DNA of 64,000 nucleotides. It comes from Periplaneta americana. Taxonomy: Eukaryota > Arthropoda > Insecta > Blattodea > Blattidae. The stretch covers positions 129,247,914 to 129,311,913 of the forward strand of contig NC_091130.1 of the NCBI RefSeq assembly GCF_040183065.1, read 5' to 3'. The notes beneath the pieces are model-generated. The model had not been told where the DNA came from. It saw nothing but the letters and a program-made list of their open reading frames with translations, and made no database searches. Within the stretch, counting starts at the first letter, position 1. The number at the start of each line of letters is the position of its first letter. Made by a program: the position numbers and the translations under genes. This document shows positions 1-64,000 of this stretch, one piece after another.

Positions 1-402
1 TACAAATTTAATGTTTTGAGATATTCAAGAAAAACATAATAGCAGGTAGGAAACTTAAAATTGTAACTTGATATGTTCTTGTTACATGAAGTTAGCTACA
101 AATGTGACTGATATATGTTATAATTTACTCATATTATTAGTCCATTGGCCATCCATTAAGTTACAGTTTCCATGAAAAAAACGATTTTGACAAAAATGTA
201 ACATATGTTCATTCATTTATGTTGTATTTAGAAACATGAACAACATTTGCAAAAGTCGATTCATTTATGTTGCAAAAGTTGATATATATAATGTTAAACA
301 TTGTTCATATTTTATGCAGGTGTAGCTCCCTGTGAAGTAGACTTGAATAGTTTCAAGAGAAAAATTGTTTTGGGCCCGGGTATCGAGATGGTGTCAAGTG
401 TA

Positions 403-545
403 GTTCCTGGGTAGCTCAGTCGATAGAGTATTCATGCACTAAGTGAAAGATCCCGGGATCGATACCTGGCCCTGGAACAATTTTTCCCTTGAAATTATTC
501 AAGCCTGTTTCACAGGGAGCTACACCTGAAAGCCAGATTTGCATA
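403..545 (+). repeat. SINE family A copy, tRNA-like head
   Basis: The head at 403-478 has A-box (TAGCTCAGTCGATAGAG) and B-box-like (GGGATCGATACC) signals. Its tail (GAAATTATTCAA, then CAGGGAGCTAC) recurs at 25094-25150 on the other strand. The anticodon-loop and acceptor mismatches argue for a SINE and against a tRNA gene. Confidence 0.6.
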
Positions 546-559
546 AAATATACGTCACT

Positions 560-762
560 ATAGGTTCGTTAACAGAAAGCCACAATTCAAGTTACACAGA
601 GTTCGTGTGCACTCAAAATTTGTGTTTCTGGCATCTTGCAGCCCACTTGAGTTATGTGGATATAAAGGGAAAAATTGAGACGGTGCCGGGTGTAGTTCTA
701 GGGTAGCTCAGTCGGTAGAGCTTTCATATGCTAAGTGAAAGGTCCCGGGATCGGTACTGGCA
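560..762 (+). repeat. SINE family A second copy with leader, truncated
   Basis: The leader (GTTAACAGAAAGCCACAA) and TATAAAGGGAAAAATTG precede a tRNA-like head at 694-762. The same leader-head order occurs at 25245-25453. The 3' part is replaced at about 764 by another SINE on the minus strand. Confidence 0.55.
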
Positions 763-763
763 G

Positions 764-1155
764 ATATTGGCATCAGCTGCATGCCTTGACTTGGATTTTC
801 GAGGGCTGGACCCGTATACTTTGGCATGCTTTGGCCAGAGCCATGTCTCAGTCGCAGATGAGTAGCATGATAAGCCCAGAGCTCTAAGCCCTTTCTTTAT
901 CAGCATTGGTAACCCATATTACCCCCAAGACTTCACTCCAGCCTGTATTTACTATTGCAGATGATAGATTAAATGAGAAGGAGGTGGAGAGTTTTGGTGA
1001 AATGATAAAGGGTAATTGGAGTACCCCGAGAAAAAAATCTGTAATGTCTGCTTTGTCCACATATTCCATCACAACTTGGCTGGGGATCGAATCCAGGCTG
1101 CCTGGATGGAAGACCAGCACACTAGCACTCGAGTCACAGACATGGTCACTTAGAT
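764..1155 (-). repeat. SINE-like repeat, minus strand
   Basis: Read on the minus strand it starts with a tRNA-like box A/B region (GTGACTCGAGTGCTAG, then GGATTCGATCCCC) near 1140-1085 and runs on as a unique-looking body. Short open frames here translate the SINE and are not genes. Confidence 0.4.
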
Positions 1156-1504
1156 GCTAGAGACATTTAGACTGAAATGTTACTAACAGTACATGGAAAA
1201 TTAAAGGCCACCATCGTAATTTTGTGTTTTTGTTTCTTTTTGAAGCTGCAAATGAAGCAACATGAGACCCAAATCTTTACTTCCCTTCTGGAGGAAGCTA
1301 TACTGTAGATTTTCTTGCCTGAAAAATTTACTGCTTTCCATCAGGTTTAAGCCCATGAACCTCACATCCAAAGACTAGTATTATAACTGGACGATGACTA
1401 GAAAAAATCAGAAATGGTCCAGTTAAAAATTAATAAAATATGAGTTATTCATTATGACGAAATTTTCTTTGAAGGAATATACAAGTTGGTTGCTGATGTA
1501 AGTA

Positions 1505-2494
1505 CAGTAAAACCTCGTTAATACACTTCCACTTGTAACACTGTCCCATTTATTGTGCTCTTTTTATACTGTCCCTGGTAATGCTTCCAAAGCCTGCTTG
1601 TAGCGTTATTTTCAGATCGGAAATGAGTAAGAAATTTCATATAAATTGCGAAACTTGTAATATTTTAAAAGCATGATGAAGAAATATGTTGTTGTGATCG
1701 TACTGAGGGTTACTACACCATGAGTGCAAGAAAGAAATTTCATCCTCTACCTGAAAAAGCCCTGTAGTGGGCATTGTCCGAAGTTGAACTTACCGGTACT
1801 TTACTTTGTATGAAAGGATTTTAACACTCTAAAGTCTTCCTATCAATACATTCCTGTAAAATTTAGTCATCCGAATTCTATGGAGTGTGCAGTAAGTTCG
1901 CATTGAAAAATGGCATAATGTGAATAATGCCCTTTTCATAATGAATGATGACGAGGATTGGACTTCTGTACAAGGAAAGTTGTCATGGAGGATTTTGTCT
2001 CAGTTTACAATAGTCTAGAGACCTCAGAAATCCGCGGTGTTGACGATATGATTGCAGATCATGCTGCTACTACCATCCAAGATGAAGACAGTGATGAGGA
2101 AATTGAATCTGCAGAGGAATGTGTCCCACACCAAACAAAGTCCTCAGAGCAGTAAATGTACTTTGAAAATGTGTTATTCCTAGCAGTGTATCGAGTGAAG
2201 TTATCTGTTGTTCCTTGAACCACATAGAAAATGTTATTATGCATAATACTAGTACAAACACATGGCAAACAATAGTCAGAGATGTTTTTTTTTTTTTTTT
2301 TTCATATGAAATACCGGTAAGGTCTTATTTGTATTTTGAACTACAACTAATGTACAATAAAATATGTTTCATATGAAGCGGTGTCTAAATTGATTTTCCC
2401 ATTTCATAAACAATTTCCCATTCATAGCACTGTCCCACTTATTACATTTGAAGGTCACAGTCCCTTGAAGGACACTTTAGCAGGGTTTATACTG
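1505..2494 (+). mobile_element. pogo/Tigger-like DNA transposon, decayed
   Basis: Terminal inverted repeats begin CAGTAAAACCTCGTTAATAC (left) and CAGTATAAACCCTGCTAAAG (right, complement), flanked by TA on both sides (1503-1504, 2495-2496). A 65-codon frame at 1958-2155 (+) resembles the acidic C-terminus of Tigger transposases (SDEEIESAEE). At 990 bp it is less than half the length of a full element. Confidence 0.7.
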
Positions 2495-3664
2495 TATTTA
2501 TTATTAATATGTTGTGCTTTTAAATCATCATTCTAACTTGATAGCGGAATTAGCTTGTTAGTCCTCAATATGGTGCAACCACTCAAAAACTGTTCCAAAT
2601 AGACCATTTTTCAGATTTTGTGAATTTTGTATTAGAAATAAACGTATATCTTCTAAGAAAAGTTTCTTCGTCGGACCTTCAACAACTTCATGGGTGTAAA
2701 ATTGAGTTACCAGTATTACTGAAATAACCTCCTGAGTCCTGAGACATTTGTTGTTATATTTTTAAAGTTCAATATAATTCTACACTTCAAAAAAAGCCAC
2801 TGACATGAGGAAAAATGCTGAAAAAATTCTGCCGGTTACAATTAGGGCACAAATGCAGGTATATTATACTATATTTCAGGTCTCTGCACATACATCTTGT
2901 ATCATAATCACGTATGAAGTATAGTATAGTATACTATACTCTCAGGACTCAGGAGGATAATTATAATGATGGGAAAGAAAAATAATGAGGGCAAATTGAG
3001 AAGTTGGGGTTAATAATTCAAATCAAAATACTTTTGCAATGTGTAATTTTTATGTGGCATGTACAGACTCAGAAATAAAATTTGGGCCACCTGAAAATTT
3101 TCCAAGTTCCAGTTATAACATACTGTGTATGCTCAGTGCTTGTTTCTGGGTCTGTACAATTTAATTAAGAGCAATTATTTCTTTATGTGAAATCAGCAAT
3201 GTATGTTACCAGAATCGGATTAGTTGTAACCTTACAAAAAATAATCCTATGTATTATATGTGAAAACTAAAAAGTATAGAAGTTAAAATAAATTGAATTT
3301 ATTTATATGTATGAATATTGAGCAACATTCACTGTTAAGTATTTCCTTCTTCAGAAAGTATAACACCTGTCTATCTGCTTGTCCAAACTACCGTCCATGT
3401 CTTCCTCATTTTATTACTTATTATTATCCCAGCATTTTTATCGATATTGAATATGTGCTGCAGTTGTTAAAAAATGAAGGTGACTGATCAGGTGACTACT
3501 ACTGACTGGAACTTGAGTATGAAAACAACAAATAAGATATAATAAGATAACTTGAATTCATTTGTTTTGTATGTGATAAGTAAGCTTGTAATGTTGGGTA
3601 CCGATAGGGTGCATTACAGTGGTTTCAAGTTGATATCCATTCACCAGTCATTATTCTAACATGC
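2495..3664. other. AT-rich intron, no recognised feature
   Basis: No exon, repeat head or transposon end recognised. A few short ATACTATACT-type palindromes occur near 2920-2940. Confidence 0.5.
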
Positions 3665-3727
3665 ATAAACAGTGTACCTGGTGAATAATAATGTCGGAAG
3701 GTTAAAAGTTCTCAGGCGTATATTTTT

Positions 3728-3850
3728 GCAGTGGAATTTGGTGAGTGTTTTAAAGTGAATGACGGGAATATTATATGTAAATTATGTAATAAAAACATAT
3801 GAGGTGACAAGTGATATTATATAAAGAGACATTGTAACACGAGAAAAGAA
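3728..3850 (+). pseudogene. Possible BED-finger transposase relic
   Basis: A + strand frame reads GECFKVNDGNIICKLCNKN and later IKRHCNTR, the C-x2-C and basic-His arrangement of BED fingers at the N-terminus of hAT-type transposases. Two in-frame stops separate the halves. Weak and short. Confidence 0.35.
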
Positions 3851-4289
3851 AGTAGGAAACTCAAACCCACGAATAATTCTATGATAGTTCTTGTGCACAT
3901 AACAAAACGTACATAAAATATATCTTTGTAATACTATGTACCGTATATTTACTTTTAGAGCTGCCCAGATTCGTTTATGCGCACCTTATTATTCGCATAA
4001 TCGATTGCAGAACCAAGTCAATGTCCTCGTACTAGCTCACGTCCTCGGCCTATGTACCATGCTGCAGTCAACTTGTGTAATTGGGCCTCAACATTAGAAG
4101 TCTAGTGCTAAGTAGCAAGAGTAATATTACTGTGCAAGTCAAACCCAGGTCATTTAGATTTAATCATGCACTGTACTGAATTTGTTGTATGATAAACTTA
4201 TAATTGTAATCATGAATACTCATGCTTAATTTTAAGTAGTATTTTAAATTCAAGGATTCAAAAAAAAAAAAAAAAAGATAATACAAAGT

Positions 4290-4488
4290 AGGTACAGTCT
4301 TAGAAAAAGTTTTTTCGCACAGATACTCAGTCTCAGAAAGGAGGCAATGCGCATGATCATATATACAACGAAACAAAACTAATTTTATTACCTCAACTAG
4401 TTCTCTTGTGAACCAGGTCGCTCATCCTCTGATCATGCGCACTGAGACTTATTATGTATCTGTGCAGCAAGACTCTTTTCTAAGACTA
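4290..4488. repeat. Small foldback element
   Basis: Imperfect inverted arms of about 75 bp (4290-4368 and 4420-4488) share TCTTAGAAAA, GCACAGATAC and GCGCATGATCA in opposite orientation. It looks like a MITE with no coding capacity. Confidence 0.5.
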
Positions 4489-4489
4489 C

Positions 4490-4490
4490 A

Positions 4491-4522
<32 letters not shown>
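4490..4522. repeat. (CATA)n microsatellite
   Basis: About eight CATA units at the 3' edge of a minus-strand LINE, possibly its tail. Confidence 0.8.
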
Positions 4523-4524
<2 letters not shown>

Positions 4525-6125
4525 AGTGTTCTGCCCATGGGCAGGTCTTTCACTGCAAACCCTGCTTTCTCTAATCTTTCCTATTTTCTGCCTTCCTTTT
4601 AGTCTCCCCATGTGATCCACATATCTTAATGTCGTCTATCATCTGATCTGATATCTTCTTCTGCCCCAAACTCTTCTCTCATTCACCATTCCTTCCCTTG
4701 CATCCTTCAGTAGGCAGTTTCTTCTCAGCCAGTGACCCAACCAATTCCTTTTTCTCTTTCTGACCAGTTTCAGCATCATTCTTTCTTCACCCACTCTTTT
4801 TAAAACAACTTCATTTCTTATTCTGTCTGTCCATTTCACATGCTCCAGTCTTCTCCATATCCACATTTAAAATGCTTCTATTCGTTTCTCTTCATTTCGT
4901 CGTAATGTCTATGTTTCTGCCCCATACAGTGCCACACTCCACACAAGCACTTCACTAGTCTTTTTCTTAGTTCTTTTTCCAGAGATCCGCAGAAGAGCCT
5001 CCTTTTTCTATTAAAAGCTTCCTTTGCCATTGCTATCCTCCTTTTGATTTCCTGGCTCAACATGTTACTGCTTATAGTACATCCCAAGTATTTGAAGCTG
5101 TTCACTTGCTCTACTGCCTCATTTAGAATTCGCAAGGTTACCTTCTTTATTTTTCTTGTGACAACCATGATCTTCGTCTTGTTTGCATTCATCTTCATTC
5201 CATATTGCTCACAGTTGTAATTTAGCTCCAGTAGCATATTCCTTAGTATCTTCTCCTCTTCTGCTAACAACACCATATCATCAGCAAATCTTATGCACTT
5301 TATTCTTCTTCCTCCTACTTTTACCCCTCCCATGTTCTGAAAGCAGTCCTTTACCAAATCCTCCAAGTAGATATTATTTATTATTATTTTAATGTACCGA
5401 AGTACATATGATATTTCCATGCATGATTTTTCTCCGTTCCATTACTCTTTCTCCAAGTAAAAGTTGAACAGGGTACACCATAAAGGCTAACCTTGTCATA
5501 CTCCTCTCCCTATTTCTCTTCCTTCAGACATTTCTTCTCCTATCCTGACTTTGACTCGTTTCATGTATAGGTTACTGTCTTTTCAATCCACACTTACTCT
5601 CTTCAGGATGTCCATCAGTTTGTTCTAATCCACTCTGTCAGACGCATTTTCTAGGTCCACAAATACTATATACACTTCTTTATTTTTCTCTAGGTATCTT
5701 TTGCTGATTGTTCATAGTAGTTCAATTGCATCCCTTGTACCTTTTCCTTTTCTGAAGCCAGCCGGTCCGGATGGCTCAAGCGGTAGGAGCATGGCATGTC
5801 TCTATCGCTTGGTCCGAAGGGTTGTGGGTTCGAGTCCCGCCTCGGGCATGGGTGTTGTGTTTGCATTAATGTAAGTAAAACAAAGGAAACAAATTAAAAA
5901 CGAAAACAGAAAACAAAGATAACTTTGGTAAACGGCCTCTGGCCGGTCTAAATTTAAAAAAAAAAAGCCAAACTGCTCTTCTTTCAACTGTCCTTCCATC
6001 TTAGAATATAAACGTCGATTCAGTATTCACAGGAGAATCTTCGCCGAGTGCGATATCAGACTGATAGTCCTGAACTCCTTACATTTCTTGGCATTATTTT
6101 TCTTCGGTTTTGGCAGCATTAATGC
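4523..6125 (-). mobile_element. 5'-truncated LINE with reverse transcriptase relic
   Basis: Minus strand. 5420-4878 encodes the RT palm with the FADD catalytic motif (IRFADDMVLLAEEE), the MKMNANKTK region and FKYLGCTIS. 4866-4639 is the C-terminal part (LGHWLRRNCLLKDAREG). Upstream, 6125-5970 still reads RT fingers (FRTISLISHSAKILLRILN) and 5760-5600 continues (TRDAIELL). A SINE at 5762-5966 splits it. Frameshifts and stops show it is dead. Probably a jockey/CR1-type non-LTR element; the clade is not resolved. Confidence 0.75.
5762..5966 (+). repeat. SINE (tRNA-headed) inserted in LINE RT
   Basis: The tRNA-like head has GGATGGCTCAAGCGGTAGGAG and GGTTCGAGTCCCGCCTC, then a body and an A-rich tail. 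It is flanked by short AAGCCA-type repeats and interrupts the LINE RT right after a QFGF codon run. Confidence 0.75.
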
Positions 6126-6349
6126 TCATTGTCCTCAAAGATGGGAGTTTAATTTCCTGCTGCCCTATGGATCACCATGGTCTGTAATAGGGATAATTTT
6201 ACCTTTACTATTACCTACTAAACGTACATAGTGAAAACATGTTTAAAGTTCTATATGTTTTGTACTGTAACTAATTGTTTCTCCTATGTGTACTTTAGGA
6301 GTTAATTGTGATTATAATAATGACATAGCCATGTTATAATTTGTTGCAG

Positions 6350-6657
6350 TTTATTGGGATGTGGAAAATTTTGAGGAACAGGATTGGTTAGCTACTGATG
6401 TAGTTGCTAACATCGGCAATGAGGATAAAAGACATCAGACTACAGAAAAACCATTTTCCTGTCTACGTTGTGGTAGAAGCTACAAGAGAAAAGCATCTTT
6501 GAACAGTCATCTTGCAAATGAATGTGGGAAGGAACCACAGTTTCAATGTCCTCGATGTTCATATCGCTGTAAAGTGAAGTCAAACCTCATGAGACATTTT
6601 CGTACCTTCCATCTTACAAACCAAAGGAGTGATCAGATACAGTCAAATTCTGCATAA
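6350..6657 (+). CDS. lola: lola alternative terminal exon a (C2HC + C2H2 finger pair)
   Basis: Seen: a pyrimidine-rich tract and TTGTTGCAG end at 6349. The exon opens with two bases (TT) and then 101 codons to a TAA at 6655-6657. Residues 1-34 are an acidic leader. Finger 1 uses C37, C40, H53 and C58 (C2HC). The ECGKEP linker is at 57-62. Finger 2 uses C66, C69, H82 and H87 (C2H2). Known: this pair with the ECGKEP linker is typical of the C-termini of longitudinals lacking, a BTB transcription factor whose alternative last exons give different DNA-binding specificities in axon guidance and other programmes. Inferred: it is spliced to a constant BTB exon upstream of this window; with a donor exon ending in G the junction codon would be GTT (Val). 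The fingers closely resemble those of exon b. The product acts in the nucleus. The first in-frame GTG at 6361 is not a real start. Which fly isoform it matches cannot be told from sequence alone. Confidence 0.9.
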
Positions 6658-6825
6658 GTAGCAGTCATGCTGAAGTGGTACTATTATAACTCTAGATTCG
6701 ATTATATATGAGGTATGTATTGCACCAAAACTCTTAGGTTTGTCACTTATCAGGTTATATTGTAATTGTAAGACATGATTTTATTTCGAATAGTCTGAGA
6801 GTTTTATAATTTATGCTTCACTATT

Positions 6826-7131
6826 TCAATGTTCATCTTGTTGATATACTCTATTTTTTTTCATGGAGTGCAGTTTCATAGAAAGGACTTTGCCGACAGA
6901 CCTTCTACTGCCCCCTACTAATTGGTTGTCATAAATAAATGTCTTCCTTACTGGGACGGAAATCTTGTCTTCTCTTGTTAGTAACCAATCACAACCCTCG
7001 TTCAGAAGAATTGACAGGTACTCGTCAAATCCACGTGGAGGCAGAGTTGCTGCATCTTTTCCGAATTCCAAGAATCCCGCCAGTTTCACTGCATAATTTC
7101 GAGGGTCACCAGGATTGTGGCAACTGTGCAA
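6826..7131 (-). other. Unassigned 101-codon open frame
   Basis: Minus-strand frame just downstream of lola exon a and overlapping its likely 3' UTR. Composition looks protein-like (GCDWLLTREDKISVPVRKTF). I recognise no domain, and no start context or splice signals decide the case. It could be chance or part of an unrecognised repeat. Confidence 0.2.
6934..6939 (+). terminator. Candidate poly(A) signal for lola exon a
   Basis: AATAAA, 277 bp after the exon a stop. It is the first canonical hexamer downstream; no GU-rich element was scored. Confidence 0.35.
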
Positions 7132-7524
7132 TGTTGGGACGAGGGAACAGGATGGGATTGTCAGAGTTGTTTGTGTAGGAAGTCATAAATCTGTAAGTGG
7201 GTGTTCAAAGGAGCCACTGAACTGCACTCCTTGAAATAAAATAAGGTATACTGACCTCTATAGTCACTGCAAATTTTAATTCACAAATTACCATAACTCC
7301 ACAGCAATAATAATCTTCATGTTCACAATTTTGCACTATGGTGACATACTTTTGGCTTAGAAAATTTACATCTGTCCCAGTTACATACATTGCATTACAT
7401 AATTATACAGTGTATGATATATGATGTTAAAATGATTATCAAATACCTTGCAAATATTCTGTGACTACAGTATTATAAACGTGTCAGAAAAAAATATATA
7501 AAATACTCCATTTTGAATCTTGCG

Positions 7525-7760
7525 TACACCAAAAACTCAACACACTAGAACAATACGAAATATACAAACACACTAAAACACACCCCGATCAAATCCTCAA
7601 CACACAGATCAATTTCAGTACACACACACTATTCGACTCCACACTCCAACACATTCCAACAATAAAACACACCCTCCTAACAGGCAGAGAAGTTCGAGAT
7701 GACGCCGCGATCTAGTAGGCTCTGATGATGGTGCGTGATGCACTGAAACAGCTGTAAGCC
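7525..7760 (+). mobile_element. Penelope-like retroelement 3' fragment
   Basis: Translation of 7545-7680 (LEQYEIYKHT) matches the end of the GIY-YIG region of the Penelope-like copy at 54420-54959. It is followed by a CTGATGAT-hairpin-GAAA motif at 7722-7748. An old, short fragment. Confidence 0.6.
7722..7748 (+). ncRNA. Hammerhead-like core motif (family 1)
   Basis: CTGATGA plus one base, stem GGTGC/GCACT (one G-U pair), 5-nt loop, then GAAA. Same plan as four other motifs in this window with different stem sequences. Stems I and III and the cleavage site were not established. Confidence 0.3.
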
Positions 7761-7974
7761 GGACAAATATTACATATTTAACACGAGTAAGTCCACTAAA
7801 GTCCACTAGTTCATCAATTAATTATATAAAATACTCCACCACTCTCTCGTAATGAGTGCACCTCTGCACATAGTGTGTTGGACATTATGTCATTGTCACA
7901 CATCTGTGACACAGTGCATGAGAATTGGCCACTGAAGGGAAACTAAAAGGTGGAACTTAAACTGAGAGGATTTA

Positions 7975-8094
7975 ATCCGGCATCGAAACTGGCTTAGTGG
8001 ATAAAGCGTCAGCACGTAGAGCTGAAAACCCGGGTTCGAGTCCTGGTGCCAGAGAGAATTTTTCTCCCCTCCACCCATCCTTATCAAATTTAAT
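7975..8094 (+). repeat. SINE with tRNA-like head
   Basis: A-box TGGCTTAGTGGATAAAGC and B-box GGGTTCGAGTCC with a pairing T-arm, then a pyrimidine-rich body (TTTTTCTCCCCTCCACCC). The acceptor stem does not close as a real tRNA. Confidence 0.6.
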
Positions 8095-8096
8095 CA

Positions 8097-8175
8097 ATTT
8101 TCGGTTTAACGAAATTTCACTATAACGAAAATAATTACAATACCTCCTCGAATTCGTTATACTGGAATTTCACTG
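8097..8175. mobile_element. Terminal fragment of a Tigger-like element
   Basis: Ends GGAATTTCACTG before TA, the complement of a CAGTGAAATTCC terminal repeat. The left half also reads GAAATTTCACTATAACGAA. No partner end found. Confidence 0.4.
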
Positions 8176-8598
8176 TACTAGAAATTTATATAATCTCTAT
8201 ATGCTGTATATGTACCATATTATACAAGGAAATAATTCGATGCCTGTTGCTTTCTGGGATTGTAAATGACAATGTGTTTCAGTAGTCAAACTTTCTTTCC
8301 AATAGAAACATCCATTCAGGATGTACTAGAGTCATAATAAAGATTTATTTCTCTCATATGTGGCTGCAACAAGATCTTCTTATTCTGTTAACTATATTTT
8401 AGTTTAGATAATGTGACCAGAATTTCTGAAACTCAAAATGAGACACTTCCTACAGTAGTATGTACTACAGCTTTGCAGAAAACGTCTCCTTCTAGTCATA
8501 CAGCATTCAGTACCATATGTAGAAATTCAGTTTTCTAATTTTAAAATAATGCAAACGCAATGTACAATATTAACTGTTTAAGGTTTATCATATATATA

Positions 8599-9010
8599 TA
8601 GTCCCATCGCTCTAATTTCCGGCAGCCAATCGCGTTGCAGGTTGGCTACATTTAAACATGTGCGTCTTGTGATTCGCTGATGAAGACGTCATTCATTTCT
8701 TAAGGCTCGATAAATACTTAATATAATCGCCCGCCATTTTAGCTCTTTCGTTGGCGTTCGCAGAAAGCACACGAAGATGTTATTTGCCGCTCAATTATTT
8801 GCTAAATTACAGTGCGTTTGATTTATTATCATAGGAGCTACGACATGATAATATTTAACGGTGTGGCAAATAGATTCCTCGTATGGTAGCTCGGCAATGA
8901 AAGAACAGAAATGGCAAACGATACTACCTACCTAGACTTTATAGAGCCTTCACTTCCTAAGACGTAAGCAAAGAGGAGGAGTCATGCCGGGAATAACAGC
9001 GTCGAGACTA
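8599..9010. mobile_element. MITE, 412 bp, TA target site
   Basis: Ends are inverted (TAGTCCCATCGCTCTAATTT versus TAGTCTCGACGCTGTTATTC, both running into CCGGCA) and flanked by TA. The interior is less AT-rich than the surroundings (around CGCCCGCCATTTTAGCTC), with no coding frame. Confidence 0.65.
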
Positions 9011-9284
9011 TAGTAAAATCATTTTGTTCATTCTGGGGAAAAATAATTTTCTATAGGAGCATTGGTTCCAAGCAGGAATAAGCCATAATTTACAATTTTA
9101 ACAATGTTTCTGAATGACAACTGTTGAAAGAAGAAATTCTGGGACATTTCTACCCATCTCATAAGGACTTCTTTCTCCTCTCTGTTCCATTGAATGACTT
9201 TGTCTACACAGCAAATTACTTCACAGAGTCCATTGAACATGGCATTGTTATCAATGTTCTAATCGCCAGAAATGTTTGTAATTA

Positions 9285-11064
9285 CAGAGGTGGCCAAATT
9301 ATTAAAATAAATCGTGTTTCTTTTAACTTTAATATAATTTGTCATTTTAACTGTCAGAATAATTCAGAGCCTATATTGTTGTAAATATAATTGTTTACAT
9401 CTTCTGGTATATTTTTCCAACGGTAGGATATATTTTGTCTGGCCGTGTTGGTACTGTTGGTGCTTTAATTATATGCTGCAGAAGATATTCAACAGTCTGT
9501 TTTCCCATGACCTGCAAAAATGCCGGATATGAACCCAATAGGGATATCCTGAACTAGCACCAACAGATAGCGCACGTGTACTATGAGGGATGCGCTTTGC
9601 ATGTGCATTTGTTTTTCAGTATATAAACATTGAGGATATACGTAGTGTCTCAGTATATTAAATACTCTTAAAAACAACTAAAAATGGCAAATTTTTGTTA
9701 TGTTCCTATATGTAAAAACAAACCAGGGAAAGAGTTTCGTCTTCAATCAGGTCCTGAAATATTCTGAATATATGGTTTAAACGTTAAAAAATATAAGCAA
9801 TAAAATTGAGCCTCGAAAGTGCTAGCTATTAAATAAAAGTAACTACTTCAAGTAAGGAATTGTTGACTACAGTTTCATTTTGGAAGAGGAAAAAGAAAAA
9901 TTAATAAAAACATATGCAACCTCGACAGCGAGCTATGTTAGCTTAGATTATATGCAGTAGTTGTAGGAGTCTCAAAGTTTACTCCTGCAGTAAACTCTCG
10001 ATAAACTGGAATGTTTATTATCCAGGACGATCCCTAGTGAAATCCATTTCGTGAATAATGTTTTTAATGTACTGTACCCTAATTATTAAAGCCATGTTTT
10101 AACTTCAAATTTTCAAAATCATCCCACACAGTATTCAAAATTGCATGTCCGTAACCTACAAAACACACTACTAATCGGGATACTATTGCGATCATATTAT
10201 ATCATCCTATTAAAAATTGCATTTGATCTTTCTGCAACTACAGAAAAAAATACAAGGAATTCAATCTCGATAGTCTCTTCCCTATAAAAAAAAACACATT
10301 GGTGGCTGCATATCCTGTTTTTAGCATACGGTTCTTAAATACTAATTATTGAAGAGGGCAAAATTCACTTTCGACATATTTCCTATTTTTTATTCGTGCA
10401 TATTGTTCTCAAAGTTCTCATTTAGGTTCATGAACATTCAATTTACTCGTATTTATATTCTGCATACTGCAGATTTCTCCACCCATATCGGGGAATCGCT
10501 CAATATTATACAGGTTTTATGTTATTATTTGCTGTAAATTAAATTAAATTATGAGGTAAGAATATATTGAATTATATTAAATTATACTAGGTTATACAAA
10601 ATAACTGTAAATATAATTTTGACATGCACAGAAAACCAACAAGCAGGAAAACATAATCAACTGTAACATATGACAAAACATAGCCCTACAACATGTTGCG
10701 CCGCATGGAACGCTCCTGCCATCTGACGGTAAAACTTCGCATAAGATATCCCTATTGAAAATCTGTGGTCTACACTGAAGAAGAAACTGAACAAAAAGAA
10801 GCTTAAACAAAACATGGATTCATTGAAACACTGTCTGATATCTGGCTAAATGATGCTAATACTCAAAGAAAATGTCTAACTTTGGTTTCCAGCAACTCTG
10901 ACAAAATCAATAGTTTAATGAAGAATGAGGGAATGTTCAAAAAATATTTGTAAACCTCTAGACTCAATTTTCTATTCATTATTTCTGTGCAAAATGCATT
11001 TTTGTTCATTATTTCTGCTGATAAGTACAGTTTTCATGCAGATGTAATAATCTGACCACCTCTG
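9285..11064. mobile_element. Tc1-like element with THAP relic inside
   Basis: Inverted ends CAGAGGTGGCCAAATTATTA and CAGAGGTGGTCAGATTATTA flanked by TA, a Tc1-type terminus. Inside lies a nested pair AATAGGGATATC (9537) / GATATCCCTATT (10745), possibly the bounds of a second element with a TATA-like box near 9620. The interior is otherwise AT-rich and non-coding. Confidence 0.55.
9684..9770 (+). pseudogene. THAP zinc-finger N-terminus relic
   Basis: An ATG opens MANFCYVPICKNKPGKEF, the start of a THAP domain (C-x4-C), then a stop after 27 codons. THAP fingers are found in P-element-like transposases and their domesticated relatives. The remainder of the domain is not visible. Confidence 0.45.
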
Positions 11065-11530
11065 TATCATTCTATTTTAGGACATTGTTTAGCAAGATTT
11101 TTTTAAAAATCAAAACAGGACAAATAGGCATCCCAACAAGAACTGCTTGGACACTGAGATGGAAGGTTAGACAACGTGACTGTCCCATTAAAAACAGGAC
11201 GTCTGGTCACATAAGATTAGAGTCAGGATAATTTATAATGTTGTTCAAGATATAGTTGTAATCATTAGCTAAAATAATTTAATTTTTATATTCAGAAACA
11301 TAGTGTTGTACACCTGTTAAAAGAAGCATAGGCTATGTTATGAATGGTTGAGATAATGATTTTAGGGAAAGTACCTGTTTATCACTTAACTTGTATACTG
11401 GCACCGTAAAAGTGATTTTGGCTCATTCATATTTATCTGTGTGTGTGTGAAAGAAAGAGAGATAAAGAGATTGTTTGTCTATCTCCTGAACTGTAGGATA
11501 AATTTTTGTTTGTATAAGATATTTACGGGT

Positions 11531-11615
11531 TACCTTCTATGATCTAGTGGTTACCATTCTCGCTGTTGGATCTGAAGTTCATGGGTTCAAACTCGGCCTA
11601 GAGCAGTGGATTTTA
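11531..11615 (+). repeat. SINE with degenerate tRNA-like head
   Basis: A-box ATGATCTAGTGGTTACC and B-box GGGTTCAAACTC; arms pair poorly. Surroundings 11065-11530 show nothing else recognisable. Confidence 0.45.
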
Positions 11616-11796
11616 AAGGGTTATAGAATCCTCTATGAGGGAAGTAAAGCTATGGATTCTGTGTAATAAATTTATGTTACATAAAAGAATCCTCTCTCTG
11701 ATAGAGAATTCTATGCAAACACTGTCATCCATTTCTTATTCATGTCGAGGTCTGATGCTGTATTACCTTTATGATTGAAAGTGTCATTAAATAAAT

Positions 11797-11816
11797 TGCT
11801 GCTGCTGCTGCTGCTG

Positions 11817-11886
<70 letters not shown>
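11797..11886. repeat. (TGC)n/(TAC)n compound microsatellite
   Basis: About seven TGC units pass into about 24 TAC units. Confidence 0.95.
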
Positions 11887-12022
11887 ATTAACATTACGGA
11901 GATATTTACCATTCAATTAAAACAACAAATTAATTTTAAAATAAATAATAACATAAACAGACAAATATACATCTTGATTACACAACTTTTAACACTGTAT
12001 CACTTCGGAATATGTATGATAA

Positions 12023-12445
12023 GACTTTCTTGTGTTAAATTCTAACGTACCTTGTTTACATGTTTCGACCTGTTATGGGTCATCCTCAGAACTGGTCGTT
12101 GCTGGTCTTGGCGCCTCTTGTTTTGTTTCCTGTGAGAGTGTGTTCGTGTGGTGTAAAGTGGAGTCAAAGTGTGTGTGTGTGTTTTTTCTGAAATTGAGTT
12201 GTGTGTTGAGAATTTCTTTGGGGTGTGTTTTTGTGTGTCGGTATATTTCATATTGTTCACAACACACAACTCAATTTCAGAACACACACACTCTTTGACT
12301 CCACTTTACACCACATAAACACACCCTCACAGGAAACAAAACAAGAGGCGCCAAGACCAGCAACGACTAGTTCTGAGGATGACCCATAATAGGTCGAAAC
12401 ATGTAAACAAGGTACTTTAGAATTTAACACTAGAAAGTCTTATCA
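12023..12445. mobile_element. Head-to-head Penelope-like 3' ends (palindrome)
   Basis: Two inverted arms of about 190-230 bp meet near 12255. Each carries the CTGAGGAT-hairpin-GAAACATG motif (12063-12089 on minus, 12373-12399 on plus) and the flanking TTGTTTACATGTTTCGACC. The translated arms resemble the C-terminal tail of the Penelope-like copy at 54420. Open frames on both strands are palindrome artefacts. Confidence 0.65.
12373..12399 (+). ncRNA. Hammerhead-like core motif (family 2)
   Basis: CTGAGGA plus one base, stem GACC/GGTC, loop CATAATA, GAAA. Mirror copy on the minus strand at 12063-12089. Confidence 0.3.
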
Positions 12446-12729
12446 TACATATCCCGAGACAGAAATAACTTATATAATTTTAGATTGTACCGAATCACAT
12501 GGAAAGCTTTTCAATGTAAATGAAATTCGTAACTATAAAAATTTAATACCGTACCTTATAATATATATCATTCTAGCTAAATCTACAAAATATGTATGCT
12601 ACATGAAAATTGAAGAATATTGTTTATTATTAATTGAGCAATTTTTGTTGTTAGTGGTGCGTTTTCTCTTCTACTAAAATCGAATTAAGAATTTTTACTT
12701 ATAAAACAACGTTTTTATATGAAACTTTC

Positions 12730-13390
12730 AGGCATCATCATTCGATTCAAGCTGTAGATCTAGTGATCTCTTGCGATCGCAGTGATTTCATGCCATCTTT
12801 GTATTGGTCTTCCAATAGATTGTTTTCCAGTGGGGTGATAATTTAAAGCTTCTTTTCATCATCTACCATTAGTGATCCTTTTTGCGTGACTTTCACATAA
12901 ATCTCTATTCATTTAGGAAGTTAGACACAGATTTAACTAACTTGTAGTTATTCTAAAATATAATTTCGTTTGTTGTCCAGATTTGTGTTTCATGTTGTTT
13001 ACTCCTCTTGAATCTCCTTTCATTAGCTGTTATTCTCTGTACGTATGACTTTTTTTCCATCAGTGACAAGATTATAATAGGTTTTGCCAATATGTTATAT
13101 ACTTTTAGTTTTGATCTTCTCTGATGCTGAACTAAAACGGGTTTGAAAATTGAATTAATAATTCCTGTAACTTTTACAAAATTTGTGATTTTGATGTCTA
13201 CATCTTTTTCTTGTTGGTATGAGATATGGCAACCTAAATATTTAAATGCATTAATTTGTTCTAAAATTATATCATCAATACAAATTTTGCTTCACATGGG
13301 ATATTTTCTGTGAAATGCCACTAGTTATGATTGAAAAAACGGAGTTATGTTCTTTTTCATCCATTATTTTTGCCATTAAAACACAACGGA
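12730..13390 (-). mobile_element. LINE reverse-transcriptase relic
   Basis: Minus strand reads the RT end (FKYLGCHISYQQEKDVDIKI) and a C-terminal tail (TGKQSIGRPIQRWHEI). Frames are interrupted. Related in type to the LINE at 4523-6125. Confidence 0.6.
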
Positions 13391-14252
13391 TTTCTGATTG
13401 CTACCAACCTAATAATACCTCTTACCTTAAAAATGGTAATAATAAGTATGTTTAATTATTATATTATTATTTATTAATTAGTAATAAATTAATAATAAAT
13501 AATTAATACAATAATAAATAATATTTTCTTAACAATTTTTTTTTGAAAATCACAATGTGTGTAATGAACACTACAAATTTTTCTACTGTTGCTGCCTACC
13601 TAATAATATGGTAACTTAATTTAAAATGGTACTAACAATTATGCTTAATATTGTTAATAATAATTTAATAAATTATATTTTTAACATTTTTCTGTGAAAA
13701 TCACAAAATATCTATAATGACAACAATATCCTCTAAATATTATGCAATTATGAAAAAATCCAATAATATGCAAAAACATGCAGTATAAAAATTACATATT
13801 CCGAATGGGGAAACATTGCTTAATCCACATATTATAATTTGCGTATGTTTTAATCAAAAAGAAAAAAGTTGTTATATAACTATCCCAGCCCTAATTATCA
13901 CGGATTAATGTAAAGTCGGTAATTTAAGAAATAAATCAAAAGTATTTTGAATATTTTCGCTCTCAGAAAATGTCTTCGATGTAATTTTGTACACACCATT
14001 CACTGAAGTAACACGATAGGAATTCGTCACAAAATTCGTTCATTGCGTAATTATAACCTACATAATGGGGATACATGCACAACGTACTATGCTTTATCTA
14101 TCAATATAACTAAAGAAATTATGCCCCTCAGAAGAATTCTTAGTGCCATATTATTTGCTAAATGTGTGTGTATGTTTTATACAACCATTTACAGTTTCGT
14201 TCAGTAAAATTTGTCATATGGTATTGTAGTGTTAAAAAAATTAGTTATATAT
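13391..14252. other. AT-rich intron
   Basis: Very AT-rich. Two diverged copies of a CTACCAACCTAATAATA.. TAATAATAATT block (about 13400 and 13590) suggest an old tandem duplication. No gene signal. Confidence 0.45.
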
Positions 14253-15033
14253 TGTGAATTTTATTAGTAACAACAATGTAATTTATTCGCCACAACAATA
14301 ATTCCTTTCTACAATTCGCCTTAAACGCTCTCGTCAACAATTGGATTTTCACTTAACACAGTATTCGTTATAGCACTCCACCGACGACAATGACAATTTA
14401 CTTGGACTAGTACGAACAACAATGAACTGCTAATCTTAACTAATATTTACAAAGCACTATTTACAAATCAGAACTATCAGTTCTCAGTTCACAGTTCTTC
14501 TAGCTCAGTCACTCGAGTTCACAGTATCTCGAACCACACACCTCCAGAGACAGTTCACAGTACTCGAACTCAGGTCCCTCCAACTGCGGTCCACTGCACT
14601 CGAACTCAGGTCCCTCCAACTGCGGTCCACTGCACTCGAACTCAGGCCTTCGGATGCTGACGCACACTCGAGCCGAACTCCAGTACACAAGGCTGGCTTG
14701 CTTGCTCTGTTCACTAGCTTACTGACTGAACTAATCATGAATGACTGGCCGAGTTCGCTGGCGCTTCTTCTTTTATAGCAAAATCATAGTTGCGAGAATT
14801 TTCTACAGGTGTGTAGAGAATTATCTGGATATCTCCACTTCGACGCACTTCTGGAAGAGTCGGGAAGTTCCGTTCCCCATTCACTGCGTTAAGTAGCAGC
14901 TGCGCTCGCAGCCTCCCCTCGCGTGTAGGCCCCTTTCCCCACTACTCCGCCGCGCGCCGTCCCTACGTGCTCCGCGCGATCTGCTTTCTTGCGGGACGCT
15001 GGTCGTGAGTTCGAATCTCACGTCGCTGTCACA
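14253..15033 (-). mobile_element. Solo LTR, probably Ty3/gypsy-type, fossil
   Basis: Read on the minus strand it begins TGTGACAGCGACG and ends ATTCACA, with ATAT on both flanks as target duplication. A TATA box (GCTATAAAAG) lies near 14775 and an AATAAA near its 3' end. Length 781 bp. No internal region or second LTR is next to it, so it is a lone LTR left by recombination. It carries an internal 36-bp tandem repeat at 14563-14640. Confidence 0.6.
14563..14650. repeat. 36-bp tandem repeat inside the LTR
   Basis: CTCGAACTCAGGTCCCTCCA and following bases repeat with 36-bp spacing, about two and a half copies. Confidence 0.8.
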
Positions 15034-16350
15034 ATATCTTCCTTATATACATTTCCTTTTGCACCTGTGTAAATATTTTGTAAATGAAAATATGTTCAGT
15101 ATTTTAAAGCGTATATTTTCTGGTTCTGATAGCTAAGATTATCTTGATTTAAAATTTAACAATGCACACTTTTCAAATTCAAAATTAATAGAGAAAGATG
15201 TAGTGGTGGTAGTAGTAGTATGAATATTTAAAAAATGTTAAAATTAGGATAAGCTCACTTTCATTAACTATGAACAGTAACAAAATTAATTACCTTAACT
15301 GATGCTCTTTTGTATGCATTATTTAATCGTGTAAAATTCTCAGGTTTGGTTTTAGTGCTTTCATTCGTTATTTTCTTTCACTCAAACAGCTCTATTAGTA
15401 AATTTAACTTGCATTTCTTTATACAGTTTGGAATTCAGAGGATTAAATTAAAAGTTAAAGCAAATATAAGCATCATATAGTTTAAAATATTCTCGTTACA
15501 TTGTTATTAGAAATAAGCCTTGAGAAAAAATTGTTTTCATATTTATCTCGTATCTTGTCAAGGTGTATATAGTCTTAATTTATTTTATAATACTGTGTAA
15601 TTATACTATTAATGTGTTGTCAAAAGTGCCATTACTTTGTTTAGTAAAAACATACTTGTTTGCAACTGATCTAGTCCACCTATTTAATGAAACTGTCTGA
15701 TTTATTTGTGAACATGCATTATAATTACATATATTTAGAATATACATTGTATCATTTCATTTAATTAAAAATCTACTAGTCCTTTTGTGAAAATATATCT
15801 CTTCTTTTTATCCTTTTTCTACAATCCTTCAGTCCTTTTCCATGATCTAGTATATTCGATTAGTAGATACAACTTCTTGAATATTAGTATTTATATTAAT
15901 TAACATGTCCTAAATTGTGACATTACCTTTATGACATTAATTGAAGTACAGCATGATCAGGAAGTATATTCATCTCGCGCATACTATATGTTTATCTTGA
16001 TATAAACCTATAATGCATAATATTATCTATTATTTTAGAAGGTTCAGAAATAGTATTTTACTGTCATGCTAACTGGCATGAAAGAATTAAAAAAAGAAAC
16101 CTAACGAGAGTTATGATATTCGTATTGTTCTACAAAAACAGTAACAGTGTCTCCTATGTTGAAACATTGTTTATTCCTAATGTGTTTACTCATCAATGTG
16201 TTAAAAAAAAATTTTGGTTTGGATAGTTGGATTGAGCTGAAAAAATAACCACTCATGCATAAAGAAAAATAAATTATTGAAGTATTACAAAGGAAACTGA
16301 AATGGAAACTATGTAAGTATTTTACATTACACATTATATATATTATAAGT
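15034..16350. other. Intron upstream of lola exon b, no recognised feature
   Basis: AT-rich, no transposon ends or coding signal seen. Confidence 0.5.
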
Positions 16351-16394
16351 TATCAGAGCAGAGACTGACATCTGCCTGTTTGCTCTTGTTTCAG

Positions 16395-16657
16395 GTTTCT
16401 ATGTTGGAGCCAATTTCACTGGAATGCAACATTTTCAACCATTCCAATGCCTACGTTGTGGCCGGACATATAAATGGCGAAGTTCACTCAACAGTCATAT
16501 TCAAAACGAATGTGGGAAAGAGCCACGATTTCAATGCCCATACTGTTCCTATCGTTGTAAAGTAAAATCTAATCTGCTGAAGCATATCCGGAACTCTCAC
16601 AGAGCTCCTACTTCTGACACTTTGGATTCTAAATTATATTCATATAAGTTACTGTGA
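16395..16657 (+). CDS. lola: lola alternative terminal exon b (C2HC + C2H2 finger pair)
   Basis: Seen: the acceptor CTTGTTTCAG ends at 16394. Two bases (GT) precede 86 codons, and the stop TGA is at 16655-16657. Only about 16 residues precede finger 1 (C18, C21, H34, C39). The ECGKEP linker is at 38-43, and finger 2 has C47, C50, H63 and H68. A short hydrophilic tail ends in Leu-Leu. Known: the architecture is that of lola C-terminal exons. The entry phase is identical to every other exon in the array, so each is interchangeable behind the same donor. Compared with exon a, the core GR-S/T-YK and the second-finger block SYRCKVKSNL are shared, so a and b look like duplicates 10 kb apart. An ATG at 16424 lies in frame but inside the exon and need not be used. 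A second frame open across the same stretch is a shadow. The likely poly(A) signal is at 17003, and a 51-bp minisatellite follows. Confidence 0.9.
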
Positions 16658-17002
16658 TTGCAATGAAGAGTTGCATATATACATCAGTAGAACTGTAAGT
16701 GTGTCACAAATCTAACGAGAAATTAGTTCACTCTTTAGAGAAACTGTTTCCCTGCAAGGAGCAGAATGAAGACTTATAATTATTGTGTGTGTATGTATGT
16801 ATGTGTGTGTGTGTGTGTGCTCACACTGATTGCTTGCTTACAATGTGTATATGATATGCCCTCTCTTCATTAAACAGGTAAGCGATGAAATCTCACTGAA
16901 CAGTATTCTTTATTTCATCATTGGTGTTTCATCGCAAAAATATTTAGTTTTTATGTGTTAAAATTCTTTGGTACAGATAATTGATATATGAAACTGTTCT
17001 GA

Positions 17003-17008
17003 AATAAA
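17003..17008 (+). terminator. Candidate poly(A) signal for lola exon b
   Basis: AATAAA about 345 bp after the exon b stop and just before the 51-bp minisatellite. Confidence 0.4.
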
Positions 17009-17054
17009 GGCAATGATTTCATACAGCTTATGAAAGAAAGCTCAATAGTTGCGT

Positions 17055-17360
17055 CATTTTTATGTGCTTGGTCACCCATAGAATTTCGATCACATTGACA
17101 TATATCATTTTTATGTGCTTGGTCACCTATAGAATTTCGATCACATTGACATATATCATTTTTATGTGCTTGGTCACCCATAGAATTTCGACCACATTGA
17201 CATATATCATTTTTATGTGCTTGGTCACCCATAGAATTTCGATCATATTGACATATATCATTTTTATATGCTTGGTCATCCATAGAATTTCGACCACATT
17301 GACATATATCATTTTTATATGCTTGGTCACCCATAGAATTTCGATCACATTGACATATAT
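17055..17360. repeat. 51-bp minisatellite, six copies
   Basis: The unit starting CATTTTTATGTGCTTGGTCA repeats at 17055, 17106, 17157, 17208, 17259 and 17310 with few substitutions. Because 51 is a multiple of three, several frames stay open on both strands; these are not genes. It lies about 400 bp after the exon b stop. Confidence 0.95.
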
Positions 17361-17464
17361 TCTTGCTTCTTATGTATTAGAAAGTGTTTTATGACAATAG
17401 TCTTTTATCCTAACACATACGATTCAATGAAATTGTCCTTAAAATATTTTATAAATTAAAGCAG

Positions 17465-17735
17465 TCAGGGCAGCTGGTAGAACAACTGGCTACGGATTTA
17501 AAGGTCCTGGGTTCAGTACCGGGTTGTGATGGATTTTTTCTCGTTGCTGAAACTTCCAAAAGAGTCCCGAGGTTCACTTAGCCTCCTATCAAATTTAGTA
17601 TCAGGTCTTTAGCAGGGGTAAAAGATGGTTGGATGTGGTGCCGACTACATCCCCTCATTCTAGTGCCAAGATCAAGAAAGCATGAAACTCTATCTCCATG
17701 CCCCCCAATTACCTTCATGGCATATATATAGGGGA
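17465..17735 (+). repeat. SINE with tRNA-like head
   Basis: Head GGGCAGCTGGTAGAACAACT and GGGTTCAGTACC, then a long body ending in TATATATAGGGGATACC. Confidence 0.55.
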
Positions 17736-18074
17736 TACCTTTACTTTTACATAAATTAATCAAATAAATTATAAAAAGGTATAACCGTTAATTAATAAGG
17801 TGTGAATAATTATATATATATATATTTCATTTCTTTCTTCTTTCTATTTGAATGCTCACAAGGTATTTATCTTATGCATGCATTTATTGGAAATAAGAAT
17901 TTTATATTTCCTTACATGGAACTCTATGCAGATATAAAGCTCTTACTGTGTGTGTAGTGATATGGAAATATGAAGTGTCCATAAGGTGTCCAAAAATTGT
18001 AAATTGTGTAGACTTTGACAGTAGATGGTATTTATCAAAGTAAGTTAAAAAAACTTCTTGTAACTATTTACCCA

Positions 18075-18077
<3 letters not shown>

Positions 18078-18128
<51 letters not shown>
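18078..18128. repeat. (AAT)n microsatellite
   Basis: About 17 units. Target of the hAT element that follows. Confidence 0.95.
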
Positions 18129-19288
18129 CAGGCGCGGCCTGAAGAGGGGCTGCGGAGCTGCAGCACCCCCAGACATTTGTGGCTCGTCTCGTTTTATGTT
18201 GTGAAGTACATTTATTATACAGTCTCTATTTAGCAGCTCGAATTTAAAAAAAAATTTCGCTCTCAATGACATGCACGCAATCGTTAGTGAAGTCACTTCC
18301 TCCCCTGGTGCTGCCAGAGCGAAACCAGAGACAAGGACTATAGGGTGAAGCCACTTCCTCCCCTGGAGCTGCCAGTCTCGTCTCAGAAGCTTTGCGCGTT
18401 AGTTTTACCCCTCCTCCCTGCTACCGCTTGCCGTGAATCCAGAGTTTCCAGGCGCTGCAAAATTTGCAGCAGTTTGTCAGTAGCACGCAGTTTTAAATAC
18501 ATTTTCTTTAATGTTGTGAGTATAACATGTGCAAAAATGTTTAATTCTGTACAATGTTTACAATCTATTCAGTTTAGTGCCTTAACAATTCAGGAGAAAT
18601 GTGAAATTAAGTGCCCATCTGTTGAATCTCATAATGGAAAGAGCCGCTAAACAAAATACAAAGGCTCGCATATTTTTTGCTAATTTATCCAGTATTCCTG
18701 CTTTCTTCTCTCGCTCTCCACTCAGTCTGTATTAGATTAATGTGTTTCAAAGACAATTCCATCAGCTGGGGCAACAAGATGGATTTAAAATAAGAACAGT
18801 AAATGTTGTTCATGAGAAGAAGGAGCCATTGCTAGAATGTTTTCAAACCATAATGGAATCTGAAACATCTAGCATCACAATAAATGAGGCAAGCACCCTG
18901 GTGCGTATTCTTGAAGATCCTGAATTCATTTTCTGGCTCAGTTTTTTTTTTTTATTTATTTATTTATTGATGTATCATGTATATATATTATACAACCAAC
19001 TACAACATCGCCAGTTAGATATTTCTAAGGTTCAAATCTGCATATAAAAAATTAAATTATGGTTTATTTAACGACACTCGCAACAGCAGGGGTTATATCA
19101 GCATCGCCGGTGTGCCGGAATTTTGTCTGCAGGATTCTTTTAAATACCAGTAAATCTACTAACATGAGCCTGTCTCATTTAAACACAACTTACAAGATAA
19201 GGTGCATGGAACTAATCTTTAAATGAAGTAAGTTGCTTGGTTTATTTTTGTATGCAGCCCCCCTTAATTCAATAGCCACGAGTCGCTG
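18129..19288 (+). mobile_element. hAT transposon relic with 8-bp target duplication
   Basis: Starts CAGGCGCGGC and ends GAGTCGCTG, with ATAATAAT on both sides (18121-18128, 19289-19296). The + strand at 18742-18945 reads a transposase piece of the ZMYM-like hAT type (LLECFQTIMES and STLVRILEDPEFIFWL). Much of the transposase is missing, and a SINE (19055-19205) is inserted near its 3' end. Confidence 0.7.
19055..19205 (-). repeat. SINE family H, 3' part, minus strand
   Basis: Matches in reverse the tail of the SINE at 60341-60563 (TTTATTTAACGAC, ATATCAGCATC, GTGCCGGAATTTT). Confidence 0.65.
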
Positions 19289-19297
19289 ATAATAATA

Positions 19298-19530
19298 ATA
19301 ATGCATATGACCTGCCGATCCAGAGTTGTGCTCGGGCACTGGTTCGATTCCTACTTGGGCTGATTACCTGGTTGGTTTTTTCCCGAGGTTTTCCCCAACT
19401 GTAAGGTAAATGTTAGGTAATCTATGGTGAATCCTCGGCCTCATCTCGCCAAATACCATCTCGCTATCATCAATTCCATTCATGCTAGGTAACCTAGTAG
19501 TTGATACAGCGTCGTTAAATAACCAAGTAA
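19298..19530 (+). repeat. SINE family F copy
   Basis: Shares GCTGATTACCTGGTTGG, TTTTCCCCAAC and TTGATACAGCGTCGTTAAAT with the fuller copy at 58098-58356. Tail passes into (AAT)n. Confidence 0.75.
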
Positions 19531-19652
19531 AGTAATAATAATAATAATAATAATAATAATACATATGAGCTATAAGATCTTTATTATTACAGCAAGTGCT
19601 CTATGTAGTCATTCATACATAGGGTTCAACTTTTCATTCAAGATTCCTCATT

Positions 19653-20255
19653 GTGTTGTATTGTATTGTATTTATTAACATTCCATGGTATTCATACATT
19701 GCTTCACAGCTAGAATATGGAACAAGTAAAAAAACTTATGACTACTATAAACTCTTAATTTATAGTTACAGTCTAGTTGAAATATACATAGAAGAGGTTT
19801 ACAGTATAGTCTACTAGTACAACACAAAGTTTTAGTATCAATTTCATGAAACATTGTTGAATGTCATGAATTCACCTACAGAATAGAAGGTGTGAGAAAT
19901 TAGGTACTTCTTTAATTTGGCCCTAAATAATCTTATGTTTTGAGTTTCATTTTTTATATCGATAGGGAGGCAATTAAAAATTTTTACTGCCATATAACAT
20001 ACTCCTTTTTGATAGCACGATAGACTTGCTGATGGAGTATGAAAGTCATTTTTTTGACGTGAATTTATGCTGTGAACTGTTGAATTAGTTACAAAATTTT
20101 CACGATTACATACAAGGAAGATTATTCATGAAAAAATATACTGACAAGCCATGGGCATTACTTGTAGTTTTTTTTTTAAATAGTCCTACACGATTCCCTA
20201 GATTTGGCACCTACTGTTATTCTAATTACTCTTTTTTTTTAGTAGGAATATACTG
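19653..20255 (-). mobile_element. LINE 3' end (CR1/jockey-like), decayed
   Basis: Minus strand translates to the typical extreme RT end: FNCLPIDIKNETQNIRLF, then FRAKLKKYLISHTFYSVGEF. 3' end at a TGTAT-rich tail (19653-19675). Confidence 0.65.
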
Positions 20256-20261
20256 TTATTA

Positions 20262-20502
20262 TATGAGCCGTTCAGAGCAAGAATGGTGTAAGTCAAAAAT
20301 GGGTAATGAAGGTTAAAGTAAACATTCTGTAAAATACAGCGCAAAGTAGCAATTAATATTCAATTTATTTAAACTATTAGTAGTCAGTGGATAGCAAGAA
20401 GACCATATTAATTGCTACTTTGCGCTGTATTTTACAGAATTTTTACTTTAAACCTCATTACCCAATTTCGACTTACACCACTTTTGCTCTGAACGGTTCA
20501 TA
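20262..20502. mobile_element. Foldback MITE
   Basis: Arms of about 105 bp, TATGAGCCGTTCAGAGCAAG at the left and its complement at the right, with a short centre at 20365-20395. Confidence 0.75.
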
Positions 20503-20969
20503 TAAATGGAATTTCCCCAGAATATTATTCCAAAACTCATTACCGAGTGGAAGTATGCAAAATACGGTATATTGTTTTTAAGGTATTGATATTTACTGTC
20601 TTTTGCATAGATCTAATAGCAAAACATGCTGAATTTAATATGATTTTTTTTCTAATTTAACACATATTTTTCCAATTTAACACTTGAATCTGCTGAGAGG
20701 CATTCACAATCCATTGATGCAATGTCTCTAATTCATTGATTAGCCTCGAATGCACTGAAGTCTTTAAACATCTCTAAAGTAAAAAAATATTAAGTCAGGG
20801 GATTGTTCAGTCTAATTGATTGTATTTCACAAACATACAGTATTCCAAAAACAATAGACAGTCAATGTAAAAGTACCTTTGAGAAAGTAGAAATGCTAGG
20901 GAGTAAAATTGCGTCCTCAACCCTTAGTATATAATTTAAAAGACATGTTGGTTCAGAAAAGTGTGAATG

Positions 20970-21905
20970 CAATTAATAATTATATATAATAAATTTTCAG
21001 TCAAATACACTTTTCAGTTTGTGAGGTCAGATAATCTGTTACATCACAATATTTATTACAAAGTCACTAATATTTTCGACTTTAAAAAGTCATCATCAGG
21101 TGCATGAGATGCAAACAGTTTTAAATTAGGTGATAGTTAATCTAACAATTAATGATATAGTAAGTAATGCACGTGCTGGCATTTACAAGTATATAAGTTT
21201 CGTGCCTCTTGAGGTAAACTGTACATGGTAAAGCTGAACACTGATGCTAGGTTCTCGTATGTGTATAAAACAAGGAAAGGCACAGCATGATATTAACCTT
21301 ATACAATTAAGGCTAAATATTCTCATTAGGTCATATCATTAAAATTAAATTTGTACAATTTGTTATTGACTATGTTAAAACGTTATATATAATGTATAAA
21401 TTTAAAAGGGATGGAAAAAGCTGTGATGTAATTGCTGTTGGTAGGAGAGCACGCAGTCTAATTCGTCGTGGTGAATGCCATATTTGTCTGAAAATATAAA
21501 ATATTATTAATTTTGAAAGGATGTGAGCTGATTCAGCATTTTTTAAAAAGTTTATTATATTTATACTTACATAGTTGTTCAGTTGTTTACGTCCAGACAA
21601 GGAGGCGTGTTTCACCCGACGTTACATGTTTTAGACTTACCATGTACAGTTTACCTCAAGAGGCACGAAACTTATATACTTGTAAATGCCAGCACGTGCA
21701 TTACTTACTATATCATTAATTGTTAGATTAACTGTCACCTAATTTAAAATTGTTTGCATCTCATGCACCTGATGATGACTTTTTAAAGTCGAAAATGTTA
21801 GTGACTTTGTAATAAATATTGTGATGTAACAGATTATCTGATCTCACAAACTGAAAAGTGTATTTGACTGAAAATTTATTATATATAATTATTAATAACT
21901 TAGTA
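20970..21905. mobile_element. Foldback pair of Penelope-like ends (family 3)
   Basis: Inverted arms 20970-21232 and 21640-21905 of about 265 bp are nearly identical, spacer about 405 bp. Each arm carries CTGATGAT-GACTTT-TT-AAAGTC-GAAA. No coding frame is left, so the Penelope-like link rests on the motif and layout only. Confidence 0.55.
21769..21794 (+). ncRNA. Hammerhead-like core motif (family 3)
   Basis: CTGATGA plus one base, six-pair stem GACTTT/AAAGTC, TT loop, GAAA. Mirror copy on minus at 21074-21099. Confidence 0.3.
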
Positions 21906-21982
21906 TATGAGTTGTCAACACAGATAAGTGAGAGAGTTTTCCTTAACATTCAATGTACTCTGTAGCATTAACTTTTGAAATG

Positions 21983-22006
21983 TCAAAAAAAAAAAAAAAA
22001 AAAAAA
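21983..22006. repeat. Poly(A) tract
   Basis: Run of about 24 A, perhaps the tail of a lost retroposon. Confidence 0.8.
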
Positions 22007-22661
22007 AGTCTTTAACTTCAATGGCATTGTTTTTTTATCTGTATTTCTGAGAAGTTTTTTGGTGAATGCTGTCTATCTTCGAAGTCTGCAATCCTTTTCC
22101 TTGGAGACACTGTATAAATCCGTGACATGTGTTATAAATATGATATATTGTGAAATGGCTCGAATGATCTGTATTGTAAGATAATTACAACAGTGTGTGA
22201 TGTGTGGAAAATGTATTGAGTTCTAACATAATAAATAATTCATTTCACTATATTTAAGTCATATTAGAAGTTATCAGATTTATAAAAAAGAAAATATATG
22301 ATATTGGCAATGTATTTCTTGATTAGAATGACGCATTTCAAATAAAGTAATACCGAATACCAGTCTACTTTTGCATTGGATGTAGGCCTATAGATACGAA
22401 TATGCAGACATTACATTGTATCTTTCGAATGAGTGACTATTGTAATTGACGTGTGTTATATTGTATAATACGGTAGATATAAACTAGAAATAATGTGCAA
22501 TACTGCAGTCATTTTACAATTAATATTCTTTACTTGTTTTATCACTATTTACCTTTCATGGATGAAATTAAAATATGTTTTAAGTTTAAGTTTATTTATT
22601 TTATGACTTTGTTAAGTCAATATAATTTCAGCATAGCAGTTTAAACATTTATCGTCTAAAA

Positions 22662-22843
22662 CAGGGGTCGTCAGCACAGAGCACGCTGGAGCTAACCTCT
22701 CTTACCTGCGGAAAATGCAGTGCACTATAGTGCTCTCGTAGCTGCTAGTGGGTATGCTCTCTATCTCTCCCTGCTGCACGACAGTGCACATGAGATGGCA
22801 CTGTGTACCCATTGCACGTTTCAGCGAGTGCTGACGACCACTG
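22662..22843. mobile_element. hAT MITE, 182 bp
   Basis: Inverted ends CAGGGGTCGTCAGCAC and CAGTGGTCGTCAGCAC with an exact 8-bp duplication GTCTAAAA on both sides (22654-22661, 22844-22851). No coding capacity. Confidence 0.85.
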
Positions 22844-22999
22844 GTCTAAAATAATTTTAACTTCATTAAGTATAGAAATGTAATTGTGATTTAGATATCT
22901 TGAGTTATATATTATTACAGTGTCAATACAGAATATTTCATGTGAGATTATATATAGTCGCTGCACCTCCAACATCCGCTACTGGTATGTGCATTTAAG

Positions 23000-23760
23000 G
23001 AGGGAGGTACACCATTGGCCTGCAAAAATTTATTGAAATTCATTTTTTTTTTATATATCAGCTACTATAAAAGCTAAATGAACAAAACTTTTCATGCTCA
23101 ATATGCATACATTGCACTTTATAAAACACTATTTAGAATATTAAAATACCTAATAATTACCTGTAAAAATAATAACAAATTTGCATAATTTTTTTACAAC
23201 CGTAAAGCATTTATATAATAAAATATACAATTAATTAAATATCTGCATGATTCTTTTACTGGAATGTTTTAAACACCTACATTAACAACATAGTCTAGGA
23301 TCTTTTACTTATTCCTTCAAGAAATATATTTTTCCTTATCATTATCTTCAATATTATATTTTCTAAAATTTTTTATTAAAAAAAAAATATTTCCTTATGG
23401 ACTGATAGATTGTGATTCTTTCTTTAGAGTATTGTCAATTTTTTCATGTGTAACAATGGAGAAGACATTTGATATAATTATAGCTTATATTGTAATATAA
23501 TATTCCACCCAAAAAGACTCAGCTAAGACCCTTCATTATTGGGTACCTCACAACTATAAAAAGAGCTCGTCTTTGATGCGAAATATCAAGTATGAGTTTG
23601 AATTTTATGCAATAGTATGTTTCTCAGGATAATTTTTGTTTCGTTTATATTTAATATTTAGCATACCTACTTCTATTATTGCCTAAGGAGTGTTGGAAAT
23701 TGATGAAGTGATATAGTCTCAATTACCTTTCTGGTAAAAAAAATAAATATGTAATTCATA
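23000..23760. other. AT-rich intron
   Basis: No recognised feature. Confidence 0.5.
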
Positions 23761-23769
23761 AATAAATTG

Positions 23770-24500
23770 AAACTAAGGTTGCATCTTATTAAAAAGTTGG
23801 TTGGTGCTCACCATATTGGAGTTCTTCCATTTGCCTTCTTCTTTCCCAGTATCATAATGGCTGACTATAGCTGTTAAATTTTTACAGTTCTTGAGGTGTG
23901 GCATATCTACTTTATAAACTAAACAATTAGGAGTAGAAAAAATATTTATTTTATATAGATGGGCAACCAAACAATCATGTCCCATATATAATCGAAAAAG
24001 TGCGACAGCTTTCATTCGTGGACATTCTGGAATTGAATTTTTATTTTCTAATAAAATATTCCATTACTTATTTACATTCTTATGTATTATAATTTTTCAT
24101 GTATTTCTTGTTGGATGATTTTCTTAATTATTAGTTTTGAGAACTGAAACTATAAACATGAATTTGTAATATGTTGGATCATTGTATCCTTTTTTGCTAA
24201 GGAATCTACTATCTCATTACCAAGAATTCCACAGTGTGAAGGAATTCATTGCAAAACTATTGTTTTGTGAAGAGATTGTAAGTGTTTGATACTTTGGTGA
24301 ATTTTAGCAGTTCTTTTTGTTTTATAGGTGTTTGCATTAGTGGCTTGTATAGCTGATACCTGTAAACAGAGATATGTATAGGTATGATTTTGCCATGAAT
24401 TGTCATTGAATTGCATTTTTTTACAGACATTTTGTTCTCATATCCATATTTTGCTTGGACAGTTGGGTATATACGTTTATTCATTTTCCTATTATATTAG
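23770..24500 (-). mobile_element. LINE relic with RNase H end
   Basis: Minus strand: an RNase H piece (HCGILGNEIVDSLAKKG) near 24240-24170 and the downstream tail ALFRLYMGHDCLVAHLYKI at 24000-23940, the usual order in jockey/I-type elements. Frames are broken. It stops less than 100 bp before the exon c acceptor. Confidence 0.65.
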
Positions 24501-24589
24501 TTTATGAAATAAATAGAAACCTCATTATAACCTTATATTGGTATTCAAACTGGACAAAGTATTATCCTTACTGAATTAATATTTTGCAG

Positions 24590-24885
24590 ATGATTTGACA
24601 GTGGGACATCTGGGTATGTACTGGACTCCTCTCAGCCCTGGTCACCAGTTACAGAGCAGTACAGACGAGTGGAATTCTTCGGCACCAAGTTCCAGTGATA
24701 GTATGCTTATACATGCATGTCCACACTGCACCAAGAGATACAAGTTCCGTACATCTCTTTATCGACATCTGAAATTTGAATGCGGGAAAGAACCCTCATT
24801 CCATTGCCCTCATTGTTCGTACATGACAAAACAAAAAGCACCAATGCAACGTCACATACGCAATACACATGGCATACATGAATGA
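24590..24885 (+). CDS. lola: lola alternative terminal exon c (C2HC + C2H2 finger pair)
   Basis: Seen: the acceptor ATATTTTGCAG ends at 24589. The junction bases AT are followed by 97 codons and a TGA at 24883-24885. Residues 1-41 are a Ser/Pro-rich leader. Finger 1 has C43, C46, H59 and C64, the ECGKEP linker is at 63-68, and finger 2 has C72, C75, H88 and H93. The protein ends four residues later. Known: finger spacing, linker and terminal position match lola alternative exons. Inferred: a donor G gives GAT (Asp) at the junction, as for exons d, e and f. The recognition helices (around FRTSLYR and TKQKAPMQR) differ from exons a and b, which predicts a different DNA target. The intron just upstream holds LINE RNase H debris on the opposite strand. 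AATAAA at 25024 is the nearest poly(A) signal. A TTG codon at 24595 is not a credible start. Confidence 0.9.
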
Positions 24886-25023
24886 AACTGGACATTGAAA
24901 GCTATATATATTTTTTGTAATTATATTTATGAATGAAATCATAATTATAATTGTTTTAGAATGTTCTTTTTAGTTCTTTGACAATCATGCAAGTAATGCA
25001 AAAGTTGCTAGTGGCTGTAAGTT

Positions 25024-25029
25024 AATAAA
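25024..25029 (+). terminator. Candidate poly(A) signal for lola exon c
   Basis: AATAAA about 140 bp after the exon c stop, upstream of an inverted SINE pair. Confidence 0.4.
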
Positions 25030-25093
25030 TATTTACTGGTCGAAATCTATACTCTGAAACGAAAGTGTAAACAAATTCAGTTTTATACATATC

Positions 25094-25227
25094 TGGCTTT
25101 CAGGTAGTAGCTCCCTGTAAAGCAGGTTTGAATAATTTCAAGGAAAAATTGTTCCGGAGCCGGGTATCGATCCCGGGACCCTTCGCTTAGCGCGCGAATG
25201 CTCTACCGACTGAGCTACCCCAGGAAC
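25094..25227 (-). repeat. SINE family A copy, minus strand
   Basis: tRNA-like head 25227-25151 (TAGCTCAGTCGGTAGAGC on minus) and tail to GCCAGATATG. Head pairs well, but the loop base before the putative anticodon GCT is C and the acceptor has a mismatch. Confidence 0.7.
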
Positions 25228-25244
25228 TATACATTCTTTACTGG

Positions 25245-25480
25245 AGATACGTTAACAGAAAGCCACAAATTAAGTCACACAGTATTGTGTGCGCTCATAG
25301 TTGAATTCTGGCGTCTTGTCAGCTCATTTGAGTTGTGTGGATATAAAAAGGAAAAATTGTGACAGTGTCGTGTATAGTTCCTGGGGTAGCTCAGTCGGTA
25401 GAGCGTTCGCGCGCTAAGCGAAGGGTCCCGGGATCGATACCCGGCTCCGGAACAATTTTTCCTTGAAATTATTCAAATTC
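25245..25480 (+). repeat. SINE family A copy, plus strand, with leader
   Basis: Leader matches 560-693, head 25377-25453. It forms an inverted pair with the preceding copy, sharing GGAAAAATTGTTCCGG / CCGGAACAATTTTTCC. Confidence 0.7.
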
Positions 25481-25529
25481 AGTTCTGTTAGTTAACTTTC
25501 AAAATTAAATTATTATTATTATTATTATG

Positions 25530-25930
25530 ACTCGAAATTTTCTCGGGCTTCCATTGATGATATACCGATGTTTCGAGGATGTTCATCTTCCTTCTTCAGA
25601 GTGAACTGATAACTAGGGGAATATTGTGCTCCATATTTATAGATCTGGGGGAAGACCAGCTGAGGAGCTAGGCACTGTTTGGCTTGTCATGTTGCGGCTG
25701 ACGGTTCCCTTGTGCTGTGCAGGATCACAGGTTTCTCGGAAAGTCCAGCGGACGTGTCGGTGTGTCACCAACATTTCACCTGGCTGGAAGCTCGAGAAAA
25801 ACCCCTCTAGTTGTCAGTTCAACCTGAAGACGAGGAAGATGAACATCCTCGAAACATCGGTATCTCACCAACATTTTACCTGGCTGGAAGTCCGAGAAAA
25901 TTTCGAGTTATCATGTCGCCAGGAAAGCTT
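25530..25930. mobile_element. Inverted Penelope-like ends (family 5)
   Basis: TCGAAATTTTCTCGG .. CCGATGTTTCGAGGATG at 25532-25600 recurs inverted at 25835-25912. CTCACCAACATTT-type blocks also repeat directly at 25765 and 25864. It carries the CTGAAGA-hairpin-GAAA motif on both arms. Confidence 0.5.
25824..25854 (+). ncRNA. Hammerhead-like core motif (family 5)
   Basis: CTGAAGA plus one base, stem GAGG/CCTC, 11-nt loop, GAAA. The minus-strand mirror (25571-25599) has one mismatch in the stem. Confidence 0.25.
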
Positions 25931-26209
25931 TAGTAGTTATTTTATTACTATTATTTTCTTCTCAGAATATGTTTGAATATCTAAAAACAAGCACCTGAAT
26001 CTTTATTAAGTACATATTTTGTACATACAGTTATAAACTTTCTTGTGTTGTAAGAAATAAAAAAAATATTTAAACTGAAATAATGTGATAGGAGTTCAAA
26101 ATTACATTTTATTAAAGAGATGAGAGTGCGTGGGACTGGCATAGCTTCTGAGTAAAGATGTGTTATGATTTCTTTGGTAAAAAAACAAATTATTGCTTTT
26201 TAACATCCA

Positions 26210-26313
<104 letters not shown>

Positions 26314-26448
26314 ATTAATCATCATTACATCATCTATAATTTATAGCATTATTATGTTGTTTCAATATTGATACAAGCAACAGTTTTACTGTATATACAA
26401 GAATTTTCTGACAATATTGCAGAAAATGTATTGCAGTTTGTGTGTATA

Positions 26449-27289
26449 GAGTAAAGCTTGGTTATAACGACATTCAAGGGACCTTGAATATTATGTTGTT
26501 ATAAATGAGTGTCGTAGTAACCGAGATTCACATTATCAGTCTAGTGAGTTGGAAAATGAAAAATAATAAACATAATTAGGCTTATTTTAGGTTTATGTAT
26601 TCACTTTTAAGCATACCAGGAACACAATAAAATACATGTACAATTATAAATACAGTATTCTGTATTAAAACAGTTTGTTCATTACTCACCAAACTTATTT
26701 ACTGAGGAGTGAAGTAATCAGTCATTTTACTCAGTTGTCTCCTACTTGCCCAATATACACTTTCTAAATTAAATTCTGTGTTCATTAATTCAGTTGCAAT
26801 TTCACTGCTCCTTCCCCTAGCTTCATACTCCCTCCTCTAGCTTCATAGAAATGTTCACAATTCTAATGGCTTCTAAGGTGTCACTCACTTCTTCTAGTGG
26901 CCATACTGCGTTAAAATGCGTGCACTTGGTGAAAACTTCCTGTCGAAACTCACCGCATGCAGATACCATTAATAATACCGCATGAATTCGGGCAGGTTAC
27001 AATGGGATGGGGATCTGCCTGCATTCCAGAGGTCTATGATAGAAGGGAACAGTAAAGGATTTGTCAGATTTCAGCAAAATATTTCTTAAAATACCATGGT
27101 TCTTAGAAAATTGTATTCCAAACTGAGGTTGAAAATGACGTTATATGCGAGGTAGACGCATATACGTTTGTCGTATTAAGCAAGGTAGAAAAGCGTATGT
27201 CTTATGGGGAATTAGTTGGGACCACAGAATATTTGACGTTATAGGCGAGGTGTCGCACAAAACGAGGTCGCTATAACCAAGTTCTACTG
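26449..27289 (-). mobile_element. pogo/Tigger-like element, copy 1
   Basis: TA-flanked ends CTTGGTTATAACGA / CGCTATAACCAAGTTCTACTG. Minus strand at about 26850-26715 reads a Tigger-type C-terminus (REGSSEIATELMNTEF and RQLSKMTDYF). 841 bp, internally deleted. Opposite orientation to the copy at 39786. Confidence 0.8.
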
Positions 27290-28028
27290 TATTATGATTT
27301 ACAGAAAAATTGTTAGTCTAAGACTTGTTTTCAAAGCTAAGGATAAGACTTTTGTTGTCGAGGTGATAATTGGTATTAAGTTCTGATTTTTTATTGTTTA
27401 TTGACATTTTTTGTAAACCCTTGATATTTATGTAGTTATTATTTGCGTGTTGAATCCAGATTGCTATTGTAGGCAATGGCAAAAGTCGAACTATAATATT
27501 TTCCTGTATTTTTACTAGAAAACGTGACAATCGCGTTGCATAAGCCTCTGTGTAAGAATGATACATCTTGATAGAATATGTATTGGTCGTGTTTTATTGC
27601 AGTTGAAGTTTGGTACTTCCAATCAAGTTCTTATGGAGATTACTTTAAGTTATATTTTATCATAAGTTCTTATTGATATTTTCCTCATCTTGTCGTTCCC
27701 TCCTACATTACCACCCTTCATACCTACCTGTAGACTTAAATAAAAGCGCTAACGACTTGGCATTCGAGACTAACAAACTAACCATATTCATTTTAAATCT
27801 ATGCCTCAGCTTGCAAGTATACTGTATTAACAACGGCCATTTCTGTGCCTGTGAAACATGTGGTGTAACTCTTGGTAAAGTGAAGGTAGATTTTTATTAA
27901 TACTGTACATTAACAACAGTACTTGTACATTTCATAGTAATTGTAGGAAATATTCTCTGTCTGCATATAGGCTTAACTGGCACCTCTCTATAATTTCCAA
28001 TTTAGATGAATGAGTTCTTGGAGATTTA

Positions 28029-28949
28029 CGAGGGGGATCCAGGAAATAACGACCGTTTTATTGTAATAATTAAAAAAATATATATTTATTTGAAAAAACA
28101 AAGTCTGTTACATAACTGAAGCTTCCTTTACTTCTCTACATAATCACCACCTACATTTAAACATTTGTCATATCTGTTCACTAGCTTTAGAATTCCCGTG
28201 TTATACTCCTCTGCCGCCAGTTCATTAAGCCAGGTGTTCACTGTCTTCTTCAACTCTTCATCACTTCCAAAACGCGTACCACCCAGAAAGTCTTTCAGCT
28301 TAGCGAAAAGGTGAAAATCGCTAGGAGCAAGGTCTGGACTATAGGGCGGATGATCAAAGATTTCCCAACCGAATTGATCCAGCAATTCTTCGAGTTGAAG
28401 CACCAGTGTGCGGGAGGGCACAGATTTTGTGGTAGCCAAGATGTTGCGACACAATTTCACCAAGCAAAGAACGAGAAATGTCAGGAAAGGCAATATGCAA
28501 TTCGTCGAGTGATGTGCGCCTGTCTTGCAAGATTCTGTCGTTCACTTTAGTCTTCAGGTCTTCTGTGATGAGTGATGGGCGTCCGGGTCGAGTTTCATCG
28601 TGGACATTTGTTCGCCCATTGTTGAACATTTCGCACCATTTTCTCACATTTCTTTCATTCATTACAGTATCACCATACACTTCTTTCAATTGCCGGTAAA
28701 TTTCTGCAGGTTTGAAATGTCGGGCATTCAAAAATCGAATCACACTCCTCACCGCACAGTCGGCGGGATTATCAATCACGTCGTTCATTTTGAAATAACA
28801 CAAAATGCACAATAGCGACTTGTTGCAACCAGTACTCACAACATTATGAGAACACATGTTAAGGAAGCCAGTTGACCTTCAAACAAGGAAGGGGAGTCAG
28901 CTGCGCGCCGGGTATGCGCGAACGGTCGTTATTTCCTGGATCCCCCTCG
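28029..28949 (-). mobile_element. mariner element with internal deletion
   Basis: Inverted ends CGAGGGGGATCCAGGAAATA of about 28 bp, flanked by TA. Minus strand: N-terminal HTH part (28788-28440, CAVRSVIRFLNARHFKPAEI, WCEMFNNGRTNVHDE, GRPSLITEDL) and the C-terminal catalytic block (YSPDLAPSDFHLF) at about 28340. The stretch with the first two catalytic Asp is missing: 921 bp against roughly 1.3 kb for the family. Confidence 0.9.
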
Positions 28950-29719
28950 TATAAAACACATTTCTCACTAATAATGTCTTTCAATGCGTTTAAAGTGTAA
29001 AAATTGTACTTATACACTAAATTCTCTAACTTTTCTGTAAATAAAATTCACACAGCATGAGTTGAGAGTGAGATTTCCAATTTTATCTAACTTATCTTTT
29101 GTTAGAACCCAACATCACTGTTTCAATTTTTTTTTTTTGTGTCTAAAATAGAACTCTTACTTTTCTTTTATTTGAAATTTTGCCTACGTTGGCCCTACTG
29201 GAAATGATTAATCACTGTTCTAATGCAATTTATACTTTGGGTGTGATAACACATAAGAACAGATTGCCAGCATTTCCCCCTCCCTCCCACATGAGTGCCC
29301 AAAAACATTGTTTATTTGACCTTTACTCCTCCAATTTCCATTATTGCAATAATGAAAATTTTCTGGTAATTTTAGCTGAAGTATAATTCTTAGAGATTGA
29401 ATAAATAGTCACTTAAGTTACTATTTTAATCTAAATATATAATATGATAAGACTTTAAACTTTCAAAAGGCAAGAAAGATAATATCTTAAATATGCTGTA
29501 TGGCTGTTTTGAAGTGATATGCTTCATTGTCAGCCAGTCCTGATGAATTTGTAGATAATGTTTGATAAAAGTGAAATATATGGTAAATTTGTAATATTTC
29601 TTTTATTTACCAAATGAGTAAATACACTATTTGACTAGGTCTTATATTGCTATTATATTAATTTTTTTGCCAAAATCACAATAATAATTGAAAATGAATT
29701 TATTTCTAAACATGGATAT

Positions 29720-32100
29720 TGCACTGACATTGAATGTGTAACTCTACTTTACATTTCTTACACATGATCCTTGCTGTCTGGTGACACAGATCACATCTTC
29801 TTTGAGAACAATCTGCACTCATGTGTGGTCGATCTGTCTTTGCTTCTCATGGTAGGCCTACCCAGGTACCTAGTCTTTCAGTAAAGCATTCACCAAGTGA
29901 CTTTTTTCGGATGGTGTACCATGTAGTTGGCAATATGTCAAAACAATAGCTCTTAAATTCACAATATGTTTTTTTTACTCTCTTTTACAAGCTACCAAGC
30001 ATTTTGGCATACTCTATGCCAAATGAAAACAGTGGAAATCACCACTTTTCTCTCTTAAGATCAGTGATCAGATTATCAACATTTTAATCAAAATGATTCA
30101 CGCCTCCCATATATCTGTTCTTTTCTGAATCATGATCTACTTGTACTTTAATTTTTTTACTACCCTTTCTCATGAAATTACGCCCAGTTATGGGGCCAGT
30201 GCTACCCAGAGTCATTATGAATTTGGGGTTATGCTAGGTAACAAAAATGGCTAGAGGATCATCGTGCTGATCATGTGTTACTCTCATAATGGTTTCATGA
30301 CCGTTCATCTCTGCTGAGGTCACCAATTCGTTGGTGGGTCGACCTTAGTCCTTCATGGGTTGCCATGCCATGGATTATCACCCTTTACCCCAACTCTGTA
30401 AATCTTCTTGTATGGGAGTTTCTCAGTGGCAGTTAGATGCTATTGTGACCACATTATTATGCCATTTTATTGTTTTATCCTTAACTGTTTTAAAAAATAT
30501 TGTTACACGTTTTTCTTTCTTCGAGGCAAATGAACTCGTGAGAGGACATTTTTTTTAGTCATTTTCGCAAAATGTCCTTATTCCTCTTTCATCAAGTGCA
30601 CTAAAAATACATAAACCTGTGAAGAAATTGTCGTTTGAATTCTGGAGGCAAACAAAATTCTAACTCCAAAACTACAGCTGAGTATATCCTGATCACAACA
30701 GTTCCTATGAATGTGCTGCTTGGTACAGTAGCTCCCATGATACAGGACCATCGTCTCATCTATCAAAACATGGCTTACTGCAACTTTTGGGTAATTTTTT
30801 CCAAAATTGGCAAGAAGTTTGTTAAAATAAAATATCATCTTACTATAGTAGAATGCCTCTTATCCGGCACCAAAGGGACCAGACTAGTTCCGGATACGAG
30901 ATTTTGTTGGATAATTGAATATATACCAGTAGGTATATACGAAAAAAAATCGTATTTCATGGTGCCAAATGTTGAAACTGCAGCCGTATGAAGCTTATTT
31001 CTCTATCACTTACTCATAACTGAATAAACATAAAAACTGTGTGGATTTTTCCAATTAAAACACATCACACAACACACATGGGTGCATTAATTGTAGGTTC
31101 GAATATTCACTGAAAATTAAAATTCGTGTGAACTTCCTAATGTGGCAACACTGACTGTCGAAACATAATTAAATAAACATAAAAGCTGTGTGGATTTACT
31201 TTATTAAAACACATCACACAACACAAATAATGCACTAATTTTAGGTTCGAATATTTACTGAAAATGAAAGTTCGTGTGAACTTCCTAATGTGGCAAAACT
31301 GACGGCCCAGACTGTGGCAATGTGGCAGATTTAAACATTTCTTTTGGCCCAGCCAAAAGTGTCTTTGTTTTGGTATTGCTGGTTATTTGGGTGCTGGTTA
31401 TGAGGGATTTTACTGTACCAAAATTATCTCCAGTTGATAATTTCAAATTGTTACACAAATGCAAATACTGATGGATTTCAAGGAATCTATTTTGGCGGAT
31501 ACTATTTGCAACAATTTCATTGTGGGAGTCTGATTTTACCTTCCGAGACATTCTAATATAGGTCTGCTGTGTCTATCTGGTCAACAATAATATTGTAATA
31601 TAAACTTTTACTTACTTTGAATTAAGATCTAGTAAATAATACCTTTGTAATGCATGCAGATTTGACATATCAACTATTAGATCAAGAATATAAAGTCAGT
31701 AAAAAGCCATTAAAAACACAGAATTGGTACCAAACTATCAATTTTCTGCTTTTCCGTGATTTCATCAAAATCATCATTCCTAGATTTCATGTGAAAATAA
31801 TTTTCATTACGTGTCTTGGTGCAGTGTCTAGTCTACCAGTTTCTAACATTTCCTCAAATGCTTTCAGAAGTTACATTTACTTTCACAAAATTGGGCCTGG
31901 CTAGTAATTCATGTTCTTTTCGCTTTGCCACCACTTTCTTTATCTATTAGAGTTCCATTTTCAGATTGAAAAAAAAATACTAAATCCTCTATAGCACATT
32001 CATCTTCAGATCTGTCATCATAGATTAGCTCAGTAATTTTATGCAGTTTAAAACTGAAAGAAATGGATGTGATGTACACATTTTAGAAATGAATATTGTG
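29720..32100 (-). mobile_element. piggyBac-family transposase relic
   Basis: Minus strand, in order: an acidic N-terminal stretch (31990, YDDRSEDECAIEDL), NRFLEIHQYLHLCNN at 31500-31430, the catalytic-type block IDETMVLYHG near 30760, EKNRYMGGVNHFD near 30100, KWWFPLF near 30030, and a C-terminal Cys-rich finger (RRCDLCHQTARIMCKKC) near 29790. Frames are shifted many times; 30846-31415 is a nested Tigger-like insertion. Termini not identified. Confidence 0.7.
30846..31415. mobile_element. Nonautonomous Tigger-like element nested in piggyBac
   Basis: Ends TAGTAGAATGCCTCTTATCC and CAGTAAAATCCCTCATAACC (complement), flanked by TA. An internal direct repeat (AAACATAAAAGCTGTGTGGAT near 31030 and 31180) of about 150-bp period is visible. 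The terminus resembles the element at 57519. Confidence 0.65.
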
Positions 32101-32309
32101 TAATGCCCCATGTTACCTACAGGTGACAACTTTAATTTTCAATCAGATTTGATATTCTCTGATTTGATTATAGGCCCTACTGTAATAACTATCAATCCTT
32201 ATATTAAAATAATTGAAAATGAAATCTATTTATTTATTGTTTCACATGTTTCCTTCGTTTGGAAGATGAGGACGGGAGAGAGTCTTCACTTATTGCTGCG
32301 TCCATCGCA

Positions 32310-32379
<70 letters not shown>

Positions 32380-32460
32380 GTCATGATGATGATAATAATA
32401 ATAATAATAATAATAGTCATGATGATGATGATGATAATAATAATAATAATAATAATAATG
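32310..32460. repeat. (AAT)n with (GATGAT) interruptions
   Basis: Compound microsatellite. Polyasparagine, polyisoleucine and polytyrosine frames across it are artefacts. Confidence 0.95.
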
Positions 32461-32521
32461 CTTAACACGGAAATTAAAAGTTCTATTTCTGCTGGGAAGC
32501 AAACCGTATGTTACACTAATG

Positions 32522-32674
32522 CAGCGTTGTCAGACACAGCCTAAACGGAGCGGAGCGCTCCACTATAACTCGTTGCGTGCTCCGGTGCTTCCACAGACAT
32601 AAGCAAGTTCACGCTCCGACTGGACGTCTCTAGCACCACAACCGGTTTCGGAGCTTACAACTCTGACACTACTG
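32522..32674. mobile_element. hAT-like MITE
   Basis: Ends CAGCGTTGTCAGA and CAGTAGTGTCAGA (complement) with near-identical 8-bp flanks CACTAATG / CACAAATG. GC-rich centre with a GGAGCGGAGCGCTCC palindrome. Confidence 0.55.
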
Positions 32675-32689
32675 CACAAATGTAATAAT

Positions 32690-33990
32690 ATAGCCTACAA
32701 TATCGAATACGGTACCGTACAACAATGAGCTTAAAAAAACGAAATAATAATGTCATATGGATATTTGAAATAATGACAGTTGTAGGTCACATGGCGAATC
32801 ATGGGTTTAGAACACATGACTTTACCATACACGAATTTTCCTTATAAGTATGATACAGATGTCTTTCATGACTGAAATATACTATATGTCACATATTTCG
32901 TAGGTGATGTATTTTTATCAGAATGAATCTGATATGTTTCATAGGCAGAGCAGTTGTCATTTCCAGAGTGTAGCCGGCTTATAGGCTTTTGCATAGCTTA
33001 AAACTGACACTTTAGGATGCTCTTTAACAATGTGTTTCATCGGTTGTGTCTGTGTTAAAAATTTACAGTCATTATCTTATATGAACTGTTGATTTTACAC
33101 TTAATATAGTACGATATTAAATATATAGCAGTCACCTGGTGTTATATTGTTGTAAGAGCTCCTTGTATTTTCTTGAAATAAAATGACATCCAATGTGCTA
33201 CCAGTGTATCTTCCTTTTGTCGACATCATTGGTGGTCACACTACATATATACCTACCATGCATGGAACGTTACCTGCTGTTGATCTCAGTCATGTCCTGG
33301 TTTTGTGTTTCTTCATTATCATTTCATTACTCAAAATGTTTTAGAATGAATTTGTTAATGAACGTTATTTACGTATTACTGTATTCTGAAATGTTATAAA
33401 ATGAGAACAGTTCATTTTATGAAGTAATTGCTTCACAGAAGGACAATTTGCTCAAAATTATTTTTTTAATTGTAGGTACATTGACATGTTAACTGAAATT
33501 GTTATTTTAGAGTGTATATTTTTATATGATGAGTCCAACTTATATGAAAATGTTGGATAAAATTGAAGGGTTTGGAAATATGTACTTATTAATTAGATAA
33601 AAATTAGCATGAAACTAGACATTTAAAATGTCGCTTATTTAATTTAACAAGTCTTAATTATAAAACCATTCAACCAGAAGTTGGACTTAATAATGAGAAT
33701 GGCATGGTTTCATAATTAGACTAAAGTTTCAATTATTACCTGATGTGTGAAATGCATAATGAGGAAGGATGCGTAGTTTCGTGCATTATGTATAATCATG
33801 ATATTAGTATTATATTTACAATTATGAACATTAAATTATTCTAAAATTGTGCTAGAAATCAAGGAAGAATAGATACATAGTTCTTGTTTCAGTTATATAT
33901 TTATCTGTGTGTGTCTGTGCGTGTGTAGTCACATTAAACTGTGACGATTGTTACCTGAATTAGTAGTAGATGTTTACTAACCTATACAGA
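32690..33990. other. Intron, no recognised feature
   Basis: AT-rich unique-looking sequence. Confidence 0.5.
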
Positions 33991-33997
33991 AATCAAC

Positions 33998-34450
33998 CAC
34001 TATGGAGTAGTGATAACTACGAAACTAGCAGACTCGGGTTTGCATCATGATTGGGACAAATTCTTTCGCAGGAGTCTTTCTGGGGTATATCTCAACCAAT
34101 TTGAAGCAAATGGAAGACCGTTTTCGGTGTTGGATCCTTGGTCTCATTTTGCCATAATTAATTTCAACTTCATCTATCAACACTGAACATTTTCAGAGTC
34201 AACATAGGATGCAGCAGGATGTAGTACTGTTGACTTGCATACGTCATTCTGAGAAAGCTGCGGACTCTGTCAGAACTGAATGTTGTGTTGCTGAATCGAT
34301 AGATGGTACCAAACAGTGTTAATCACGATACTTACAGGAATGCAGTTCTTTGGACTTACACAATCATCCCTACATAAGGAGTGATAAGTGATAAACACAA
34401 TAAGTCTTGGGCTGTGATGAAAGCCTTTGGGCCTCTCCTCTGTTAAAAAA
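33998..34450 (+). repeat. Degenerate SINE-like repeat
   Basis: Begins with a box-A/B-like stretch (GGAGTAGTGATAACTACG, then GGTTTGCATCATG), followed by TTCTTTCGCAGGAG and CCAATTTGAAG. Weak. Confidence 0.3.
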
Positions 34451-34549
34451 CTCGAAGAAACATGTATGAATGTTATTTAAACATATCGGTATTATTAATG
34501 TATGTAAATACTTACATACATTTTATATGTATATAACAGGTTAACAATG

Positions 34550-34890
34550 CTTAAGCATCTTCCTATCCCCTAATTTTTCTTCTTCATTCTGCTCTATCTT
34601 GTCAGTCTTCTTCTGCCAATCTGTTATGCTGCTTAGTTTTATCAGTCTCCTCCATCCATGTAGTCCGTGGTCTTCATCTCTTCCCCCTGCTTGCAGGGAT
34701 CCCTTCTAACATCTGTCTTAGCAGTCCATCCTCTGTACATGGCCGTACCAGATTAACTGTTCGCTACAGATATAGTCCACTATAGAATTTTGAAATTCCA
34801 CTTTGCTTCTAATTTTTTCATTTCTCACTTTTTCCAATTTTGAACATCGAGCAGTTCTTCTGAGAAAATTCATTTCTGTGGATTCTAATT
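34550..34890 (-). mobile_element. LINE C-terminal fragment
   Basis: Minus strand reads EMNFLRRTARCSKLEKVRNE, then LIWYGHVQRMD and a Trp/Arg-rich tail, the typical end of non-LTR RT polyproteins. Confidence 0.65.
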
Positions 34891-34984
34891 TAGATTTAAA
34901 TTTTGAATGTAATATATAAACTTATGTTCCGTGCATTTTTTTAAAGCAAAACGTGAAGCGCCTCAGCAAGACCGTTCTTTTATT

Positions 34985-35059
34985 ACATATTTGCTTTACT
35001 TCATTGCAACATATTTGCTTTACTTCATTGCAACATATTTGCTTTACTTCATTGCAACA
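34985..35059. repeat. 24-bp tandem repeat, three copies
   Basis: CATATTTGCTTTACTTCATT plus GCAA repeated exactly three times. Confidence 0.95.
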
Positions 35060-35699
35060 GCGCTGCAGCAACCATGAACCAAATCCAAACATCGCTTTAC
35101 GAGTTTTCTGCACGATCTATCATGGCGGAATGCGTGTTTTGGTCTTTTGCAACGTTTATTATTGCTAAAATCATCTAGTAATAATGATTTCATGTCATTA
35201 TCATGGAAGTCCAAACTATTTAACATGTTCGTTTCTTTTAAGGTTAAATTTATTACTGTAGTAATAGAAGCCAGTATTAATTGTACATCATTTTGTAGTT
35301 ACCTGATCGAATTGCGTTTTTTTTTCGACCCTCTTTTTGCTGCAGCAAAGTCATGAAGCACTTTACTGGAGCAATTAAAAAAAAAACGCATGGGTTCTAT
35401 AAGTTGTCACTCCAAACTAATGATTTGTATATGTTTATTTTTGTTGTTTTAAAGATTTGTTTATCCCATACAATTACGTTTACATATATTTTCTACAAGC
35501 ATGTATTACATATATACTGTATAACCATTAAGAGAAGCAACTTTAACAATCTATTACCAGTAGATACAACTTTCTATTTTGTATCCATCTTGTAAATTTT
35601 GGTCATGTAGATAAACGAACTGTGGTTACCAAGAAATGACAACAGAAACTGTTTATTCCTAGTGTAATTATGGTTCAGCTTTCAGTCTGTCAACTTTAT

Positions 35700-35860
35700 T
35701 TTGGTATATTTCAGGAAAAGTACCTATGCTTTCGGGTCGTTAGACATTCGGGATATTGCATTCAGAATATTGGATATTTGGGAAAGTGGATTCGGGAAAT
35801 TGATTTGATAAAATGGCCTTTTGGGGTTTTGGATTTGGGAAAATGGCCAGGAACGAAGTA
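35700..35860. repeat. Short low-complexity GGGA/TTGG repeats
   Basis: Loosely repeated TTCGGGATATT / TTGGGAAAATGG blocks of about 20 bp. Origin unclear. Confidence 0.35.
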
Positions 35861-35889
35861 CCATATTCTTAAATTGAAATATCGCCTAT

Positions 35890-37060
35890 AAGGTAAAGAA
35901 GTTAATATTGATAACATGTACTTCAAAGTATAACAAACATCTTAGTTTGAAAATTGAAGCCATACTTTCCATCAATTTGTAATTATTATACCCTACATTC
36001 ATTGCATTTCTGTTTGCCATTCTTGAAGTTTACAGAAGATAATTAATTATAAGGAGAATATTAATGGTTAAATTGATTTTTTTAAATATTTGCAATACAA
36101 AATTCCCGAAGAAATTATTATTTTAATATGTCATTGTATGAAAAAGAATGATTATTTAAATATTTAAGGTGAACAAAAATGTATATGAATTTGAAGTTGA
36201 ACTTTTCTAAGGTTAAAGGTTACTATCTTGTGATTGTATACATTTATTTAAAAATCATTGTTTTTATAAAGCTTTTTTTCTGTTCATTATATGTAACTTT
36301 CGATTAAGTAATTATTAAATTAATGATATAATGAAAAGTATACATTTTATTATGAAGAACTGAATTTTCTATTAATTTAAATTGAGTTACATGTTCTGAT
36401 ATCTTTGTTCACAAACAGAGCAGTGAAAATCAGTTTAAGATTGTTGAAAACTAGAAATATTGAAAATTTACTTAATTGCTGTACAAAATGCATTATGCAA
36501 ATATTTAATATTCAGTAAAGTTGAGCGAATCCAATGAGTATTTCGGCAACATTCACTGCCACAGAGATATTTTCTAGTAATAAGGAAAAGAATGGAATAT
36601 AATAATTATTCGTGATATTCACTGTGTAACATGTTACACTGCAAATCCACCATATACAATTTATTTAATCTGAAACCCGAGAAGTTCATAATATTATTCA
36701 AATTACTCACCAACCCTAAAAATTGTGTGTGTAAAATAGAAATAATAATTAATATATGCTCGTGCAGAATGGAGGAAATTGATTAATTAAGCCAAGGTTC
36801 TTTACCTTTTTCTTCTGCATATCCAAGAGACAATTTTCCATCGACTTTGTATCCCCAAAATTGTTGGTACGTAATTAAAGTATATAAAATAAATTACATA
36901 CAGAGTAATGTATTACACCATAAGTTTTAAATAATAGAAAAAATCAAGGTAATAAAGTACAAATTTATTATTTCCTAATATATCAACATTAATATAGGAA
37001 CAGTGTTACACATATAGCAAATCAAATTTACCTGATTAACTTTAAAAATATATATATTAA
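35890..37060. other. Very AT-rich intron
   Basis: No gene signal. 36790-36860 may be the edge of the hAT relic that follows. Confidence 0.45.
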
Positions 37061-37074
37061 TTAATGTGGTTTTG

Positions 37075-37440
37075 ATCTGTTAATGAAATGAATGAGCTTT
37101 TTCTGATATGCCAGTACTAATCTTCGTTGTGTATGAAGTTCTAAGCTAGTTTAGACTCTAGTAATTTCTGTGTTTCGTTTTGATCAGTGTGGAGAAACCC
37201 TGCTCACACAAATATTTTGAAGGAGCGGCAGGTGATGTGAAACGGCATCGTCACTACATCACTAAGTTCTTGTACTTTTTGCGAACAGAAATAAAAAAAT
37301 CGTAGATTGACATGTTTTTTAATTTTATTTTCAATGAACAACCAACAGACATTTCCAGCAGAGTAGAGGAATTTATGGTGTTGGTGTAAAAGAGTTTGTA
37401 ATCCAGTCTTGGATGTTGGCTTCTCTCGCATTTTCTAGAA
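37075..37440 (-). mobile_element. hAT transposase C-terminal relic
   Basis: Minus strand at about 37235-37090 reads APSKYLCEQGFSTLIKTKH, then RTSYTTKIS, the hAT dimerisation domain of SCAND3/ZBED-like transposases. Contains stops. Confidence 0.6.
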
Positions 37441-38184
37441 AGTTATTTAAAAACTGTATCCTGAGATGTTCCAAGTGTCAATTGATTATTTTCAAAACCG
37501 CTTCACTAAGTTAAGAAGTTCAGAAAGCTGTAATATTCCCTTATTAACGCGGTTAATTCAAAACATAAGTTTTTTTTTATAAATCCCTTTCACATTCTCA
37601 TATGTTTTAAACATATTTTTGTGAACTCATTTGAAGTTGAAGATTGAGTTTATTAAATTTGTTGAAAATGGTTGCCTGAAAATCCAGTCTTCATCTTTAA
37701 AATATGTAAGCAAATCGGATTTCAATTTTTAAGGAATATAAAAGCTGTAAATCTGAATTTTATGGTTAATAATGAATCATCAGAGTAAATTTATGAATTA
37801 CCTAGGGTATTTTTTTATTCCACTGTGTGTTTCGCAGCACTGTATATTAAAGAATGTTTTTAATATATTTCAATTTGCATGATCACTATTTCGCTTAAAA
37901 ATTTGAAACCTTTTTATTTAGATTATTCCTTAAAATGTAGAATAATGATTATTTCAATCAAGGTATTTCAATCTTCTTAATGTATCCAGCTGTTTGCTGG
38001 TCCCTCAGTGTAAAATTCTCCGGAGGTAAAATAGTCCCTCAATCGGATCTCCGGGTAGGGACTGCACTGAGAGATGCCAAGAATTGTACTAAAGTACTTA
38101 TTTGGAACACAAAAGGTTGCACTGTCCAGTCAATCAGAGCCAAATTTAATATTGAAAAGAACCATATAATGAGGATAGTGATTA

Positions 38185-38463
38185 TAAACTTACTTACTTA
38201 CAAATGGCTTTTAAGGAACCCGAAGGTTCATTGCCGCCCTCACATAAGTCCGCCATCGGTCCCTATCCTGTGCAAGATTAATCCAGTCTCTATCATCATA
38301 CCCCACCTCCCTCAAATCCATTTTAATATTATCCTCCCATCTACGTCTCGGCCTCCCTAAAGGTCTTTTTCCCTCCGGTCTCCCAACTAACACTCTATAT
38401 GCATTTCTGGATTCGCCCATACATGCTGCATGCCCTGCCCATCTCAAACATCTGGATTTACTA
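38185..38463 (-). mobile_element. LINE 3' end, severely 5'-truncated
   Basis: 78 codons (MRWAGHAACMGESRNAYRV and GRPRRRWEDNIKMDLREVG) and a (TAAG)n tail on minus. Same family as 61286-62176. Confidence 0.85.
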
Positions 38464-38504
38464 TTTACAATAAGTAACTTTACCTTCTTTCTTTGTAGTC
38501 CAGA

Positions 38505-39165
38505 GCTTTGAATTATGGGGAAAATGCGTGCATTGTCTTGATTACGAAGTTAGTTGTGCATAATAGTACATTATGCAACGAGCCTATAATAGTAGTAATT
38601 AAGACGCAAGTATGTTTGTTTATGAAACGAGCGCAAGCTCGTTTCATAATTTTCATACGAGCGTCTTAATTACCATTATAGGCAAGTTTCATACGACTTT
38701 TTATGCTCGACCATATTTCTAACTTGAAATTATTCATGTTTTCATGTTATGGTTATGCTAAGTGACGAACAGAATTGACCTGAATTGTGAGATGTGCGCA
38801 GACGCGAAAGTATTGATTTTTTCCGAGGCACCAATATCATTGACCTTGATATAACCTAGAGAACATTAATCTTGATATAACCTGGAAATTGATTTAGAAT
38901 TGAAAAACGAGATGACAAATTGAATTTATTTCAATATTATTTACAGTTAACGCTAATTATTATAGTAACAGAACATAACCTTCTGCGACAGTATTGGATT
39001 TCCAGCCTCCGTGACATTTCCCTAGTTGTCTTTCGATTGCATATCCGAGAATAATCGAAAAACCTGAACTTTAATGAATAGGTGTACTTTAATGACATGC
39101 ATTAAAGGACTGCTACCAGGTGTATAATTACTACATTTCGGCATGGTCGAGCATAAAATAATTTA
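38505..39165. mobile_element. Palindrome-rich nonautonomous element
   Basis: A perfect 13-bp hairpin at 38620-38649 (TTATGAAACGAGC, GCAA loop) sits inside a second inverted pair (38580-38612 / 38655-38690, CTATAAT..TAATTAAGACG). TATGCTCGACCAT at 38702 and its complement at 39140 form a further inverted pair. Exact ends not determined. Confidence 0.45.
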
Positions 39166-39347
39166 TCTTGTTTCAGAAATGAAGTGGGTCACTATCCAAG
39201 AACATCCATGTAGAGGAATAAGCTAATTCTTGTGTTTTTATGAAGAACGTGAAGTTTTAAATATTTACTGATTGAGAACAAGAAGAGTTTTGACAGTATT
39301 TATTGTGTTTGTTATATGTGCTCACGTTACTTATTTGACATTTACAG

Positions 39348-39691
39348 ATATGGTTTCTATACTGCATGATGAAAGAATCTGGGGTCGTTCTAAATCGTCG
39401 TGGACTTCAGCAGTAGACTGTGATGATGGTTCAGATGTTATCCAAGCAATTCTTCAACAAGCTTCAGGATGTCACGTGGAAACAGACATGATTTCAAGTG
39501 CATTTGTATGCCCTCAGTGTGGAAAGAACTACCGTTACAAGTGTTCATTGCGACGACATCTGGTAGTGGAATGTGGGAAAGAACCACAGTTCTCTTGTCC
39601 GCATTGTCACAGGAAGATTAGACATAAACATGATTTGGTTGTGCATATGAAAACATATTGCCCCGTACTGAGAAGGCGACAGTTAATGTAA
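39348..39691 (+). CDS. lola: lola alternative terminal exon d (two C2HC-type fingers)
   Basis: Seen: the acceptor CATTTACAG ends at 39347. The junction bases AT precede 113 codons to a TAA at 39689-39691. Residues 1-52 form a leader rich in Asp and Ser. Finger 1 has C54, C57, H70 and C75, and the ECGKEP linker spans 74-79. Finger 2 has C83, C86 and H99, and the last ligand position is C104, not His. Known: lola family exon; finger 1 is always C2HC in this family, while finger 2 is usually C2H2. Odd: finger 2 here would be C2HC as well. The reading frame stays open upstream to an ATG at 39272 and would give a hydrophobic N-terminus, but that part is the intron's branch and pyrimidine region and I reject it. 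A Tigger-like transposon starts 95 bp after the stop, so the 3' UTR is either very short or includes transposon sequence. No AATAAA lies before the transposon. Confidence 0.9.
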
Positions 39692-39785
39692 TATATAACA
39701 TACAAACGACTTTGTGTGACTATCTATCTGTCAAGCTACCTGCCTGTTTGTCTGTTGGAACAGTTAAGCATAATTCTTTAATGTA

Positions 39786-40608
39786 CAGTAGAACTTGGTT
39801 ATAGCGACCTCGTTTTGTGCGACACCTCGCCTATAACGTCAAATATTCTGTGGTCCCAACAAATTCCCCATAAGACATATGCTTTGCTACCTTGCTTAAT
39901 ATGACAAACGTATATGCGTCTACCTGGCATATAAAGTCATTTTCAACCTCAGTTTGGAATAAGATTTTCTAAGAACCAAAGTATTTTAAGAAATACTTTG
40001 TTGAAATCTGACCCTGACAAATTCTTTACAGTCTCCTTCTGTCATAGGCCTCTGGAATGCAGGCGGATTCCCCACCCCATTGTAACATGCCTGAATTCAT
40101 GCGGTATTAGATCAGTTTCGACAGGACATTTTCACTAAGTGCACGCATTTTAACGCAGTATGGCCACTAAAAGAAGTGAGTGATGCTTTAGAAGTCATTA
40201 GAATTATGAACATGTTCTATGAAGCTAGGGAAGGGAGCAGTGAAATTGCAACTGAAATTATGAACATATAACGTAATTTAGTCATAGAAAGTGTGTATTG
40301 GGCAAGTAGAAGACAACAGAGTAAAATGACTGATTACTTCACTTCTAAGTAAAGTAGTTTGGTGAATACTGAACAAACTGTTTTAATACAGAATACTGTA
40401 TTTATAATTGTAGGCCTACGTGTATTTTATTATGTTCATTGTATGCTTAAAAGACAATACATAAATCTAAAATAAGTCTAATTAAGTTTGTTATTTTTAA
40501 TTTTCCACCTCACTAGATTGATAATGTGAATCTCGGTTACTACAACACTCGTTTATAACAACATAATGTTTAAGGTCCCTTGGATGCCGTTATAACCAAG
40601 TTCAACTG
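39786..40608 (+). mobile_element. pogo/Tigger-like element, copy 2
   Basis: TA-flanked ends CAGTAGAACTTGGTTATAGC / GTTATAACCAAGTTCAACTG. + strand at about 40225-40350 repeats the transposase C-terminus (REGSSEIATE.., then MTDYFTS). 823 bp. It starts 95 bp after the exon d stop. Confidence 0.8.
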
Positions 40609-40999
40609 TATATGGTAATTCCAATAAAACTTTAAAACTAATTGAACGAAAAATGCTGGTTAAATAGATACACATCATACACGGGAACTGTACTTGAGAG
40701 TTTCGAAAGTAGGAAACTTTTTTAATGAACCAATAAAATTAATTTATTAAAATAGAGCTAAAGATATGTAACTATTTTAAGTAAATTTTATCATAGACCT
40801 GTTTCACCCCCTTCCTAAATTTATAATAGTTGTACATGCCACCAGTTTCACTTTTCATCCCTACTTTATTTTACTCGAATTCAGCAGTTTACAACTTTCT
40901 TTTTTCGGAAATTTCTATGCTGCATCTTTACACTCTTCAGCCATTAAAATTCGTTTATTTTTTTAGAGTTTCCTATATACCTCTTGCTTTTCTTGGTAT

Positions 41000-43900
41000 G
41001 TTTCCTTAATGATTAATTGATTACATTGGATCCACTGTATGTTGACTGCGCTAATGACCACAATTCTGGATTATTGAAAATTGTTTCTATTTTTGGTGGT
41101 CTGTTCATTAATTTTTTTCTTTCAGAATGTGGTTGTACTTGCTATTCTTGGATATGCAGTACATGAGAGTATGTTTCGAGATTTCTTTTTCTTTGCTGAA
41201 TTTTCTGCAGACGTACAGTATATTTCTTTGTTTTTGCATATTGTTTATTATTCCTTAAATATTAGATTTTGATCAGTGAAATTATATTCATTATTTGGAT
41301 TTTTAGCAGGTAATTTTGTTTCATGCTACAAACTTTATAAAGGAACACCTATCTTCTTGTAATTCACTGAAACTATGATAACATAAGAAAGTCAACCTGC
41401 ATTAAGAAGCTCCTGCTTAAAAACACTCTAACGGATTTTAAAATGTGTGCAATATATCAGGCATTAAAATTATCTTTGGAATTGGAATATGCACTATAAT
41501 ATAGTGATGGTTCTCGGTATAATTTATAGATGGATGCAGTTCATTTATATCTATAAATTTTACATTCTGAAAACGGCCTTAAAACCATGCAACATAGATT
41601 TAACAACAACAGAAAGAAATAAATAACGAAGTATTTGGAAGGGAGTTCCTATTCACAATGAAATTACAAATAAAAGTACCATGAGTAGGATCAGGATGTT
41701 ATTAGATTGCATGCCAATTGCCACCACCATTTGTAATATACAGATTAACAGCTTCATTTATGAAATTTCTACACTAGACATTTGGTGCACGAGAAATGAG
41801 TGAGAATTCCAATCATCAACTGGGTGTCAGAGCAATTTCCATACCTCACTGGACTGAATGGAAACATATATGTTACTGCTAAATGAATTTCTGCTTAGAA
41901 AGAAGTACCGGTAATTGAAATGTTATTGACTGAAGTAATAATTCAATGTCGATTAAATTGAAAGATGTACCGGTAATAAAAATGGTGGTTGTGCCTGCAG
42001 CAAGGTCCGAAACCATTGCTGCTGCAATAATGTTAAAATACGTGCATGTAGTATCCTAAGGCAGGAAAGTGATTGACTATAAAGTCTTTATATTTGGTCA
42101 CTTTGTGTAAGTGCATGTTATTATGTGGTTAGTTACCTATTTTATACTCCAAGGAAATGACATAACTTTAGTAAAGAGTTGTTTCATATTCAGTGTTCAC
42201 ATGACATAATCTGAGAGCAACATTAGAAACATTTGAGAAGTGCTATCATTTTTGTATTGGAAATTAAATTGTAATGTCATTCTATTATTGTTGTAGACAA
42301 TAATAGTGAATCTTAAAAAAATAAAGTGTATTATACCGCAATTCGAGCCATAATTTATACGTGTTTCTATGTACACTACCCAGCACAGCTAACTTTGGAA
42401 CAAAACACATACTTGTACCAATTAGTATGCTCATTACTACTACAGTAAATACTACCCAAGTCCTTTTCCATTCTATTTCAGAAGGTTTTAAGTGATCTAT
42501 AACAAAATCATATTTTAAGAACTCTTTGACATATAAATAATGCGAAATTTTAATAGACATAAGGATATTTCACTAATGGATGAAATAAGAATTTGCATAC
42601 ACTTAAGTATAGAGAGATATACTAAGCATTCTCCCTGATTATTAGCTTTTTGAAAATATCAGAGTATTTTTCAAATCGAACAAATCTTAAGAGTACATCA
42701 TGGCTGTTTACATGTAATTGTACATTGTCAGGATGCTAGAACTCTATCCCGAGTTGATTTTACATAGGTTTCTCACAATGTTATCTCTTTTCAAATAACC
42801 TCGAAAATAGTTTTGATCACTAAGCACATGTAGACAACTATTGAAAATAACAGCTGTATCTTCGGTTGTTAGTGGCTAACTGACTTTCCATTAGGCAAAG
42901 CATTCTTATTCTTGTTATATTTATGTAATTTAAGAAATAACTCCCATCCCCGTGTTGTGCTACAGTTTCTGTATCATGCAGAGTATACATATATTGATGT
43001 CACAATAATGCTTATTAATACAGCTACATTGGTATCCCTGATCACTTATAACAGATTGATCAGTCTAATAGATTTTTCAAGGCAACCACTTTTATCAATT
43101 TCATTATGCTCCATCTAGCGACTGCAAAAGAAGTCACATTATAACCCTTATGGAATTGCATGAAGCAACTGTACTTCCATCTAGCGGTCGTTACCAAAAA
43201 ATGCCTTTTCAACAGTGGAGGCTCTGGTGGTTGTTCACATTTTATGTTGCCGTTTCATAACATGGGAATGGCCAATCTGATATGTGATCAAGGGTGTTAT
43301 GCCCAAGCTATGTATTTTTTGCCTGTTTCAGGTAGTACTTTCATCTGATAACTCACTAAGACAGATAAGGACATTAATAATGATTTGTAAAAGGTGAGCT
43401 GCGTTGTCGAGAATTGGATCTCTCTTGCTCAGTATTGAAGTTGTTGGCCAGCTTGTTAGAACACTGTAATTTTATTGAGCTCTTGAAAGTCAGGAACTTT
43501 GGATGACAGCAGAAATATTATTAGCGATTTTGTTTTTCTTGGGTAGTACATAGAATTGTTTGAATTGAATTTGTTTGTAGCTCTGTTGTCTGTGAACAAT
43601 TGAAGAGTTTTAGTTATGCACATTATATATTCACTTTACCAGAAAATATTATTTGAATTTATTTTTATGTCTTAAATTAGTTAAATAGTAATGCATTTCT
43701 ACTTTTCTTGTAAGCATTTCCTGTTTAGTATTGTGATGTAAAATTATTTATGAATTTATAATATATAAGATATATTAAAAAGTTTTCTGCACACAGCTTT
43801 TTCTTTCTAATTTCATTTAGAATGGAAATAAACAAATTTAGAGTTTTTTTATTTTTTGTTCTCCTTACAACGATAAAATAATCTCAAAGTCTTTTATCTT

Positions 43901-44450
43901 ATCATTCACCTACCTACCCACTACAATGAAACGTGTTTGTTAAGACATTTCTATTAGTCTTTTAAAAATAAGTAAAGAAATAGTAATATTGAAGGAAATA
44001 GTTTGGTTTTTTTATTATTTCTTGGTATTTGTAATTTTTCACGCCCTTTTCTTTGTTTCCCTTCTTTAAAATTTCATATCTATGTTTACATATGTATAAT
44101 ATTTTTTTTTTGAGGATATACTGAGGGCTATCCTCAATGGGGGGCAGTTTACTATTATTTATTATTATGTTAATAATAATAATTACTACATATAATATAT
44201 TGGTATTATGCTACAACAGAATTGGTTTATTATAAGGCTCTTAGAACTTCAAAATTGCTTTCTTGTGGACAAGAGATTAAGATATGCTCAAAGTATTAAA
44301 ACTTCAAACTTTCAAATATCAAGACAAATGTTTCAGCAATATTGTTAGGAGAACATTGACTGTTAACTTCATTTTCCCAGACACTATCTTGTGTTTGTTT
44401 CATTCCACTTTTGTATGCTTATCAGTATACAACTAAATCAACCATGAGGA
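41000..44450. other. Intron between exons d and e
   Basis: AT-rich, mostly unique-looking. CCATCTAGCG occurs twice (about 43110 and 43180). No exon-like frame with an acceptor in the array phase was found. Confidence 0.45.
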
Positions 44451-44485
44451 ATGCAATAAACAGAGCTTTAATTACATGAGTGAAT

Positions 44486-44488
<3 letters not shown>

Positions 44489-44528
<40 letters not shown>

Positions 44529-44533
44529 TGTGC
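44489..44533. repeat. (TG)n microsatellite
   Basis: About 20 TG units with one TATG interruption. Confidence 0.95.
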
Positions 44534-44987
44534 GAGCATATGCGTGCGAGCTTATAAAGTACCATACTATGACATCAATGAGGCAAGAAAGAGAATTTCA
44601 AATAAATTTGAAATTTGTTATTCCCTAACATACACATTTTTTTATTACTTATTTACTTAATGGTACATGTTTTACTTATTGTTTATTATACAGTCACTGG
44701 TAGGTGGCTAATTTCTGTTTTATACATATTTTATTGTTATTTTCTGCCCAAAAGATTATTAAGAACAACAAATATTATTCATTTGTTTCCTGTATTTGTT
44801 AAAATAATGCATATGTGCCATGTTAATTTTCAGTTATTATTATTTACATAAACAATGAAGCACAATGGGGCCAACACAAAAATTTATCTTTGTTCACAAT
44901 CCACACTATATTCACATTACTTTGGAGTGATTTATTAAAGAATGTATTCAAGACCAATTTAGAAGCATTTTAAACGAATTATCTAGA

Positions 44988-45180
44988 TGCACCAAAAATG
45001 AATGCTGCCTGACCAAATTATCGTATTTTAATTGTTTGGATATAATAGCAATTAAGAAACATGTTAAAGGAATAATCCTTGCACCAAACTGCATGTTAGC
45101 TGGACTAAATTGATCGTATTTTAATTATTCTTGCACCAAAATGGACGTTTACTGGACAAAAGGTTATACTTTAATTAGTT
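44988..45180. repeat. Diverged tandem repeat, three copies
   Basis: GCACCAAA-AATG/CTGC .. CTGGAC(T)AAA .. CGTATTTTAATT recurs at about 44990, 45080 and 45132. Confidence 0.6.
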
Positions 45181-45740
45181 AATTAATTCATAGTTCCATT
45201 TGGTCATGCTACTTATTCAGTGTAGAGTGTTGTGTATTATACCAGACTGCTTGTGAATAATAAAGAAAATAACAAGTCCTTTAATAAAAAAAGAAAATAT
45301 GTATCTTCGATTAATTGGAGTATAGGAAGTAGATATAAATTACAATCTAAATGTTCCTGGTGTTAATTATATTTATAATTATTTCAGTGTTCTAGTTATG
45401 ATTGTTATAAGAAAGAATCTATTCATTCTGCCATAGCCTTTCTACATTAAACCTAGCAACTAACAAATGCTATCTAATGCTGTAATTTTATCAGAATATT
45501 CACATCACATAATCATTTGTTTCACTACATATTAATATGTCCAGTAAAAATGAACTTGTACCTAATATTTGGTATAAATGTTAAAGTCCATGTCTTCGTG
45601 GTACTTGAGTTGTCAGTGTTCTATTTTTGTTTGAAGAGTATCTTTTATTTTTTTTATTAGCCTATATTTCGTAATTCAAAATATTTTTGCATTTAAAATT
45701 GCGTCAGTTAACATATCTTTTGTCTTTTCCTTTATTCCAG

Positions 45741-46729
45741 ATACTGAACTTGATGGACCTTCAAATAAGAACAGTCGTGCTTTGATAAGTTTGGTTCCAA
45801 CAGTAAGGCTATTGGAAAAAACTGCATCAGATGATGATACACATGTTAAAATGGAATCTGAGGACCCACCAGTCAATTTAACACTATCACCTACTAATTC
45901 TGTGACTGATCGAAGTGCAGTTCTTTCTAAAGAATCGTATAGAAATAATTTGAACAATACTACTGATTCAGGCACTCATGATGTGTTTCTAGTAAAAGAT
46001 AAAACTAATTGTGAAATCGTTTCCCCAGCCACCAAGCTAATGGGTTCTGACGGTTCTAATGTAGTCCATCATAAAACTATTAAATCTCCATTAGTATTAA
46101 AAAGTGCTTCAACTAATTCAAGAGTTATAACAGTGAAAGGTATTAATAAGCCATCACAGGGTTCATTTGATAATTTGAAAAAAATGAAACACAACATTAT
46201 TGTTGGCAAGCAGCTTGATACAGGAAGAATAGTAAAAATGAAAGTACTGAATCCAGTAATGTTGAATACCAGTATTTTTGCAAACAACAGAGTATCGAAT
46301 GCTCAAAGTCCTTCTTCACTTTGTATCTCTTCAGTCATGGGTACTGGAAACATTGCTTCAAGTTCTTCTGCAATTACATCTGGAAGAACTATTTCATTAG
46401 ATCCAAAAATTGTTTCTTCACGTTCACTTACCAATACTGAAGCAAAAATGATTGTGGAACCACTTAATACTGATAAAAATACACCCACATACAGTAATGT
46501 TAAGAGAAAAGCAGAAAATGATGTCAGCATAGTTTTTGAAAAGGGAGGTGAACCTGATGTTCAGATACTATCAAAAAAGGAACAAAATGCCCAGAATTCA
46601 TCATCTCTAAAAGAAAACGCAACTTTGAAGTTAAGTAACGTGAAAGAAAGAACTCAGAAATTTATTGTAACTTCCATAACATGTCCTTCAATTGAGAAAT
46701 ATAAAACTAGCAAATCGCACTGCAATTGA
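45741..46729 (+). CDS. lola: Candidate finger-less lola alternative terminal exon e
   Basis: Seen: the acceptor TCCTTTATTCCAG ends at 45740. Two junction bases (AT) precede 328 codons to a TGA at 46727-46729; this is by far the longest open frame in the window. The product is rich in Ser, Thr, Asn and Lys, has no Cys/His finger and no membrane segment, and looks intrinsically disordered. A SUMO-type motif VKME sits at residues 35-38, followed by an acidic patch. A basic NVKRK lies near residue 252. AATAAA occurs at 46942. Inferred: it sits between zinc-finger exons on the same strand and is entered in exactly the same phase with the same AT junction as exons c, d and f, so I take it as an alternative C-terminus of lola without a DNA-binding domain. 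Known: some fly lola isoforms lack zinc fingers. Alternatives are an internal exon with a hidden donor, or an exon of an unrelated gene inside the intron; the phase match makes these less likely. Confidence 0.65.
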
Positions 46730-46941
46730 AAAATAATTGAAAAGTATATCCCCTAATGTATCCTTTGAAAGTGAGCCTCGCCATATTGATTGTATTAGTT
46801 CAAAACAGTCGTTCACATTTTGTCAGAATCTCTGAAAAACCAAATTAGTTCAATGTAGATACTATAACAGAAAACAAAGTTCTTTTAGCACTGTGAACTT
46901 CTGCAGTGTACCTGACAGTATACCATTTACAAAATCTCAAC

Positions 46942-46947
46942 AATAAA
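46942..46947 (+). terminator. Candidate poly(A) signal for the finger-less exon e
   Basis: AATAAA followed by a second overlapping ATAAA run, 213 bp after the stop. It supports a terminal rather than internal exon. Confidence 0.4.
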
Positions 46948-46949
46948 AT

Positions 46950-49055
46950 AAACTAACAACACTTAAATCTGTTTCAGTAGCTGAAGCCTTTGATTGTTTT
47001 GGAGTGAAAAAAATTTAGGCATAACCTTACGGTTCAGAAGATATGACATCAAAGGCACCCTTACTTTATTCCAGTTTCAAATTTATCGTGTTGGATTATA
47101 ATGCGTACTTATATTATATTAAACATGAATGCAGATTATTCAGACAGAGAATTGATTGGAAATTTAAAAGTGTCCCAGGTTGACGATCCGAGCATTTTCA
47201 ATTCACTCCACCATTAACTCCTGTCATCAAGCCTTGCTTCTGATAAAGCCCAGTGACGTATCTGGAAAACAGTTTTCCATTTTCAGGAGTTTTGGATGAA
47301 CTAACCCTTTTGGAAAAGAAAAAAATGGTGGCAATTTGTGTCTGTCTGCACTAATTCTGAGCATGACCCTGTTTTTCTCCGTTAGATGTTTTGATTGGAA
47401 CTTCTTTTGTACCTTACTCTGTGATTATGTAATTATACAGCATATCTAACAAGATTTGCATCTCATCAGAATTCCAGATTTGTCCCATTAAGAAGCTACT
47501 TCTTTTCCTCGATTTGATGATATGGTGCTGGAAATTTTTTGGCTTGTTTATAAAATCTGATCACAGTTTCTGGCAGATTGTGGTATGGCGTCATAGGGAT
47601 AGGCCCCCGTGCCACATAAAACAATCAACCATCAAATTTGGGAAGCTTTTAATTTTAATCCTCTAGGATAGAAAAAATTCATTACAGATGTAGGTCCTGC
47701 AAGATATGTAGACAGAACATGAGACAAGATATTATGTAGGTGGAACATGAGACAAAAATTCTAAAAATCGGGACATCTGGGGTCTCTAGTTTAATTAGGT
47801 ACATGGTACCTATGTTCTTATTGAGTTTGTGTCTTACTGCTAATGTTCATAACAATGTTGATCCATTAATTTCACTGAACTTCTTTTATAAGTTGCCTTT
47901 TATTACAATTTCAGTAAGTAATATTTTTATTTCGTATTCATTTCTTTCTTAAAAAGATTATAAAATAAAATGTGAATATGTTTCAGTTGATACATAATTT
48001 TAGAAGCATAAAGCTTTTGAAGATTGTGTATAAAATATAGTTTTGCTGCACTTCTTTCTTTCTAATTCTTTGTATTTAATTATATTTAGTTTATAAAACT
48101 GTGTGACATATGTTAATTGTTTCTAGAGTATTTGTTGATATCTATATCTGTACATTATATACTCCATAAATTAGGTAATAGGTTTATATTATGTGTGTCT
48201 GTAGGTTAAGCTTTTATTCAGTGTCTCATGTCAGCAGTGGCCAAATGGTACGGATACTATAGGATGCTAAGATGAGTATTTTGAAATAGGGATCCTCTGA
48301 TCTGTGTTACCTGCCAAAGTTTTTATGAGTCCTTTAAACTTCAAAATGAAGTGTAGGCCTATCTTGGTAACATCAGGAATATATATGTTAGCTGTTTTGT
48401 TTTTTGACAGTTTTTATGAGCTAATGTGCCATTTTAGAGACATTTCATATACAGTGTTATGTGTTTGTTTTCATTATACAAATATTTTTCTGACTCATAG
48501 TGATAGCTCAAAACACTAGAGCATTACAACAAATTCTACTACACCCTTTCAGAGATTGCAGATATCTGTTGCACAAAGTCACACACAACCAGAATCCTAG
48601 CAACCAATTTCTTCTTAGTATCCAGTTTTTTTTACTTGATGTGAATTCCTTTAGACACTACTGGTACCCTGGTCTTTTGGGTTGTTCAGTAGTGTCTTAT
48701 GATGACATTTTCGACCATGAAGTTGCCTTATATCATAATACTCTATTAGAATTTTTTTTATCAATTATATTATTTTGTGGCTGTTGACCAGAGATATTCA
48801 GTATAATAGAAAAAAACATAGAGAGCCCTGAAAATCCTGCCCTCTTTTCTGGCGTTCGGATACAAGATAATTAAATTGAAGGAAAGTAGTTGAGGGAGGA
48901 CATTTTGCGTCATCAGCCTTTGGTCAACGATGCTCCATCTTGAATCATTATTGTCTTTTCATTGAATTTCCAGCTTGAGCTACCAGACTAAAGATACACA
49001 TAATGTAATGTCGAAGGGATTGTATGCTTTATGTACAAAGTTAAAGCTTCAGTAA
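46950..49055. other. Intron, no recognised gene
   Basis: A weak SINE-like head may lie near 48235 (GCAGTGGCCAAATGGTACGG). Otherwise nothing. Confidence 0.4.
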
Positions 49056-49061
49056 CTTATA

Positions 49062-49374
49062 CAGAGTGCCCCAGATGAAAGTCATCCGAAAGTGTTGAAA
49101 AATACAATTCCTGTAGTCCTCAGCGGTTGTATGAGAAATGAATGCTTTTCCGTTCATATTGTGTTTAATGTAAAATGACACAAAACAGATTTACCGGTAA
49201 CAGACTTTAACTTAGATATCTATTTGATAATCACAACGTGTATAAAACTTTCTATAGTGTCAAAATTATATACTAAGCTGGGCTAAGATCACCAGCTGTC
49301 ACATGCACTTGAGCAGGAGGTATGAATAAAATACTTTCTGAGATTTTTTTGATACCTTTCATCTGAACACCCAG
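49062..49374. mobile_element. MITE with TA target site
   Basis: Ends CAGAGTGCCCCAGATGAAAG and CTGGGTGTTCAGATGAAAGG (complement), TA both sides. 313 bp, no coding frame. Confidence 0.6.
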
Positions 49375-49500
49375 TATATTACTCTGATTTGGATATCACA
49401 ATAAATCGCATTAACAATAAGTTTATTTTATTATAACGTATCGTATATACTATACACTTCTCAGTTTTTGTGTTGCTCGAGAGACATTTTATTAAATATA

Positions 49501-50673
49501 CAGTGAAACCTGTTCAAGACGGAAAAGACTTGGTCCTAATTTTTTTTTCCGTTGTGGACAGGTTTCCGTATTATTCAGGTGTGACATTAAAATGGAATAT
49601 TTTGTCATTCATATACATGAAAAACAAAATGGCATGCCGCAAACTGCAAGAATTACTAAATATTCCATTTAACACTCATCACATTAAATCAGCTTTCTGT
49701 CGCTCATTATGCTGATGAATCATCTTGATTAAAATCTCATTTTCTGTATAAATATTATCGTAACTCACTCATTAGTCATTAAACATTACTAAAGTTTACT
49801 AATCTCATTATATTTAATATCCAGCACTATACTCTAATACTGTATTGTACATCACTGCACATTATTAATTAATTGGACTAGGAGCCATCTATTAGAAGCG
49901 TTGAATTCTGGTTTATTTAATTTCTTTCCCAGTTCAATAGCTTGCTTTGCAGAATAGATCCAGAAATTGGCTTGTTCTTTGAAAGGTCATGAAGAACCCA
50001 CTCCCACAACAGTTCATTTTTTTTCACATAAACAGTTGCTTTCTGGTTCCTTTTATATCACCAATATTGGCCACATGTCACTCACTCATTATGATCTTTA
50101 TTTTTTAAAGTGTCACACCTGAGTTTTCCACAACTGTACTCCAGTATTATTTCACATAGACTTTGTTTCTAATTGTCCTTTGTCTCGATAACTTTTACTT
50201 CATCACTTAATGTTAATGCCAAATTTTATGCAACTTTTTTTTTACCTGGAAATCACTACACTTGCACTCTGTTTAGCTACGACAGTATACGGGTGGGAAG
50301 CATTGAAAATCTTTGAAGGGACTCGTCTGTCTAGTCAACAGGGTAATAAAATTTATGACCGACAGGCCAACACACCCTCGTACCCTCTAGAATTTTGCAA
50401 AGAAAACTTGTTTTTATCTTAGTGAACTACATATTTCGTATATTCCTTGAAATTACACAATGTTTCAAAATATAGTTACAAAATATAGTATGCCCAAAAT
50501 ATTGTTTCCGTTTTGGACAGTAGCAGACAGTTTCCGTTTCCGCGTTGGACAGTTTCCGTTTTATTCAGGAAAAATTACACATAATACATGCAAATTTCGC
50601 CGGGACCAATAAATTGTTCCGAAATAGACAGGATTCCGGATTATTCAGGTTCCGATTTGAACAGGTTTCACTG
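49501..50673 (-). mobile_element. pogo/Tigger-like deletion derivative
   Basis: Ends CAGTGAAACCTGTTCAAGAC and CAGTGAAACCTGTTCAAATC (complement), flanked by TA. Minus strand retains an N-terminal transposase piece (LSDEVKVIETK near 50190 and a CENP-B-like ISGSILQSK region near 49970). The catalytic part is gone. Confidence 0.75.
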
Positions 50674-50679
50674 TATTTT

Positions 50680-53580
50680 ATTTGTGAACTGAGTTGAGTT
50701 GAGTACTTAGGTGGTTGAATATTTTTTCTTATATAGATTCCAAGCTCATAAAATATTGAGATAAAATTTAATTGTTCATATGGATTGTTGTACAAGTTAT
50801 TCTAACATTTTTCAATTACAAGGTTAGCAACACTGATATTTTATTTACATATTGTTTATTATTTCATTGTGTTCATGAAAACTGAATTGAAATTAGATTA
50901 AACTGGTCTTACAGTCAGATTTTACTATTATTAAATAAAATGAAAAGTAGTGTATATTTTCATTCCTGCATAATTAACAAAATTGTAACTTAGCATTCAT
51001 AATTCGTTAAATATTTAAAACAGTCACGTTATGTATAATACACAATTAACAGATGTAATAGAAAATTTATGGTTCTTATTTCATCATAGAAATAAGCAGA
51101 AAGTAATTATCACATTTACAATTTACCGAAACTGAAATCAGTATGGTATAATGTTACAAACATAGTTGAAAAGTTAAAAAGAACACAAATAAAACGTGCA
51201 GAATCTACTTAATTGAGCTCGTTAAGTTAAGGATAACATGACTTCATCATATAATATGGATTTCACTGAAGTCCGAGTTAGCAATTATTGCTGAACTCAT
51301 ACAATTATTAGCAAAAGTTGTACTGATATGGTACTGTTATAGAGCATGGCATATTGTTATAATTTATTTATTACAGAAATATTTCGTTCTCACTAGTAAA
51401 ATATAACTGAGATTATGATTTCAACAAGAGAAAGTAATATGATTTTATTACTATATATCTGTATTACAAGTAACTTTCTTCTTGCTAATTCACAGTTTAC
51501 TCCTACTATTGAACTCACATGATAGGATTTATACCCTGTTTAACAGTTGTTTATATTTTAATTGAGAATATGAGACGCTATTTTTAAATGTAGTCTGAAA
51601 ATTATCTTATAGAAGATATTCAGTAGGGATTGTAAGATCTATTAAGTCAGTCAATAACAATAGCATTAACATCACAATATTTCTTTTGCAGAATTGTTCA
51701 CTCTTGAGGATTCATTGATATTAATTAAATTTATTTAATATCAATTAAAAAAATTAGTATTTCTTATTAGTACGAGTTGTCTTCCTAGTTGGGGAATGAA
51801 AAATGTTGTTGACAAAAATAAACTCTTTAAATTGTTTATAATGAGATATACCTATTAGAATGTGAGACTGACAATGTATTGTATACTATTCTTTTCCTTT
51901 CATTTGATGTTATTTCTTACATAACCTACTGACAATGTATATTCTTTTCTCTTCATTTGATATTATTTCTTACATAACCTACAGTATGTAGATTTGTGAA
52001 TATTGATGCATTTAGCATGAAGTCTCAAATTGATGAGTAGATATTTGTGTTATATCTTTTGAGCCTAGCAACCAAATAGTTCTTTTTCATAACAATTTTT
52101 AACAATGGTTTAATTTTTGTGTTTACAATATTATTACTGTATGTATAACAATAACAACAATAAATATTGTTCATTGTGAGTCTCAAAGCAGTAGTTTTAT
52201 TTAAAATAGTGTTTTTCTTAGATATAGTACAGTACATATTAGATTGTTACTGTTAAAGAAAGAGTTATAGCACAAAAGTAATCAACATTTTATTGGACAG
52301 ATCACAGTAAAACATGCAATTATAAATATATCAAATGTTGTAGAAGAAAGCATATATTTCATTTCTGTATTTTATTTTATATCTTTATATTTGGCTTTGA
52401 GATGTGGAGGACAAATGTACAGAAATAATTATAATTAGTAAAACATGGTAAGTACCAGTAGATTAATTTAAATTACAAGCATGAACAGCTCATCAAATGA
52501 GTAAAAGGTATAAGTATGGACAAATGTTGTTAATTATATTCTGAACTTTTTCTCTTTGCACTTCAAAGCTTTAAGATAATAAAATTACACTGGGCACACA
52601 TTGCAATTATATGCAAGTTCCATCGCATGCATCACCAGATTCAAACAGCTTGACAATAGGACACCTACATGCTTACTGTATATGAACTCGTTTTACTCAG
52701 AATTATCGGTACTACAACATAACAAAATATTTACTGTTCCTCGTGAAACACTGCACATTTTGAACATACTGTAATTTAATCGACTAATAGACACAGTAAA
52801 ATTTAAATTTTGTATATCTTGTTTAGGTTATATATTTCTGATCTTTTTGAGAGTTCTCATTGTAATTTTAACGAACGATGGATTGTAATAATAGACCTAT
52901 TGAAGGCATTATTTTATTCAAAAAGGAAGCTGCTTCATATTCAGTTTCTTATGTAGCTCTTCAGTGATAAATTTCGGTTTTATCAGACTAACATTCATAT
53001 ATCAGACTGGAATTTCTAATGTTATGAAAATCGAAATAACTATTTCTTTACAACATATTTATTTGTGATTTTATATAAGGGCAGAGTATTGAAAAGGAAC
53101 AGAAAAAAAATGCCTATTTTGGAACAGAATAAGATATGGAAGATGATGAAGATTTAACACATTTTGTTTGGGAAGATGCTCACACTTAATTGATTTATTT
53201 TCATGTAAATTTATATTCTAGTGTATTTTCTAACTGATATAATTTTCTCTTAGCATTTTTCCATGTCGTAAATTCTTCATTTTCCATATCATTGTATTTT
53301 ACATTAATTTTGCTGCTTTAAAACCTGTACACTTTCTTAGCTTTGTGCTTTTGATCTAAAAGTATGTGGTGGTATCTACCTGTTTTTCTTATTTCTTTTT
53401 TTACTAATATGTTTCATTACATACTTTCGTGGTCTTTGTTGAAGATTGATGCTAATTATTTTTCCTGCAAATTCCTTAGTCTCTTTCCTGTTTCTCTTCT
53501 CACTGTATTTTATATTATATGTGATGTTTATTGTCTTTTGTAATGAACCATTTCTCACTTCTTTAATTCAAGATTTTCAA
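50680..53580. other. AT-rich intron
   Basis: Only notable item is a duplicated 55-60 bp block at 51869-51981 (GACAATGTAT .. TTACATAACCTAC). Confidence 0.5.
51869..51981. repeat. Tandem duplication, about 57 bp
   Basis: GACAATGTATTGTATACTAT .. CTTACATAACCTAC appears twice in a row with minor changes. Confidence 0.85.
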
Positions 53581-53759
53581 ATATGTTGCACATTAAATAT
53601 GTAAAAGTCCAATACCGGTACTTTGCATATACAGAGCAAGTCAAATCTAAGATGCCAGCACTGCTTACATGTCTTGACAGTACAGTTTGGCAAGCACATC
53701 ACCAGCTCTCGTGAATAACATTCTTGCCATTTCACGGCACTACAGTCTAGCAAATAATC

Positions 53760-55003
53760 TTTAAAAACATAAAATTACTTAGTCACACGTTAAAAAGTGT
53801 TAGAATTTTAAAAAAAGGTACAGTATATACCTTCGACAGATAGCCCGTTTCGACGTGATGTTACGTCTTCATCAGTGTCTCCTGTATTACTGGTGATCTT
53901 GAATTCTGCGATGTGCATTTGTCGATTGTAGGGGTGGGAGTATGTTGCTCTTATGGTGGGGGCTGGTTGTTTGTGTGTTATGACGTATCATGACGTCGAA
54001 TAATGTGTGGGTATTGAACTGTAATTGTGTATTAAGTATATGTTGTGGGTATGTTATTGTATGTTTATATATTTCTAAGATGCTTAACTGTGAACTTTTT
54101 GGTGTGATGTGTAAAATTTCCATATCTCTTTCTATATTATTGTAGTCATGATTATTGTTGATAATGTGGTCTGCGTAATTTGATGTGATGTAGGGTTTGG
54201 TTATAGCTTTAATATGTTCATTATATCTTGTGTGAAAGGATCTTCCTGTCTGTCCTATGTAAAAATGTGGGCAACTATTGCATTTTAGTTTGTAAAGTCC
54301 AGTTGAATTATATTTATTTGAATGTTTAAAGTGATTATTTAGATATTTCTGTGTTGTGTTTCATTCAGAAAACTAAAATACAAGATAGCATACAAAACAA
54401 ATAACACAACACAGAAATATCTAAATAATCACTTTAAACATTCAAATAAATATAATTCAACTGGAGTTTACAAACTAAAATGCAATAGTTGCCCACATTT
54501 TTACATAGGACAGACAGGAAGATCCTTTCACACAAGATATAATGAACATATTAAAGCTATAACCAAACCCTACATCACATCAAATTATGCAGACACATTA
54601 TCAACAATAATCATGACTACAATAATATAGAAACAGATATGGAAATTTTACACATCACACCAAGAAGTTCACAGTTAAACATCTTAGAACAATACGAAAT
54701 ATATAAACATACAATAACATACCCACAATATATACTTAATACACAATTACAGTTCAATACTCGCACATTATTCGACGTCATGATACGTCATAACACACAA
54801 ACAACCAGCCCCCACCATAAGAACAACATACTCCCACCCTACAATCGACAAATGCACATCACAGAATTCAAGATCACCAGTAGTTCAAGAGACACTGATG
54901 AAGACGTAACATCACGTCGAAACGGGCCATCTGCCGAACGTATATACCTTTTTTTTTAAATTTCAACACTTTTTAATGTGTGACTAAGTAATTTTATGTT
55001 TTT
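53760..55003. mobile_element. Head-to-head Penelope-like fragments (family 4)
   Basis: Two about 600-bp arms (53760-54360 minus, 54403-55003 plus) with a 42-bp centre. The + arm encodes a GIY-YIG endonuclease region (HFYIGQTGRSF near 54500, EQYEIYKHT near 54690), typical of Penelope-like retroelements. The reverse transcriptase is absent. Both copies are broken fossils, and the close similarity of the arms suggests a fairly recent origin of the pair. Confidence 0.8.
54895..54922 (+). ncRNA. Hammerhead-like core motif (family 4)
   Basis: CTGATGA plus one base, stem GACGT/ACGTC, loop AACATC, GAAA. Mirror on minus at 53848-53875. It lies at the end of the GIY-YIG frame. Confidence 0.3.
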
Positions 55004-55488
55004 AACAAAGAAAGTGTTAACGTGAACTTTAATCAATGAAATAATCTTTTGTATAATTGTAAATTATTTACTTAAGAAAATGAAGAGAGTATCAGTAGTA
55101 ACTCAAAATTCCCTCCATTACCCTCATAAGTGGTGAACAAGTCATATAGTATTAACCTTATCTCTAGCATTACCGCTCTGAGTAAGTTTTATATTATTTG
55201 GTTGAATTAATAATACTCAACATATATTTGCACACCTTGTACCCACATTGGTATCACTTGTGAGGTTCAAATCTGTCTTCGGACATTTGACTAAATAACA
55301 AATCTATACATGAGGTCGTGAAAACCCAATGCATTACTTCCCACACAGCAATCTCACAGCTCGGTAAGAATGCTGGTAAGTTAGGTTTGCTGTAAGCTCC
55401 ACACAGTACACAGTGCGTGGGTTTTCCTTATCAGTTTTTGCATTACACTGGTGACACAATTCTGCTGACACTTTACATTATCAGTCTC

Positions 55489-55724
55489 AATTGAAGGGTT
55501 CAGAGCCATAGTGGGCCAAGCGCCATTTATTACAAGCAAGGGTTAAAGTTAAGTGAATGCCATAGTTTAATGAAGATTGAATATATCATTTAGTTTTAAT
55601 GTGTATACTTTATATTACTTGCTATATGTTTCCATTGAATTGTGGTAATAACTTCATTTTAACCCTTTTTTCTATGGTTTTTAGTAAATGGCGCTTGGCC
55701 CACTATGGTTCTGAATCCTTCAAT
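55489..55724. mobile_element. Foldback MITE, about 235 bp
   Basis: Arms AATTGAAGGGTTCAGAGCCA and its near-complement, then GTGGGCCAAGCGCCATTTA on both sides. Confidence 0.75.
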
Positions 55725-56293
55725 TAGAGTCACCTGTCTGAACATAAATTGTTTAGATACACACTGCAGCAACGCATTTTCTTCGTTGAAGCATATCTAC
55801 TGAAGAAGAAGTCGTACAAGTTGTATTTGCTTAAGTTTCGGTGTCACTTTCCAGAGACTACACGATCATTGAAATAGTGTATTGCTAAATTATTTAATAA
55901 GTTTCAATAAGGATAAAATAACATGAACAATACGCAGTATTGGTGAGTGTGAGCTCCAGCAGGTGTCTCACAACTTTAAATATCACTGCAACATGTATAT
56001 AGAACGTAATGGAGACATTTTGAGCAACTGCTCTGAAATTGAAGTAAGGTTATATCAATTTCCTTAAATAAATAATTCACTAGATACGCGAAAGATCATT
56101 TGCCACACTGCAGTGCCGTGAAATGGCAAATACTGTATGTCATCCTCAAGAACTGGAAATTAGTTTGCCAAACTATAGTGCTGAGAGACAACAGGAAAGT
56201 CAGTTCTTTAAGTTTGACTCACTCTGTGTATTTCATATTGTTAATTGAAAGTGGCACATTAAATATGCAAATGCCCAATACTTTGCTTATATA

Positions 56294-56902
56294 CTGGGTG
56301 TTCAGTTCAAAGTGTGTCATGGCTCGCTGTATGCCATCATATGGCTAGTCAAAGAACCTAGAGAATTCAATCTTCCTACATTTCCGCGGAGGTGTATTAC
56401 TTATGTGCCAGAGAAGTTGCCTAGCAAGTACAGCGTTCATTCAGAAGAGTACTTACCGATACGTACGGTAACACCAGTAGTTGTAGGAATGTGAACTGTT
56501 TCGAAACATGTACTGAGGTGAGTTTTTTTTCTTACTGTTGGGATATGTGGAGAGGATTAAAACGATTACTTACGTATTTGTTGACATTAATTTCGACGGT
56601 CAACATGGACATGGAGCATTTGATTTGTGTTTTGGAATGTTGCCGTACGCAACCGATAATAACAAATACGCTGCGTACGACTTGGCCGCGCAAAACACAG
56701 TTCGAAAGAAGTTATGGTAGCACACAGACCATACAGACCACCATCTGTTCCTACGATGTTCAAGTTACACCGTACACGTTCTCAAGTTCAGATTGAACGG
56801 CTTGATTAATAGGCAACTTCTCTGACACACAAGCTGAAACTCGCTTCAAATCGCTGACTCATCAACAGTGACGTCATGACACACTTTGAAATGAACACCC
56901 AG
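56294..56902. mobile_element. Tc1/mariner-type MITE, 609 bp
   Basis: Ends CTGGGTGTTCAGTTCAAAGT and CTGGGTGTTCATTTCAAAGT (complement) flanked by TA. The interior contains short frames only. Confidence 0.75.
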
Positions 56903-57009
56903 TAGTATACTGTTCTTACATCATTGTTTCTTTTCTCCTGCTTTCTCTGGTACAGTCTTTACTTGCTGTTTGTGATAAATTTGGAAATAACTTTTTAAAA
57001 ACAGTCCTG

Positions 57010-57340
57010 CAACATGGCGTCGTGGTGTAAGGCATCCTGCCTAGGATTCGCGGTACGGAATGAGCGGTGGTTCGAGTCCTCATCGGGGAAGAAATTTTCT
57101 CATGAAATTTCGGCCAGTGTATGGGACTTGTCCCCACCCAGCATCATGATGCACTTGGGGAGCTATGATAGGTAGCGAAATCCGGTTACGCAAACCAGCT
57201 ATATTGGCTGGGAGTCTCATCGTTCTAACCACACGATACCTCCATTCTGGTTGGATGATCGTCCACCTCTGCTTTGGCATGTGGCCATGAAGCCAGCAGC
57301 TGGCTGGCTGGTCTTGGCCCTTCATTGGCTGAAGCGCCAT
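57010..57340 (+). repeat. SINE family G copy 1
   Basis: tRNA-like head (GTCGTGGTGTAAGGCATCC, GGTTCGAGTCC) and body (GCATCATGATGCACTTGGGG, GGTTGGATGATCGTCCACC). Runs into (ATT)n. Confidence 0.75.
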
Positions 57341-57342
57341 AG

Positions 57343-57345
<3 letters not shown>

Positions 57346-57396
<51 letters not shown>
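57346..57396. repeat. (ATT)n microsatellite
   Basis: About 17 units, at the SINE tail. Confidence 0.95.
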
Positions 57397-58097
57397 TATT
57401 TTTTTTAACAGAAATAATGCTTTCAAATTCTTTTGTCGATCAAAATAATTTGCACAATTCAGAAACTGGACTGTCATTAAAAAGCAATAGTACACGAATT
57501 TTTAATTCTGCTCAAGTACAGTGGAATCCCTCATATCCGGCACCAAAATAACTGGCAGTTCCAAAACAGTGGCACTTTTGAATAGGAAAAAGAAAACCAA
57601 AAATATAATGGAAAGCCAGTAAATAAGTTACAAATTGAAATAGCAACCTACATTCTTCAATGAGGTGCCTGAAGCTATCACTGCTAGATGGCAGTATTAT
57701 TGATGTGCTCACAAGTAAAACAAAGAAACCAGGAAATGAGGCTGGAAGCAGCTATTTTTTAAAGTGGGCAAGAACCCGTGTTCCCTTCACAGATTTCTGT
57801 TATATGTTATATAGATGTGCAGTATACGTATAAATGCAGCTCTCTGTAAGGTGTTTATTGTTTCTCAGAATCGGTTGAGATAAGAGGTTAGGAGGTCTAG
57901 GCATTGCGAATAATCATGTAACGAAAAAAAGTTTACTTCCACCTGTCTTATATAATACTGAGAAAGAATATTGTTTGTAAACAGGATTTTTATTACACTC
58001 TGATTGTACCAGGCTACTTTTGTTTACATTTACGCTGCATGTGTCACTCAATCCGACACTTACTCCCAAATAATGAACTGCCACCACTAAGTGATAG

Positions 58098-58356
58098 GCC
58101 ACCGGTGTGGCTCAGTTGGTTAAGGCACTTGCCTGCCGGTCTGAAATTGCGCTTGGGCGCGGGTTCAATCCCCGCTTGGGCTGATTACCTGGTTGGGTTT
58201 TTTCCGAGGTTTTCCCCAACCGTAAGGTGAATGCCAGGTAATCTATGACGAATCCTCGGCCTCATATTGCCAAATATCATTTTACTATTACCAATCTCAT
58301 CGACGCTAAATAACCTCGTAGTTGATACAGCGTCGTTAAATAACTAACTAAAAAAA
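58098..58356 (+). repeat. SINE family F, full copy
   Basis: tRNA-like head (GTGTGGCTCAGTTGGTTAAG and GGTTCAATCCC) and tail ending GATACAGCGTCGTTAAATAA plus A-run. Flanks AAGTGATAG / AAGTGTTAG form a target duplication. Confidence 0.85.
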
Positions 58357-59525
58357 AAGTGTTAGGTCTATCCCATTTTGGCGATGCCATGTGCCACTTT
58401 TGCGTGCACAAACCACAGATTTAAAATCTACCAAGATCGCTATAACTTCATAACAGGAAGTGAAGAAGCCATTATTTTTAAAGTGCGTAATACCTGTGTT
58501 GGATCCTCAGACTTTTGTTACATGCTACATAAATGTAAATGAGTGTGATGTTATCATAAAATGACGATGTTATGTGTCGCTTTTCGATGTGCAAACCAGG
58601 GGCAAATGCTAGTCACGAAAGTTAGGCTTGCTCTTTTATTTATAGGGGAAGATGGGAGGATATAATAATTCATAATTAATAAAAATAATCAGACCCACAT
58701 AAATAATTTATTTTATAATTATGAAATCATTATGAGTCATGGATCATATTCGTTTATCAGATGTAGAAGTTCGATATAATATAACAAACATGGCCAACAA
58801 AACAGTTTATTTAGTTTTTTCAACCCTGCCAATCAATGCATATTGTTGTATTGAGCTGCGCTGAAGGAGCGCACATATTCTCTATGTCTGTCTTCTCTTG
58901 AATAGTCCTTCGGGAAAATGGATTTAATAATAAGGTTTCAATATCACACAATTCCGAACTCATTGCAATACTTCAAATTAATGTTTAATAATTAATAATA
59001 CATGCAGCAGCTAACATATGCATTCCGCTCATACAATTACATTGCACTCGCAAATCACAGCACATTCCCTCTGTCAATACTGCTCTGTGTAACATTAAAT
59101 AGTTGTTGGTGTAGCTCTCGGACCAGAGCTTCAAACTACACATAACAGAAGCATGTGCGCCTAGGACGGACTAAGGAGGAAGGCACTTGCTCGCACATCA
59201 TATTCTCGCTATTTCTACGTCTTTCCTGTAGCTCCGAGAAACGAGCAAGCGTTGCGATACTTACGGTGTGCAACCTGCGGATGGTAGTACGCGTATACAG
59301 TATACCAAAAATCAAAAGAAATTTTAATGTACGTAATCCCATTTTGAGAAACACACATTCTACGAAAATATTGGGCTTGCGCAGCAAGCATAGCATGCCC
59401 GGAGAAATCGCCCCTGGTGCAAACAGTTGTTACATGAGTAATACGTACATACTTGCCCACTCTACAAATAGTGGAACATCTAATTTACTGCCACAGTCCA
59501 TAAAGTTTCCGAGATAGTTAATGGT

Positions 59526-59787
59526 CTATACTTCGTCCCATAATGTCTGACGGGAGAAGTAAACATTGCTGACAGAGGAGGAGAGAAGTAAAATTGCTAT
59601 TAAACCAATGGCAGAGGTCTCATTCCAATGGTTATCTTGAAGTTGGATGAGAGTAGAACACTTCAGACTGACCAACTTCAAGACAAGTGTGGAATGAGAC
59701 CTCTGCCATTGGTTGAATAGCAATTATATTTCTTTCCTCCTTTGCCGGCAATATTTACATTTCCTATCAGACATGAAATGAAGTATA
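59526..59787. mobile_element. Foldback MITE
   Basis: Arms of about 115 bp (ATGTCTGACGGGAGAAGTAA / complement; CCAATGGCAGAGGTCTCATT / complement) around a short centre at 59645-59675. Confidence 0.75.
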
Positions 59788-60017
59788 AGTAGGTTTGGAA
59801 ACAGCAATTACAAGATGGCGGACCTCTGCACGAGTGTACCAGTGTTTTCAAATAACCAATTAACTGGCAAAATCGATTATCTGGCACTGGCTTGGTTCCT
59901 TAGTTACCAGATACGAGGAATTCTACTGTATTTTCATGCATTCACATGTAGATGGGAGATTGAAAATGTAGGACATTGTAAAGTATTATTTTGCTGTAGT
60001 GCAGAGAACGAAGTCTC

Positions 60018-60600
60018 GCACCGTGGTGTCATGGTCTAAGGCATCCTGCCTAGAACTCGCCTTACGGAATGCGTGCTAGTTCGAATCCCCATGGGAGAAG
60101 AAATTTTCTCACGAAATTTCGGCCAGTGTATGGGATCAGTGCCCACCCAGCATCGTGATGCACTTGGGGAGCTACAATAGGTAGCGAAAATCCGGTTTCA
60201 CAAACCAGCTATAACGGCTGGGGGGATCATCATGCTAATCACACAATACCTCCATTCTGGTTGGATGATCGTCCACCTCTGCTTCGGCATATGGACGTGA
60301 GGCCAGCAGTTGGCTGGTCGGTCTTGGCCCTTCATGGGCTGATTGGCGAGTTGGTATAGCGCTGGCCTTCTATGCCCAAGGTTGCGGGTTCGATCCCGTG
60401 CCATGTCGATGGCATTTAAGTGTGCTTAAATGCTACAGGCTCATGTCAGCAGATTTACTGGCATGTAAAAGAACTCTGCGGGATAAAATTCCGGCACATC
60501 CGGTGATGCTGATATAACCTCAGCAGTTGCGAGCGTCGTTAAATAAAACATAACATTTAACATTTCATGGGCTATAGCGCAATGGATTTTACAGAGAACG
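60018..60600 (+). repeat. SINE family G copy 2, split by another SINE
   Basis: Head GTGGTGTCATGGTCTAAGGC and body as in the 57010 copy to 60340, then resuming at 60574 (ATAGCGCAATGG). Confidence 0.75.
60341..60563 (+). repeat. SINE family H nested in SINE G
   Basis: tRNA-like head GGCGAGTTGGTATAGCGC and GGTTCGATCCC; tail GTCGTTAAATAAAACATAAC. Exact duplication TTCATGGGCT at 60331-60340 and 60564-60573. Confidence 0.9.
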
Positions 60601-61274
60601 AAGATTAACTGGGTAACTTCGTGAATATTTTTAATGCATTATACAAACTTATATACTGTGGTAATTATGAAGTAATTTCCTGAATTTTGCATATCTCTTC
60701 GTCTTCATCTTTGTGAGATTATTAATTTAACTTCATTTTCGTCTTCTCCTTCACTTAGAGATTCAGGCAGACTTGCCTTATCTTATTTCATAGGTTTCTC
60801 CAATGCTTTAATTAACTTAATAGATTTCTCTGTGCTTATGAAATGTATTCCAGGATAGAGGATATCACCAGGAGGGATTGAGAACCAGCTCTTGAAACTG
60901 AAGTTAACTTCGCTATTTTTATATTACAGATGTTGGTACAATGAAATCGTTGGAGCAGTAGTGCTCAGAACTAACTCCAGTTCCATTGTATATACATTTG
61001 TCTGTGAAATATATTATTGATCTTGTTGAAGTATCGTATTGTGTAATTTAGATACGATATTTATAAATATGCACAGATACCAATACCGATTAATTATGTA
61101 GGCTATTGAACTGTAGTAGCTTACAACTGAAACCTAAAAACTAATGTTCGATATTTGAAAATTTCAAATAGATTATTAGTACTACGAGTATTTTTGTTGT
61201 AACTAATTTTATAAAAGTTTATTATGTAGTTATGAAAATATCAGATGTTAAGTATTACCTGTACATTAAGAATA
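60601..61274. other. Intron, no recognised feature
   Basis: AT-rich, nothing seen. Confidence 0.5.
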
Positions 61275-61285
61275 CAAATTAATTA

Positions 61286-62176
61286 CTTACTTACTTACTG
61301 GCTTTTAAGGAACCCAGAGGTTCATTGCCGCCCTCACATAAGCCCGCCATCGGTCCCTATCCTGAGCAAAATTAATCCATTCTCTATCATCATATCCCAC
61401 CTCCCTCAAATCCATTTTAATATTGTCTTCCCATCTACGTCTCGGCCTCCCTAAAGGTCTTTTTCCCTCCGGCCTCCCAACTAACACTCTATATGCATTT
61501 CTGGATTCGCCCATACGTGCTACATGCCCTGCCCATCTCAAACGTCTGGATTTAATGTTCCTAATTATGTCAGGTGAAGAATACAATGCGTGCAGTTCTG
61601 TGTTGTGTAACATTCTCCATTCTCCTGTAACTTCATCCCTCTTAGCCCCAAATATTTTCCTAAGCACCTTATTCTCAAACACCCTTAATCTCTCTTCCTT
61701 TCTCAAAGTGAGAGTCAAAGTTTCACAACCATAAAGAACAACCGGTAATATAACTGTTTCATAAATTCTAACTTTCAGATTTTTCGACAGCAGACTGGAT
61801 GATAAAAGTTTCTCAACCGATCAATAACAGGCATTTCCCATATTTATTCTGTGTTTAATTTCCTCCCAAGTATCATTTATATTTGTTACTGTTGCTCCCA
61901 GATATTTGAACTTCTCCACATCTTCGAAAGATAAATTTCCAATTTTTATATTTCCATATCGTACAATATTCTGGTCACGAGACATAATCATATACTTTGT
62001 CTTTTCGGGATTTACTTCCAAACCTATCTCTTTACTTGCTTCCAGTAAAATTCCCGTGTTTTCCCTAATCGTTTGTGGATTTTCTCCTAACATATTCACG
62101 TCATCTGCATAGACAAGCAGCTGATGTAACCCGTTCAATTCCAAACCCTCTCTGTTATCCTGGACTTTCCTAATGG
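61286..62176 (-). mobile_element. 5'-truncated LINE with intact target duplication
   Basis: Flanked by CAAATTAATTA at 61275-61285 and 62177-62187. Minus strand: RT palm with catalytic YADD ([16 protein letters not shown], 62125-62080) and the [10 protein letters not shown] block, then the C-terminal tail (RRLRWAGHVARMGESRNAY). A frame change separates the two pieces (62144-61821 and 61718-61305). (TAAG)n tail. Confidence 0.9.
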
Positions 62177-62441
62177 CAAATTAATTAATATGTTTTAATC
62201 ATATCTAACCATTTCATGATGAATTCTCCAGCTGTGTAACACATGTGAATATATTTATATCACCTTATTCCTGACTGTACAGAAGAAAGCTTATTATTAT
62301 TATTGGGTATTATTTGTCAACAGGCATTAATTCAGTATAATGTACTTAATTTTAATTGTTTGTCATATGTTAAAACATGAGATTGATATGTATTGTCATT
62401 CATAATCATACTAACCGTTAGCTATGATTTATTTATTACAG

Positions 62442-62794
62442 ATCATTTGGTTTTTGACATGGAAGATGGGATGGTAGATGCTCAAGTGTTTATGAATAGA
62501 GAATTACTGGGACAACAAACTGTAGGAGAAGAACAACAACTCTACCCATGCCCAAGATGTAAGAAAGTGTATCGCTGGATGATCTCGCTTCGCAGACATA
62601 TTCGTCTTGAGTGCGGTCAAGAACCTAAACATCATTGTTTATATTGTGGAAGAAAATTTAAACACAAACATCATCTGATTGGTCACATGGCTATACATGT
62701 AAGGCGGGGCCATCAGCTGAGAACATTGCCCATTTTAAATATTCAAAATTTCGATATTCCTGGTTCTTCTATAGAGGAGAGGAAAGGAACATAA
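62442..62794 (+). CDS. lola: lola alternative terminal exon f (C2HC + C2H2 finger pair)
   Basis: Seen: the acceptor TTTATTACAG ends at 62441. The junction bases AT are followed by 116 codons and a TAA at 62792-62794. An acidic/Gln leader (1-35) precedes finger 1 (C36, C39, H52, C57). The linker here is ECGQEP (56-61) instead of ECGKEP. Finger 2 has C65, C68, H81 and H85, with a three-residue His spacing that is shorter than in exons a-c. A 31-residue basic-then-acidic tail follows. Known: lola-type terminal exon. Its fingers are closest in this window to exon d (shared SLRRH in finger 1, and the HKH run before the finger-2 helix). A LINE copy with intact target duplications ends about 255 bp before the acceptor. 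AATAAA at 62976 is a good poly(A) signal. An upstream in-frame ATG at 62393 lies in the intron and is not a start. Confidence 0.9.
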
Positions 62795-62975
62795 AGCTTA
62801 TTTTCATTAAGCTAAAATATACATTGTGATTTAAAATATTAATATCAACTTTAATCTATTGTGATATCTAAAAATCTAATATAATATAAGTGTTCACTCT
62901 TACAGAAAGTTTGAAGTAGTCAAAAATTAATTCATTTTATTTGTAAATTATTGCCCATTAACTGCTTACCTTATG

Positions 62976-62981
62976 AATAAA
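62976..62981 (+). terminator. Candidate poly(A) signal for lola exon f
   Basis: AATAAA 182 bp after the stop, followed by a TG-rich stretch (about 62985-63000) that fits a downstream GU-rich element. Confidence 0.5.
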
Positions 62982-63637
62982 AGTTTGTGTATGTGTGTAT
63001 TTAGTCTTCAGAGATTTACAATACTTTCATGTTTCTATAGAGTTTCTTTATGATTGTGATAAAAACTTAAATTTCCGTCTCATTAGAATAAATTTAATCA
63101 TTTTTAATGCTATGATTATATTGTAGGCTAGAATTATGTTCTTATGATTTCAAATGCTGTAAACACAAATATAAGAAAGCAATACCTTTGTTGCATACTG
63201 GGTGGCATTTGAGGTGATAAACTTACCATTTGTCCCTCTGCCCTCTGTCAGCAAATAAGTGTAACTAAATTCCTTGTAGGTATTGAAACCTCCACTTGGA
63301 GACTACCTATGTTCCGACTTCCGAATTATAGGTTAAATAATGAATGGATGAAAATATGGAATATTTTTTTTGTTGAAATGGTGAAAATTCTTAGAATCAT
63401 GGCATAAATTAAAGCTTTTAAAGGTATGATCACAGGCACACACGTAAACATAATGGGTGTCATTGTGATAGATGTATTTTCTTTGTTCTCAGTTTTCGTT
63501 CTTTATATAAAGAGTGGATTAAATCATGTTATAAGTTTCTAGGTATTCTTAGTAGTTAGGTTAATTCAAGATTTTTTTTGTTAACCTGCACCATATTAAG
63601 GGAAAACTGTTTACAACTTCTGCATGTTCATCTAATA
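62982..63637. other. Sequence downstream of exon f, no recognised feature
   Basis: AT-rich; next lola exon, if any, lies beyond the window. Confidence 0.5.
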
Positions 63638-63639
63638 TA

Positions 63640-63850
63640 CAGGGTGTAACGAAAATAGTGGGCCAAACTCCAGGTATGGATTCCTCATATGTAGAGAAGA
63701 ACAAAAGGTTATATGAACATGGATCCGGAAATGCCTGGTTGCCATGTTATATGGGTTACAAGGAGGATCATTGTACACTACAGAAGTTAGATAAGCTTAT
63801 TAATGTTTCAATCTGTGTATATTTGTTTACAGGAACTGTTCAAAATGTCC
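63640..63850. mobile_element. Possible DNA transposon left end
   Basis: TA then CAGGGTGTAACGAAAATAGT, a terminus-like start. The body (ATGGATCCGGAAATGCCTGG) has no recognised coding relic and no matching right end in the window. Confidence 0.35.
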
Positions 63851-64000
63851 ATCTCCTGCCAGAATACAGGCCGTAGTTTGTCGCATGATAAATTTTATTT
63901 CCCACAAAAAGCATTAAATTTATCTATATCGCTCATTTACCTTGCAAAGCTGCCATAAATAAATGCACAGTCATTTGTTTTCACTTTATTATAATGCCTG

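Follow-up and report, generated by a model that had tools for sequence, protein, structure and literature searches.

A probable fingerless terminal exon within the lola finger-exon array of a cockroach

Introduction

Three of the 20 Lola isoforms of the fly are reported to lack zinc fingers (PMC5127561, PMC1947980), and regulation through heteromers with such fingerless forms was proposed in 2007 (PMC1947980). The locus described here raises the question of whether a long open frame without fingers, exon X, which lies among the finger-pair exons of a cockroach lola array, is an ending of the same kind, and what its product would do. The window, the whole stretch of DNA that was analysed, comprises 64 kb (C14:129247914-129311913) with exon X starting at C14:129293654 on the + strand; the region examined comprised 294 kb, that is, the window extended by 200 kb on its upstream side and 30 kb on its downstream side. 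Coordinates are those of the window unless a contig is named. A sequence-only reading of this DNA had proposed X as a fingerless alternative lola exon, and had noted that some fly isoforms are fingerless, as the sources cited above state. A fingerless lola ending is therefore already known from the fly, and X would be a further case, from an insect only distantly related, accompanied by a sibling, exon Y, in the same array; no paper on cockroach lola exons was found in the open-access literature, outside of which most subscription papers fall. It is considered somewhat probable that X is a genuine fingerless terminal exon of lola whose BTB-bearing product enters Lola multimers and changes them. 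If X is joined to the BTB exon, the fly type of fingerless Lola also occurs in an insect that is far removed from the fly and whose lola locus is huge, with at least two fingerless forms there.

The array of finger-pair exons

The + strand of the 294 kb encodes 22 pairs of adjacent lola-type fingers (CxxC...YK..SL..H...ECG.EP...C..C), and the − strand none; their exons span window coordinates -186835 to 87799, and a further 20 kb upstream of the 294 kb holds no finger pair, just transposon-like frames. The window contains five of them, all + strand terminal exons: E1 (6350..6657, junction TT), E2 (16395..16657, junction GT), E3 (24590..24885, junction AT), E4 (39348..39691, junction AT) and E5 (62442..62794, junction AT), the last being the next finger exon 3' of X. 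In 21 of the 22 finger exons the acceptor with the top score is a phase-1 one; the sole exception is E3, where the phase-1 acceptor is outscored by another AG at 24636. The leaders (acceptor to first finger) of 19 of the 22 contain a tryptophan and are otherwise dissimilar; tryptophan is absent from X altogether, and Y has a single one.

Nasonia and Apis lola show 181 and 58 observed introns, respectively, from one hub exon (PMC5000498). The present array is alike in that one common region would serve many 3' ends spread across hundreds of kb; however, the ends are fewer in this insect, with 24 in the 294 kb read, and according to PMC5000498 no non-hymenopteran has a similarly large lola expansion.

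Exon X and its coding signal

Exon X (45741..46729, +) consists of 328 codons and a stop, and is entered at codon position 2, equivalent to phase 1. It is preceded by a polypyrimidine tract and acceptor at 45721..45740 (tgtcttttcctttattccag), which is pyrimidine-rich and ends in ccag; the junction cag|ATACTGAA falls at 45741. On a home-made scale the acceptor scores 1.13, inside the range of 0.78-1.19 seen for the finger exons (n = 22). Entry in the phase of the array, as claimed for X by the sequence-only reading, thus agrees with the finger exons whose best acceptor is in phase 1. The AT at the junction had also been taken as a mark of the array; AT is found in three of the five finger exons of the window and in only 5 of the 22 across the 294 kb, and because of this it carries no weight and was rejected as a mark of membership. 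The stop and the nearby AATAAA that had been pointed out are both present, the former ending at 46729 and the latter at 46942..46947, 212 nt after the stop; AATAAA is common by chance, occurring in 25% of random 220-nt windows, and lies near 10 of the 22 finger exons. The splice into X and its poly(A) site are predicted.

The frame of X extends over 364 codons from stop to stop, while the longest run per simulated window is 102-164 codons (40 Markov-1 simulations of the window). Its codon-position asymmetry is greater than that of all 497 control windows, which overlap, and is matched by none of 1000 stop-free simulations; the RNY excess is likewise matched by 0/1000. In 14 of 14 open sixty-codon windows the ORF frame tops the other two, and in such windows periodicity tracks this frame from 45743 to approximately 46640, waning over the last ~30 codons. 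Periodicity was also looked for in the last 59 codons and is absent there, its value being reached by 561 of 1000 simulations; the exon may therefore end sooner. No ORF of at least 100 codons lies on the − strand beneath X. When codon usage is modelled chiefly from finger exons, X scores 0.013 bits per codon, which is barely positive, with -0.146 and -0.106 for the other two frames; 16 finger exons score 0.05-0.32 bits per codon under the same model. This weak score speaks for a chance or decayed open frame; however, the length and periodicity of X are far beyond those of the simulations, the acceptor and phase fit, and such an origin is considered very improbable. By its sequence, exon X is real.

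The DNA of X has one match in the 3.23-Gb genome (own assembly, 91 contigs), and on this search it is not a repeat; with the single genome match, and no likeness elsewhere in the 294 kb, a repeat or transposon origin is unsupported.

Membership of the lola array

X shares the + strand with the lola BTB/common exons and lies 3' of them; it has its own stop, and its best internal donor is below the median for random windows when scored with a weight matrix. It is not of the C2H2 BTB-zinc-finger type, since the exon encodes no C2H2 or CCHC finger. When set against the 22 finger-pair exons of its own array and the finger-bearing isoforms of the fly (17 of 20), X is alike in strand, phase-1 entry, its own stop and a strong acceptor, but differs from them in lacking a CCHC/C2H2 finger and a leader tryptophan, and in being about three times the length of most. 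An intronic k-mer common to the array acceptors, sought as an independent test of membership for X, was not found.

The likeness in entry does not extend to the coding sequence: X resembles no other array exon in the 294 kb (best other tblastn match E 0.14), as would be the case if X were part of a separate gene nested on this strand of the array, and phase 1 would fit such a gene by chance one time in three. Against a nested gene, no + frame of at least 100 codons is present from the end of E4 (39691) to X, X contains no known domain, and the same array holds Y, a second fingerless exon sharing the entry phase and the acceptor quality; a nested gene is hence regarded as improbable, if less so than a chance frame. 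Membership of lola is the preferred reading: as had been claimed of a lola terminal exon without fingers, the phase, acceptor, periodicity, strand and place among the finger exons all fit.

Exon Y was found by ranking phase-1 frames behind a good acceptor across 264 kb, in which it came top by total codon score. It is a 599-codon terminal exon without fingers, entered in phase 1, at C14:129208094-129209895 (window coordinates -39819 to -38018), 85.6 kb upstream of X, with an acceptor score of 1.13, equal to that of X. Its product starts VKIEIIPSLLIKEEPFEDP, and the last ~120 residues carry repeated Q[FLM]Q-V-P-like units; it has no finger and no Pfam family above the cut-off. The asymmetry of Y is unmatched in simulations (0/1000), its RNY share is not significant (186/1000), and Y may be part of a repeat. 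Among the 45 of 72 candidates listed it is the sole long fingerless frame besides X; short ones escape the scan. The earlier statement that every other array exon codes for a finger pair is correct inside the window (5/5) and fails for the fingerless Y outside it; the view of X as a unique oddity is rejected, Y being the second fingerless exon. Kinship of X and Y was undetected (blastp E 0.11, without composition correction), and that the two are relatives is therefore unsupported.

The common region upstream

Among the 111 BTB matches listed for the genome, two adjoining matches on the same strand fall at C14:128136152-128136555. They belong to a lola-like BTB and linker at C14:128136089-128137336 (+), arranged as two exons with a 116-base intron between them, which encode MGSEQQFCLKWNNHQST... 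and ...EKHPIVILKDVKFQELKAMVDYMYHGEVNISQDQLGALLKAAESLQIK. Identity of these exons with the BTB of fly Lola is 79% and 85%; the locus is the best of nine BTB loci compared from the 111 listed, the other eight reaching 29-65%. The second exon continues into a proline-rich linker ending ...SVEDLTLDDDMDEMDHARPGPSHGGEGSSSQGAG, with the donor CAG|GTCAGT in phase 1. The BTB exons are located 1.16 Mb upstream of X and on the + strand like X; their upstream place, orientation and phase-1 donor make a common region available to X. No hub (last common) exon turned up in the sequence read, whose array part begins ~0.89 Mb downstream of the BTB exons. The lola locus would span at least 1.2 Mb, and judging from the arrangement of strand and phase, X would be joined to the BTB exon.

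Terminal exon or linker exon

The best internal GT of X, GAG|GTGAAC at 46548..46549 (+), is in phase 1 and has a donor score of 2.92. Were this donor used, X would be a linker exon joined to a downstream finger exon, e.g., E5, and would yield a finger isoform with a long linker. Such an arrangement has the right phase, and codon periodicity is absent 3' of 46548, the quiet last 59 codons (561/1000 simulations) that keep the linker reading alive; two-exon lola 3' ends exist in Nasonia and Apis (PMC5000498), and the fly Lola-I is described with ~420 isoform-specific residues, fingers excluded (PMC10514308). However, the donor is weak: in 300 random windows of 989 nt the best donor has a median score of 3.84, 65% of these windows have one as good or better, and the donors of the lola common exons score 5.6 and 6.7. 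Furthermore, the frame of X stays open for ~60 codons beyond 46548, periodicity in 60-codon windows reaches ~46640, and E5 is 15.7 kb off and has a phase-1 acceptor of its own by which it could be joined to the common region. Between X and E5 no finger-like match was found on the + strand except a transposon-like one at 54481. With a weak donor, no fingers before E5 and E5 at such a distance, a terminal exon is favoured over a linker exon on these sequence features, and the linker arrangement is considered unlikely.

The predicted tail of X

As a terminal exon, X would provide a tail of 328 residues, which had been described as disordered. The length is as described; the disorder is less clear, as it rests on a single-sequence AlphaFold model with a mean pLDDT of 32 and 328 of 328 residues below 50, while charge-hydropathy places X just on the ordered side (0.445 against a boundary of 0.428). 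The low pLDDT fits disorder and fits equally any protein folded without an alignment; the model is uninformative and was rejected as a guide to structure. No Pfam family scores above the cut-off for X (best Fe-ADH, E 0.072), and searches gave no match in NCBIfam or, up to E 10, in the PDB, no finger pattern, no Pfam finger and, in one scan, no relative on a viral contig.

Near its start the tail carries VKME followed by acidic residues (S-E-D) at 45845..45856 (+, motif scan), which we take to be a SUMO-type site. The motif named in the sequence-only reading is thus present; its count is no more than chance, with one [VIL]KxE in X (shuffle P 0.29). For its falling among the first 40 residues P is 0.04, and for the acidic-SUMO pattern 0.014, the pattern having been picked after viewing the sequence. 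Close by, PVNLT at 45869..45883 (+; shuffle P 0.07) is presumably a short motif of the CtBP type. Y has three [VIL]KxE sites in its first 40 residues (0/5000 shuffles), whereas 2 of the 22 finger exons have one; VKIE and IKEE fall within the first 15 residues of Y, and two sites there occur in 0/5000 shuffles. The SUMO- and CtBP-type motifs of X and Y, being sequence matches, are leads rather than results. That X and Y form a distinct fingerless class with acidic SUMO-type starts, in X the VKME followed by PVNLT, serving as dedicated corepressor-docking subunits within Lola multimers and as old as the split between this lineage and the fly, is a speculative proposal that is held with little confidence.

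Proposed mechanism

It is proposed that the lola common region (BTB and linker) would be spliced in phase 1 either to X or to any one of the finger-pair exons, of which there are at least 22. Choice of X would give a Lola with the shared BTB and a 328-residue low-complexity tail but with no known DNA-binding domain; through the BTB this product would join multimers of Lola and of other Tramtrack-group proteins. Multimers containing it would have fewer DNA-binding fingers per complex and would carry whatever the tail binds, for which the acidic SUMO-type and CtBP-like patch near the start of X may be the best docking candidate. In solution the LOLA BTB is reported as a hexamer (PMC11426971), and heteromers can form among co-expressed Lola proteins (PMC3262752); by analogy with fly Lola, the product of X would enter multimers, and a regulatory effect would be expected to follow. 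A BTB-only Lola subunit that modulates finger-bearing Lola multimers is most likely what X produces; the idea of tuning by BTB-only subunits was stated for the fly in 2007 (PMC1947980), and X and Y would offer two concrete tails for asking whether such subunits tune multimeric Lola.

The closest known systems are the fingerless Lola isoforms of the fly (3 of 20, including Lola A), which X resembles in being an alternative 3' exon without a zinc finger; the common/BTB region would be shared, as we infer from the locus, and X is set beside the fly tails by description. According to PMC1947980, overexpression of Lola A, which has no Zn-finger, left wiring without detectable defects in projection-neuron clones that were otherwise wild-type, whereas overexpression of Lola L and T did give wiring defects. 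This result disfavours a simple dominant modulator, as which the product of X had been envisaged, and is consistent with X being a lola terminal exon whose product is no modulator at all, its tail having a job of its own (localisation, cofactor scaffold or degradation signal) or being near-neutral; the tail, with no Pfam family above the cut-off and no NCBIfam or PDB match, would suit this as well. However, any Lola-BTB protein should enter multimers of Lola (PMC11426971, PMC3262752), each of the Lola A, L and T transgenes was lethal when expressed broadly, and dendrites were reduced by Lola A in lola-null clones (PMC1947980); a product without modulating function is accordingly thought doubtful, to about the same degree as a linker exon. 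Because the BTB is shared and associates, yet the overexpression phenotypes of fly Lola A are mixed, the effect of a non-DNA-binding Lola partner is considered to be modest and tuning of multimers to be its likeliest mechanism. A mirror image of this arrangement is seen in Lola29F, which is cleaved from fly Lola type Q and has no BTB (PMC6329818); the likeness is that a Lola form minus one functional half antagonises the full form, but Lola29F keeps the fingers, lacks the BTB, and arises from proteolysis rather than splicing (PMC6329818).

Repeats in the window

A minisatellite of six 51-base units (95% matches) lies at 17054-17360, 0.4 kb after E2, with both strands open. Transposon-like frames are interspersed among the lola exons at 28354-28878 (−), 4878-5441 (−) and 61305-62180 (−), which we take to resemble a mariner-type transposase and fragments of non-LTR reverse transcriptase. 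At 53761-55005 there is a large, near-perfect inverted repeat with five arm pairs that are 93-99% complementary and 42 nt at the centre; it contains a frame with what is presumably a GIY-YIG-like stretch and probably represents two head-to-head copies of a transposon.

Follow-up and report, generated by a model that had tools for sequence, protein, structure and literature searches.

An open frame of 328 codons in the cockroach Periplaneta americana, lying within an array of Lola-like finger-pair exons, is likely an alternative last exon, lacking zinc fingers, of the nerve-wiring gene lola; we put the probability of this reading, in which the exon would be joined to the BTB-bearing part of the gene, at about 0.62. 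The exon lies in a stretch of 64,000 nucleotides (the window), all of which was analyzed here. The window had been interpreted once before from its letters and open reading frames, and we refer to that interpretation as the sequence-only reading. The coordinates of the features are collected in Table 1.

Five ORFs with zinc fingers were found in the window, all on the plus strand and each carrying one finger pair (5/5), as the sequence-only reading had claimed for the other exons of the array. Among the best 120 of 3821 proteins, most of which were named lola, the top matches of these exons were 45-59% identical over 53-65 residues. The 328-codon exon (the target exon) sits between finger exons 4 and 5 on the same strand, a position within the array. 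Exon 5, the nearest finger exon found downstream, lies 15.9 kb beyond it. The finger exons comprise about 86 to 116 codons, versus 328 in the target. The finger-exon identities, together with the entry phase and the GNN junction described below, support the view that this locus is a lola array, and the target acceptor appears to fit it.

Table 1. Positions of the target exon, its signals, and the surrounding finger-pair exons in the window.
Feature	Position	Strand	Remark
Finger-pair exon 1, Lola-like	6350..6657	+	judged acceptor ag/TT
Finger-pair exon 2, Lola-like	16395..16657	+	judged acceptor ag/GT
Finger-pair exon 3, Lola-like	24590..24885	+	judged acceptor ag/AT
Finger-pair exon 4, Lola-like	39348..39691	+	judged acceptor ag/AT; next to the target on its 5' side; contributes to gene model P0001
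3' splice site, pyrimidine-rich, tgtcttttcctttattccag	45721..45740	+	pyrimidine rank 2/870 CAGs; reproduces gene model P0001
Target exon	45741..46729	+	328 codons from 45743, TGA 46727-46729; without zinc finger
VKME, psi-K-x-E (SUMO-type) motif, residues 35-38	45845..45856	+	not above chance
Internal donor-like GT, agggag/GTGAAC, phase 1	46548..46549	+	within the best 1.6% of the 3730 window GTs
AATAAA	46942..46947	+	213 nt past the target stop; not above chance
Finger-pair exon 5, Lola-like	62442..62794	+	judged acceptor ag/AT; next finger exon 3' of the target

Pieces of retroelement reverse transcriptase (Pfam RVT_1) were also observed within the array, at 4881-5441 and 61824-62180 on the minus strand, as was a piece of a mariner-like transposase at 28357-28878 on the minus strand (Pfam HTH_48, the Mos1 helix-turn-helix). 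Two near-identical ORF pieces lie in opposite orientation at 53887-54360 (minus) and 54343-54630 (plus), the first without a Pfam match; by eye, we take them to resemble the GIY-YIG stretch of Penelope-like elements. A tandem repeat at 17054-17360 (51-base unit, 6 copies, 95% matches) keeps the frames of both strands open. tRNA-like matches were located at 5765-5848, 7990-8046, 25151-25224, and 25380-25453. Two of these predictions, both tRNA-Ser(GCT), face opposite ways with 155 bases between them. The match at 7990-8046 alone passes the Rfam threshold, as the one Rfam match (a tRNA) over the whole window, and ARAGORN made no call for it. The tRNA-like matches in the window may be tRNA-derived repeats.

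The target exon is 989 bases long, and both its stop codon and the 328 residues after the acceptor are as the sequence-only reading had given them, a length far beyond chance. Counting the open stretch before the acceptor, the stop-free run around the frame extends over 364 codons, whereas in 100 windows of 64 kb simulated with an order-3 Markov model the longest run averaged 147 codons and never exceeded 207; at the background stop rate, 328 open codons have a probability of ~4e-10. The frame had the top held-out codon score of the three forward frames in all four quarters of the exon, and over the last 60 codons the +2 frame scored equally well. The target frame thus looks coding, its last 60 codons less firmly so. 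Repeats in 45400-47200 belong to short two-copy families only, with none that marks a mobile element. A promoter and terminator scan near the target used bacterial consensus sequences and is uninformative for an insect.

The 5' end of the target is well marked by a strong acceptor, which reads ...tttattccag/AT at 45741 (tgtcttttcctttattccag/ATACTG) and is second by pyrimidine content of the 870 CAGs in the 64-kb window. An AATAAA had also been noted nearby. It is indeed present past the stop, but its value as a signal is low, since about 23% of the positions in the window have an AATAAA within 219 nt.

To compare the target with the finger exons, we determined how each is entered. Codon position 2 was the best entry for the target and the five finger exons (6/6) at acceptors chosen by judgement on context, AGs in other phases also being present, and the same-phase entry claimed earlier was thereby borne out. 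The first bases after the judged acceptors were TT, GT, AT, AT, and AT in exons 1-5 and AT in the target. The same AT junction proposed for the whole array therefore held for three of the five finger exons, but not for the TT and GT exons.

The common part of insect Lola ends in ...RD[P/S/A]Q. The residue after this anchor was D in 50, G in 24, E in 19, A in 12, and V in 4 proteins, that is, a GNN-encoded residue in every one of the 109 insect Lola proteins that contain the anchor, with D the commonest; being mutually related, these proteins do not count as 109 separate cases, and no cockroach is named as the source of any of them. The count covers the best 120 of 3821 proteins, with 11 left out that lack the RD[P/S/A]Q anchor. 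Lola proteins from one species, compared in pairs, mostly diverge directly behind ...RD[PSA]Q, or a residue later when they have the first residue in common. The pairs from An. gambiae, Hylaeus, and P. argentipes diverge elsewhere and carry no information on the junction. A hub exon whose last base is a G in phase 1 would produce just such GNN-encoded residues at the junction. If the cockroach hub donor likewise supplies a G at phase 1, the finger exons would give V, G, D, D, and D, and the target would give D. On its acceptor side the target agrees with this rule, with entry at codon position 2 and AT as first bases. The junction rule is the best evidence for membership of the target in the array and speaks from the acceptor side of the sequence, the BTB exon and its donor lying outside the window.

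One gene model was found over the target, P0001 (ANN_25159; Periplaneta americana, 392 aa), whose annotation makes it a gene of its own, with no BTB domain. The model could be rebuilt from the window with agreement at 386 of 392 residues when exon 4 was started from the ATG at 39350, read with one base fewer in its first finger, left at ...ACAA/GT, and joined to 45741; in this window, the join from exon 4 to 45741 is out of frame. The base in question belongs to a run of A at 39518-39540 in the first finger of exon 4, and the difference reflects either an assembly or sequence error or an allele in which this finger exon is broken. Judged from these sequences, the 5' partner in P0001 is probably a by-product of the one-base difference. 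Because the 5' part of P0001 is exon 4 with one base fewer, the model does not reveal the true partner of the target, and the sole gene model found over the target is likely wrong at its 5' end. P0001 confirms, on the other hand, that the target frame is open in a second sequence and that the annotation chose the same acceptor, and it reads through 46548 to the target stop. Six of the 328 target residues differ between the window and P0001, as against none of the 64 before them. As all six differences lie inside the target, its residues look weakly constrained, with the frame intact in both sequences.

No zinc finger was detected in the target by a Pfam scan or by a finger pattern run on the frame, in agreement with its earlier description as finger-less, and the sole Pfam row was Fe-ADH with an E of 0.072, far below the cut-off. 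In a single-sequence AlphaFold2 prediction the mean pLDDT was 32, and 328 of 328 residues were below 50. The tail is probably disordered, as the sequence-only reading had proposed; the AlphaFold2 result is consistent with disorder but is weak when made without an alignment. The SUMO-type VKME motif pointed out in the same reading is present; however, one psi-K-x-E motif was seen in the target versus 0.82 expected from shuffling, so that the motif does not mark a SUMO acceptor above chance.

The protein search with the 328 residues that had been suggested earlier returned P0001 alone in each of two length ranges (1 of 1728 and 1 of 2538 candidates) and no relative in other insects, in a procedure that requires shared five-residue words and that remote relatives can therefore escape. 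The set of 2538 candidates was searched with a doubled query to reach proteins of about 361-1148 aa. No PDB sequence matched the target at E up to 10. Against the 109 insect Lola tails, the best Smith-Waterman score of the target was 63, which was equalled by 9 of 40 shuffled targets, and kinship of the target to insect Lola finger tails was rejected. A BLAST row with an E of 0.046 from the target against Lola tails was computed without composition correction and has no evidential value. All 109 tails compared carry fingers, and thus no finger-less fly tail was among them.

In the main rival explanation, this lola ending is made of two exons and the target is its spacer: transcripts would exit at 46548 and continue into a finger exon, for instance the one at 62442, so that the protein would still carry fingers. 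The phase-1 donor-like GT at 46548, scored with a generic matrix, ranks within the top 1.6% of the GTs in the window, and this site and the equal score of the +2 frame over the last 60 codons both weigh against a terminal exon. Such a spacer would also have parallels, as at least 150 residues precede the first finger in 42 of the 109 insect Lola tails (up to 360), and the excerpts of PMC5000498 describe lola 3' endings in Nasonia and Apis that consist of a single exon or of a pair linked by a short intron. Here, however, 15.9 kb separate the target from the next finger exon found, P0001 reads on to the stop, and the 60 codons past 46548 stay open (P 0.019) and outscore 97.8% of background stretches and 96% of stop-free ones, although the +2 frame does the same. 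We consider a spacer role rather unlikely. The target could instead terminate a gene that is unrelated to lola, perhaps an orphan, and nested in the array on the same strand, in keeping with the annotation of P0001 as its own gene without a BTB domain and with the lack of any homologue except P0001. This we regard as improbable, since the phase and first bases of the target obey the lola junction rule, the 5' exon of P0001 is the Lola-like finger exon 4 in a frame unsupported by the window, and no other upstream exon was found in a search that was not systematic. A chance or decayed open frame with no function would account for an orphan sequence that has no homologue elsewhere and differs at 6 of 328 residues between two sequences, but it is hard to reconcile with a stop-free run of 364 codons where none of 100 simulated windows exceeded 207, a codon signal in all four held-out quarters, a frame intact in two sequences, and a strong acceptor; it seems very unlikely.

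The reading of the target as a finger-less last exon of lola has further points against it. The sole gene model links the target to a piece of finger exon 4 and not to a BTB exon, the sequence is an orphan with no relative in other insects, and the six differences from P0001, with none in the 64 residues before, suggest weak constraint. In the excerpts of PMC1947980, moreover, fly clones that were otherwise wild type showed no detectable defect when the finger-less Lola-A was over-expressed. A query composed of the fly BTB and finger exons 4, 5, and 1 gave no protein named Periplaneta or termite among the best 120 of 3821. As full-length cockroach Lola is absent from these 120, the missing BTB-plus-target protein says little.

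If the target is such an exon, it would be spliced onto the common BTB-bearing 5' part, giving a Lola protein in which a probably disordered tail replaces the DNA-binding fingers. As in other insects, the last base of the common exon would be a G in phase 1, with GAT (D) as the junction codon, and transcripts would reach the stop at 46729 and end after it. The excerpts of PMC11426971 describe the LOLA BTB domain as a hexamer in solution and report that TTK-type BTB domains interact widely with one another in yeast two-hybrid assays. Given such hexamers, a finger-free subunit would take places in mixed Lola BTB assemblies, cut the number of finger pairs in the hexamer, and add a flexible tail. 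The expected result would be a tuning of the DNA-binding isoforms rather than a strong or outright block. The role of dominant modulator that the sequence-only reading suggested for a finger-less product is putative. A more specific idea, which we put forward tentatively and hold to be doubtful, is that an orphan, lineage-restricted disordered exon was recruited into cockroach lola to provide a dedicated BTB-only subunit that determines the valence with which mixed hexamers bind DNA, an ending without counterpart in flies.

Finger-less Lola isoforms are known from the fly, where they make up 3 of 20 isoforms according to the excerpts of PMC5127561, with PMC1947980 in agreement, as the sequence-only reading had stated. 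The accessible part of PMC1947980 already suggests that these three isoforms may regulate other Lola isoforms through heteromers and reports that Lola-A is expressed roughly 10-fold above L and T. In the same experiments, Lola-A in lola-null clones, which were few, gave no rescue and produced extra defects. A limited search of the cockroach lola literature found no report of the target exon, and we make no claim of its absence from print beyond that search. If real, the exon would extend finger-less Lola endings to a cockroach, an insect distant from flies. One could then test for a tuning effect of such subunits on DNA-binding Lola complexes, and ask if the role is filled by unrelated sequences in different insects.

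Like mod(mdg4), lola encodes BTB proteins and can choose among many 3' endings; most endings of mod(mdg4) encode FLYWCH domains according to the excerpts of PMC11426971 and PMC4667647, whereas those found here encode Lola-like C2HC/C2H2 pairs. The target shares strand, array, judged entry phase, and GNN junction with the insect finger-pair endings of lola, but differs from them in having no finger and in its greater length. With the long-spacer Lola endings it has in common a long finger-free stretch right after the common part; those endings finish in fingers, whereas the target finishes in a stop unless 46548 is used, and their sequence similarity to it does not exceed that of shuffled targets. 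The closest parallel in kind is with Lola-A and the two other finger-less fly isoforms, which are likewise lola-array endings without zinc fingers. In the fly, the join to the BTB exon is shown in the published excerpts, whereas the cockroach join is one that we infer, and the likeness is one of kind and not of sequence. Most likely, then, the finger-less lola ending is of a kind known from flies, and the cockroach member, with its orphan sequence, is new.
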